A DNA stretch of 41,335 nucleotides from an uncultured Chitinophagaceae bacterium (GTDB lineage: Bacteria; Bacteroidota; Bacteroidia; Chitinophagales; Chitinophagaceae), in contig CALJNC010000022.1 in assembly GCA_937981995.1 (NCBI GenBank), forward strand, positions 1 to 41,335. The letters run 5' to 3'. Below are positions 1 to 41,335 of the stretch, in pieces; position 1 is the first letter of the stretch, and each line of letters begins with the position of its first letter. The notes below the pieces were generated by a model. The model saw only the letters and a list, made by a program, of their open reading frames with translations. It searched no databases and had not been told where the DNA came from. Both the position numbers and the translations under genes were made by a program.

Positions 1-1272
1 GATAGTCAATTCACCCTTACGCTGCGTAACCATGTTTACTACCTTACTACTAAATTCTTCTGGTACGTCAACAACTAATACCTCATACGGCTCGCATTTT
101 TCACCATCAATTTGTTTTGTAATTACTTGAGGCTGACCAATCGTCAACTCATAGCCTTCGCGTCGCATGGTTTCAATCAATACACCCAAGTGCATAATTC
201 CACGACCATATACTAAGAAGCTATCCGCACTCTCGGTTTTTTCTACGCTTAAGGCTAGGTTCTTTTCAAGCTCTTTATCCAATCGATCACTTATGTGACG
301 ACTGGTTACATATTTACCATCCTTCCCAAAGAAAGGAGAGTTATTAATTCCAAATACCATGTTCATGGTAGGCTCATCAATTTTTATAATTGGTAATGCT
401 TCTGGATTTTCAAGATCAGAAATTGTTTCACCGATATTAAAATCTTCAATTCCTACTACGGCACATATATCACCAGCGCTTACTTCTGTAACACGCTTTT
501 TACCCATGTTCTCAAATATGTACAATTCCTTAATTTTGTGCTTTTGTACACTGCCATCTCTTTTACAAAGTGATACTTGCATACCTTCAGTTAGCGTTCC
601 TCTTTTTACTTTTCCTACCGCAATACGACCTAAGAAAGATGAGAAATCTAATGAAGTAATTTGCATTTGCACATCGCCTTCTTCAGCTTGTGGTGCTGGT
701 ACATGTTCTAAAATTCCGTCCATCAAAGGCGTAATATCATCGCACTGTACATTCTCTGTATTGAACCAGTTAAACTTACCCGAACCATAGAAAGTAGGGA
801 AGTCTAATTGCTCTTCAGTGGCATCAAGCTGGAAGAATAATTCAAACACTGCATCATGTACTTCATCCGGTCGGCAGTTTTCTTTATCTACTTTATTAAT
901 TACAACGATAGGCTGTAAACCAAGTGCCAATGCTTTTTGTAATACGAAACGTGTTTGTGGCATAGGTCCTTCAAACGCATCTACTAATAAGATAACACCA
1001 TCAGCCATTTTCAATACACGTTCTACTTCACCGCCAAAATCGGCGTGACCTGGTGTATCAATTACATTGATTTTTACTCCTTTGTAGGATACCGCAGCAT
1101 TTTTAGAGAAAATCGTGATACCACGCTCTTTTTCTAAATCATTACTATCCATGATGAGCTCACCAGATTCTTCATTATCACGAAATACATCCGTGGCATG
1201 TAATATATTATCAACCAAGGTCGTTTTACCGTGATCAACGTGTGCTATGATGGCGATGTTTCTTATTTCCAT
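1..1272 (-). CDS. typA: TypA/BipA ribosome-associated GTPase (C-terminus beyond window)
   Basis: Translational GTPase of the EF-G-like superfamily that binds the ribosome and helps 50S maturation and stress adaptation. The reading frame is open for 424 codons from the ATG at 1272 to the window edge; it begins MEIRNIAIIAHVDHGKTT, with the G1 loop AHVDHGKT. It continues with the RGITI switch I, DTPGHADFGG (G3) and NKVDKENCRP (G4), all typical of TypA rather than LepA or EF-G. The missing 3' part should encode the rest of the C-terminal domains (family length about 600 residues). It faces away from the DUF3800 gene across 290 bases that hold only promoter-like sequence. Identification is firm; the gene is cut only by the window edge. 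Confidence 0.97.
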   Translation of the reverse strand, partial: MEIRNIAIIAHVDHGKTTLVDNILHATDVFRDNEESGELIMDSNDLEKERGITIFSKNAAVSYKGVKINVIDTPGHADFGGEVERVLKMADGVILLVDAFEGPMPQTRFVLQKALALGLQPIVVINKVDKENCRPDEVHDAVFELFFQLDATEEQLDFPTFYGSGKFNWFNTENVQCDDITPLMDGILEHVPAPQAEEGDVQMQITSLDFSSFLGRIAVGKVKRGTLTEGMQVSLCKRDGSVQKHKIKELYIFENMGKKRVTEVSAGDICAVVGIEDFNIGETISDLENPEALPIIKIDEPTMNMVFGINNSPFFGKDGKYVTSRHISDRLDKELEKNLALSVEKTESADSFLVYGRGIMHLGVLIETMRREGYELTIGQPQVITKQIDGEKCEPYEVLVVDVPEEFSSKVVNMVTQRKGELTI

Positions 1273-1549
1273 TACTATTTGTATTTAAAACCTTTTGACA
1301 CTTTATGATGGGCAAAAATGAGGCCAAGGTTTTTTTCAGTGCGCAAAGGTCGCTTTTTATTTGATATAAAGGGTTATGGGGTGGTGAAATGTTTATTGCG
1401 TATTTTATACAGCTTTATTGGAATTTTATACCATGATGGCTACTTTTTATTAAAAGTGGTCGATTTAAGAGCTTAATAAAGTGAAACAAATATGGAATTC
1501 ATGTAGAAAAGATATGCGTTATAAAAATCCCAAGGTAATTAGTACTTCC

Positions 1550-1557
1550 TAGATTTG
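1550..1557 (+). promoter_or_regulatory. Bacteroidota -7 element (TAGATTTG) for the DUF3800 gene
   Basis: TAGATTTG matches the Bacteroidota -7 consensus TAnnTTTG exactly and ends 5 bases before the GTG start of the DUF3800 gene, so transcription would begin at or next to the start codon. No clear TTTG is seen at the -33 position. The rest of the 1273-1562 gap shows no gene or RNA that I recognise. Confidence 0.45.
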
Positions 1558-1562
1558 TCAGA

Positions 1563-2396
1563 GTGGGTAAAGAGTATTTTATATGGTGTGATGAGTCGGT
1601 AAAAAAAGGGCCGCACTACTCGAATTTTTATGGCGGATTATTAATTAAATCAGAAGATTTAACATTTATTCTAAAAGAGTTTTCTAAGATTCGGGAAGAG
1701 ATAGGAGTAACAGAAGAAATTAAGTGGGGGAAGGTTGATGCAGTTAAATTGCCAGCGTTTATTTCGCTAGTAGATCTCCTTTTCGAACTTATAAAACAAG
1801 GGAAAATTAAGATTCGTATAATGTTTCGGCAAAGTTCTGATGTCCCTAAAGGGCTTTCCGCAGAACAAAGGGAAAATGAGTACTTCATTCTTTATTATCA
1901 GTTTATTAAGCATGCGTTTGGTTTAAAGCATTCAAACAAATTCGGATATAATATTCATCTAAGACTTCATTTTGATGAGATGCCTGATACTATTTCTAAA
2001 GTTCAAAAATTTAAGAGCCATATAAAGGGTTTAGAACGATCTAAAGATTTCCAGAATGCCAACTTAAAAATCAGAAAAGAAGATATTGTAGAGGTTGATT
2101 CGAAGAAGCACTTGCCACTACAATTTCTTGATGTAATTCTAGGAAGCATGCAATTTCGTTTGAATAATCTTCACCGAGCGATCCCTAACGGACAAAAGAG
2201 AAGAGGTAAACGGACAGTAGCTAAGGAACAACTTTACAAGCATATTCTGGCTAAGATATGTGAATTAAAACCGCGTTTCAACATTGGTATATCAACTGGT
2301 AGAACTAAGGCTCAAGATGACTGGGAGGGTCCCTATAGACATTGGAAATTTAAACCAAACAACAGCGATACTGATTCATCAAAATTTAAGAAATAA
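1563..2396 (+). CDS. DUF3800 domain protein
   Basis: 277-residue protein of the DUF3800 family, which is predicted to have an RNase H-like fold; family members often occur in variable or defence-associated regions, but no function can be stated for this one. Family hallmarks are the N-terminal acidic motif FIWCDES (D10, E11), an internal LHFDEM motif, and the C-terminal LPLQFLDVILGS segment matching the usual Q-x-A-D-x-x-x-G signature. The C-terminus is basic. The start is GTG at 1563: an in-frame TAA lies at 1536-1538 and no ATG occurs between, so GTG is the only usual start that keeps the CDES motif. It stands alone between divergent typA and convergent upp with no operon partner, as expected for an accessory gene. 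Confidence 0.75.
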   Translation: MGKEYFIWCDESVKKGPHYSNFYGGLLIKSEDLTFILKEFSKIREEIGVTEEIKWGKVDAVKLPAFISLVDLLFELIKQGKIKIRIMFRQSSDVPKGLSAEQRENEYFILYYQFIKHAFGLKHSNKFGYNIHLRLHFDEMPDTISKVQKFKSHIKGLERSKDFQNANLKIRKEDIVEVDSKKHLPLQFLDVILGSMQFRLNNLHRAIPNGQKRRGKRTVAKEQLYKHILAKICELKPRFNIGISTGRTKAQDDWEGPYRHWKFKPNNSDTDSSKFKK

Positions 2397-2530
2397 AAAA
2401 AGCTCCGTTCTACCTACATAAATCTTTCAAGACAAGCTTGAACATTCGGTGAGCTACAGAGCTTGGCACAAAGATATAGAATTTATAATTAATCTCAATA
2501 GAATTTAACTTTTGGGTAATTAGCCTCCTC

Positions 2531-3181
2531 CTAAAACTGCATTTTACTACCATAAGCCAAGTCACCTGCATCGCCTAAGCCAGGAACTATATAGCCTTTA
2601 GCGGTAAGTTCTTCATCAATATCTGCAATCCAAAAATTGAGCTCAGGATATTTTTTCTTTACATTTTCTATTCCTGCGGTGCATGCAATGGCTACTGCAA
2701 TATGAATGGCGCTTGGTTTGCCGTAAGTGCGCAATTCATCTAAGGCTGTAATTAAGGAAGCGCCTGTAGCTAACATGGGGTCAGCAAGAATTAAAACTTT
2801 CCCTTCCAATTCTGGGCAGGTAACATAGCCCTGCTCAATGGTAAAATCATCACCCTTGCCATGCTTACGATAAGCGGCAATGAAAGAACAATCGGCTTTA
2901 TCAAAATAATTAAGAACACCTTGAAACAAAGGAACGCCAGCACGTAGTATAGTTGTAAGCACAGGTTGCGAACTCATTAAGCTAGATTGTTTTTCGCCGA
3001 ATGGTGTATCTACTTTTTGATTTTCAAAAGGCATGGTCTTACTTATTTCATAAGCAATCACTTCACCTACGCGCTCCATATTTCGTCTAAAGCGCATCCG
3101 ATCTTTTTGAACTTCAGGGTTTCTGAGTTCGTTCATCCAAACTTTTACAAGAGAGTTTTCCTTTGCTAAATGATGTACCAT
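2531..3181 (-). CDS. upp: Uracil phosphoribosyltransferase
   Basis: Pyrimidine salvage enzyme making UMP and pyrophosphate from uracil and PRPP in the cytosol. It is 216 residues long, the usual size. The PRPP-binding loop LADPMLATGASL and the C-terminal uracil-binding segment GYIVPGLGDAGDLAYG are both present, along with TTILRAGVPLFQG near residue 80. The start is ATG at 3181. It is divergent from anmK, with only 52 bases between the two start codons, so the promoters must overlap or be very compact. A second pyrimidine gene, pyrD, lies about 23 kb away. I see nothing abnormal. Confidence 0.96.
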   Translation of the reverse strand: MVHHLAKENSLVKVWMNELRNPEVQKDRMRFRRNMERVGEVIAYEISKTMPFENQKVDTPFGEKQSSLMSSQPVLTTILRAGVPLFQGVLNYFDKADCSFIAAYRKHGKGDDFTIEQGYVTCPELEGKVLILADPMLATGASLITALDELRTYGKPSAIHIAVAIACTAGIENVKKKYPELNFWIADIDEELTAKGYIVPGLGDAGDLAYGSKMQF

Positions 3182-3233
3182 AATTCTACCACCAAATTAC
3201 ACCGAAAACTAAAATATATCTCATTTTTACAAA

Positions 3234-4319
3234 ATGGTTTACCGAGTGATAGGTGTAATGAGTGGAAGCTCCATGGATGGATTAGATATGGCATATTGTG
3301 TGCTTAGCGAAGTAGGTGGGGAATGGAGCTGTGAAATTGAAGCGGCAGATTCTATGGATTTTAGTGAAGAATGGAAAATAAAACTTCCTAAACTCACCGA
3401 ACTATCGGCTAAAGATTTATTACAAACGCATGTAGATTTTGGTCATTATTTGGGCCAACAAATAAATGCGTTTATAGAAAAACATGCCTTAGAGCATAAA
3501 GTACATTTTGTAGCGAGTCATGGTCATACTGTTTTTCATAATCCCGAAATGTCCATGACATTTCAAATGGGTGATGGTGCAAGCATAGCTGCTGAACTTG
3601 AGTTGCCTGTAATTTCTGACTTGCGCAATATGGATATTGCCTTTGGTGGGCAAGGTGCTCCCATTGTTCCTATCGCTGAGAAAATGCTTTGGAGTGGTTA
3701 TGAATATTTTTTAAACCTTGGAGGGATTGCTAATATTGCGCATCATATTCATGACGGAGCTAAGCACGCTGTAGCGTGGGCTTATGATGTTTGCCCAGCT
3801 AATAGAGTTTTAAATGCATTGCTTAATACAATAGATAAAGAGTATGATGATAAAGGAGCGTTAGCCGCTTCGGGTACTTGTGATGGTGTTTTATTAGAAA
3901 AATTAAATGCGCTCGATTACTATCAGCAAGTTGCTCCTAAATCCTTAGCCAATCAATTCGGTTTAGAAGAAGTATTGCCTTTGATAAAAGAAAGTGGCTT
4001 AGAATTAAAACACCAAGTAAGTACAATGGCTGAACATATTGCCATGCAAATTGGCAAAGCCTGCACAACAGAAGGCACTATGCTTATAAGCGGTGGAGGT
4101 GCACATAATGATTATTTATTACAACGGATTGAGCATTATTGTGGATTGAAAAAAGTAATAGTTGAAAAAGCGGACGAACAAACTATAGAATACAAAGAGG
4201 CCGTTGCCATGGCGCTTATGGGAGCTTTACGTTGGCGTGAAGAAGAGAATGTTTTATCAAGTGTTACAGGTGCCAAACAAAATTCAATTGGCGGCGCCCT
4301 TTGGATGGGAAGAAATTAA
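3234..4319 (+). CDS. anmK: Anhydro-N-acetylmuramic acid kinase
   Basis: Cytosolic kinase that hydrolyses and phosphorylates 1,6-anhydro-MurNAc to MurNAc-6-phosphate in peptidoglycan recycling. The N-terminal signature GVMSGSSMDGLDMAY (from residue 7) is diagnostic; further motifs are SHGHTVFHNP, the NLGGIANIA segment, FDVCPAN-like YDVCPANRVLN, and the C-terminal ISGGGAHN nucleotide-binding motif. At 361 residues it is of normal length for Bacteroidota. One base separates its stop codon from the rsmE start codon, so the two are probably translationally coupled; a DUF4159 gene follows in the same unit. Confidence 0.96.
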   Translation: MVYRVIGVMSGSSMDGLDMAYCVLSEVGGEWSCEIEAADSMDFSEEWKIKLPKLTELSAKDLLQTHVDFGHYLGQQINAFIEKHALEHKVHFVASHGHTVFHNPEMSMTFQMGDGASIAAELELPVISDLRNMDIAFGGQGAPIVPIAEKMLWSGYEYFLNLGGIANIAHHIHDGAKHAVAWAYDVCPANRVLNALLNTIDKEYDDKGALAASGTCDGVLLEKLNALDYYQQVAPKSLANQFGLEEVLPLIKESGLELKHQVSTMAEHIAMQIGKACTTEGTMLISGGGAHNDYLLQRIEHYCGLKKVIVEKADEQTIEYKEAVAMALMGALRWREEENVLSSVTGAKQNSIGGALWMGRN

Positions 4320-4320
4320 A

Positions 4321-5022
4321 ATGAGATTTTTTTACGAAGAAAATATTAGTCAAGGTGTTTTTGAGCTTTCGCAAGAAACGGCAAGGCATGTAACGCAGGT
4401 ACTTCGTATGAAAGTAGGCGAGCTATTAATTTTGACGAATGGCAAAGGAACAAAAGCAACCGTAGAAATTGAAAGTAGCAGTAAGCGATTATGCTCCGTA
4501 AAACTTATAAAAGAAGAGCAATTAGAAAACCAAAACCCGGATATTCATTTGGCTATTTCCTTTACAAAAAACAATGCACGCATGGAATGGTTACTTGAAA
4601 AAATCACTGAGATTGGCGTACGCAGTATTTATCCAATAATTACAAATCGTAGTGAACGTAAAGAAATTAAGGCAGAGCGATTTCAAAAAAAACTAATCTC
4701 TGCGATGTTACAAAGTCAGCAATTTCATTTGCCCGTTTTGCATAATCCTATTTCTTTTGAAAAATTAATAGAACAAGATTTCGGTCAAAAGTTCATAGCG
4801 CATTGCGAAAGTGGCTTCGAAAAAATTGAATTGAGTAATTCAAAATTCAACACTAAAAACTCAAAACTAATTACGATTGGTCCAGAAGGCGATTTTACAA
4901 CTAAAGAAATAGAGCTTGCTTTACAACAAAATTTTATGAGTATAAGCCTTGGAAATAATCGCTTACGAACCGAAACAGCAGGCTTGGTTGCCGTAACTTT
5001 ACTACATCATGTATCGCTTTAA
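4321..5022 (+). CDS. rsmE: 16S rRNA m3U1498 methyltransferase (RsmE)
   Basis: SPOUT-fold methyltransferase that methylates N3 of U1498 in 16S rRNA. The 233-residue product starts at ATG 4321 (MRFFYEENISQG), directly after the anmK stop; the frame is open further upstream inside anmK, but that would add residues unlike the family. The N-terminal PUA-like part contains HVTQVLRMKVGE. The SAM-binding knot is seen as ITIGPEGDFTTKEIE and SLGNNRLRTETAGLVA, both classical RsmE motifs. The 3' end overlaps the next gene by 14 bases. Confidence 0.96.
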   Translation: MRFFYEENISQGVFELSQETARHVTQVLRMKVGELLILTNGKGTKATVEIESSSKRLCSVKLIKEEQLENQNPDIHLAISFTKNNARMEWLLEKITEIGVRSIYPIITNRSERKEIKAERFQKKLISAMLQSQQFHLPVLHNPISFEKLIEQDFGQKFIAHCESGFEKIELSNSKFNTKNSKLITIGPEGDFTTKEIELALQQNFMSISLGNNRLRTETAGLVAVTLLHHVSL

Positions 5023-5671
5023 AATTCTACTCACTTTATTCTTAATTAGTTCATTTGCTTTTTCGGCGAATGCACAAAAAATGCAATTGGGATTATTGGT
5101 TTACGGTGGCGGTGGTGACTGGTATGCCAATCCTACAGCCCTTAAAAACTTAGCTCAGTTTGCTAACAAAAGTTTAGGTACGTCATTTTCAAGAGAAGAA
5201 GCGCAAGTGGAAGCAGGAAGTAGTGAGATGTATAATTACCCCATTTTATTTGCTACCGGCCATGGTCGCATTTCATTTAACGATGCTGAGGCTGATAACT
5301 TAAGAACCTATTTAATCGCTGGTGGCTTTTTGCATATTGATGATAACTATGGTATGGATAAATATATCCGTCCTGCTTTTAAAAAAGTTTTTCCTGAGTT
5401 AGAGTTTGTAGAATTGCCATTTTCGCATCCTATATATCATCAGAAATATAATTTTAATAATGGCTTACCTAAAATTCATGAACATGATAAAAAAGCACCC
5501 AAAGGTTATGGCTTAGTATATCGTGGCAGAGTAGTTTGTTTTTATACCAAAGAAACAGATTTGAATGATGGATGGGAAGATCCTGAAATGCATAATGACT
5601 CACCTCAAAAAAGGGCTGCTGCCTTGCAAATGGGAGCCAATATTATTCGTTATGCTTTTATGGGAGATTAG
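5009..5671 (+). CDS. Exported DUF4159 domain protein
   Basis: 220-residue protein with a Sec signal peptide (LLTLFLISSFAFSANAQ, cleavage near residue 22) followed by a single DUF4159 domain. Visible family features are GLLVYGGGGDWYANPT near the mature N-terminus, ILFATGHG, LIAGGFLHIDDNYGMD and the C-terminal GANIIRYAFMGD. DUF4159 resembles a ThuA/GATase-like fold, but no activity is established that I can name. It overlaps rsmE by 14 bases and therefore belongs to the anmK-rsmE transcription unit. An exported location next to a peptidoglycan-recycling kinase hints at an envelope role; that is inference only. Confidence 0.85.
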   Translation: MYRFKILLTLFLISSFAFSANAQKMQLGLLVYGGGGDWYANPTALKNLAQFANKSLGTSFSREEAQVEAGSSEMYNYPILFATGHGRISFNDAEADNLRTYLIAGGFLHIDDNYGMDKYIRPAFKKVFPELEFVELPFSHPIYHQKYNFNNGLPKIHEHDKKAPKGYGLVYRGRVVCFYTKETDLNDGWEDPEMHNDSPQKRAAALQMGANIIRYAFMGD

Positions 5672-5774
5672 TAAAAGGATTTGCTGTAAGATAAGCGTTC
5701 CTTTATCGTCTATTTTATAGCTGTTAAACCCATCACAATTCAGTGAGAGAAGGGCATAAGCACTTTTCTTTATA

Positions 5775-5806
5775 TTTGGGTACGATGGGTTTTGGCAGTA
5801 ACTTTG
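5775..5806 (+). promoter_or_regulatory. Bacteroidota-type promoter of iscU
   Basis: TTTG at 5775-5778 is followed, 24 bases start to start, by TAACTTTG at 5799-5806, an exact match to the TTTG / TAnnTTTG pair of the Bacteroidota housekeeping sigma factor. The expected transcript start is near 5812, giving a leader of about 15 bases before the iscU ATG. The 155-base gap after the DUF4159 gene otherwise shows nothing I can name. Confidence 0.7.
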
Positions 5807-5826
5807 TAAAAATAAAATAGTGAAGC

Positions 5827-6246
5827 ATGGCATATTCAGAGAAAGTATTAGATCATTACAACAATCCTAAAAATGTAGGAACCTTAGATAAAGAAAGCAA
5901 GGCAGTGGGAACTGGCTTGGTAGGAGCACCTGAGTGCGGCGATGTAATGCGTTTGCAAATTGAGGTAGACGAGGCAACGGGAACAATTAAAGATGCAAAA
6001 TTCAAAACATTTGGTTGTGGATCAGCAATTGCTTCTTCAAGTGTAGCTACTGAGTGGTTAAAGGGAAAATCAATTGATGATGCAATTACCATTGACAATA
6101 TGGATATTGTAGAAGAGTTGAGTTTGCCTCCTGTAAAAATTCACTGTTCGGTTTTGGCTGAGGATGCAATCAAATCAGCGATTAATGATTACAGAGTAAA
6201 AAATGGTCTTCCTGAGCTTGAGCTTGAGGAGAAAATTGTACACTAA
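5827..6246 (+). CDS. iscU: Fe-S cluster assembly scaffold IscU
   Basis: Scaffold on which [2Fe-2S] clusters are built before transfer to target proteins. All ligand residues are present: C37 and D39 in the PECGD motif, C64 in TFGCGSA, and C107 in KIHCSVLAEDAI. The HscA-chaperone recognition motif LPPVK is at residues 100-104, which marks IscU rather than SufU. Length (139 residues) is normal. It is followed after 14 bases by an A-type carrier gene. The usual cysteine desulfurase gene iscS is not adjacent; the upstream neighbour is the DUF4159 gene, separated by its own promoter. Confidence 0.96.
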   Translation: MAYSEKVLDHYNNPKNVGTLDKESKAVGTGLVGAPECGDVMRLQIEVDEATGTIKDAKFKTFGCGSAIASSSVATEWLKGKSIDDAITIDNMDIVEELSLPPVKIHCSVLAEDAIKSAINDYRVKNGLPELELEEKIVH

Positions 6247-6260
6247 GCTTTATAAAAAAA

Positions 6261-6608
6261 ATGGAAGTAGCACAAGAAAACGGAATATACATTACAGACA
6301 AGGCGAAAGCCAAAGTCTTAGCGCTCATGGCAGATGCTGGAGCGGATGATTCTTACTTTGTGCGTGTAAGTGTTGTAGGAGGTGGTTGTTCAGGATTGAG
6401 CTATAAGCTTGATTTTGATAATGAATCACAGCCTATGGATCAAATGTTTGAAGATAAAGGAATTAAGATTGTATGTGATATGAAAAGCTTTTTATATCTT
6501 GTAAATACGGAGCTTGATTTTAGTGATGGTTTAAATGGTAAAGGGTTCAACTTTATCAACCCGAATGCAAGTCGTTCATGCGGTTGCGGCGAAAGCTTTG
6601 CGGTATAA
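6261..6608 (+). CDS. A-type iron-sulfur carrier (HesB/IscA family)
   Basis: 115-residue A-type carrier that passes Fe-S clusters from the scaffold to apoproteins. The three conserved cysteines are visible: C43 in GGGCSGLSY, and C107 and C109 in the C-terminal SCGCGESF. The fold signature ITDKAKAKV...VRVSVVGGGCSG is typical. Which subfamily it belongs to (IscA, ErpA or SufA) cannot be settled from the sequence, but its place directly behind iscU suggests IscA. A strong terminator follows 24 bases after the stop codon, ending the iscU-iscA unit. Confidence 0.92.
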   Translation: MEVAQENGIYITDKAKAKVLALMADAGADDSYFVRVSVVGGGCSGLSYKLDFDNESQPMDQMFEDKGIKIVCDMKSFLYLVNTELDFSDGLNGKGFNFINPNASRSCGCGESFAV

Positions 6609-6625
6609 ACTTTCAAATTAATTAT

Positions 6626-6660
6626 AAAAAAAGCCAACACAATTGTGTTGGCTTTTTTCT
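6626..6660. terminator. Bidirectional intrinsic terminator
   Basis: Perfect 9-bp stem AGCCAACAC / GTGTTGGCT (6632-6640 with 6645-6653), tetraloop AATT, with an A run on the left and a T run on the right. It lies between the convergent iscA-like gene and the T9SS cargo gene, so it can stop transcription from both sides. Confidence 0.9.
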
Positions 6661-6673
6661 TTATGAGAATATT

Positions 6674-8527
6674 TTACTGAATGCTTATCATTTCTGATAC
6701 AATTTTGCTTGTCTCTGTTTGTATCGTAAATACATAGTTTCCTTTGGGTAGAACACTTGTATTAAAAGAGAACTCATTACGTCCTTTTTTACCTTGTGTA
6801 TTTAATAAATTTTCAACAAGGCGCCCTTGCATATCGTATAAATTGAAGGAGAGATTTTCTTTGCTAGCTAATGTAAAACGAGAGCTAAACTTAGACTCTT
6901 TAATAGGATTTGGAAAAATATCTGATTTTGTTTGAACCGATGGTTGATTAGAAACACTTACAGGCCAATCGCCATTTCTGATTTTTGCAACCCATGCCCT
7001 GTATGTTGAGCCAGGCACATAGGTCCCTGCCATATAGGCAACATTATAATCATTATACATAGTTTGTATTCCAGAGTAATCGCCCCATCGTTCATTTGTA
7101 TCTACTAAATTATTTATTGGGCCAGCACTTTCTTTTACACGTATCATGTCAGAATAGTCTCCATTAAAATTTTTGTACAAAACACTTAAGCCAGGAAAGC
7201 TATCTGTATAGCAGTGAGCTAAATTAAACATAACTCTATGTTCGCCAGGATAACTACCCATATAGGCCATAGAAGGGTATCCATATTCAGTATTTGCATC
7301 AGCAAAAATTTCTGCTTTTACTGTTGGAGTAGCGGAGCTTACATTTTGTATTTCTCCCAAGAGTACACCCGCATTGTTTAAGGTAGGATGTACTGAGTTT
7401 GCACCAAAATGAATATAATCGTTTTCATAAATTGCGGCTAATACCCTGCCGTCGTTCGTCATGAGATAATTGCCATTGCTCATGGAAGGATTCGGCGGAA
7501 AACCGTACGGCACAGGAGATATTACGGCACGTTGGGTCATAACCGCATTGCCTGATTGATAGGAATCATCAATATGCATAATAAAAATACTATCATTACT
7601 TACATCAACATTTCGTACCGAAAGAAAATACATATCATCGCCCATATTGGTTTCTTGGTATTTTGCTGGGCAAATGTTTCGGTACAACTGACCATTGTAT
7701 TTTATGCTATCCCAAAGTGTATACTGCAACGGAGATGCATTATATCCATCATCCTTTTTTATTTGATAGATAACACTTTGTCTAAATCCATTTTGCCAAC
7801 CAATTCCTTCTTGTATTTGATTAAAGGTCATGAATAAATCTTTATCAGAAATTGAAATAATAGGATAGTCACTCCAGGTAGAATCATTAAAAGGATTTCC
7901 GGTAATTTCATAAAAATTCCAACCTGTAAGTGGATCGTTAGACGTAGTGAAACCCATTATAATTCTTGAAGTTGTACTGGTATTACCCGAAAAGCAAACT
8001 AGAACGAAACGATCAGTTTTAGGATCGTACAAAAGTCTTGGATCAGAGACTCTATCAAATTGACCTAGGAAGGGTACAATGTTTACAATGTTTCTAATAC
8101 CTAAAAGCGTACCATTTGTATTGTATACATAAATATTTGAATTTACAGCGCTTATCAATTTGCCGTCATTGGAAATAGCAATGTCATTATCCATAGGTGT
8201 ACCACCTGCATTAGCTAACCAGCCGGTGTCAATTACAGGGTCGGGCGCAATTCCTTGCGTTTTATTTGAAGTGTTATGAGGCTGTAGCTTTGCTAATGTT
8301 TCGGCTCTTCTTTTTTGTGCCAAAGCTTTTTTATTACCAAAATCAGTATAGTATGGTACCGGATGTTGATCCAGATGCACTAGGCTAGGGTTATAAAAAA
8401 CTGCCGGATTATCTTTTAAATTAATCGTGGCCTTCAAAGGCGAGGATAAATTTGTTTTTCTATAATTCTGAGCGAATAAGCTACTGCTTAAAAAAACGAG
8501 TAGCGCTATTATTCCAATACGTTTCAT
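6674..8527 (-). CDS. Secreted protein with T9SS type A sorting domain
   Basis: 617-residue exported protein of unknown function. It has an N-terminal Sec signal (MKRIGIIALLVFLSSSLFAQ). The middle, roughly residues 80-520, contains repeated stretches such as DNDIAISNDGKLISAVNS, DPRLLYDPKTDRFVLVC and YPIISISDKDLFMTFN, which look like blades of a beta-propeller. The last 80 or so residues form a type IX sorting domain: FPNP near residue 540, LYDMQGRLV, and LPKGNYVFTIQT before a short hydrophilic end. The protein is therefore expected on the cell surface or released. Its 3' end faces the iscA-like gene across a shared terminator. It follows pabC on the same strand after 43 bases but has no functional link with it that I can see. 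Confidence 0.88.
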   Translation of the reverse strand: MKRIGIIALLVFLSSSLFAQNYRKTNLSSPLKATINLKDNPAVFYNPSLVHLDQHPVPYYTDFGNKKALAQKRRAETLAKLQPHNTSNKTQGIAPDPVIDTGWLANAGGTPMDNDIAISNDGKLISAVNSNIYVYNTNGTLLGIRNIVNIVPFLGQFDRVSDPRLLYDPKTDRFVLVCFSGNTSTTSRIIMGFTTSNDPLTGWNFYEITGNPFNDSTWSDYPIISISDKDLFMTFNQIQEGIGWQNGFRQSVIYQIKKDDGYNASPLQYTLWDSIKYNGQLYRNICPAKYQETNMGDDMYFLSVRNVDVSNDSIFIMHIDDSYQSGNAVMTQRAVISPVPYGFPPNPSMSNGNYLMTNDGRVLAAIYENDYIHFGANSVHPTLNNAGVLLGEIQNVSSATPTVKAEIFADANTEYGYPSMAYMGSYPGEHRVMFNLAHCYTDSFPGLSVLYKNFNGDYSDMIRVKESAGPINNLVDTNERWGDYSGIQTMYNDYNVAYMAGTYVPGSTYRAWVAKIRNGDWPVSVSNQPSVQTKSDIFPNPIKESKFSSRFTLASKENLSFNLYDMQGRLVENLLNTQGKKGRNEFSFNTSVLPKGNYVFTIQTETSKIVSEMISIQ

Positions 8528-8570
8528 AAAATAAATTGAGTCTTAAAGATACATGTTTTTTGTGAAGTGC

Positions 8571-9152
8571 TTAAAGGTCCAGATACAATTCGTTTAAATT
8601 ATTCATTGAATTGATAAAACTTATGCGGGTATATTGTTTTAAGTGCTTAGGCTTCAACTTTTTTGATAAAATAATTCCTTTTTCTAAAAGTTCAGATCGT
8701 TTAGTGCCTTTGAGCAAAGGATAGCTAGGTGTGTGCCATTCTTTTCCATTATACAATGCTATGTTGCTGTAACTCGCATCGCGCAAAAGCCCTTTTTTTA
8801 CAATAAGGATTTCTTGCTCATTTTCTAAGTCCTTGGTGTGCTTAGTAATACAGCTTCTATTCTCATATTTATGAGAATAAGATATTTTTTCATCCTCAAT
8901 TAATTTGATGCTGCTTATTTTTTTTCGCTTGTATTTTACAAACTCTATTTTTTCTATTGATTGAGTATAAACGATCCGACATTTATACAGCCCGTTTAGA
9001 TTTTTTTTGGGTAATGAAATTAGCTTGCCTAAGTCAAATCTTTTTTTAATTGCAAAGTTTTTAAGCAGTGCGTATTCCATGCGCGCTTCATGGTAGGTAA
9101 GATTATGAAGTTGGCCGTTTTGGTATTTAATGGTCTCAAGCAGTTGGCACAT
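8571..9152 (-). CDS. pabC: Aminotransferase class IV, probable aminodeoxychorismate lyase
   Basis: PLP enzyme of fold type IV, here most likely 4-amino-4-deoxychorismate lyase, which releases pyruvate to give p-aminobenzoate for folate. The putative PLP lysine is K95 in the YSHKYENRS motif; the PLP phosphate-binding part is GLLRDASYSNIALY, and LLKGTKRSELLEKGI matches the family C-terminal half. At 193 residues it is shorter than E. coli PabC but similar to the compact Bacteroidota forms. Its start overlaps the pabB stop by 17 bases, which strongly supports the PabC assignment over a branched-chain or D-amino-acid aminotransferase. Many Lys residues reflect the AT-rich codon usage. Confidence 0.85.
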   Translation of the reverse strand: MCQLLETIKYQNGQLHNLTYHEARMEYALLKNFAIKKRFDLGKLISLPKKNLNGLYKCRIVYTQSIEKIEFVKYKRKKISSIKLIEDEKISYSHKYENRSCITKHTKDLENEQEILIVKKGLLRDASYSNIALYNGKEWHTPSYPLLKGTKRSELLEKGIILSKKLKPKHLKQYTRISFINSMNNLNELYLDL

Positions 9153-10098
9153 AAATCTTTTGTTTTACTTCTTCGTACTCTTTTTCTGCTTCGCTGTATT
9201 TGGTTATGCCACCGCCACTTTTATACACTAGTCCATCCTTAGTATTTTCAATAAAGCGAATAAGTACACAGCTATCTACATTTTTACCATCAAAAATACC
9301 TGCTACGCCAGTGTAAAATCCACGGTTATAGGATTCGGTATTTTTAATAATCTCAATAGTTTTCTTTTTGGGAGCACCGCTTATACTACCTGCTGGTAAT
9401 AGGTTACAGATAATGCTACCAATAGTTTTGTGGTAGTCTTCAGTTAGCTCACCTACAATTTTGGAGCTTGTTTGTAGCAAGTCACCTTTGGCAGTTTTTA
9501 CTTTGGTTACATATCTAAATTTTTGTACTTCCACATTTTTAGCTACAATGTTTAAATCATTTCTAATTAAATCTACAATCGTATAATGCTCCGCAAGTTC
9601 TTTAGGATCTTGTAATAGTTTTTCTTCTGCGTTTTTAATGCTCGCATCAATTGTACCTTTCATAGGGTTAGAACTTATGCCTCGGTAGTCAATTTTTACA
9701 AAGGTTTCAGGGCTAAAGCAAAGCCATTCATTCTTATATAGTATTTTATATTTTGAAATAGCATGATCAAAAATACCTGAAAGTGAAGCTGACGTATTAA
9801 TAGGAGTTTGAGTAGTTAAATTACATAAATAGGAGTTGCCGTATAGGATCTCTTTTCTTATGGTATCAAATTGTTTTTTGTATATTTTAAAATCAATAGG
9901 ATGTTTTTCTAATTGTATTTCTTTTCCTTGTGTATTAGCTTGTGCAAAATCAATTTTTACATCATGCTGGTCAAGTTCTTTAATAGGAATTACTTCAAAT
10001 TGTTCGCCTTTAAAGTCAACTACAAAAAAGAACGGCTCGCGTATTGCGCCTAGTGCATTCATTTTATCAGCAAGATGTTGTAAAGCAGTTGTATACAA
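9136..10098 (-). CDS. pabB: Aminodeoxychorismate synthase component I
   Basis: Chorismate-binding subunit that aminates chorismate to 4-amino-4-deoxychorismate with ammonia from PabA. The 320-residue product keeps the catalytic core of the anthranilate synthase/PabB family and lacks most of the N-terminal domain. Motifs include KGTIDAS, HYTIVDLIRNDLNIVA, LLPAGSISGAPKKKTIEII and YTGVAGIFDG, followed by SCVLIRFIE. The compact form and its overlap with pabC point to PabB rather than TrpE. It is divergent from pabA, with 36 bases between the two probable starts, so the two subunits share one short control region. Confidence 0.93.
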   Translation of the reverse strand: MYTTALQHLADKMNALGAIREPFFFVVDFKGEQFEVIPIKELDQHDVKIDFAQANTQGKEIQLEKHPIDFKIYKKQFDTIRKEILYGNSYLCNLTTQTPINTSASLSGIFDHAISKYKILYKNEWLCFSPETFVKIDYRGISSNPMKGTIDASIKNAEEKLLQDPKELAEHYTIVDLIRNDLNIVAKNVEVQKFRYVTKVKTAKGDLLQTSSKIVGELTEDYHKTIGSIICNLLPAGSISGAPKKKTIEIIKNTESYNRGFYTGVAGIFDGKNVDSCVLIRFIENTKDGLVYKSGGGITKYSEAEKEYEEVKQKIYVPTA

Positions 10099-10134
10099 AA
10101 AAGAGTAATTTCGTTGGCTAAAGTAAGAAGGCTT

Positions 10135-10704
10135 TTGAGAATATTATTCATAGATAATTATGATTCTTTTACCTATAACGTTGTAGAAATGCTACGTCAA
10201 TTAGATGAAGTTGATGTAACGATGGTTCAAAACAACGATTTAGACTCAGTTTCGATTGACGAATTTGATGGTATGATTATTTCTCCTGGCCCTGATTTGC
10301 CAGCGGCAGCAGGCGGTTTGACTGATTTTATTGCTAATCATATTCGCAACATTCCTACTTTAGGTATCTGCCTTGGGCATCAAGCCATTGCGCAACATTT
10401 TGGTGCTAAACTAGTTCAATACAAAAATCCCATGCATGGTGAAAAAACGAGATTAGATATCGTAAAAGAGAATATACTTTTTAAAAATGTGCCACAAAAA
10501 GTACAGGTAGGCTTGTATCACTCCTGGTATGTAAGCACGGATCATTTTCCGGAAGAGCTTGAATTAATTGCACAGAATGAAGAAGGAATTATCATGGCGA
10601 TACAGCATAAAACGCTTCCCATTTATGCCGTGCAGTTTCACCCAGAAAGCTATATGAGTGAGCACGGTAACGATATTTTACAAAACTTTATCCATTGCCT
10701 GTAA
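10135..10704 (+). CDS. pabA: Aminodeoxychorismate/anthranilate synthase glutamine amidotransferase subunit
   Basis: Class I glutamine amidotransferase that supplies ammonia to PabB (and possibly TrpE). I place the start at the TTG at 10135, giving MRILFIDNYDSFTYN, the family N-terminus, and 189 residues (E. coli PabA 187). A TTG at 10114 in the same frame would add seven residues and overlaps a TAATTTCG promoter-like element at 10106-10113. The catalytic triad is visible: C79 in LGICLGHQAIA, H169 and E171 in VQFHPES. The oxyanion segment reads SPGPDLPAAAGG, with Asp where Gly is common. It lies back to back with pabB, which supports a folate role. Confidence 0.92.
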   Translation: MRILFIDNYDSFTYNVVEMLRQLDEVDVTMVQNNDLDSVSIDEFDGMIISPGPDLPAAAGGLTDFIANHIRNIPTLGICLGHQAIAQHFGAKLVQYKNPMHGEKTRLDIVKENILFKNVPQKVQVGLYHSWYVSTDHFPEELELIAQNEEGIIMAIQHKTLPIYAVQFHPESYMSEHGNDILQNFIHCL

Positions 10705-10728
10705 ATTAGGGTTTACCTTCGGTACCCT

Positions 10729-12057
10729 ATGGGACTTTTTGATAGATTATTTTCTTTTACAAAAGAGGAAGAAGTAGAAATTGAACGATCCGTTTTTGGA
10801 CGGTACTCTGATAATAATAAGAGTCAATTTCAGCTAGACGAATGGACAAAATCCAAGAAGCTGTACGAAGAAAAAAAGTATAGCGATTCGATCGTACATT
10901 TTTTTACGTATTTACGTGATACCGATATGGGGAATGTTGTATTTGAAAAAAATGATGAGGTTACTACTTTTTATATACATCAAGGCAGTAAAAAAATAAA
11001 AGGTTCTATTGATCAAAACTGTTTGAAAGCAGAGGTGAGTATCGCAAAATTGAAGAAGCGCTCTGTACCCGTAATGCGTAAGTTGTTGGAGAAAAATTTC
11101 CAGTTGTATTACTCAAAGTTTTATTTAGAAGACGATAAACTAAAGCTAAAAATATATAATAACATAATTGCGGCAGCGCCAAGCAAATTGTATTATGCAC
11201 TTAAAGAATTGTGTGTGCACGCCGATCGTTTAGATGATATTTTGGTAGAAGATTTTGAGGCACTTGAGCCTGAAGGAATTGATCATATTGAAGATTGTAC
11301 GCCAGAAGAAAAACAGGTGAAGTATAATTTTTTTAAATATTGGGTAGATAAAACAATTGCAAAAATTGAAAATTTAAATACGGATACATTTACAATAGGA
11401 ATATCCTATATGATGATGAACCTAGTGTATAAGTTGGATTACTTAACCTTGCCTGAAGGCAGACTAACAGAGCGTTTGGAAGAAATTAATACAATTTTCT
11501 GGACTAATATGAAGGAGATTCCTGTAGCAACAAGGAACTATGAAATGTTGAAGAGGCTGAAAGAATTACAACAGTGGAAAGAGGAAGATGTAAAAAGACA
11601 TTTTTATAAAGCCAAGCATACGTTTTCACTTACCAAGCCTACACCCTTTGGCAATGTGGTAGAAACAATTAATAATACAATCAAAAATATGATGTGGTAT
11701 CGTGAGAATGATCATAATGATATTGCATTGGAAATGATGGAATATGCATTTGCTTATTCTCAGTTTTCGTTTAGTTTACCAAAACCAGCTACACAGCTTT
11801 TTGATATTTTAATGCATGTAAATCATAATGATTTTTATCAGGCAATGAGCTATCCTGATCGATTATATGATAGAGACACAAAGTCTTTTTATCCTGATTT
11901 AATTAAGCAACAAATTGAGGCAATTAATGAAGAACATAAAGGACGATATGAATTTTTGAAGATTGACACATCAGCTTTGGATTTTGAAAATTTACAAAGC
12001 TTCAACTTTACTTTATTATTACAAATCACCAAACTAGATTTTAGAAAAAAGAAATAA
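10729..12057 (+). CDS. Uncharacterised protein with YbjN-like (T3SS chaperone-fold) domain
   Basis: 442-residue protein without signal peptide or membrane segment, so probably cytosolic. Residues about 35-175 resemble the YbjN family (type III secretion chaperone-like fold): an N-terminal helix, strands, then a pattern like LLEKNFQLYYSKFYLEDDKL and ALKELCVHADRLDDILVEDF, where the closing AD-x-x-DD-x-L helix is typical. Residues about 195-435 look all-helical and match nothing I recognise. The gene ends 5 bases before the protease gene, whose C-terminal domain shows the same YbjN-like pattern, so the two products very likely act together. A TACCTTCG element just upstream (one mismatch to the -7 consensus) may be its promoter. 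The family call is from pattern only. Confidence 0.6.
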   Translation: MGLFDRLFSFTKEEEVEIERSVFGRYSDNNKSQFQLDEWTKSKKLYEEKKYSDSIVHFFTYLRDTDMGNVVFEKNDEVTTFYIHQGSKKIKGSIDQNCLKAEVSIAKLKKRSVPVMRKLLEKNFQLYYSKFYLEDDKLKLKIYNNIIAAAPSKLYYALKELCVHADRLDDILVEDFEALEPEGIDHIEDCTPEEKQVKYNFFKYWVDKTIAKIENLNTDTFTIGISYMMMNLVYKLDYLTLPEGRLTERLEEINTIFWTNMKEIPVATRNYEMLKRLKELQQWKEEDVKRHFYKAKHTFSLTKPTPFGNVVETINNTIKNMMWYRENDHNDIALEMMEYAFAYSQFSFSLPKPATQLFDILMHVNHNDFYQAMSYPDRLYDRDTKSFYPDLIKQQIEAINEEHKGRYEFLKIDTSALDFENLQSFNFTLLLQITKLDFRKKK

Positions 12058-12062
12058 TTGAT

Positions 12063-13163
12063 ATGGCAAGAGCAGAATTTTTAACGCAGTTTAAAAAAGG
12101 GGTGATACAAATCGCCACGCCTAATTCAACAGGTACAGGTTTCTACCTTAAGGATTATGATATGATTGTAAGTAATCATCACGTGGTAAAAGATTTTGCT
12201 CGTGTAACAATTAAAACGCAAAAATTTGGGAAGGAATTAGCCGAAGTTTTATTTGTTGATAGCAAGTTTGACTTGGCATTTATTAAGGCGCCAAATTGGG
12301 GTGAACTACCCCACTTAAACTTGGGCGATTACGAAGAGTTACATGATGGTGATCAGGTAATGGCAATTGGACATCCTTATGGTTTAAATTACTCTACCAG
12401 TAGAGGAGTGGTAAGCCGTAAAGACAGGGTAACTAATGGTTTGAAATATATACAAACTGATACAGCCATAAATCCTGGAAATAGTGGAGGTCCTTTAGTA
12501 AACATGAAGGGTGAAATCATTGGAGTAAATACTTTTATATTACGCGGTGGTGATAATCTTGGTTTTGCGTTGCCTTCGCATTATTTAAAAGAAGCGCTTG
12601 AACAATATTTGCCCAAGAAAGGAACCTATATTGAACGATGTCACTCTTGCTCCTTTATGGTAGACGCTGATAATATTGAGGATGATAAATTTTGCCCTAA
12701 TTGCGGCGTAGAAATTGATATTAGTACGGTGCAGGTAACCGATGAAGTAAAACTTACAGGTGTAGCCAAAACGATTGAAGAAATACTGCAAGACTTAAAA
12801 GTGAATGTGCAAATTGCACGTATTGGAAATAATAACTGGGAGGTACAAGAAGGAAATGCGAGTATTAAAATTCGTTTTAACCCTGAAAATTTATTTGTAA
12901 CCTGCGATGCGTTTTTATGTCAGCTGCCCAAAGAAAATATTGGAGACTTATACGAATTCCTTTTAAAAGAAAATCAAAAGATGAAGTATACACTTTTTAG
13001 TGTGCACGGAAATGATATTGTAATAGGTGCTGTATTTTATGAAACAGATATTGAGCGTACAATTGGTCAACGCATTTTTAAATCAGTTTTTGAAGAAGCT
13101 GATAAATATCAGAAGTTATTGATTGAGAAGTTCAATTGTCAGCCTAGATTAAGGGAAAGTTAG
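12063..13163 (+). CDS. Cytosolic trypsin-like serine protease with zinc ribbon and YbjN-like domain
   Basis: 366-residue protein in three parts. Residues 10-185 are a Deg/HtrA-type trypsin fold with an intact triad: H40 in SNHHVV, D70 in SKFDLAF, S141 in NPGNSGGP. Residues 193-214 form a zinc ribbon with CHSC and CPNC (C193, C196, C211, C214). Residues about 236-360 resemble the YbjN/T3SS-chaperone fold (LLKENQKMKYTLFSVHGNDI, then FEEADKYQKLLIEKF). There is no signal peptide and no PDZ domain, unlike periplasmic DegP/DegQ, so it should act in the cytosol. It sits 5 bases behind the YbjN-like gene. Substrate and trigger are unknown; proteolysis itself is well supported by the triad. Confidence 0.8.
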   Translation: MARAEFLTQFKKGVIQIATPNSTGTGFYLKDYDMIVSNHHVVKDFARVTIKTQKFGKELAEVLFVDSKFDLAFIKAPNWGELPHLNLGDYEELHDGDQVMAIGHPYGLNYSTSRGVVSRKDRVTNGLKYIQTDTAINPGNSGGPLVNMKGEIIGVNTFILRGGDNLGFALPSHYLKEALEQYLPKKGTYIERCHSCSFMVDADNIEDDKFCPNCGVEIDISTVQVTDEVKLTGVAKTIEEILQDLKVNVQIARIGNNNWEVQEGNASIKIRFNPENLFVTCDAFLCQLPKENIGDLYEFLLKENQKMKYTLFSVHGNDIVIGAVFYETDIERTIGQRIFKSVFEEADKYQKLLIEKFNCQPRLRES

Positions 13164-13168
13164 TATTA

Positions 13169-13945
13169 TCAGCACTTTGCTTCTATTACTTTCAATTTAG
13201 CACTCGTACCAAAATGCTCAATCATTTCTTGTAAAGTATAAGAATCTTCCAATTTATAATCTCCAATCTCAGTACGAACCAAACTGCTCAAATAAGCACC
13301 GCAACCTAAAACTTCGCCTATATCATTTGCCAAGGAGCGTATATAGGTACCGCTACTGCATCTTACCCTAAACGCAACTTCCGGTAACTTATCATAGTTC
13401 ATCTCTAAGGAGTGAATAGTCATAAGTCTAGGCTTTAGTTTTACTTCCTTACCTTCTCTTGCTAGTTTGTATAGTGCTTGTCCATCTTGTTTTATTGCAG
13501 AATAAGCAGGTGGTAACTGTTGAATATCTCCTATAAATTGGGTTTTTACTTTTTCAAGGTCCTCAGCTGTAATATGCTCCGTGGGGAGTTTATTTATGGG
13601 TAAGGACTCCCTATCATAAGTTGGTGTAGTAGCTCCTAGCCGAAAGGTTCCCGTATAGGTTTTATCCATACCCATAAATTCATTGATGCGTTTGGTCCAT
13701 TTGCCGGTACATACTATCATTAGGCCACTAGCCAGTGGATCTAAGGTGCCTGCGTGGCCTACCTTTATGCGTCCTTTTTTGCCTGTAAGTACTACACCTT
13801 TTGCTAGCATTTCCTCTCGAAATGCCTTATTATTTAGCCAGTTTTTTACCTGAAAAACTAGCCCAAAGCTTGTAATACCAAGGGGTTTATTAATCAATAG
13901 CATACTGCCTTCAGCATAGCGTATGTCTTTTAGGGCTTGTTTCAT
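13169..13945 (-). CDS. truB: tRNA pseudouridine-55 synthase TruB
   Basis: Makes pseudouridine 55 in the T-arm of tRNAs. I choose the ATG at 13945 (MKQALKDIRYAEG), giving 258 residues; a TTG at 13966 would add seven. Conserved parts are LLINKPLGITSF, the catalytic motif HAGTLDPLASGLMIVCTG with its Asp, TYTGTFRLGATTPTYD, PPAYSAIKQDGQALYKLAREG, and RVRCSSGTYIRSLANDIG. The gene converges on the protease gene with only 5 bases between the stop codons, so no independent terminator fits there. It is divergent from efp. Confidence 0.96.
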   Translation of the reverse strand: MKQALKDIRYAEGSMLLINKPLGITSFGLVFQVKNWLNNKAFREEMLAKGVVLTGKKGRIKVGHAGTLDPLASGLMIVCTGKWTKRINEFMGMDKTYTGTFRLGATTPTYDRESLPINKLPTEHITAEDLEKVKTQFIGDIQQLPPAYSAIKQDGQALYKLAREGKEVKLKPRLMTIHSLEMNYDKLPEVAFRVRCSSGTYIRSLANDIGEVLGCGAYLSSLVRTEIGDYKLEDSYTLQEMIEHFGTSAKLKVIEAKC

Positions 13946-14065
13946 TTTGGATGGTGAAAATAGCAATTAGCTGAGATATTTTTAATATTATTAATACCAC
14001 AATATGTAAGCTACTATTGTCAATAAACTAATGATATTTCTGTTATTTTCTTTTATCCCTATATA

Positions 14066-14096
14066 TTTCTTTAGTAATAAGAGACTATTATATTTG
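14066..14096 (+). promoter_or_regulatory. Bacteroidota-type promoter of efp
   Basis: TTTC at 14066-14069 and TATATTTG at 14089-14096, 23 bases start to start, fit the TTTG / TAnnTTTG consensus with one mismatch in the upstream box. The expected start near 14102 leaves about 20 leader bases before the efp ATG. The element probably also drives accB and accC downstream. Confidence 0.65.
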
Positions 14097-14123
14097 CTAT
14101 TCGTTCACAAATGAAAAAACAAC

Positions 14124-14696
14124 ATGGCTAGTACATCAGATATACGTACAGGACTAATAATTAAAATGGATGGCTCACTATATTCAGTAGTTGATTTTGG
14201 GCTAAATAAAACGGCAAGAGCAGCTGCTAAAGTTTGGGCTAAGCTCAAAGGAGTAGACAATAGTCGTACCATTGAGCATACTTGGAATAGTGGTGAAAAA
14301 ATTGAGGTCGTGACGGTAATGAAAAAAGAGTATCAATTTTTATACAAAGATGATACAGGTTACAACTTTATGGATACGGAAACTTTTGAGCAAATTGTAG
14401 TGCAGGAAGATATGATTAACGCACCTCAGTTTTTAAAAGACGGGCAAAATGCGCACGTATTAATAAATGGAGATACAGATAAACCAATGGGTGTAGAGTT
14501 GCCAGAAAAAATTGTTTTGGAAGTAACTTATAGCGAGCCTGGTATGAAAGGCGATACGGCTACCAAAACCCTAAAACCTGCAACAGTTGAAACTGGAGCA
14601 AAGGTGATGGTGCCTTTATTTATTAATGAAGGAGAAAAAATTAGAGTAAATACGAAATCAGGAGATTACGTAGAACGAGTAAAAGAAGAAAAATAA
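14124..14696 (+). CDS. efp: Translation elongation factor P, Arg32-type tip loop
   Basis: EF-P binds between the ribosomal P and E sites and relieves stalling at polyproline. The 190-residue protein has the normal three domains and ends with SGDYVERVKEEK, close to the family end. The KOW-like domain I tip loop, normally KPGKGPA with a modifiable Lys, here reads NKTARAAAK, placing Arg at residue 32. This resembles the NKSGRNAA loop of Pseudomonas EF-P, in which Arg32 is rhamnosylated by EarP. No modification enzyme gene (earP, epmA, epmB, ymfI) is seen in the window. The gene has its own promoter and precedes accB-accC, a common bacterial neighbourhood. Confidence 0.95.
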   Translation: MASTSDIRTGLIIKMDGSLYSVVDFGLNKTARAAAKVWAKLKGVDNSRTIEHTWNSGEKIEVVTVMKKEYQFLYKDDTGYNFMDTETFEQIVVQEDMINAPQFLKDGQNAHVLINGDTDKPMGVELPEKIVLEVTYSEPGMKGDTATKTLKPATVETGAKVMVPLFINEGEKIRVNTKSGDYVERVKEEK

Positions 14697-14760
14697 TTTT
14701 TGTCCTAAAAATTGGTTGCAAGATTGATTGGAGGGTTTGTTAAATGATAAAAAAAATAGC

Positions 14761-15369
14761 ATGGCAAAAAAAGCAAGTAAGAAAAAAGCAGTAGCAAGAA
14801 AAAAAGCACCAGCAAAAAAAGCGGTTGCAAAAAAAGCAGTAAAAAAAGTAGCTTCTAAAAAAGCAACAGTCGTTTCAAGAAGTAAACAACCAGAAAACTT
14901 TAATATTGATGAGATTACGAATTTATTAAATGCGGTAAATACGTCAGGAGTAAACGAGTTGAAGCTTGAGAAAGGAAGTTTTAAAATAACGATACGTCAA
15001 GGCGTTACCACAGCTCCTGCAGTTGTGCAAGCATCACCCATAGTACAAGCAGCGGCACCACCAGCTCCAGCACCCGCTGCGGCATCTGCACCGGCCGCAC
15101 CAGCAGCCTCGCCTGAAGCCGCCGCTGATAATTTAATTACAGTTAAGTCTCCAATGATTGGAACATTTTATAGATCTTCTAGCCCTGATAAACCACCGTT
15201 TATGAGTGTAGGAGATACTATAAAAGAAGGCGACGTACTTTGTATTGTAGAAGCAATGAAACTATTTAATGAAATAGAAAGTGAAGTAAGTGGAACAATC
15301 GTAAAAGTATTAGTAGATGATGCATCACCTGTAGAGTATGATCAACCTTTATTCTTAGTAGAACCTTAA
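14761..15369 (+). CDS. accB: Biotin carboxyl carrier protein of acetyl-CoA carboxylase with histone-like N-terminal tail
   Basis: Carries the biotin that is carboxylated by AccC and used to make malonyl-CoA. From the ATG at 14761 it has 202 residues. Residues 1-40 are a Lys/Ala-rich tail (15 Lys and one Arg in the first 35, no acidic residue) resembling histone H1-like proteins. Residues about 46-80 (NIDEITNLLNAVNTSGVNEL) form the usual BCCP N-terminal element; about 82-125 is an Ala/Pro linker; about 126-202 is the biotinyl domain with K167 in EAMKLFNE. A TTG at 14728 in frame would give a longer, unlikely start. accC follows 18 bases later. BCCPs normally begin at the NIDEI-type helix, so the tail is an addition. 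Confidence 0.93.
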   Translation: MAKKASKKKAVARKKAPAKKAVAKKAVKKVASKKATVVSRSKQPENFNIDEITNLLNAVNTSGVNELKLEKGSFKITIRQGVTTAPAVVQASPIVQAAAPPAPAPAAASAPAAPAASPEAAADNLITVKSPMIGTFYRSSSPDKPPFMSVGDTIKEGDVLCIVEAMKLFNEIESEVSGTIVKVLVDDASPVEYDQPLFLVEP

Positions 15370-15387
15370 ACCAAAACATAGTTTATT

Positions 15388-16725
15388 ATGTTTAAAAAAA
15401 TATTGATAGCCAATCGCGGCGAAATAGCGCTGCGTGTAATACGTACTTGTCGTGAGATGAGTATACCTACCGTAGCAGTTTACTCTACGGCAGATAAAGA
15501 TTCACTCCATGTAAAATTTGCCGATGAGGCAGTTTGTATAGGTAAGCCAAGTGGAGCGGATTCTTATTTAAATATTCCAAACATTATTGCAGCGGCAGAA
15601 ATCACGAATGCAGATGCTATTCATCCTGGATATGGTTTCTTGGCGGAGAATGCAAAGTTTGCTGAAATTTGTGCTCAGCATGATATTAAGTTTATTGGTC
15701 CAACGCCAGATATGATTAACTCCATGGGAGATAAAATTACGGCAAAGGAAACGATGATAAAAGCTAAAGTACCTGTAGTACCGGGTAGTGGCGGATTATT
15801 AAAAAATACCAAAGAGGCTAAAAAGTTAGCTAAGAAAATGGGCTACCCTGTAATGATTAAAGCCACAGCTGGTGGTGGAGGTAAAGGGATGCGTGTTGTT
15901 TTTAAAGAAAGCGAGCTTGAAGAAAATTATAATTCTGCCAAGCAAGAAGCTGGCGCCTCATTTAAGAATGATGGCCTATACATGGAAAAATTTGTTGAAG
16001 AGCCGCGTCACATTGAAATTCAAATAGCGGGTGATCAGCATGGAAATATTTGTCACCTTAGTGAGCGTGATTGTAGTATACAGCGTCGTCATCAAAAGTT
16101 AGTTGAAGAAAGCCCATCGCCATTTGCAACGCCTGAGTTGCGCGATGAGATGGGAGAAGCTGCTATACGTGCAGCCAAAGCAATTAATTATGAGGGTGTA
16201 GGTACGGTAGAGTTTTTGGTAGACAAGCATCGCAACTTCTACTTCATGGAAATGAATACACGTATTCAAGTAGAGCATTGCGTTACTGAAGAAGTTATCT
16301 CGAGAGATTTAATTAAAGAGCAAATTAAAATTGCTGGGGGCGTGCCGATTTCGGGTAAAAATTACATGCCAGAAGGTTATGCCATTGAGTGTCGTATCAA
16401 TGCTGAAGATCCCTATAATGATTTTAGACCTTCGCCAGGTAAGATTACCAACTTGCATACGCCAGGTGGTCAAGGTGTGCGCATAGACTCTCACATTTAT
16501 TCTGGCTATACTATCCCTCCTTATTATGATAGTATGATTTCTAAAATTATTTGTTTTGGAGAAACCCGTGAAGATGCTATCCGTACAATGCATAGAGCCT
16601 TAAGTGAGTATGTTATTGAAGGGATTAAAACAACCATTCCGTTTCATTTACAACTTATGGAAAATGAAGATTTTATAAACGGAAACTTCACTACTAAGTT
16701 TATCGAAACCTTTGAGTTGAAATAG
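15388..16725 (+). CDS. accC: Biotin carboxylase subunit of acetyl-CoA carboxylase
   Basis: ATP-grasp enzyme that carboxylates biotin on AccB with bicarbonate and ATP, the first half-reaction of fatty-acid synthesis. 445 residues, as in E. coli (449). Landmarks are [19 protein letters not shown] at the start, [11 protein letters not shown], the Gly-rich ATP lid [29 protein letters not shown], and the catalytic [12 protein letters not shown] segment with its Glu and Arg. It lies between accB and a lipoprotein gene that starts 3 bases after its stop codon. The accA and accD genes are not in this window. Confidence 0.97.
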
Positions 16726-16728
16726 ATT

Positions 16729-17538
16729 ATGCGGTATTTATTTATTGTACTAGTATTCGCTTTATTAGGAGGAGCTAGTTGTGCAAGCAAAAAAAGCCCT
16801 TCTTCACATAAAAAGGTTGTGTATGGTCCAGAGTATCAAAAACGTTTAAACAAGCACCGAAGCCAGCGAGAAGTAGAGATAGCCATTGATGGTTTTTGGC
16901 AAGAATATAGCCGAACCATTAGTAAGAAAAGAATGGCGCAGCGGCAACTTGCATTTACTGATAGCTTAAAAATTTCTATAAGAAAAGATAGCCTTACCCG
17001 CTTTTATGATACGCATGGCAGAATCTCATCAGGACGGTTAGCTAAAAAGAAAAACGGATATCATTTAGGCAACGGGCAAGTTTTTGAATCAATTAGAAGA
17101 GTAGGAGACACGATTATCTTAGGCAACGGCAATGGTTTTACTTACTTAAAAAAAGTTCGCGGCTTTTACACCAAGCCATTTGCACCAGTACGTACTGGTA
17201 GCGATGAAATTGTAGACTTATCTGGTTCTTTTTTATTAGGAAAGTGGAAGGTTTATAAAAAGGAAGATCCTTTATTTAGCCGGAAAAAAAAATACTTGCA
17301 TAGTATAGATATAAAGGACAAACATGCCGACGGGACCTTTGCTATTTATGGGTCATATTATAATGCTGAATTACTTAAAAAGAAACCTGGTTATTTAAAA
17401 GTTGACGATGCTAAAAGTCTTAGTTTGCATTTAGCCAAGGAGAAAGAACAAGCTTATTCAATACGCAAGGCAGCTAATGGAGAATTGATTCTGATACAAA
17501 ATGGCGTTACGTATTACTTGAAGAATTTATCTAAATAA
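16729..17538 (+). CDS. Putative lipoprotein with two lipocalin-like modules
   Basis: 269-residue protein of unknown function. The N-terminus (MRYLFIVLVFALLGGASC) ends in a plausible lipobox with C18. The mature part appears to hold two similar modules: the first from about residue 52 (IDGFWQEYSRT), the second from about 170 (FLLGKWKVYKKED). Each opens with a G-x-W motif typical of lipocalin-like barrels and closes with a hydrophobic strand (GFTYLKKV, GVTYYLKNLSK). The next gene has the same two-part plan and aligns along its length, so the pair arose by duplication. Its start 3 bases after accC suggests translational coupling with the acetyl-CoA carboxylase operon. The lipocalin reading is from pattern only. 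Confidence 0.65.
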   Translation: MRYLFIVLVFALLGGASCASKKSPSSHKKVVYGPEYQKRLNKHRSQREVEIAIDGFWQEYSRTISKKRMAQRQLAFTDSLKISIRKDSLTRFYDTHGRISSGRLAKKKNGYHLGNGQVFESIRRVGDTIILGNGNGFTYLKKVRGFYTKPFAPVRTGSDEIVDLSGSFLLGKWKVYKKEDPLFSRKKKYLHSIDIKDKHADGTFAIYGSYYNAELLKKKPGYLKVDDAKSLSLHLAKEKEQAYSIRKAANGELILIQNGVTYYLKNLSK

Positions 17539-17590
17539 GATTGCTTCCGTACAAAAATTGTACTTTCATAGTCTTAATCAACAATGACTT

Positions 17591-18328
17591 ATGAAAATTT
17601 ATACTTTATTTATTACATGTATTCTGTTCTTTTCATTTGCGGCAACTGCTCAACAGCAGCAGCCTACAGAAGAAGAGAATGCCTATATAGGGAAATGGCA
17701 AGAGTTTGAGCGCACCTATAAAAAAAAGGGTGGTGGCTTTGCGGATTTTAAGGATACAATGCAATTGCAATTTATGCCAGATAGTATGGTACGTATTTGG
17801 TACAGCAAGGGGAGGTACTTTAATGAGCGTTACCGTTTTAATAAAAAGGAACTTCGTTTTGGTAAAGAATATACATTTGACAAGCACTGGCTTAGTGAGG
17901 ACGAATTGATATTAAGAAATAAGAAGGTGTTTCATCATTTTAAAAGAGTGGCTTCACTAAAGCAAGGAGCTATTAAAAAAATAGTACCTGGTGTGGAGCG
18001 CGGTAAGGTAAATTTAAATCCTAGTTTTTTGAAGGGCACTTGGTCATCGTATAAGAAAGAGGATAAAGCCTTTAGTGGTAAGAAACTGTACTTAAAAACC
18101 TTAAATGTACTAGAACAGACTGCCGAAGGGATTTATAATATAAAGCTAAGCCTAGCCAACCGCATGAAGCTTGAACGGTTTGAGGGTGTTATGGATATTA
18201 GCAACTCAACAATGAAATTAGATTTGGGCGATGAAACAATAGTATACGCTATCCTAAAGTTAGAAAATAATGAGATGATTTTATCACGAGATGGTGCTAT
18301 TATCTATTTGAAAGAGTTTAGTAGGTAA
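17591..18328 (+). CDS. Exported paralogue with two lipocalin-like modules
   Basis: 245-residue protein with a Sec signal peptide ending FSFAATAQ and no lipobox cysteine, so it is probably periplasmic rather than lipid-anchored. Module 1 begins IGKWQEFERTYKKKG, module 2 FLKGTWSSYKKEDKAFSGKK; both match the preceding gene (FWQEYSRT and FLLGKWKVYKKEDPLFSRKK), and both proteins end alike (AIIYLKEFSR, VTYYLKNLSK). The 52-base gap contains a 6-bp inverted repeat GTACAA-AAA-TTGTAC at 17549-17563 overlapping a TACTTTCA promoter-like box, so it may have its own promoter. Function unknown. Confidence 0.65.
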   Translation: MKIYTLFITCILFFSFAATAQQQQPTEEENAYIGKWQEFERTYKKKGGGFADFKDTMQLQFMPDSMVRIWYSKGRYFNERYRFNKKELRFGKEYTFDKHWLSEDELILRNKKVFHHFKRVASLKQGAIKKIVPGVERGKVNLNPSFLKGTWSSYKKEDKAFSGKKLYLKTLNVLEQTAEGIYNIKLSLANRMKLERFEGVMDISNSTMKLDLGDETIVYAILKLENNEMILSRDGAIIYLKEFSR

Positions 18329-18330
18329 TC

Positions 18331-18867
18331 TTAAAAACTTTGAGGATAATAGTCTAATATCAATAGCAGTAACAAAGCTAAAAGGGCTACTCCGAAAATT
18401 CGTTTCACTATAGGATTGAATTCTAATCTGCCTGTAGCAAGTCTCCATATGATTAACATTGGAATAAACATCAATATGAGAAAAGGCATCCATTGAAAAA
18501 GGAAATCAGTTGTTATCCAATTACCACTATACCATCTCGTCCAAATATTCGGTCTTAATCCGTTTTTTTGACGAAACGAATTGAATTTATCCACCGTTTC
18601 AAACCTTAGAATTACTTGTTCTTTTTCGTTACACACAGCATAGCTACTATCATGTAGTTCTATCATTATATTCCCTTTATAGAAGTACCACTTTTTTAAG
18701 CCTTGTAATTCTTTATTTGTACTTTTTAATAATAAAAGTATTTCACCTCCAGGATCTGCTATTTGATTGCCTTCAGGTGTTGTATTTGCGAAGTCTCCTA
18801 AACCATTTGCAAAACAGTAGTTTCCTAGGGCGAGTAAGAAGAATATCAATGCGAGTAAACGAATCAT
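18331..18867 (-). CDS. Hypothetical membrane protein
   Basis: 178-residue protein I do not recognise. It starts with a hydrophobic segment (RLLALIFFLLALGNYCFA) that may be a signal peptide or a first helix, then has a soluble region of about 90 residues (GNIMIELHDSS, EKEQVILRFETVDKFNSFRQK). Two transmembrane helices follow near residues 120-140 (WMPFLILMFIPMLIIW) and 155-172 (IFGVALLALLLLLILDY). The C-terminal helix pair resembles the tail of membrane-bound AAA protease accessory domains in layout, but no family is claimed. It is separated from dnaA, on the same strand, by the dnaA terminator, so it has its own transcript. Confidence 0.6.
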   Translation of the reverse strand: MIRLLALIFFLLALGNYCFANGLGDFANTTPEGNQIADPGGEILLLLKSTNKELQGLKKWYFYKGNIMIELHDSSYAVCNEKEQVILRFETVDKFNSFRQKNGLRPNIWTRWYSGNWITTDFLFQWMPFLILMFIPMLIIWRLATGRLEFNPIVKRIFGVALLALLLLLILDYYPQSF

Positions 18868-18920
18868 TTAACTATATAAATATAGTTATCCTATATAGTC
18901 TTTAATCTCAAAGAGTTCAT

Positions 18921-18950
18921 AAAAAAATGCTCCCTCGCAATGCGTGGGAG
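18921..18950 (-). terminator. Intrinsic terminator of dnaA
   Basis: On the minus strand an interrupted hairpin (CTCCC arm, T:T mismatch, GCG/CGC, loop of three) at 18930-18950 is followed by seven T (A run 18921-18927). It lies 25 bases after the dnaA stop codon and separates dnaA from the membrane-protein gene. Confidence 0.75.
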
Positions 18951-18974
18951 GATTTTACATAGTTTAAATACCAA

Positions 18975-20411
18975 TTAGATAGAAGCTAGCTGCACTTTCT
19001 GCTGTAGCTCTTTTACTTGCTCTCTTATAAGAGAATCAGTATCCATTAGGTTTTTAACCGTTTGGCATGAGTGAATTACCGTAGTATGATCACGTCCTCC
19101 AAAGTGGTCTCCAATAGTTTTCAATGAGTTTTTAGTGTATTGCTTAGCAAGGAACATTGATATCTGTCTTGCCTGTACAATTTCACGCTTACGAGTTTTA
19201 GCTTGTAGCTTATCGTAGGTTACACTGTAATACTCACATACCATTTTTTGAATAGCATCTATCGTTACCTCTTTCGAGCTAGTTTTTACAATATTGCGTA
19301 ATACCTTCTTAGCTAGTTCAATATCAATATCTCTTTTTACAAGAGAAGAGTGAGCTAGTAAGGATATTAATGCACCTTCAATTTCACGTACATTATTTTG
19401 TACATTATAGGCTAGGTATTTTACAACCTCAGCTGGTAACTCTAAGCCATCATTCTTCATTTTATGATCTAGGATAGCCATACGGGTATCAAAGTCAGGC
19501 ATTTGAAGGTCAGCACTTAGGCCCCAACGGAATCTTGAAAGCAAACGTTCTTGCATTCCGTTTAAATCTTTTGGTGGTTTATCACTGGTAAGGATTAGTT
19601 GCTTACCATTTTGATGTAAGTGGTTAAAGATTGAGAAGAAGGCATCCTGAGATTTGATAGCAGGAGCGAAATAGTGGATATCGTCAATAATCAATACATC
19701 TATCAGCTGATAGAAATTGATAAAGTCATTTATCTCATTATTGCGCGCGTGCTCCATAAACTGATGGATGAATTTCTCAGCGCTTACATATAAAACAGTG
19801 CGGTTGGGGTGCATGCGGCGCGTCTCGTTTCCGATAGCGTGTACCAAATGCGTTTTGCCCAATCCTGAGCCGCCATAAATTACCAATGGGTTAAAAGAAG
19901 TGCCTCCTGGTTTTTGAGCTACAGCCATTCCTGCATTGCGTGCTAATTTGTTGCACTCACCTTCCACAAAACGGTCAAAGGTGTAATTAGGGTTTAGTTG
20001 TGGGTCAATCTGTGAACGCTTTAATCCTGGAATTACAAAAGGATTTTTGATAGAAAAGTCTTCCTGCTGTTTTACCTGTGTGTATTGGTTGCTGTAGGCA
20101 GCGCTGCCTTGTGTGCTACTTGATACTCTTACAGATGCAGGGTTGTGCGCATTGCGGCTCTCCATGAGTATACGATACTCAAGCTGTGCGTTCTTTCCTA
20201 TTTCACGTTTAATAGTTTTTGCAATTAATTCTACGTAGTGTTCTTCAATCCACTCATAAAAAAATTGACTAGGGACTTCAATTGTTAGAATTTCGTTTTC
20301 TAAGCTAACTGGTTTTATCGGCTCAAACCACGTTTTATATGCCTGCCAACTGATGTTGTCTTTGATCACTTTTAAGCTGTTCTCCCAAACTTGTTCTGCA
20401 GTTTTCGACAT
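18975..20411 (-). CDS. dnaA: Chromosomal replication initiator DnaA
   Basis: AAA+ initiator that binds DnaA boxes at oriC, unwinds the origin and loads the helicase. 478 residues with all four domains: an N-terminal helicase-loading domain (WENSLKVIKDNISWQAYKTWF), a short variable linker, the ATPase with Walker A GGSGLGKTHL and Walker B VLIIDDIHYF plus the LLSRFRWGL arginine-finger region, and the C-terminal helix-turn-helix with the signature GGRDHTTVIHSCQTV. It is alone in its transcription unit: no dnaN or recF is adjacent, unlike in many other phyla. Two DnaA-box matches lie just upstream of its start codon and suggest autoregulation. Confidence 0.98.
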   Translation of the reverse strand: MSKTAEQVWENSLKVIKDNISWQAYKTWFEPIKPVSLENEILTIEVPSQFFYEWIEEHYVELIAKTIKREIGKNAQLEYRILMESRNAHNPASVRVSSSTQGSAAYSNQYTQVKQQEDFSIKNPFVIPGLKRSQIDPQLNPNYTFDRFVEGECNKLARNAGMAVAQKPGGTSFNPLVIYGGSGLGKTHLVHAIGNETRRMHPNRTVLYVSAEKFIHQFMEHARNNEINDFINFYQLIDVLIIDDIHYFAPAIKSQDAFFSIFNHLHQNGKQLILTSDKPPKDLNGMQERLLSRFRWGLSADLQMPDFDTRMAILDHKMKNDGLELPAEVVKYLAYNVQNNVREIEGALISLLAHSSLVKRDIDIELAKKVLRNIVKTSSKEVTIDAIQKMVCEYYSVTYDKLQAKTRKREIVQARQISMFLAKQYTKNSLKTIGDHFGGRDHTTVIHSCQTVKNLMDTDSLIREQVKELQQKVQLASI

Positions 20412-20484
20412 GTGTGTTACGTAAATTTTTTGTGTTTTGAGTTTTTAATTATTAGATACTTTGTGTACGAATCGATCCTTTAAT

Positions 20485-20545
20485 TGTGGATAAAGTTCGT
20501 AGGGCGAAAGTGGGTAATTTTTGTGTATAAAAAAAATTTTTTTCC
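20485..20545. promoter_or_regulatory. DnaA boxes and AT tract upstream of dnaA (control region or origin part)
   Basis: TGTGGATAA at 20485-20493 is the exact reverse complement of the DnaA box TTATCCACA, and TGTGTATAA at 20522-20530 fits TTATNCACA on the same strand, 37 bases away. An A8-T7 tract follows at 20529-20543. All lie in the 140-base gap between dnaA and the metallophosphatase gene. They can serve DnaA autoregulation; whether they are part of oriC cannot be decided here. Confidence 0.5.
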
Positions 20546-20551
20546 GTTTGT

Positions 20552-21466
20552 TTATTTAGAAATTTTGACAGGTAGGTTGGAATCATATTTTAATTCATTT
20601 TTTGGCTCGAAATTCACATTTATTTTTCCTAAATTGATACCTGCCCATCCAACTTGGTTAATTAAAATGAGCTTTCCATTTTTATTTTGTAGCTCAGTTG
20701 GCTTATTTAAAAAAGTATGTGTATGTCCCCCAATAATTAAATCAATGTGCTCACTTTTTTGTGCGAGGATTACGTCGCTTATTTTTTCTGTTTTGTAGCG
20801 GTAGCCCAAATGAGAAAGGCAAATAACATAATCACACTTTTTGCTTTGCTTTAGGTAGCTTGCAATACGTTGTGCACTGTTTACCGGATCGTTGTATATT
20901 GTATTGCCATAGAGTTTTTTTAATACAAGTCCTTGCAGTTCAATACCTACTCCAAGGATGCCAATTTTTAAGCCATCACGTTTTATAATTTTGTACTGAG
21001 GAATTTTTCCTTTGAGCGGTGTTTCTTTAAAATTGTAGTTGCAATTTACTAGTGGAAAGTTGGCATATTCCAAATTTTGGGCAAGTGCCTCTATACCATT
21101 ATCAAAATCATGATTACCTATGGTGCCGGCATCATAATCTAGCAAACTCATCATTTCAATTTCGGCTTTTCCCTTGTATAAATTATAATAAGGCGTACCC
21201 TGAAACATATCGCCCGCATCTAGAAGCAAAACGTTCTTTTCTGAGCCCCTTATTTTGTTAATAATTCGCTCTCGATTCACTACGCCGCCCAAGCCGGCAT
21301 ATTTACCCCCATCCATCGGGAAAGGATCCAAGCGAGAGTGAACATCATTCGTATGTAAAATACAAAGCTGTTTTTGCGTAGACGCAAAACTTTCAAAAGG
21401 AAAGCCTGTAGTGCTTAAAAGGGCTGTTGCTTGTATACTGCGCTTTATAAATTTCCTTCTTTTCAT
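20552..21466 (-). CDS. Tat-exported metallophosphatase, UshA/5'-nucleotidase N-terminal type
   Basis: Dimetal phosphatase of the calcineurin-like superfamily, probably a periplasmic nucleotidase. The ATG at 21466 gives 304 residues starting MKRRKFIKRS, a twin-arginine signal followed by a hydrophobic stretch and an FAS cleavage region; a TTG at 21505 would place extra residues before it. Metal-binding motifs are LHTNDVHSRLDP, LLLDAGDMFQGTP, TIGNHDFDNG, CLSHLGY and IIGGHTHTFL. The C-terminal substrate-binding domain of UshA is absent; in many Bacteroidota it is encoded as a separate protein, but no such gene is seen next to this one. The sequence after the ATG favours this start. Confidence 0.88.
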   Translation of the reverse strand: MKRRKFIKRSIQATALLSTTGFPFESFASTQKQLCILHTNDVHSRLDPFPMDGGKYAGLGGVVNRERIINKIRGSEKNVLLLDAGDMFQGTPYYNLYKGKAEIEMMSLLDYDAGTIGNHDFDNGIEALAQNLEYANFPLVNCNYNFKETPLKGKIPQYKIIKRDGLKIGILGVGIELQGLVLKKLYGNTIYNDPVNSAQRIASYLKQSKKCDYVICLSHLGYRYKTEKISDVILAQKSEHIDLIIGGHTHTFLNKPTELQNKNGKLILINQVGWAGINLGKINVNFEPKNELKYDSNLPVKISK

Positions 21467-21608
21467 GCCTATGGCTTGAAAGTACAACAGCCTTTTTGAA
21501 TCCAAAAAAATTGACGTGTTTGATTGTAAAATACGTTCTTTTAACTCAAGTTTAACTGCCTACAATGCAGTAGCCATAAGGCTTGTGTGCATATTGCAGC
21601 TATAGATT

Positions 21609-23558
21609 ATGCGCCGTTTTTTATCACTTAGTATCCTGCTGTTATTTATAGTCCATGGGCTGGTTGCCCAGGAGGTTGTATTTACTACAAGAGTGCAGGA
21701 GAATAAAATGGGCACGAAAGACGTGATACGAGTTCAATATGAGATTGAGAATGTGCAACGGGTTCAAAACTTACAGTTGACAAATCAAAAGGATTTTATG
21801 ATGATAGGCGAGCCCTCAGAAGGTTCGCGATTGGATATGACCAATGATAAGGTAAGCATGAGTAAAACGTATACCTTTTTATTTCAACCAAAACGTGCCG
21901 GCAGACTTACTTTTCCTATTGCCCTAGCAAGAGTTAAGGGCAAAACTATAAAATCTAAACCGGTAAGTATAGATGTTGTAAAGGGCTCAATGGCCAAAAG
22001 ACAAGCGCCTAGAAGAAGACAAATGGTTGACCCCTTTGCTGATATGATGGAAGAATTTGAGCAAATGGAACAACAAATGATGGCTCAAAGAAGGCAATTG
22101 TTTAATCAAAGAAGGCAGCAAGGCAGGAATCAGCAGCAATACCAAAGAAACGCTCGACCAGCCGTAAGAGACTTAGTTACACCAGAGAATTTAAGAGAAA
22201 ACCTTTTTATTAAAGCAGAAGTAGACAAGCAGCAGGTTAGAGTAGGTGAGCAAATTATGGTATCTTATAAGTTGTACTCTCGGGTGGAGGCTCAAATGAG
22301 TTCAATCAAGTCACCAAAATTATCTAATTTTTGGACGCAGGATTTTGATATGCCTCGCTATCCGCAACCCAAGCGTGAAATGTATAAGGGCAAAGAGTAT
22401 TCAGTAATTACTATAAAAAAGTCAGCTTTGTTTCCTACCCAACTAGGTGAACTTACCATTGACCCTTTGGAAGTAGAAGGGGTCGTAACGCTGCAAAATC
22501 CTGTACCGGTAAGGAGAACGAATCCTTATGGAAATGTATTTCAAGAAGAGATAATATATGAGCCTTATCAAAAACCAATAAAAGATTCGAGTGAACCTAT
22601 TACGATTACAGTGGTTGAGTTTCCTGAAGAGGAAAAACCTGCTGATTTTAATGGTGCCGTAGGATCTTTTGAAATAGAAAGTAAAATTAGTGCAGCTGAA
22701 GTGTCAACCGATGATGTAGCCACCCTAACTGTAATTATAAGAGGCAGCGGTAATTTAAAACTAATGGAGGCTCCCAAGCTATTATTACCAGATAGCATTG
22801 TAGAAGTATTTGACCCGATTGTATTTGATACTATTACTAGTAAAGCCAAAAATAGAATTACGGGTTATAAGAAAATTCAATATCGTTTTATGCCCAAAGG
22901 AACTGGAGAATTAAAAATTCCAAGCGTGCGATTGGCTTATTATAATGCCAACGCGGAGCGCTATGAAACAAAAGAGACTACAGAATATTCAATAAGGGTA
23001 AAGCCAGGAAAGGTAGAGCGCAAAGGAGAGCATATATTACCCATGTATATACATGACATAGCCTCGGAAAATATGAAGCTGCAAAAAGATAAATCAATTA
23101 TTCTACCAGAACAAATGTGGTATTGGGGAGCTTATTTACTGCCAGCGCTTGGGTTTATTTTTCTGCTAGGATTCTCACGTAAAGAAGAACATGAGCGCAA
23201 GGATAAAGTACGTTTTAAGAATAAGCGAGCTAATAAAGTTGCGTTAAAAAGATTAGACAAAGCGGAGCAACATAGAAAAGCAAACGAGCAGACCAAGTTT
23301 TATGAAGAAACTTCAAAAGCTGTATGGCTTTATTTAAGTGACAAGCTAAATATTCCATTAGCTACTTTATCCAAAGAAATGGCAGGTACACTGCTTAGGA
23401 GAAAAGAAATTTCTCAAAACCTTATAGACGAGGTGTTTTTAATTACTGATGAGTGCGAGCTAGCGCTATATGCTCCTGAAGCGGGTGATTTTAAAATGAA
23501 TCAAATATATTCGGACAGTCTAAGATTAATTGGCACCTTAGAGGATAAATTAGGATGA
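21609..23558 (+). CDS. batD: BatD, Bacteroidota aerotolerance protein
   Basis: 649-residue membrane-anchored protein of the Bat (aerotolerance) system. It has a Sec signal ending GLVAQ, beta-rich BatD repeats (VQYEIENVQ, YTFLFQPKRAGRLTFP; later VSYKLYSR, GELTIDPLEVEGVV, GSFEIESKI), one transmembrane helix near residue 510 (WYWGAYLLPALGFIFLLGF), and a helical cytoplasmic tail. Between residues about 130 and 190 lies a Met/Gln/Arg-rich low-complexity stretch (EEFEQMEQQMMAQRRQ...). batE follows with a 4-base ATGA overlap. The usual upstream members batA, batB and batC are not here; the upstream neighbour faces the other way. Confidence 0.92.
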   Translation: MRRFLSLSILLLFIVHGLVAQEVVFTTRVQENKMGTKDVIRVQYEIENVQRVQNLQLTNQKDFMMIGEPSEGSRLDMTNDKVSMSKTYTFLFQPKRAGRLTFPIALARVKGKTIKSKPVSIDVVKGSMAKRQAPRRRQMVDPFADMMEEFEQMEQQMMAQRRQLFNQRRQQGRNQQQYQRNARPAVRDLVTPENLRENLFIKAEVDKQQVRVGEQIMVSYKLYSRVEAQMSSIKSPKLSNFWTQDFDMPRYPQPKREMYKGKEYSVITIKKSALFPTQLGELTIDPLEVEGVVTLQNPVPVRRTNPYGNVFQEEIIYEPYQKPIKDSSEPITITVVEFPEEEKPADFNGAVGSFEIESKISAAEVSTDDVATLTVIIRGSGNLKLMEAPKLLLPDSIVEVFDPIVFDTITSKAKNRITGYKKIQYRFMPKGTGELKIPSVRLAYYNANAERYETKETTEYSIRVKPGKVERKGEHILPMYIHDIASENMKLQKDKSIILPEQMWYWGAYLLPALGFIFLLGFSRKEEHERKDKVRFKNKRANKVALKRLDKAEQHRKANEQTKFYEETSKAVWLYLSDKLNIPLATLSKEMAGTLLRRKEISQNLIDEVFLITDECELALYAPEAGDFKMNQIYSDSLRLIGTLEDKLG

Positions 23559-24298
23559 GTTTAAAACAACTATTCTTATTGCTTGTATTTATTACAGCCG
23601 GTATACAATCCCGCGCTGAGGGTAATGTAATGTTTGAGCAGGCCAATGCTTTATACCACAGCAAAAATTATGATAGTGCTGCACAGCTCTATACTCAATT
23701 GGTACAAAATGGCTATTGCAGCGATGACTTGTATTATAATATGGGCAATGCTTTTTATAAAGCCGGTAAAGTAGGCTGGGCTATTTGGTCCTACCGAAAA
23801 TCTATGGCTATCAATTGTACCAAAAATACCTTAGATAATTATCGCCTGGCTAAAAAGCAGATTAAAAACCCACTCTTGGAGCAAAAGGAAATATTCTTTC
23901 TGCATTGGTGGCAATCACTTTATTCCTTACTTACAGTAAATGGATGGTCGGTATTTGCGTTAATTAGCTTTATTATCTTTTTGGTACATATGTATTTTAG
24001 ATTGGTTAGGAAAATGAACCTATCCGCCATGCTAGGCTATTTCTTTTTAGGCCTGTTTTTGTTATCCGTCTTTCTAATGTTTATACAATATTATAATAGT
24101 ATAAATCACTACGAGGCGGTGGTGGTAGATCGTACGTATTTTGAAGGGGAGCAAGCACAAGAACAAGAGCGCTTGCCAGAAGGTAGCGAAGTAAAAATTG
24201 TAGATAAAGAGCCAGGGGATAAGAAAGGTCAGGTGCTTGTAAAATTATCTGATTTGCGTGAAGGTTTTGTATCAAAACAAGCATTGAAAAAGCTGTAA
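23555..24298 (+). CDS. batE: BatE, TPR and SH3-like protein
   Basis: 247-residue partner of BatD. It has a signal peptide, TPR-like repeats in residues about 25-100 (MFEQANALYHSKNYDSAAQL, YYNMGNAFYKAGKVGWAI), two transmembrane helices at about 128-148 and 158-180 (FALISFIIFLVHMYF, YFFLGLFLLSVFLMFI), and a C-terminal SH3-like domain (EAVVVDRTYF ... LPEGSEVKIV ... LREGFVSKQALKKL). The start codon overlaps the batD stop as ATGA, so translation is coupled. An 11-bp inverted repeat begins 5 bases after its stop codon. Confidence 0.9.
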   Translation: MSLKQLFLLLVFITAGIQSRAEGNVMFEQANALYHSKNYDSAAQLYTQLVQNGYCSDDLYYNMGNAFYKAGKVGWAIWSYRKSMAINCTKNTLDNYRLAKKQIKNPLLEQKEIFFLHWWQSLYSLLTVNGWSVFALISFIIFLVHMYFRLVRKMNLSAMLGYFFLGLFLLSVFLMFIQYYNSINHYEAVVVDRTYFEGEQAQEQERLPEGSEVKIVDKEPGDKKGQVLVKLSDLREGFVSKQALKKL

Positions 24299-24302
24299 TC
24301 AT

Positions 24303-24334
24303 TTCATTGCGATTTACCTTTGCATCGCAATGAA
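24303..24334 (+). promoter_or_regulatory. Perfect 11-bp inverted repeat around the sco start codon
   Basis: TTCATTGCGAT (24303-24313) and ATCGCAATGAA (24324-24334) are exact reverse complements with a 10-base loop. The loop holds TACCTTTG (24315-24322), a perfect Bacteroidota -7 box, and the right arm contains the ATG of the sco gene. It could be an operator, or in read-through mRNA a hairpin that hides the start codon. Confidence 0.6.
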
Positions 24335-24971
24335 TCCAACCAGAATATTTATCCTAGTTTTCTTGATGCTTTTAGGCGTCGCTTTTTTAGCCTACTATAA
24401 TTATGAGTACAAGCAAAGCCCCAGAGCCTTGCCAACCCTTGGTAATCCTGGGCATAAAGTAGGTAATTTTTCTTTTATTAGTCATAATGGAGATACGGTA
24501 ACACACGAAGACGTAAAAGGAAAAATTAGAGTGGTAGAATATTTTTTTACTACCTGTAAAGGGATTTGTCCTGAAATGAATGAAAATATGACGGCTGTGC
24601 ACAAAGCATTTAGAGGTGATAATGACATAATGATATTATCCCACACCGTGGATCCTGATACGGATACCGTTGAGCAAATGAAACGCTATGCTGATAAGCA
24701 TGAAGCTGAAGGCAATCAATGGCTATTTCTTACCGGTGCCAAAAAAGATTTATATGAAATGGCGGTGCGCTCCTATTTAATTACTGGTTTAGAAGAAAAG
24801 GATTACAATAAAAAAATCACGCCTGATTTTATACACTCGCAATACTTTATACTAGTAGATAAGTATAATAGCATTCGTGGTGCGTATGATGGTACGGATA
24901 AAGAAAAGGTTGAAAAGTTGATTGATGATATAAAAGAATTAAAACGCGAGAAACCAGGAACTTCTGAATAG
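24330..24971 (+). CDS. SCO1/SenC family copper-binding protein
   Basis: Membrane-anchored thioredoxin-fold protein that helps insert copper into the CuA centre of cytochrome c oxidase, or acts as a thiol reductase. The 213-residue product has one N-terminal transmembrane anchor (IFILVFLMLLGVAFLAYY) and then the SCO domain with the copper ligands C76 and C80 in FTTCKGICPEM and H169 in DFIHSQYF. Other family features are VGNFSFISHNGDTVT and ILSHTVDPDTDTVEQM. It lies between batE and a TlpA-like gene, 6 bases before the latter, so a redox-protein pair is encoded here. Confidence 0.93.
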   Translation: MNPTRIFILVFLMLLGVAFLAYYNYEYKQSPRALPTLGNPGHKVGNFSFISHNGDTVTHEDVKGKIRVVEYFFTTCKGICPEMNENMTAVHKAFRGDNDIMILSHTVDPDTDTVEQMKRYADKHEAEGNQWLFLTGAKKDLYEMAVRSYLITGLEEKDYNKKITPDFIHSQYFILVDKYNSIRGAYDGTDKEKVEKLIDDIKELKREKPGTSE

Positions 24972-24977
24972 AATATT

Positions 24978-26093
24978 ATGAAAAGAATTGAAGTATTGCT
25001 ATTGTTATTTGTTGCTGTATTTGCTTCGTGTAAGCAAGGGGGTAAAAATATTGTTGTAGATATTAAAAATATACCTGCACAGGAAGTGGTATTGCAAGAA
25101 ATTGCAGGACCTAAGTTTAACCTAATAGATTCTTTGACGATTAAGAAAGATCAATTATTTGAATTAAGCGCGCCTTTAAGCGAGGAGAAAATGTATCGTT
25201 TAGCTTTTCAAAAAGGTAAAAACATTATGCTTTCTTTAAAAAAGGGAGATAAATTAAAAGTTGAAAGCGATTGGAATACATTGGAAGCTTATACAATATC
25301 AGGTTCTGAAACAAGCCAAGCGGTTAAAGAGCTGATAGACGCAAGGCGTCAAAATATGATTGATGCGCGTACCTATAAATTGATTATTGATAGTTTTGAA
25401 GCTCGTAAAGATCAAACACAGATTGCCAAAGCAACAAAAGATGCTCAAGCGAGTAAATTAAACTATACTACCTACCTTAAAAGTGTAGCAAGTGATAGCA
25501 AGAGTGCCGTGGCCGCCCTTTTGGCCGCTAATGTAATAGACCCTAAAATAGATGCCCCTTTTGTAAGTACGTTTTATAAAGAAATTCAAAATCGTTTTCC
25601 TAATAATGATTTGGTAAAGCTGTATGTTGATCGTTTTGTAGGCGCTAATAAATTGGAAGCGGCACCTGTAAATACATCAAAAGGAAACCCTGCGCCAGAC
25701 TTTAGCGCACAAACACCTGATGGTAAAACGGTTCAATTAGCTGATTATAAAGGTAAATATGTTTTGGTTGATTTTTGGGCATCGTGGTGTGGGCCTTGCA
25801 GAAGAGAGAACCCATCTGTAGTTGCTGCCTATGAACAATTTAAAGGTAAGAATTTTGATATCTTGGGTGTGAGTTTAGATACGGATAAAGAGAATTGGAA
25901 AAAAGCAATTGCAAAAGATGGCTTGACGTGGCAACAGATAAGTGAGCTAAAAGGTTGGAGCAGCAGTATTGCACAAAAATACCAAGTGAATAGTATACCT
26001 GCTAATTTTTTAATAGATCCAGATGGCTATATAATTGCAAGTGGATTGCGTGGGCAGGGTTTAATTAATAAACTAAAGGAAGTAATAAAGTAA
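24978..26093 (+). CDS. TlpA-like thiol-disulfide oxidoreductase lipoprotein
   Basis: 371-residue lipoprotein with lipobox VFASC (C18). Residues about 22-110 resemble the DUF4369 beta domain found in front of Bacteroidota TlpA proteins (IVVDIKNIPAQEVVLQE); a helical segment follows to about 225; the C-terminal 140 residues form a TlpA/ResA thioredoxin domain with ADYKGKYVLVDFWASWCGPC, i.e. the WCGPC active site, and the cis-Pro loop VNSIPANFLIDPDG. It probably reduces periplasmic disulfides, for example in cytochrome maturation. It follows the SCO gene by 6 bases and precedes pyrD by 3. Confidence 0.93.
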   Translation: MKRIEVLLLLFVAVFASCKQGGKNIVVDIKNIPAQEVVLQEIAGPKFNLIDSLTIKKDQLFELSAPLSEEKMYRLAFQKGKNIMLSLKKGDKLKVESDWNTLEAYTISGSETSQAVKELIDARRQNMIDARTYKLIIDSFEARKDQTQIAKATKDAQASKLNYTTYLKSVASDSKSAVAALLAANVIDPKIDAPFVSTFYKEIQNRFPNNDLVKLYVDRFVGANKLEAAPVNTSKGNPAPDFSAQTPDGKTVQLADYKGKYVLVDFWASWCGPCRRENPSVVAAYEQFKGKNFDILGVSLDTDKENWKKAIAKDGLTWQQISELKGWSSSIAQKYQVNSIPANFLIDPDGYIIASGLRGQGLINKLKEVIK

Positions 26094-26096
26094 AGC

Positions 26097-27125
26097 ATGT
26101 ATAATCTCGTAAAAAAAATATTGTTCCGTCAGGACCCGGAGGATGTTCATTATAAGGTAATGAAATGGCTCAAAACAGCTTACAACTCGGGAGTAGGAAA
26201 AACTTTTTTACGCACGAATTACTGTTTGAACGATGCAAGCTTGGAGCGCGAGGTTTTTGGATTGAAGTTTAAAAACCCAATAGGTCTTGCTGCAGGTTTT
26301 GATAAAGATGCTAAGTATGTAGATGAGTTAAGTTGTTTAGGCTTTGGTTTTATTGAAATAGGAACTGTAACCCCCAAACCACAAGATGGTAATGAGCGTC
26401 CGCGCTTGTTTCGTTTGCCGGGTGATGCCGCTATTGTAAATCGTATGGGTTTTAATAATGGTGGTGTTACAGATGCTGTAGAACGATTAAAGGAACGAAC
26501 GTCTGATGTAATTATAGGTGGAAATATCGGTAAGAATAAAGTCACACCAAATGATGAGGCGATCAATGACTATGATATTTGTTTTAAGGAGTTGCACCCT
26601 GTTGTAGATTATTTTGTAGTAAATGTAAGTAGCCCCAACACACCAAACTTACGGGAGCTACAGGAGAAAGAACCCCTTAAAAAATTATTGATGCATTTGC
26701 AAAATTTGAACTTAAGTTTTCCAACACCTAAGCCTATCCTACTCAAAATTGCACCCGATTTAAGCAATGAACAATTGGATGATGTGCTAGATATTTTAAA
26801 AGAAACAAAACTAGCAGGTATAGTAGCAACCAATACAACCATTGATAGAAACCTAATAAAAGCTAATGCTGAAGAAATAGCAGAGATTGGTCCAGGTGGA
26901 TTGAGTGGAAAGCCTTTGCGTAAGAGGAGTACTGAAGTGGTAAAATATATTGCCACTAAAACAAATGGCGAATTGCCTATAATAGCTGTAGGCGGAATTT
27001 TTACTGCTGCAGATGCGCAAGAAAAATTAGATGCCGGTGCTAGTTTGGTGCAAGTTTATACTGGCTTTATATATGAGGGGCCAAGTTTGGCAAAAAATAT
27101 ATGTAAGTCTCTTTTATCAAATTAA
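26097..27125 (+). CDS. pyrD: Quinone-dependent dihydroorotate dehydrogenase (class 2)
   Basis: FMN enzyme of pyrimidine synthesis that oxidises dihydroorotate to orotate with a quinone acceptor, bound to the inner membrane. 342 residues. The N-terminal helices ([24 protein letters not shown]) are the class 2 membrane-binding extension. Core motifs are [33 protein letters not shown], the catalytic-Ser stretch [29 protein letters not shown] and the FMN phosphate site [11 protein letters not shown]. It begins 3 bases after the TlpA-like gene, so it is part of a plus-strand unit running to terC. Confidence 0.97.
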
Positions 27126-27142
27126 ATTAATAAATTCGTGGA

Positions 27143-27925
27143 ATGCAAGAGATACTCGCTAACCCAGGTGCTGCACTTATAAGTTTACTTACGCTTACCA
27201 TACTTGAAGTAGTTTTAGGTGTAGACAATGTAATTTTTGTTTCTATCATAATGGGTAGAATGAAAAAAGAAGATCAGAAAAAAGCTCGTAGGCTTTGGAT
27301 GATTTTTGGTATTACCATGCGTGTACTTTTATTATTGGGTCTTACTTGGCTTATTTCTTTTAAAGATTATGAGTTGTTTAGTATCCTAGGCAAAGGATTT
27401 ACACCGAATGCAGTAATTATGCTAGGTGGTGGTATATTCCTTCTGGTAAAAACAGTAGGAGAAATTCATAAAAAATTAGAAGGGGAAGAGCATGGAGCAA
27501 ATGCTTCTTTGGCTGGTTCTTTTGCCAAACTAATGGTGCAGATAGTTTTGGTTGATATGGTGTTTTCTTTTGATAGTATTATTACTGCTGTAGGTATCGC
27601 TGATCATGTTGAGATTATGATTACGGCAGTTATCATTGCAATGATTGTTATGTTCACTTTTGCCAAGAGCATTGCCACCTTTATTGAAAAACATCCTACT
27701 ATTAAAATGTTAGCCTTAAGCTTTTTAGTAATGATTGGTCTTGTATTAATAATTGAAGGTTGGGATGCCGAGCGAGCACATGAAATGCATCTTAAGAATT
27801 ATGTATACTTTGGAATGGCTTTTTCTTTTGCAGTTGAGTTACTCAATATGCGTTTTAGAAAAAAAGCAAAAAAAGTAGTTGAGCTTAGGGAGCCTCATGT
27901 AGAAGATCTTGAGGAGCTTGAATAA
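27143..27925 (+). CDS. TerC family integral membrane protein
   Basis: 260-residue polytopic protein of the TerC/Alx family, whose members are implicated in manganese export and tellurite response. About seven transmembrane segments are visible. The family acidic motifs inside helices are present: EVVLGVDNVIF near residue 22 and DMVFSFDSIITAVG near residue 138. Other segments are PNAVIMLGGGIFLLVKTVGE and LLNMRFRKK at the C-terminus. A TAAATTCG box (one mismatch to the -7 consensus) lies 4 bases before the ATG. The last 41 bases overlap the convergent glycosyltransferase gene. The transported ion cannot be told from sequence alone. Confidence 0.92.
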   Translation: MQEILANPGAALISLLTLTILEVVLGVDNVIFVSIIMGRMKKEDQKKARRLWMIFGITMRVLLLLGLTWLISFKDYELFSILGKGFTPNAVIMLGGGIFLLVKTVGEIHKKLEGEEHGANASLAGSFAKLMVQIVLVDMVFSFDSIITAVGIADHVEIMITAVIIAMIVMFTFAKSIATFIEKHPTIKMLALSFLVMIGLVLIIEGWDAERAHEMHLKNYVYFGMAFSFAVELLNMRFRKKAKKVVELREPHVEDLEELE

Positions 27926-29621
27926 GCTTGAACTCATTTGACTCATCCTTGTATTGATATAATACTTTATTCTCCAAAGTATCTGACGTAATTACGGGTC
28001 CAACTGTAATATAAACCTTGCCTTTATATTGATCAATGCTTTTATAACGTGCACTTTTTGTATTGCTAGTATAATATTTTATGTCCTTACCATTTAGCTT
28101 ATGATGATAAAGAATACTAGGTGCATAGTAGGAATAGTTTCCTTCTAAGTCATAATAGGAATTAATTTTATTTTCTTGTAAAACTTGTGCCATTTCATAG
28201 GCTCCTTTATCAGGACGGCCGCTCCAATCAAAAAAAGTATGGTGCGTAGATTTATAATTCCAAACAAGGGCGAGAAGTAATGTAACGATAGATAACACAA
28301 GAGTATTTGAAAATTTTAGTAGAAGTTCCAAGCAAAGTACAACCGTAAGTAGATAAGCTAAGATTTGAAATCCAATAGCACGTGCTGGCAAATGCACGCC
28401 CACCGGAGCAAGTAAATAAGGAGTTAGTAATAAGAGAAGACTAAGCCAAATTATTGTTTTTCTACGTTTAAAAAAGAGGAGGAGTATATTAATTGCAATA
28501 AAAAGGTACGCTCCAAAATTAAATCCAATCTGATCTTTTGAGATTTTTAAATCTTCGCTGCCACCTAGTAACCAATTGGCACTATGGCTTGTATAATTTG
28601 AAGTAAGTCCTAGCTCAAAACCCGAACCTAAGAACATAGGTAAATACAAAATTCCAGTGAATAAACTTAGCCAAAGCGAAGTGTATCCTATTTTTCTAAA
28701 GCTTTGCTTATCCTTATTGTATAAGGATTGTATACCGGCAATTGTAAATAACAGAGCCAAATAAATTGGAAAGCTAATCATTGAATAACAACCCAAAGCA
28801 CCTAGTAAGGCTACTATAAGAACATCTACTTTTTTCCAAGTATTTATTTTTTTAGTGAGAAAGAAAAAGAGCAGTAAAAGTGCAAAGGTCAAAGCAAGCA
28901 TAATACCCCGAGCAAATAAGAAGTAAAATACAACAGTAGGTAACACAGAAAATATGGCAATACCGGCAAGTGCTATTTTTTCATTTTTAAAAACTCGTTT
29001 GAGTAAATAAAAAACAAGAATTATATTTAAAAGGCCCAATATAATGTTGGGTAATCGCATTGCAAAAGTAGAATCAGGTAATACACTTAAAGTAAGGTAA
29101 GTAAGTAAATTATGAAGCGGGTAGTTATTGTAAGCAAATACTGAAGTAAAAATATTGTTGCTCAAAAAGTAGTTGTAATTCCAGCACTCATCATACTGCG
29201 GGTAAAAATGGAGTGCATTATAAATAGAGCGCACACAAACCAGTAGGAGTATGATGCCGAAGATTGCTTGTATTTTTGCATCGCTCTGCGTTATACATTG
29301 GATTAATCCCTTAACGTATCGCTTTATGGTTCTTACTAATGCTTGCATGCCGCGAGTAATCATTTTTCTTTTTACTATAAAAAAACCTAACACGGCTAAG
29401 CCTGCTGGTATAATGGAATAGCCCATTCTTTGTAAACCAATAAATTTTTCATTGGTAAAAAAACGATTTTCGAGTACGGAACGTAAGTCTGGGCGGTGTA
29501 GTTGGTTTATAGCAAAATCAATAAGCTCATTGTAGCTCATAGTCATAAACCAAATCACAGCTAACACGCAACTTAGTAAAAAGAGTACTAGCATCAACCA
29601 TATGCCCTTAGCTAATTTCAT
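27885..29621 (-). CDS. Polytopic glycosyltransferase-like membrane protein (GT39/ArnT-like)
   Basis: 578-residue integral membrane protein with a dozen or so predicted transmembrane segments and a soluble C-terminal part. After the first helices the loop YPQYDECWNYNYFLSN carries the acidic DE pair typical of GT-C fold transferases such as ArnT and PMT/GT39 enzymes, which use polyprenyl-phosphate sugars and face the periplasm. Further family-like pieces are RLPNIILGLLNIILVFYLLKR and FARGIMLALTFALLLLFF. The sugar and acceptor are unknown. Its 5' end overlaps the aminotransferase gene by 14 bases (coupled) and its 3' end overlaps terC by 41 bases on the opposite strand. Confidence 0.78.
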   Translation of the reverse strand: MKLAKGIWLMLVLFLLSCVLAVIWFMTMSYNELIDFAINQLHRPDLRSVLENRFFTNEKFIGLQRMGYSIIPAGLAVLGFFIVKRKMITRGMQALVRTIKRYVKGLIQCITQSDAKIQAIFGIILLLVCVRSIYNALHFYPQYDECWNYNYFLSNNIFTSVFAYNNYPLHNLLTYLTLSVLPDSTFAMRLPNIILGLLNIILVFYLLKRVFKNEKIALAGIAIFSVLPTVVFYFLFARGIMLALTFALLLLFFFLTKKINTWKKVDVLIVALLGALGCYSMISFPIYLALLFTIAGIQSLYNKDKQSFRKIGYTSLWLSLFTGILYLPMFLGSGFELGLTSNYTSHSANWLLGGSEDLKISKDQIGFNFGAYLFIAINILLLFFKRRKTIIWLSLLLLLTPYLLAPVGVHLPARAIGFQILAYLLTVVLCLELLLKFSNTLVLSIVTLLLALVWNYKSTHHTFFDWSGRPDKGAYEMAQVLQENKINSYYDLEGNYSYYAPSILYHHKLNGKDIKYYTSNTKSARYKSIDQYKGKVYITVGPVITSDTLENKVLYQYKDESNEFKLIQAPQDLLHEAP

Positions 29622-30810
29622 TTAATACTTCTTCTATGGATTGTAGTATAATATTACAAGATGCCAGAATTTCGTCTTCGCTTATTATAAGAGGTGGAGC
29701 AATACGTAAGGCATTATCAGCAAACAAAAACCAATCAGTAAAGGCGCCATTTATAATACATTGATCAATTATTTTTTTATTAGTTGGGTAATCTTCAAAG
29801 TGAACTGCTATTAATAAACCATAAGCGGCCACTTTTTTTATAGCAGGGTGCACTAGTTGTTTTTTAAACAGCTCACACTTTTCGGTTACAAAGTTTTTAT
29901 TCTCGGCAAACAGTTCTTGAATAATTGCTAAGCTTTCCATACCTGCAGCACAGCATACTGGGTGGCCTCCAAAGGTTGTAATATGACCCAAAACAGGATT
30001 GGTGCTAAACACATCCATAATAGATTTATCAGCTACAAAAGCTCCTATAGGCATTCCGCCACCTAATGCTTTTCCAAGCAAAACTATATCGGGAGTAACG
30101 CCCAGTTTATACATTGCAAAAAGCTCGCCGCACCTTCCAAAGCCTGTTTGTATCTCATCAAATATGAGTAGCGTACCTGTTTCATTACATTTTTTTCTGA
30201 GGTTTTGAAACCAAACTGTGGGTGCTTCATTAATTCCTGCTTCGCTTTGCATTGGTTCTAAAATAATGCATGCCGTTTTATTATCAATGGCATCTATAGC
30301 TTCTTGACTACCATAGTCAAATTGATGTACATCGGGTAGAAGAGGACGATAAGCTTGCTGCCAGTATTCGCTGCCCATTACACTTAATGCACCTTGCGTA
30401 CTACCGTGGTATGAATTTTTAAATGAAATAATTTTACTTCGCCCGGTATAACGCTTGGCTAATTTCATTGCACCTTCTGTTGCTTCGCTTCCACTATTGG
30501 TAAAATAAATTGAGTTTAAATTCTCAGGTAACACATCGCTTATTGCTTTGGCATAATTTACCTGTGGCGAAAGAACAGACTCGCCATAAACCATGACGTG
30601 CATATAATCATCTACTTGCTTTTTTACAGCTTCTTTTATTCTTGCATTTCCATGCCCTAAGTTACAAACGCTTATGCCACCTATGAGGTCAATATGTTTT
30701 TTGCCATGGGCATCATATAAGTAACAACCCTCTGCTTTTGCCACCTCAAATGCTAGTGGAGTTTCTGAGGTTTGTCCTACATGTTTAAGAAATAATTCGC
30801 GTTGCGTCAT
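29608..30810 (-). CDS. Class III PLP aminotransferase (acetylornithine aminotransferase-like)
   Basis: 400-residue omega-aminotransferase. Motifs: LIGGISVCNLGHGNARI, FTNSGSEATEGAMKLAKRYTG (PLP phosphate), FKNSYHGSTQGALS, the IFDEIQTGFGR segment with the PLP-pairing Asp, and the Schiff-base lysine in LLGKALGGGMPIGAF, then HITTFGGHP. Members act on acetylornithine, ornithine, GABA or similar amines; no argD neighbours of arginine synthesis are nearby, so substrate is open. It overlaps the GT-C-like gene by 14 bases. The short gene with a sigma-54 promoter lies divergently upstream. Confidence 0.9.
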   Translation of the reverse strand: MTQRELFLKHVGQTSETPLAFEVAKAEGCYLYDAHGKKHIDLIGGISVCNLGHGNARIKEAVKKQVDDYMHVMVYGESVLSPQVNYAKAISDVLPENLNSIYFTNSGSEATEGAMKLAKRYTGRSKIISFKNSYHGSTQGALSVMGSEYWQQAYRPLLPDVHQFDYGSQEAIDAIDNKTACIILEPMQSEAGINEAPTVWFQNLRKKCNETGTLLIFDEIQTGFGRCGELFAMYKLGVTPDIVLLGKALGGGMPIGAFVADKSIMDVFSTNPVLGHITTFGGHPVCCAAGMESLAIIQELFAENKNFVTEKCELFKKQLVHPAIKKVAAYGLLIAVHFEDYPTNKKIIDQCIINGAFTDWFLFADNALRIAPPLIISEDEILASCNIILQSIEEVLNEIS

Positions 30811-30981
30811 GAATATTATTAATTAAAGTCAAAGCTAAGTTGATATCAATTGACCTACAAAAAAAGGTGGCTTAGGGGCTTTTTATATATTTATTATTAC
30901 ATATGTAGTATGTTTATTATGAATGCAATGTATTTAATTTATTCTTATAACTTAGTGATAGTGAAGGTTCTATAAAAAAAC

Positions 30982-30997
30982 TTGGCATGGCAATTGC
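30982..30997 (+). promoter_or_regulatory. Sigma-54 (RpoN) promoter
   Basis: TTGGCATG-GCAA-TTGC fits the RpoN consensus TTGGCACG-N4-TTGC with a single T for C change; the GG and GC dinucleotides are the required 12 bases apart. Predicted start is near 31009, about 20 bases before the ATG of the 76-residue gene. A 10-bp palindrome TTGATATCAA at 30840-30849, about 165 bases upstream, is a possible enhancer-binding site. Confidence 0.65.
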
Positions 30998-31028
30998 CTT
31001 AATATTAATGAACCTACTACTGATTTAA

Positions 31029-31259
31029 ATGAAAAATTCAAAAACAAGATTAAAAAAAGCAATTAAAAAAACTACTACTTTTATCTTAAACCTTGAGGTA
31101 AACTCTTCAGAGAGAATACCTGAATGGTTTGAGCAAATGGCATTGTCATCAGCCCATGATGGATTGGACAACTCGATGTATGAATCTTTATTAAGTAAAT
31201 TAAGATCCTATATAGACATTGAGTATGGTGCCTCTGTATCCAAGCATTTACTTAGTTAG
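31029..31259 (+). CDS. Small hypothetical protein under a sigma-54 promoter
   Basis: 76-residue protein that matches no family I know. The first 18 residues are very basic (MKNSKTRLKKAIKKTTTF), the rest is mildly acidic and probably helical (PEWFEQMALSSA, YESLLSKLRSYIDIEYG). No signal peptide, no cysteine and no membrane helix. That it is a real gene is supported by context: a good RpoN promoter 20 bases of leader upstream and an intrinsic terminator starting 55 bases downstream, which together define a single-gene unit. Its neighbours are the divergent aminotransferase and a gamma-carbonic anhydrase gene with its own promoter. Confidence 0.65.
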   Translation: MKNSKTRLKKAIKKTTTFILNLEVNSSERIPEWFEQMALSSAHDGLDNSMYESLLSKLRSYIDIEYGASVSKHLLS

Positions 31260-31313
31260 TTTTATCTATTACCCTATTTATGATCTCATGGTAATCTACA
31301 TACTATTTGAGTG

Positions 31314-31350
31314 AAAAAGTATCCTTGTAAAAACTGGGGTGCTTTTTTTT
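31314..31350 (+). terminator. Intrinsic terminator after the small gene
   Basis: AAAAGTATCC (31315-31324) pairs with GGGTGCTTTT (31337-31346), with two G:T pairs and a loop of about 12, and runs into eight T (31343-31350). It ends the transcript of the 76-residue gene. Confidence 0.7.
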
Positions 31351-31377
31351 GTTCCTTTTTCACAATTAAATATTCTA

Positions 31378-31385
31378 TAACTTTG
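31378..31385 (+). promoter_or_regulatory. Bacteroidota -7 element of the carbonic anhydrase-like gene
   Basis: TAACTTTG is an exact match to TAnnTTTG and lies 17 bases before the ATG at 31403, just past the terminator of the preceding gene. A convincing -33 TTTG at the right distance is not seen. Confidence 0.5.
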
Positions 31386-31402
31386 GTTAGTAAATAAATA
31401 CT

Positions 31403-31915
31403 ATGGCTACAATACTTCCTGTAAATGGCGTTTCGCCTACGCTACCCAAATCTTGTTTTATAGCACCCAATGCTACTATAGTTGGCGATGTAATTGCAGG
31501 CGAAGATTGCAGTATTTGGTTTAACGCAGTAGTGCGCGGTGACGTGAATAGTATAAGAATGGGCAACAAGGTAAATATTCAAGACGGTGCGGTAGTACAT
31601 TGTACTTATGAAAAAACTAAAACTACATTAGGCAATAATGTATCCGTTGGGCATAATGCAATCGTGCATGGTTGTACCATACACGATGATGTATTGATAG
31701 GTATGGGAGCAATAGTAATGGATATGGTTGTTGTTCATTCCAATACAATAATCGCAGCAGGTGCGGTGGTATTGGAAGGTACCAATTGCCAAGCCAATAG
31801 TGTTTACGCCGGAGTGCCAGCTAAAAAAGTAAAAGAGATTTCTCAAGATTTAGCAGAGGGAGAAATAAACCGAATTGCAGAAAACTATAAGAAGTATAGT
31901 TCGTGGTTTAAATAG
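31403..31915 (+). CDS. Gamma-carbonic anhydrase family protein (left-handed beta-helix)
   Basis: 170-residue hexapeptide-repeat protein of the YrdA/PaaY/CaiE group, forming a trimeric left-handed beta-helix that binds metal between subunits. Features: FIAPNATIVGDVIAGEDCSI, WFNAVVRGDVNSIRMGNKVN, the metal-site histidines in VVHCTYE (first His) and VGHNAIVHGC (two His), then IGMGAIVMDMVVV and YAGVPAKKVKE. A C-terminal helix follows. Many relatives lack measured carbonic anhydrase activity, so the enzyme role is tentative. Its stop codon is one base from the end of the convergent membrane-protein gene. Confidence 0.92.
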   Translation: MATILPVNGVSPTLPKSCFIAPNATIVGDVIAGEDCSIWFNAVVRGDVNSIRMGNKVNIQDGAVVHCTYEKTKTTLGNNVSVGHNAIVHGCTIHDDVLIGMGAIVMDMVVVHSNTIIAAGAVVLEGTNCQANSVYAGVPAKKVKEISQDLAEGEINRIAENYKKYSSWFK

Positions 31916-31916
31916 T

Positions 31917-33626
31917 CTACTGTACAGTATATATGGAATGCGCTCCCGTATGGATTGAATCAGAGATAGATTCAACAAAATAATTTTTTATAAAATGGTG
32001 GAAATTTTTGCTAGTATCATGAACTAGTAAGTAATTCACTTTATAATTTTTTATAAACTGATTCATGTCGCTTTTAGTAAGTAGTGTGCTATCATTTTTA
32101 TTTTCAGATAGCGCCAAAATTTTTTTAAAAACTTTATTTGTTAGAAATTTATTTCTAAGCTCAGGAGTAAAACGTGCTACATACCCACCTATTAATTTGT
32201 GTTTATGAATACTTTGTAAATACTGGTGCTTATTATCAAACGAGCCATTAGCAATCATCCCATCGTTAATGCCTGTAGGTAAAGGGAGTAAATGTCCTTT
32301 AGGCTTTTTCTTTAATTCAATTGCCCATGATGGGATATCATTTTTCTGTGCTTTTTCTATATCATTTTGCTGGTACTCAATAAACAATATGAAGATGACT
32401 AAAAACGGAATAAGTTGTGTTACCTGATTTCTATTGACTAAAAAATTCTGCCAAACAGAAAATACATATATCGATAAAAACAAAGCAAATAAAACAATGA
32501 AGCGCTCAGGTATACGTAAATTATTTAAAGTAGGTATGAAGTGATAGAATGCAGTAGGGAAATTTCCTATTCTAAATTGAAGGAAATAAATTTCAGGACT
32601 GCTAAGCATGAAAAAAAACAGCGCCATAAAGCCAAGTATTCCTGGTAAGACAAGTTTGTTCTTTTTGAATAAGTATAAAACAGGCACCGAAGCAGTAAGT
32701 AAGAGTAATAGGTAGCCCATAAAACAATCGTTATGCTTGAGCTTAAATAGGTGATAGAATTTATAAAATGAAGGTGTGTTATTATGATAAAATTTATTGT
32801 TCCAATTTGGGGTTAAAAATTTCATTAGATCATCTCGCCACCATAGTCCACCTTGGTCATCTATTCCAAGTTTTTGCAAATGAGGAATTACTAGGCTAGC
32901 AAGGACGGATGAAATAAATAGAAAATAAAACTGGTGCTTTTTTTTAGGCAGTATTTTATTTAAGTAATAATACAAGAAATACGCCACACAGAACAAGAAC
33001 AAAAAACTAGCGTAGATATAAGACGATAATAAGCACAATATCCCTAAAATGCCTAGCGGTATTATTTTCTGCCATGTAACACCTGACCATATTTTATTGC
33101 TTGTATCAATGGGAAAAACCTTAAAAAAATACAAGATAAAAAATGGGATAAAAGCGGTTTGCTGCAAGTTATAGTGCCCATTGTAATGCGCAAATTTGTA
33201 TGGGATAAAAGCAAACACAAATCCAACTATAAAAGCCCACTTCCAATTTAATTTAAAAAAGCGAGAAAGTAAATAAGCACCTAAACCCGAAAAAATATAG
33301 TGCAGCCAAATTACTAAATTGATACCTAGGAAAGTATTTCCTACTAAGTAGCTTATCGCGTTTAATAAATGCGAGTAGGTATGATGGTATAAACTAGTAC
33401 CATAGGGAGCAAAAAGCAAGTCGGTAGAAAAATAGTTTTGCCTACCATGTATCCATTCCTCAAAGTGATGCGTGTTCCATAAAAAAGCAGAAATGTCACC
33501 GTTTAAAGTGCCGGGTAGTTCTGAAGAAAATAGCCAAGGGTAACTTTTGGTATAAAAAAAATAAACGAGGCTATATACTATAAGTAGTAGTGCAATTTCT
33601 AGCCATCTGTTTATAGGTTTCATCAT
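31917..33626 (-). CDS. Polytopic membrane protein, GT-C glycosyltransferase-like
   Basis: 569-residue protein with around a dozen hydrophobic helices in residues 1-420 and a soluble C-terminal end of about 150 residues. The first loop contains ELPGTLNGDISAFLWNTHHF, with an acidic residue placed as in GT-C fold sugar transferases, then YGTSLYHHTYSHLL and RIPERFIVLFALFLSIYVF. Similar proteins in Bacteroidota are annotated only as hypothetical membrane or YfhO-like proteins. The C-terminal region has LLPLPTGINDGMIANGSFDN and a final YFVESISDSIHTGAHSIY. It ends 1 base from the carbonic anhydrase-like gene and begins 3 bases after rsgA on the same strand, so it is probably co-transcribed with rsgA. 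Confidence 0.7.
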   Translation of the reverse strand: MMKPINRWLEIALLLIVYSLVYFFYTKSYPWLFSSELPGTLNGDISAFLWNTHHFEEWIHGRQNYFSTDLLFAPYGTSLYHHTYSHLLNAISYLVGNTFLGINLVIWLHYIFSGLGAYLLSRFFKLNWKWAFIVGFVFAFIPYKFAHYNGHYNLQQTAFIPFFILYFFKVFPIDTSNKIWSGVTWQKIIPLGILGILCLLSSYIYASFLFLFCVAYFLYYYLNKILPKKKHQFYFLFISSVLASLVIPHLQKLGIDDQGGLWWRDDLMKFLTPNWNNKFYHNNTPSFYKFYHLFKLKHNDCFMGYLLLLLTASVPVLYLFKKNKLVLPGILGFMALFFFMLSSPEIYFLQFRIGNFPTAFYHFIPTLNNLRIPERFIVLFALFLSIYVFSVWQNFLVNRNQVTQLIPFLVIFILFIEYQQNDIEKAQKNDIPSWAIELKKKPKGHLLPLPTGINDGMIANGSFDNKHQYLQSIHKHKLIGGYVARFTPELRNKFLTNKVFKKILALSENKNDSTLLTKSDMNQFIKNYKVNYLLVHDTSKNFHHFIKNYFVESISDSIHTGAHSIYTVQ

Positions 33627-33629
33627 GGA

Positions 33630-34544
33630 TTAGTAGCTTCCTAAAATTGCCATATAATTTCCAAAGCGTTCTTCATCAATTTCACCATTTATTACCGCCT
33701 CTTGTATTGCACATTGGGGCTCATTTAAATGTAAGCAATTGTTGAATTTGCAATTTTGTAAGCGCTCTCTCATTTCGGGAAAGTAACCGCTCAATTCTTC
33801 TTTAGATACATCTACTATACCTAGTTCTCTTATGCCTGGGGTGTCAATTAGTTTGCTGCTTTTATTTAGGTCATACATTTCGGCAAAAGTGGTTGTATGC
33901 ATTCCCTTGCCGCTCCAGTCACTTACCTCCATTACCTTGAGGTCTTGGCCGGGCATAAGTACATTTATAAGGGAAGATTTTCCTACACCGGAATGACCAC
34001 TAACTAATGTTTTTTTTCCTTCTAATGCATTTAGTAAATCTTCAATCTTTGATTGCTCCTTAGCTGATATGAGTAGTACCTGATAGCCTATATTTTCATA
34101 CAAGTTTTTTAAGTATGCAAATCGTTCTAACTCTTCAGGGCCATAAATATCACTTTTATTAAAGGCTATAATAGCGGGTATGTGATAAGTCTCGCAGCTA
34201 ACCAAAAAGCGATCTATAAAACCGCTAGATGTTTTAGGGTTTTTAAGCGTGGCTACTAATAAACTTTGATCTAAGTTAGAAGCAATCATATGCCTTAGGT
34301 TTCTGTTTTGAGGAGATACGCGAGCCACATAATTTCTACGATGTTCTATTTCGTATATCATGCCAGTCTCTTCGTTTTTATCTTCTATATCAAAATGCAC
34401 AATATCTCCTACCGCAATAGGATTAGATGAACGAATGCTTTCATCCAGTTTAAATTTTCCTTTGAGGCGGCATTTCCAAAAGACATTGTGTAAGTCTTTT
34501 ACATCATACCAACTGCCTGTGCTTCTATATACGAGTCCTTCCAA
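33630..34544 (-). CDS. rsgA: Ribosome small subunit GTPase RsgA
   Basis: Circularly permuted GTPase that checks late 30S maturation. 304 residues: an OB-fold domain (STGSWYDV, GDIVHFDIED), then GTPase motifs in permuted order - FNKSD (G4), LVSGHSGVGKSSLINVL (G1), TTTFAEMY (G2), LIDTPGIREL (G3) - and a C-terminal zinc-binding motif, NCKFNNCLHLNEPQC. The start is a TTG at 34544: an in-frame TAG lies directly upstream, so no other start keeps the usual N-terminus. It is divergent from fhs and precedes the polytopic membrane protein gene. Confidence 0.96.
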   Translation of the reverse strand: MEGLVYRSTGSWYDVKDLHNVFWKCRLKGKFKLDESIRSSNPIAVGDIVHFDIEDKNEETGMIYEIEHRRNYVARVSPQNRNLRHMIASNLDQSLLVATLKNPKTSSGFIDRFLVSCETYHIPAIIAFNKSDIYGPEELERFAYLKNLYENIGYQVLLISAKEQSKIEDLLNALEGKKTLVSGHSGVGKSSLINVLMPGQDLKVMEVSDWSGKGMHTTTFAEMYDLNKSSKLIDTPGIRELGIVDVSKEELSGYFPEMRERLQNCKFNNCLHLNEPQCAIQEAVINGEIDEERFGNYMAILGSY

Positions 34545-34670
34545 CTAAATAGTTTAAGTTGTAAAGGTAGTTTTATCATTTGATAATAATTGATAATTGA
34601 AAATCGCAATATTGAAAAATAGTATGTTCATTTCCATTATATTTACATCGCTTCAAATACTTATTTGAGC

Positions 34671-34706
34671 ATTATCAAATTATTTAATCATCAAATTATC
34701 AAATTA
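34671..34706. repeat. AT-rich direct repeats upstream of fhs
   Basis: ATTATCAAATTA occurs at 34671-34682 and 34695-34706, with TCAAATTA a third time at 34691-34698; the inverse TTTGATAAT lies at 34579-34587. They sit just before the fhs ATG. They could be a binding site, but the base composition is so AT-rich that chance is possible. Confidence 0.35.
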
Positions 34707-34711
34707 AAACA

Positions 34712-36388
34712 ATGAGCTTCCCAACAGATTTAGAAATAGCACAAAAAGCAGTTCCCTTACATATTAAAGAAATCGCCGCAAAGTTAGGCGTAGGTGAAGA
34801 GCACTTGCATTACTTCGGTCAGAACAAATCTAAGTTGCCCTTAGAATTAATCGACGAAAAGAAAGTAGCCGCGGCTAATTTGGTTTTGGTGTCAGCTATT
34901 AATCCTACTCCTGCCGGAGAAGGAAAGACGACTGTTTCAATCGGTCTGAATGAAGGCTTGAATAAAATAGGCAAGAAAGCCGTAGTGGTTTTGCGCGAGC
35001 CAAGTCTTGGACCAGTATTTGGAATTAAAGGTGGTGCCGCCGGTGGTGGTTATTCTCAGGTAATTCCTATGGAAGATATCAACTTGCATTTTACGGGAGA
35101 TTTCTCTGCAGTAGAAAAAGCAAACAATTTATTGTCTGCATTGATTGATAATAATATTCAAAGCAAAACCCGTTCCTTAGATATCGATCCTCGAACGATC
35201 GTTTGGAAACGTGTTATGGATATGAATGATCGTTCGCTACGTAATATTGTAATTGGCTTAGGAGGAAGAACACAAGGTGTGCCACGTGAGGATGGTTTTA
35301 ATATTACACCTGCCAGTGAGGTGATGGCAATACTTTGTATGGCTACGGATATTGAAGATTTAAAGAAAAGACTCGGTAGCATTTTTGTAGGATACACTTA
35401 TGATAAGAAACCCATTTTTGCCAAAGACTTAAAAGCAGAAGGTGCGATGGCGCTTTTATTAAAAGATGCGATTCGTCCAAACTTGGTGCAAACCTTAGAA
35501 GGTAATCCTGCCATTATTCATGGTGGTCCTTTTGCCAATATTGCGCAAGGAACCAATACAATTTTAGCTACTAAAATGGGTATGAGTTTAGGCGATTATG
35601 TAGTTACCGAAGCAGGCTTTGGGGCGGATTTGGGAGCAGAAAAATTCTTAAATATTAAATGTGGCTATGCCGGTATTAAGCCGAAAGCCATGGTATTGGT
35701 TGCTACAATTCGTGCACTACGTCATCATGGTGGAGCGAAAAAAGAAGAGTATAACACAGCGAGTTTAGAAAAAGTACAAGCTGGTTTTGCCAACTTAGCC
35801 AAGCATATTGAAAATTGTAAAAAGTATAATTTAACGCCGGTTGTTGCTATTAACCATTTCCCTGCTGATACAGAGGAAGAAATAAAATTTGTGCAAGCCG
35901 AGTGTGAAAAGCTTGGTGTAAAAGCGGTGGTATCTTATGGTTTTGCCAAAGGCGGCGAAGGAACTTCTGAGCTAGCGCAAGCGGTAGTTGATGTTGTAGA
36001 AAGTGGTGTAAACAATTTTGAAAAATTATATGATTGGAATCTTTCGGTAGAAGAAAAAATCAATACGATTGCTACAGAAATTTATGGCGCGAGTGCCGTA
36101 AACTATTCTGCAAAAGCAAGACGACAATTAAAAACGATTAAAGATTTGGGCTACGATGGTTTTCCTATTTGTATGGCGAAAACTCAAAAGTCATTAAGTG
36201 ATAATGATAAGTTGGTGGGAAGACCCGAAGGTTTTGAAGTAAACGTACGTGAGTTTGAATTTGCCGCCGGTGCTGGTTTTGTAATTCCTATCTTAGGCAA
36301 TATGATGCGTATGCCTGGCTTACCTGCTGTACCTGCCAGTGAGGGTATGGATATCGATGCCAATGGCGTGATTACTGGATTATCCTAA
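34712..36388 (+). CDS. fhs: Formate-tetrahydrofolate ligase
   Basis: Makes 10-formyl-tetrahydrofolate from formate, tetrahydrofolate and ATP in one-carbon metabolism. 558 residues, the normal size. The P-loop is SAINPTPAGEGKTT; further family blocks are LREPSLGPVFGIKGGAAGGG, HFTGDFSAVEKANNLL, NGRTQGVPRE-like GGRTQGVPREDGFNITPASE, HGGPFANIAQGTN, ATIRALRHHGG, and FAAGAGFVIPILGNMMRMPGLP. It is divergent from rsgA. Together with the pab locus it shows an active folate pool. The following gene for a secreted protein begins 14 bases after its stop codon. Confidence 0.97.
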   Translation: MSFPTDLEIAQKAVPLHIKEIAAKLGVGEEHLHYFGQNKSKLPLELIDEKKVAAANLVLVSAINPTPAGEGKTTVSIGLNEGLNKIGKKAVVVLREPSLGPVFGIKGGAAGGGYSQVIPMEDINLHFTGDFSAVEKANNLLSALIDNNIQSKTRSLDIDPRTIVWKRVMDMNDRSLRNIVIGLGGRTQGVPREDGFNITPASEVMAILCMATDIEDLKKRLGSIFVGYTYDKKPIFAKDLKAEGAMALLLKDAIRPNLVQTLEGNPAIIHGGPFANIAQGTNTILATKMGMSLGDYVVTEAGFGADLGAEKFLNIKCGYAGIKPKAMVLVATIRALRHHGGAKKEEYNTASLEKVQAGFANLAKHIENCKKYNLTPVVAINHFPADTEEEIKFVQAECEKLGVKAVVSYGFAKGGEGTSELAQAVVDVVESGVNNFEKLYDWNLSVEEKINTIATEIYGASAVNYSAKARRQLKTIKDLGYDGFPICMAKTQKSLSDNDKLVGRPEGFEVNVREFEFAAGAGFVIPILGNMMRMPGLPAVPASEGMDIDANGVITGLS

Positions 36389-36402
36389 TACTTAACCTGA
36401 CA

Positions 36403-37050
36403 ATGAAACACTTAATTAAAGTACTATTCGTTTTATTATTTTTTTACTCCCACGAACTTGTTGCTCAAAATAAGAAGCTCAAGATTTCGGATATGCAAGA
36501 GTTCGAAAAGTTGTTCGTTAAAATATATAACAATGAGAGTGATTATAAAATAGGGGACTTTATAATTGAAGCGCAATCGGCTAAAGTATTAAAGGATTCT
36601 TGTGCTCGATATCCTTATTCAGGTTATTCCAAAGAACGAAATCAATTGACAAGTTATTTTTATCGAGTACGAACAACACTTTTACCTTTTATCAATGATT
36701 CGATAAAGCTGCAGTTAGACAGTACTAGTAATTATTTGGGTGAAAGAAGGAAATGTAAGTATGGTGGAACTAATTTGTACTTTCATTGTGGTCAATATAA
36801 TTTTCGATTCGATTTATACAACCTTACATTTTCAGAGGGCTTTGAACACGGATGCATACTTCGTTCTATGAGGTGTTATGTTTTAGTCTCGAATAGAGAT
36901 CCTAAAAAACCGCACTATCTAGAAATAAGTGATAAAGAGAAATTGAAAAATTATTGTTCGAATTTTCGCTTTCTTTCAATTCTTGGGTTCTTAAATAAGA
37001 TAGGGGTTTGCGAAAATAATTCCATGCAGACTTGGGAACCTCATAAATAA
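36403..37050 (+). CDS. Exported protein of unknown function
   Basis: 215-residue protein with a Sec signal peptide (IKVLFVLLFFYSHELVAQ, cleavage near residue 22). The mature part has seven cysteines (SCARYP, KCKYGG, FHCGQY, GCILRSMRC, NYCSNF, VCENN), which suggests disulfides in the periplasm. A central aromatic stretch (NLYFHCGQYNFRFDLYNL) looks like beta strands. I recognise no family. The 14-base gap after fhs allows co-transcription, but the codon usage is slightly plainer and the gene borders the ywbE remnant region, so it may belong to the variable segment. Confidence 0.6.
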   Translation: MKHLIKVLFVLLFFYSHELVAQNKKLKISDMQEFEKLFVKIYNNESDYKIGDFIIEAQSAKVLKDSCARYPYSGYSKERNQLTSYFYRVRTTLLPFINDSIKLQLDSTSNYLGERRKCKYGGTNLYFHCGQYNFRFDLYNLTFSEGFEHGCILRSMRCYVLVSNRDPKKPHYLEISDKEKLKNYCSNFRFLSILGFLNKIGVCENNSMQTWEPHK

Positions 37051-37093
37051 TAGATTTCAGAGAACTATTCTATTAATTCAATTCTTAAATGTT

Positions 37094-37144
37094 TTATTCA
37101 TCCACATCCTCCACAATATTCTTCACTCTACCTACTTGATTCGT
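37094..37144 (-). pseudogene. Remnant 3' end of a second ywbE
   Basis: On the minus strand this stretch encodes TNQVGRVKNIVEDVDE followed by TAA, the same as the end of the intact YwbE at 38468-38515 (TNQVGRVKNIVEDVE) apart from the last residue. A 23-base block (37101-37123) is identical to 38472-38494. The differing codons for T, G, R and V are all synonymous, so this copy was last shaped by selection for protein. An in-frame TGA precedes it, and no further ywbE sequence is seen before the palindromes at 37153. Confidence 0.8.
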
Positions 37145-37152
37145 TCAACTAG

Positions 37153-37244
37153 AAACCTGACAGGTTTTCCTGAATGTCGATGAAGTAAGCCTTCCTAAAA
37201 TATGTTTGCTACTCGTTTGAGACTATAATAAACCTGTCAGGTTT
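37153..37244. repeat. Pair of 15-bp inverted palindromes
   Basis: AAACCTGACAGGTTT at 37153-37167 and AAACCTGTCAGGTTT at 37230-37244. Each is itself a palindrome with 7-bp arms around one base, and each is the exact reverse complement of the other. The first begins a few bases after the ywbE remnant ends. REP/MITE-like short repeats of this kind are found in Bacteroidota intergenic DNA. The 62 bases between them show nothing I can name. Confidence 0.75.
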
Positions 37245-37264
37245 GACAACACAACATTTTATGT

Positions 37265-37289
37265 AATTTCGGAATGTAATTCCGAAATT
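37265..37289 (+). promoter_or_regulatory. Palindromic operator candidate of the AAA ATPase gene
   Basis: Perfect 11-bp inverted repeat AATTTCGGAAT-GTA-ATTCCGAAATT. It ends 6 bases before a TATATTTA -7-like element (37296-37303), so a protein bound here would cover the promoter. It is not followed by a T run, which argues against a terminator. Confidence 0.55.
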
Positions 37290-37295
37290 GCATAG

Positions 37296-37303
37296 TATAT
37301 TTA
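37296..37303 (+). promoter_or_regulatory. -7-like element of the AAA ATPase gene
   Basis: TATATTTA differs from TAnnTTTG at the last base and ends 4 bases before the GTG start at 37308, so the transcript would be leaderless or nearly so. Confidence 0.4.
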
Positions 37304-37307
37304 CAAG

Positions 37308-38450
37308 GTGGAACAACGTTTATTGGTAAAGAAAATAAAGGCTATGGCTAAAAAAATGCCTATCCTTTCTATTACTGGTCCTCGGCAGAGTGGGAAAACC
37401 ACGCTCAGCCAATTGGCATTTCCTACTTATGATTATGTCAATTTGGAGCATCCTGCTACTTTGCTAAGGGCTCAAGCAGACCCCGAGTCATTTCTTAGTC
37501 AGCATAAAAAAGGATTAATTATTGACGAGGTGCAAAAAATGCCCGAGCTTTTTTCTTATATCCAAGTACGGAGTGATGCGAATAAGAAAAATGGAGAATT
37601 TGTTCTGACGGGTTCGCAGAACTTTTTACTCATGGAAAAAATATCACAGTCCTTAGCAGGGAGGGTTTTCGTTTCTTATTTATTACCGTTTTCAATAAAA
37701 GAATTACCTGCTAAAAAAAGGACAACCAATGAATTGATGTACTATGGATTTTATCCAAGAATCTATGACCAAAAAATAGACCCATTGGATTTTTATCCTT
37801 CCTATATTCAAACCTACACCGAGCGTGATATGCGACAAATATCCGAGGTCAACCGTTTGGATATTTTTCAACGCTTTATGAAATTATTGGCCGGTAATAT
37901 CGGTCAAATATTGAATAAAAGTAAACTAGGTAATGCATTAGGAGTGGACGATAAAACGATAGAAAATTGGCTCGGTATTTTAGAAACGAGTTTCATTGCA
38001 TTTCGATTACAACCTTATTATAAAAATTACAAAAAGCGTTTGGTCAAGTCGCCTAAAATTTATTTTTACGACACAGGCTTGGCATGTAATCTTCTAGGAC
38101 TTCGTAGTGCTGAGGAGTTAACGGCGCATTGGGCGCGCGGTGCATTGTTTGAAAATATGGTCATTATAGAAAAAATGAAAAATAAATTCAATCAAGGCGA
38201 ACAACCTAATTTATACTTTTGGCGAGATAGTAACGGGAATGAAATAGATTTATTGGAGGAGCTGCAAGTTGGTAAATTGCGGATAACAGAAATAAAATCG
38301 GCTGCTACATTTCATACTCGATTTTTGGATACCATTACAAAGTTTAAGGTATTAACGAAAGATGTATCTAAGGCAGAAGTGATTTATGATGGTGTGGAAG
38401 CGTTTGACCTGAAAGGTGTGCAGGTGATTAATTGGAAAAAAGCTCAGTAA
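37308..38450 (+). CDS. AAA ATPase with DUF4143 domain
   Basis: 380-residue protein of the large, poorly understood AAA_14/DUF4143 family. The ATPase part has Walker A TGPRQSGKTTLSQ (near residue 24), Walker B GLIIDEVQKMPE, and the sensor-like FVLTGSQNFLLM. A winged-helix-like segment (LGNALGVDDKTIENWLGILE) leads into DUF4143 with SPKIYFYDTGLACNLLG and ARGALFENMVIIE. The end contains GNEIDLLEE and RITEIKSA, the acid-acid-lysine pattern of a PD-(D/E)XK-like fold. The start is GTG at 37308; an in-frame TAG at 37293 rules out anything further upstream. It lies between a ywbE tail remnant and intact ywbE, which marks it as an insertion. Confidence 0.9.
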   Translation: MEQRLLVKKIKAMAKKMPILSITGPRQSGKTTLSQLAFPTYDYVNLEHPATLLRAQADPESFLSQHKKGLIIDEVQKMPELFSYIQVRSDANKKNGEFVLTGSQNFLLMEKISQSLAGRVFVSYLLPFSIKELPAKKRTTNELMYYGFYPRIYDQKIDPLDFYPSYIQTYTERDMRQISEVNRLDIFQRFMKLLAGNIGQILNKSKLGNALGVDDKTIENWLGILETSFIAFRLQPYYKNYKKRLVKSPKIYFYDTGLACNLLGLRSAEELTAHWARGALFENMVIIEKMKNKFNQGEQPNLYFWRDSNGNEIDLLEELQVGKLRITEIKSAATFHTRFLDTITKFKVLTKDVSKAEVIYDGVEAFDLKGVQVINWKKAQ

Positions 38451-38467
38451 GGTAGAACAGACTTTTT

Positions 38468-38671
38468 TTACTCCACATCCTCCACAATATTCTTAACACG
38501 TCCTACTTGATTAGTTTCCAATATCACTTTGATGCCATGTGTATGCTTGGGCGCTTTGGTCAAAATACCTTTGATGACACCTTCGGTTAAAACGCCGGTG
38601 CGCTGATCTTTCTTCAATACAATTTCTACTACTTGGCCTACGCGTATATTTTTTCTTAGGGTCCCGTCCAT
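38468..38671 (-). CDS. ywbE: YwbE family protein
   Basis: 67-residue conserved protein of the YwbE/DUF2196 family, function unknown; the small beta-rich fold suggests nucleic-acid or protein binding. Family motifs are VGQVVEIVLKKDQRTG, LTKAPKHTHGIKV and the end NQVGRVKNIVED. Length is as in Bacillus YwbE. It starts at ATG 38671, divergent from the glycosyltransferase gene with only 31 bases between the two starts, and converges with the ATPase gene (17 bases apart). Its last codons are duplicated at 37094-37144. Confidence 0.9.
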   Translation of the reverse strand: MDGTLRKNIRVGQVVEIVLKKDQRTGVLTEGVIKGILTKAPKHTHGIKVILETNQVGRVKNIVEDVE

Positions 38672-38702
38672 ATGGTAAAAGTCCTACCTTTATTTTTTAA
38701 TC

Positions 38703-39950
38703 ATGAAGTTTTTACTCATTTCTTTGGGAACACGTGGCGATATTGAACCATTTTTAGCCATGGGCAGTTTGCTTCAAAAGAATGGGCATGAAGTAGCTTG
38801 CTGTTTTCCAGAGCAATTTGCACATTTAGTAAAAGAAGAAGGCTTTGCATTTTTTAGCTTGGGTCCTGAGTTTCTAAAATTAATAGATAGCGACGCGGGT
38901 CAAAGTATAATGGGCGGCATACAAACCAAGCCATGGAAGCGCTTGTATTATTTGTATCAACTCTACAAAGACTCCAAAGCTATCAATCAAAAGATGTTTG
39001 CGATACAGCACGAACTTGTAAACATGTATCAGCCGGATCATATTATTTTTCATCCGAAGACGACTTATGCTTTTACCTTACGCTCTGTTCGTAAAAGTAT
39101 TTTATCACCCATTCCTTGTATGATCCATACAGTAAAAGGACGCCCACCTGTGGGTTTGAATTTTAATTGGGGTCCAATGGTGAACAGTTTGCTTTATAAG
39201 TTTACCGTATCGGCTTTTACTAAAAATATTCGTTCTATTGCTTCCACTTTTACTGAAAATAAGTTGTCTCTAAAAGAATTAAAATCGAGTCTTTTAGAAA
39301 CGAACATACTTTATATGATTTCGCCCAGCTTGTTTGTTCGCCCAGATTACTGGCCACAGAATGCACAAGTCTTTGGTTATCTCGAACGAGATAAAACCAC
39401 ACAATGGAAACCGACTGATGCTTTACAAGATTTCCTGAGCCAGCACGCTAAACCTATTGTGTTAAGTTTTGGTAGCATGGTAAATGGCCAAGCTGAAAAA
39501 GTAACAAAGATGTTCATGGATATTTTTGAAGCTCACAATATTCCGGCCATTATTAATGCATCTTCTGGCGGATTAAAAGAACCAGAAACTTACAATTATG
39601 ATTTATTTCATTTTGTAAAAGACATCCCCTACGATTGGATTTTTCCGAAGGTGTATGGCGTTATCCATCATGGCGGTAGTGGGACCTCGCATATGGTTAC
39701 AAAATACGGCTGTGTGTCATTAATTATCCCGCATATTATTGATCAGTTTATGTGGAACGAAATTTTATCAGATCAAGGTGTAGGGCCTAAAGGAGTTTCT
39801 ATTAGAAAACTGAATTGTGCCAAGCTAGAACTTTTGATACACGATTTTTATAAGAATGAAGCTTACAAAAAAAATGCTATGGAGCTTTCTAGCAAAATGA
39901 AAGATGAATTGTCCGTTGAAAAAATTCTTGCTTTTCTGACTAAGCCGTAG
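38703..39950 (+). CDS. UGT-like glycosyltransferase (GT1 family)
   Basis: 415-residue GT-B fold transferase. The N-terminal half begins LLISLGTRGDIEPFLAMGSL, typical of sterol and macrolide glucosyltransferases. The C-terminal half has the IVLSFGSMVNG loop and the donor-binding block YGVIHHGGSGTSHMVTKYG, followed by the acidic IDQFMWNEIL. Acceptor and sugar are unknown; lipid, carotenoid or secondary metabolite are all possible. A TACCTTTA element in the 31-base divergent gap with ywbE may be its promoter. Its last 11 bases overlap the convergent FkbM gene. Confidence 0.9.
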   Translation: MKFLLISLGTRGDIEPFLAMGSLLQKNGHEVACCFPEQFAHLVKEEGFAFFSLGPEFLKLIDSDAGQSIMGGIQTKPWKRLYYLYQLYKDSKAINQKMFAIQHELVNMYQPDHIIFHPKTTYAFTLRSVRKSILSPIPCMIHTVKGRPPVGLNFNWGPMVNSLLYKFTVSAFTKNIRSIASTFTENKLSLKELKSSLLETNILYMISPSLFVRPDYWPQNAQVFGYLERDKTTQWKPTDALQDFLSQHAKPIVLSFGSMVNGQAEKVTKMFMDIFEAHNIPAIINASSGGLKEPETYNYDLFHFVKDIPYDWIFPKVYGVIHHGGSGTSHMVTKYGCVSLIIPHIIDQFMWNEILSDQGVGPKGVSIRKLNCAKLELLIHDFYKNEAYKKNAMELSSKMKDELSVEKILAFLTKP

Positions 39951-40779
39951 TTTTTGTTTTTAGAAAAACATAATTTTTGCGTGCAGGGTTTTCATTCTCC
40001 GCAATCAATCGACCTTGGTCACTAAGATAATTTCTTTGGTAGCCAAATTGAGCAAGGTAATTGATGATGTCTTCTTCCTTATAATCGGTTTTCGCGATAA
40101 TATCTTCTTCTAATTCTATTAAGAGCACAGGATTTTGTGTTTGAAGAATTTGTTTCATTCCTTTGAGTGCATCGTATTCGCCGCCTTCGATATCTATTTT
40201 TATGAAATCAATTTTGGTAACACCTAGCACCGAATCTAAGGTTACGGCTTGGATGCTTTCTTTGTGCGCCTCATTTTGGCCATAAGCCGAAATCATTCCT
40301 TTATTAGCCTCTGCTTCATTATAGTATAGGGTGATTTCTTTTTCGCTATCGGCTATAGCCACATGATGCGCCTCAATATTTTGAGCATGATTTAATTGAA
40401 TGTGTTCTTGCAAGCGCATGTAATTTTTTTTAGAGGCCTCAAAAGAAATTACTTTACCTTGTTCACTAAGTATTTGACTAGCTATCAAACTATGCACACC
40501 TATATTGGCACCAATATCCACAAATACGTCACCCGATTTTAATTGATTTTTTATAAAGACTAATTCCGCATGCTCATAGTCACTTACGAAATAAATATTC
40601 TCTTGTATCCAATCGTCGATATGTAAATTAAAAGAAGCGCCAAAGTAATTGGCTTTCTTAATAACACCACGAAATAAATTCAAAGGATAAAATACCCGTT
40701 TATGCAAACCATAAAATTTCTTTTTGACAAAAGGTACTTTGAAAAGAATGTGGAAGCAAGATGCTAGAATGGATCGCAT
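39940..40779 (-). CDS. FkbM family methyltransferase
   Basis: 279-residue SAM-dependent methyltransferase of the FkbM family, many of which O-methylate sugars in surface glycans. The Rossmann core is seen in DVFVDIGANIGVHSLIAS (motif I), KVISFEASKKNYMRLQEHI (motif II), and IDFIKIDIEGGEYDALKG, with VLLIELEEDII after it. An N-terminal segment of about 70 residues precedes the core. The substrate is not known; the adjacent glycosyltransferase, although convergent, fits a glycan or glycolipid role. Confidence 0.92.
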   Translation of the reverse strand: MRSILASCFHILFKVPFVKKKFYGLHKRVFYPLNLFRGVIKKANYFGASFNLHIDDWIQENIYFVSDYEHAELVFIKNQLKSGDVFVDIGANIGVHSLIASQILSEQGKVISFEASKKNYMRLQEHIQLNHAQNIEAHHVAIADSEKEITLYYNEAEANKGMISAYGQNEAHKESIQAVTLDSVLGVTKIDFIKIDIEGGEYDALKGMKQILQTQNPVLLIELEEDIIAKTDYKEEDIINYLAQFGYQRNYLSDQGRLIAENENPARKNYVFLKTKTTA

Positions 40780-40787
40780 GAATACAG

Positions 40788-40795
40788 CAAATTTA
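40788..40795 (-). promoter_or_regulatory. Bacteroidota -7 element of the FkbM gene
   Basis: On the minus strand TAAATTTG, an exact TAnnTTTG match, ends 8 bases before the FkbM ATG. No TTTG is seen at the -33 distance. Confidence 0.45.
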
Positions 40796-40879
40796 GTTCT
40801 TTGTTTTTGGAATGATTCTTATAATCTCTATACTCATGTGAAGTGTACTTAAAAATATCCTTTACCTTCGCGGCCGTTC

Positions 40880-41335
40880 ATGAGAAAGTATTTAAATCTT
40901 TTTGATTTTAAACAGAAGGTAGATTATAAAACAGAGGTTTTGTCAGGACTGACTGTTGCCTTGGCCTTAGTGCCCGAGGCTATTGCCTTTGCCTTTATTG
41001 CTGGCTTTCATCCTTTGACGGGTTTGTATGCAGCTTTCGTAATGGGTTTAATTACAAGTATTTTTGGAGGGCGCCCCGGTATGATTAGTGGGGCGACTGG
41101 AGCCATAGCAGTAATTTTTGTAGGCTTAATTGTTCAGCTTAAGGAATCATTCCCAGGTATTAATGCCGAAACTATTTTACAATATGTTTTTGCCACGGTG
41201 ATACTGGCGGGAGTGATGCAGATTATTTTTGGTTTTTTACGTCTAGGAAAATTTATTCGCTTGGTGCCGCACTCAGTCATGTTTGGATTTGTAAATGGCT
41301 TAGCCATTATTATTTTTATGGCGCAGTTTCCTAGT
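40880..41335 (+). CDS. SulP family anion transporter (N-terminal part)
   Basis: The frame is open from ATG 40880 for 152 codons to the window edge. It encodes the start of an integral membrane SulP/SLC26 transporter for sulfate, bicarbonate or related anions. The first transmembrane segments carry the family motifs [40 protein letters not shown] and [13 protein letters not shown]. The rest, including a possible STAS domain, is outside the window. A TACCTTCG box (40863-40870, one mismatch) lies 9 bases before the ATG. The gene is divergent from fkbM. Confidence 0.93.

What the first reader, a model, noticed from the sequence alone, without database searches (positions are those of the whole stretch)
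37094..38671. AAA ATPase gene inserted between a duplicated ywbE 3' end and intact ywbE
The last 16 or so codons of ywbE occur twice in the same orientation, 1.37 kb apart, with the ATPase gene and its palindromes between. The two copies share a 23-base identical core. Outside it the differences within the shared codons are synonymous (T, G, R, V), apart from the extra terminal residue. This is not decay of a recent duplicate; it looks like the tail of another lineage's ywbE brought in with the ATPase cassette, as when an element integrates at a gene's 3' end and restores it.
Basis: partly seen in the sequence, partly recalled or inferred. Interest (0 to 1): 0.65.

Follow-up and report, generated by a model that had tools for sequence, protein, structure and literature searches.

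The report
Acquired gene beside duplicated ywbE tail
A lone ATPase gene of a candidate phage-defence family sits between two versions of the end of the neighbouring gene ywbE, most likely because it arrived from another lineage together with that lineage's version of the gene end, a way of adding genes that can be seen more clearly at another place in a related bacterium.

Summary
In detail: the last codons of ywbE occur twice, 1371 nt apart, around an AAA_14-DUF4143 ATPase gene of PADLOC's single-gene defence candidate PDC-S01. The layout recurs. Direct repeats span 48 of 206 ATPase loci; 24 of these, by my hand sorting, are not palindromes or short arrays, against 2 of 100 neighbouring ORFs. 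It is not specific to the ATPase: 5 of 29 Fic genes show it. Two loci explain it. At L138 a congener has the site without the ATPase and with one copy of the repeated gene. At L095 the displaced lysS tail is 95% identical to the nearest congener, while the tail completing lysS is most like another species. For ywbE itself no donor or exact empty site was found; the reading rests on synonymous-only differences and analogy. Closest known kind: 'insertion with long target duplication' of restriction-modification genes.

The parts
37094..37144 (-). displaced ywbE tail, 16 codons and stop (TNQVGRVKNIVEDVDE*); repeat copy 1 is 37092-37145
37146..37259 (.). spacer between the displaced tail and the ATPase's palindrome, with the inverted pair AAACCTGACAGGTTT 37153-37167 / 37230-37244; origin unknown
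37260..37294 (.). palindrome directly upstream of the ATPase; only copy of its core in the genome (up to 1 mismatch)
37308..38450 (+). AAA_14-DUF4143 ATPase, PDC-S01 family, single copy in this genome
38451..38467 (.). 17 nt between the ATPase stop and the ywbE stop; repeat copy 2 starts at 38463
38468..38671 (-). intact ywbE (67 aa); repeat copy 2 is 38463-38516

Best explanation
A solitary PDC-S01 ATPase gene was acquired from a related lineage by recombination inside the 3' end of ywbE. The incoming DNA carried the donor's ywbE tail, which now completes the intact gene; the recipient's own tail, cut off from its gene, was left on the far side of the insert. Shown: two ywbE tails whose shared codons differ only at synonymous sites; the same layout at other ATPase loci with other genes; a site without the ATPase and with a single copy in a congener (L138); a foreign-like completing tail and a native-like displaced tail (L095, lysS). 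Inferred: which ywbE tail is foreign; that homologous recombination in the tail (23-nt identical core) made one joint; that the other joint was illegitimate or inherited from an older insertion in the donor.
For: 4 of 4 differing shared codons synonymous. Pooling the five coding repeats whose frame I could read and that align without gaps (window, L020, L123, L138, L172): 14 synonymous and 6 non-synonymous codon differences, p 3e-5 against 25% and 0.006 against 40% synonymous. lysS in L095: identity to the nearest congener G420 is 0.93-1.00 in seven consecutive 30-nt windows, then 0.87, 0.77, 0.73 at the 3' end; the distal 147 nt of the displaced copy is 95% identical to G420 against 72-80% (local alignments of 68-148 nt) for ten other congeners, while the completing tail plus terminator scores best with G419, 89% over 133 nt. 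L138: two copies of a 65-aa gene around the ATPase; congener G415 has one copy and no ATPase. L132 and L138, 90% identical ATPases in two congeners, are homologous only from -70 to the stop codon within the compared flanks. One ywbE match in each of the 72 genomes that have any.
Against: No donor: 0 of 34 other ywbE loci have the ATPase and no other ATPase locus of 205 has a convincing ywbE. G001, the only congener with ywbE, has a different left neighbour, so there is no exact empty site for the window. The overlap is only 54 nt. L020 (2 synonymous, 3 non-synonymous) and L138 (2 and 2) do not by themselves favour import, and L095's two tails differ by 7 synonymous and 12 non-synonymous codons and were not pooled. 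In L095 identity to G420 also dips elsewhere in lysS (0.81-0.87 in four of the first five 100-nt windows, where other congeners match as well or better in three), so the gene is mosaic beyond its end; and the first 60 nt of the displaced copy fit no congener well.
Confidence: 0.62

Rival explanations
1. Insertion with long target duplication in place: the ATPase gene entered ywbE's 3' end and the target segment was duplicated by the insertion itself; the two copies diverged later.
For: L138: repeat of 333 nt at 94%, empty site in a congener, 2 synonymous and 2 non-synonymous codon differences. The layout is described for restriction-modification genes (passages).
Against: In the window the cut-off copy should have decayed, but all 4 codon differences are synonymous. 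At L095 the completing tail is not the recipient's.
Confidence: 0.2
2. An integrase-type element that uses ywbE's 3' end as attachment site and restores the gene.
For: Layout: gene end repeated on both sides, gene left whole.
Against: No recombinase in the insert; no other ATPase locus with a convincing ywbE; repeats elsewhere differ in length and gene.
Confidence: 0.03
3. Two tandem ywbE genes, one of which lost its 5' part when the ATPase entered.
For: Both tails look as if they evolved under selection.
Against: None of the 72 genomes with ywbE has two matches; nothing of ywbE is recognisable beyond the 16 codons of copy 1.
Confidence: 0.06
4. Self-mobilisation by the ATPase with its palindromes as ends.
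For: 17 of 183 loci have matching palindromes on both sides, different between loci; cassette borders lie at the palindrome and the stop codon or second palindrome; in 10 genomes chosen because they carry such ATPases 20 of 21 palindrome sites lie beside an ATPase, the last has none within 3 kb.
Against: The window has only the upstream palindrome. No repeats outside paired palindromes in 17 of 17. Fic genes without this enzyme show gene-end repeats as often.
Confidence: 0.07

Closest known systems
Insertion with long target duplication of restriction-modification genes (Nobusato et al. 2000 and Furuta et al. 2010, neither read; passages in PMC3031569, PMC1643837, PMC4978471)
   Same: Defence-type gene flanked by long, variable direct repeats of host sequence; empty site with one copy in a relative (for L138).
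   Different: Other gene family; at lysS the completing copy is foreign-like, so that repeat is not a plain duplication in place.
Gene addition by homology-facilitated illegitimate recombination, as proposed for Vibrio T6SS effector-immunity modules (PMC5361080, passages read)
   Same: Incoming DNA anchored by homology in a conserved stretch; a resident gene end is shifted to the far side of the insert.
   Different: There modules replace effector ends; here the target gene stays whole.
PDC-S01 (PADLOC), AAA_14-DUF4143
   Same: Window ATPase matches PDC-S01 models, best E 1.3e-95.
   Different: The passages that I read treat prevalence and transfer of the family, not its insertion sites.
REPtron-like palindrome-flanked genes (recalled, no call)
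   Same: Some ATPase loci carry their own palindrome on both sides.
   Different: The window has only the upstream one, without copies elsewhere in the genome.

Membership tests
PDC-S01 / AAA_14-DUF4143 ATPase | AAA_14 and DUF4143 domains above curated cut-offs; PDC-S01 model match | tested here: met
   DUF4143 167.9 bits (cut-off 28.1), AAA_14 92.7 bits (27); PDC-S01 318.6 bits
PDC-S01 / AAA_14-DUF4143 ATPase | ATPase fused to a PD-(D/E)XK-type domain | tested here: inconclusive
   E312, D314, E328, K330 invariant in 10 sequences (motif recalled); model pLDDT 87; Foldseek hits Card1/Cdn1 and RuvB/clamp loaders at E 3.5e-5 to 1e-3 with TM 0.20-0.37
PDC-S01 / AAA_14-DUF4143 ATPase | anti-phage activity | not testable with these tools
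   no assay; [quoted passage not shown]
Insertion with long target duplication | long, variable direct repeats of host sequence flank the gene | tested here: met
   54 nt in the window; 27-333 nt at other loci
Insertion with long target duplication | empty site with a single copy in a relative | tested here: inconclusive
   seen for L138; for the window G001 has one ywbE but another left neighbour
Insertion with long target duplication | both copies derive from the recipient's own target | tested here: inconclusive
   window differences all synonymous, which disfavours it; not met at L095
Integrase element at a gene 3' end | recombinase gene within the insert | tested here: not met
   the ATPase is the only ORF of 60 aa or more in the insert
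Integrase element at a gene 3' end | same site used by related elements | tested here: not met
   0 of 34 other ywbE loci; no convincing ywbE in 205 other ATPase loci
Transposon with terminal inverted repeats | matching terminal repeats at both ends | tested here: not met
   window has a palindrome upstream only
Homology-facilitated illegitimate recombination | one homologous and one illegitimate joint with donor DNA | not testable with these tools
   no donor sequence found

The most novel reading that the evidence does not exclude
The ATPase with its nuclease-like domain helps its own spread: it recognises its locus-specific palindrome, promotes breaks or strand exchange beside itself, and so raises the chance that the cassette together with the end of the neighbouring gene is taken up by other lineages, which would make PDC-S01 a minimal self-spreading gene and not only a defence candidate.
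Probability: 0.07. Interest if true: 0.85.

Novelty: new member of a known kind. Interest (0 to 1): 0.42.

Why it matters
PDC-S01 is reported as the fourth most common defence across prokaryotes (PMC12988326, passage), yet the passages that I read do not say how it enters genomes. The lysS case suggests that such a gene can travel with the end of a neighbouring core gene and leave the native end behind as a scar. Such scars mark acquisitions, show the insertion point, and can give core genes hybrid ends that disturb gene trees.

Tried and rejected
Self-mobile element defined by palindromes: attractive, weakened by the Fic control and by the absence of repeats outside paired palindromes (17 of 17). 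Site-specific integration at ywbE. A first search for ywbE tails beside ATPases used a narrow motif; one search repeated it with seven ywbE proteins. Tandem ywbE: none. Plasmids as strain-level evidence: 318 of 72,556 records match; I fetched 6 of the 20 listed and found no direct repeat in any of the 6. Phage records: 5 of 50,697 match, not followed. A first palindrome pattern had wrong spacing and found nothing in 10 genomes; corrected. Promoter and Rfam scans were not run.

Sorting of repeats was by hand: of 30 in set 1, 18 set aside (13 palindrome pairs; L065 and L093 palindrome-like; L110, L117, L137 short arrays), 12 kept; of 18 in set 2, 6 set aside (L143, L144, L147, L170, L139, L178), 12 kept. 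Of these 24 some are short (L149, L160, L179: 27-31 nt) or look like common intergenic or low-complexity repeats (L057, L132, L079), and in 5 the right copy starts more than 47 nt after the ATPase, so 24 is an upper count. The Fic repeats (5 of 29; one of 30 loci had no Fic motif; one repeat is 23 nt and one looks like a dispersed repeat) were not sorted; the like-for-like unsorted ATPase figure is 48 of 206. In the neighbour control 3 of 101 had repeats; one was the window ATPase in a duplicate locus and was dropped.

Literature searched: DUF4143 (1 paper, listing only); COG1373 with mobile (4; one passage read) and with ATPase (6); AAA_14 with mobile (82, the 15 listed irrelevant); PDC-S01 (3 papers; passages of two); long target duplication with restriction-modification (17; passages of PMC3031569, PMC1643837, PMC4978471; in PMC2654758 only the reference was found); homology-facilitated illegitimate recombination (49, 12 listed; passages of PMC5361080 and PMC2884548); variable target duplication (2). 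Nothing in these listings and passages ties PDC-S01 to duplicated gene ends.

Full report
What is there. On the minus strand the intact ywbE (38468-38671, 67 aa, DUF2196 / TIGR03833) is followed by 17 nt, then by an ATPase gene on the opposite strand (37308-38450), then by a second ywbE tail at 37094-37144. The tails form a 54-nt direct repeat, 85% identical, 1371 nt apart, E 1.7e-11. Copy 1 has 16 codons and a stop (TNQVGRVKNIVEDVDE*); nothing of ywbE is recognisable beyond them. Of 14 shared codons 4 differ, all synonymously, one of them AGA against CGT.

The gene between. It carries AAA_14 and DUF4143 and matches PDC-S01, a single-gene phage-defence candidate in PADLOC. The model (mean pLDDT 87) has Foldseek hits to RuvB and clamp-loader AAA+ proteins and to Card1/Cdn1, with low TM-scores; a PD-(D/E)XK motif (recalled) would fit the invariant E312, D314, E328, K330, and PMC12988326 (passages) describes PDC-S01 as an ATPase fused to a PD-(D/E)XK member. 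It is single-copy in this genome; 72 of 396 genomes of the order have a homologue at E <= 1e-60.

Is the layout general? I compared 900 nt upstream with 700 nt downstream of 119 ATPase loci from related genomes (set 1) and 87 from genome contigs and viral contigs (set 2). A direct repeat (E < 0.001) was found in 30 of 119 (swapped-flank controls 3, 2, 1) and 18 of 87 (controls 3, 0, 0; one flank too short). Translated comparison gave 30 of 119 (controls 0, 1, 1). Neighbouring ORFs of 750-1700 nt from the same loci gave 2 of 100 (one duplicate dropped). Sorted by hand, 24 of the 48 are not palindromes or short arrays; 24 of 206 against 2 of 100 is p 0.004. In 19 of these 24 the right copy starts 1-47 nt after the ATPase stop. 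Coding examples: the end of a gene with a T9SS-like tail (name recalled; L020), a LytTR-like regulator (name recalled; L123), lysS (name recalled; L095), a histidine-kinase-like end (name recalled; L069), a whole 65-aa gene (L138), a gene of unknown function (L172).

A control that changes the reading. Fic_N genes from the same order, of similar size, show such repeats in 5 of 29, not different from the ATPase (24 of 206; p 0.37) and more than the neighbours (p 0.006). Published variable segments of E. coli, S. aureus and S. [quoted passage not shown] So the scar seems to belong to how accessory genes are added, not to this ATPase.

Empty site. In L138 (G230) the ATPase lies between two copies of a 65-aa gene, in a row with a sugar transferase gene and a sigma-factor gene (names recalled). 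In congener G415 the order is sugar transferase, one copy, sigma factor, without the ATPase. The loci of G313 and G414 are cut by contig ends and uninformative for this. A 90% identical ATPase in G313 (L132) has other flanks; the two are homologous only from -70 to the stop codon.

Imported tail. For lysS I had 13 congeners of G337. Near its 3' end the gene of G337 is 0.93-1.00 identical to G420 in seven 30-nt windows, then 0.87, 0.77 and 0.73. The distal 147 nt of the displaced copy and its downstream sequence are 95% identical to G420 and 72-80% to ten others (local alignments), while the completing tail and terminator score best with G419, 89% over 133 nt; the two most distant congeners (L255, L256) were left out of this comparison. 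So a native-like tail was displaced and a foreign-like one came in. Against a simple story: identity to G420 is also low (0.81-0.87) in four of the first five 100-nt windows of lysS, and the first 60 nt of the displaced copy fit no congener well; an older insertion in the donor lineage would explain the latter, which is inference.

Application to ywbE. By analogy the intact gene's tail is foreign and copy 1 native. Shown here is only that the shared codons of the copies differ synonymously. Both tails are more like each other than like the ends of the other ywbE proteins printed; the nearest is G001. No donor or exact empty site was found: G001 has one ywbE with the same right-hand but a different left-hand neighbour; 0 of 34 other ywbE loci (33 of the 71 other genomes with ywbE, and one of another family) have the ATPase within the 1.5-kb flanks; and 205 other ATPase loci gave no full-length ywbE hit better than E 0.013.

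Known kind. The layout equals 'insertion with long target duplication' of restriction-modification genes (original paper not read; passages) and resembles the displaced gene ends in Vibrio for which homology-facilitated illegitimate recombination was proposed (PMC5361080, passages). I file it there as a new member; the lysS mosaic adds that such a repeat can be import rather than duplication.

Palindromes. A palindrome (score 11 or more within 100 nt) precedes the ATPase in 52 of 103 and 35 of 77 loci against 4 of 29 Fic genes, and follows it in 19 of 103 and 10 of 80 against 3 of 29. In 17 of 183 loci a matching palindrome stands on both sides, different from locus to locus. In ten genomes chosen mostly for such ATPases, one form of the motif has 21 sites, 20 beside an ATPase and one without an ATPase hit within its 3-kb locus. 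Operator or cassette end: unexplained.

Noticed in passing
L058, L061, L013, L063, L064, L083, L066, L075, L088, L094, L104, L106, L108, L143, L144, L147, L170: ATPase genes with matching 33-49 nt palindromes directly before and after the gene; the sequence differs between loci but matches within each (in L064 as exact inverted, in L083 as exact direct copies). No direct repeats outside them.
   Followed up: partly
L095 (G337), about 60 nt after the ATPase: The start of the displaced lysS tail matches no congener well although the rest is 95% identical to G420, a hint of an older event.
   Followed up: partly
L273 (Fic locus): A Fic gene flanked by a 238-nt, 86% direct repeat that reads like the end of dihydrolipoyl dehydrogenase (gene name recalled).
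   Followed up: no
L241 (G139:C15:66479): The ATPase-type palindrome without an ATPase hit within the 3-kb locus, the only such site of 21.
   Followed up: partly
L316 (Emticicia plasmid pEMTOL02): A PDC-S01-type ATPase lies between araA and an L-ribulose-5-phosphate 4-epimerase gene, on the opposite strand, without a detectable direct repeat.
   Followed up: no
window 37153-37244: Inverted pair AAACCTGACAGGTTT / AAACCTGTCAGGTTT, 62 nt apart; the 15-mer occurs in 6 of 19 genomes searched, own included. Origin unknown.
   Followed up: no
L079 and L156: Two ATPases of this family close together in one locus.
   Followed up: no
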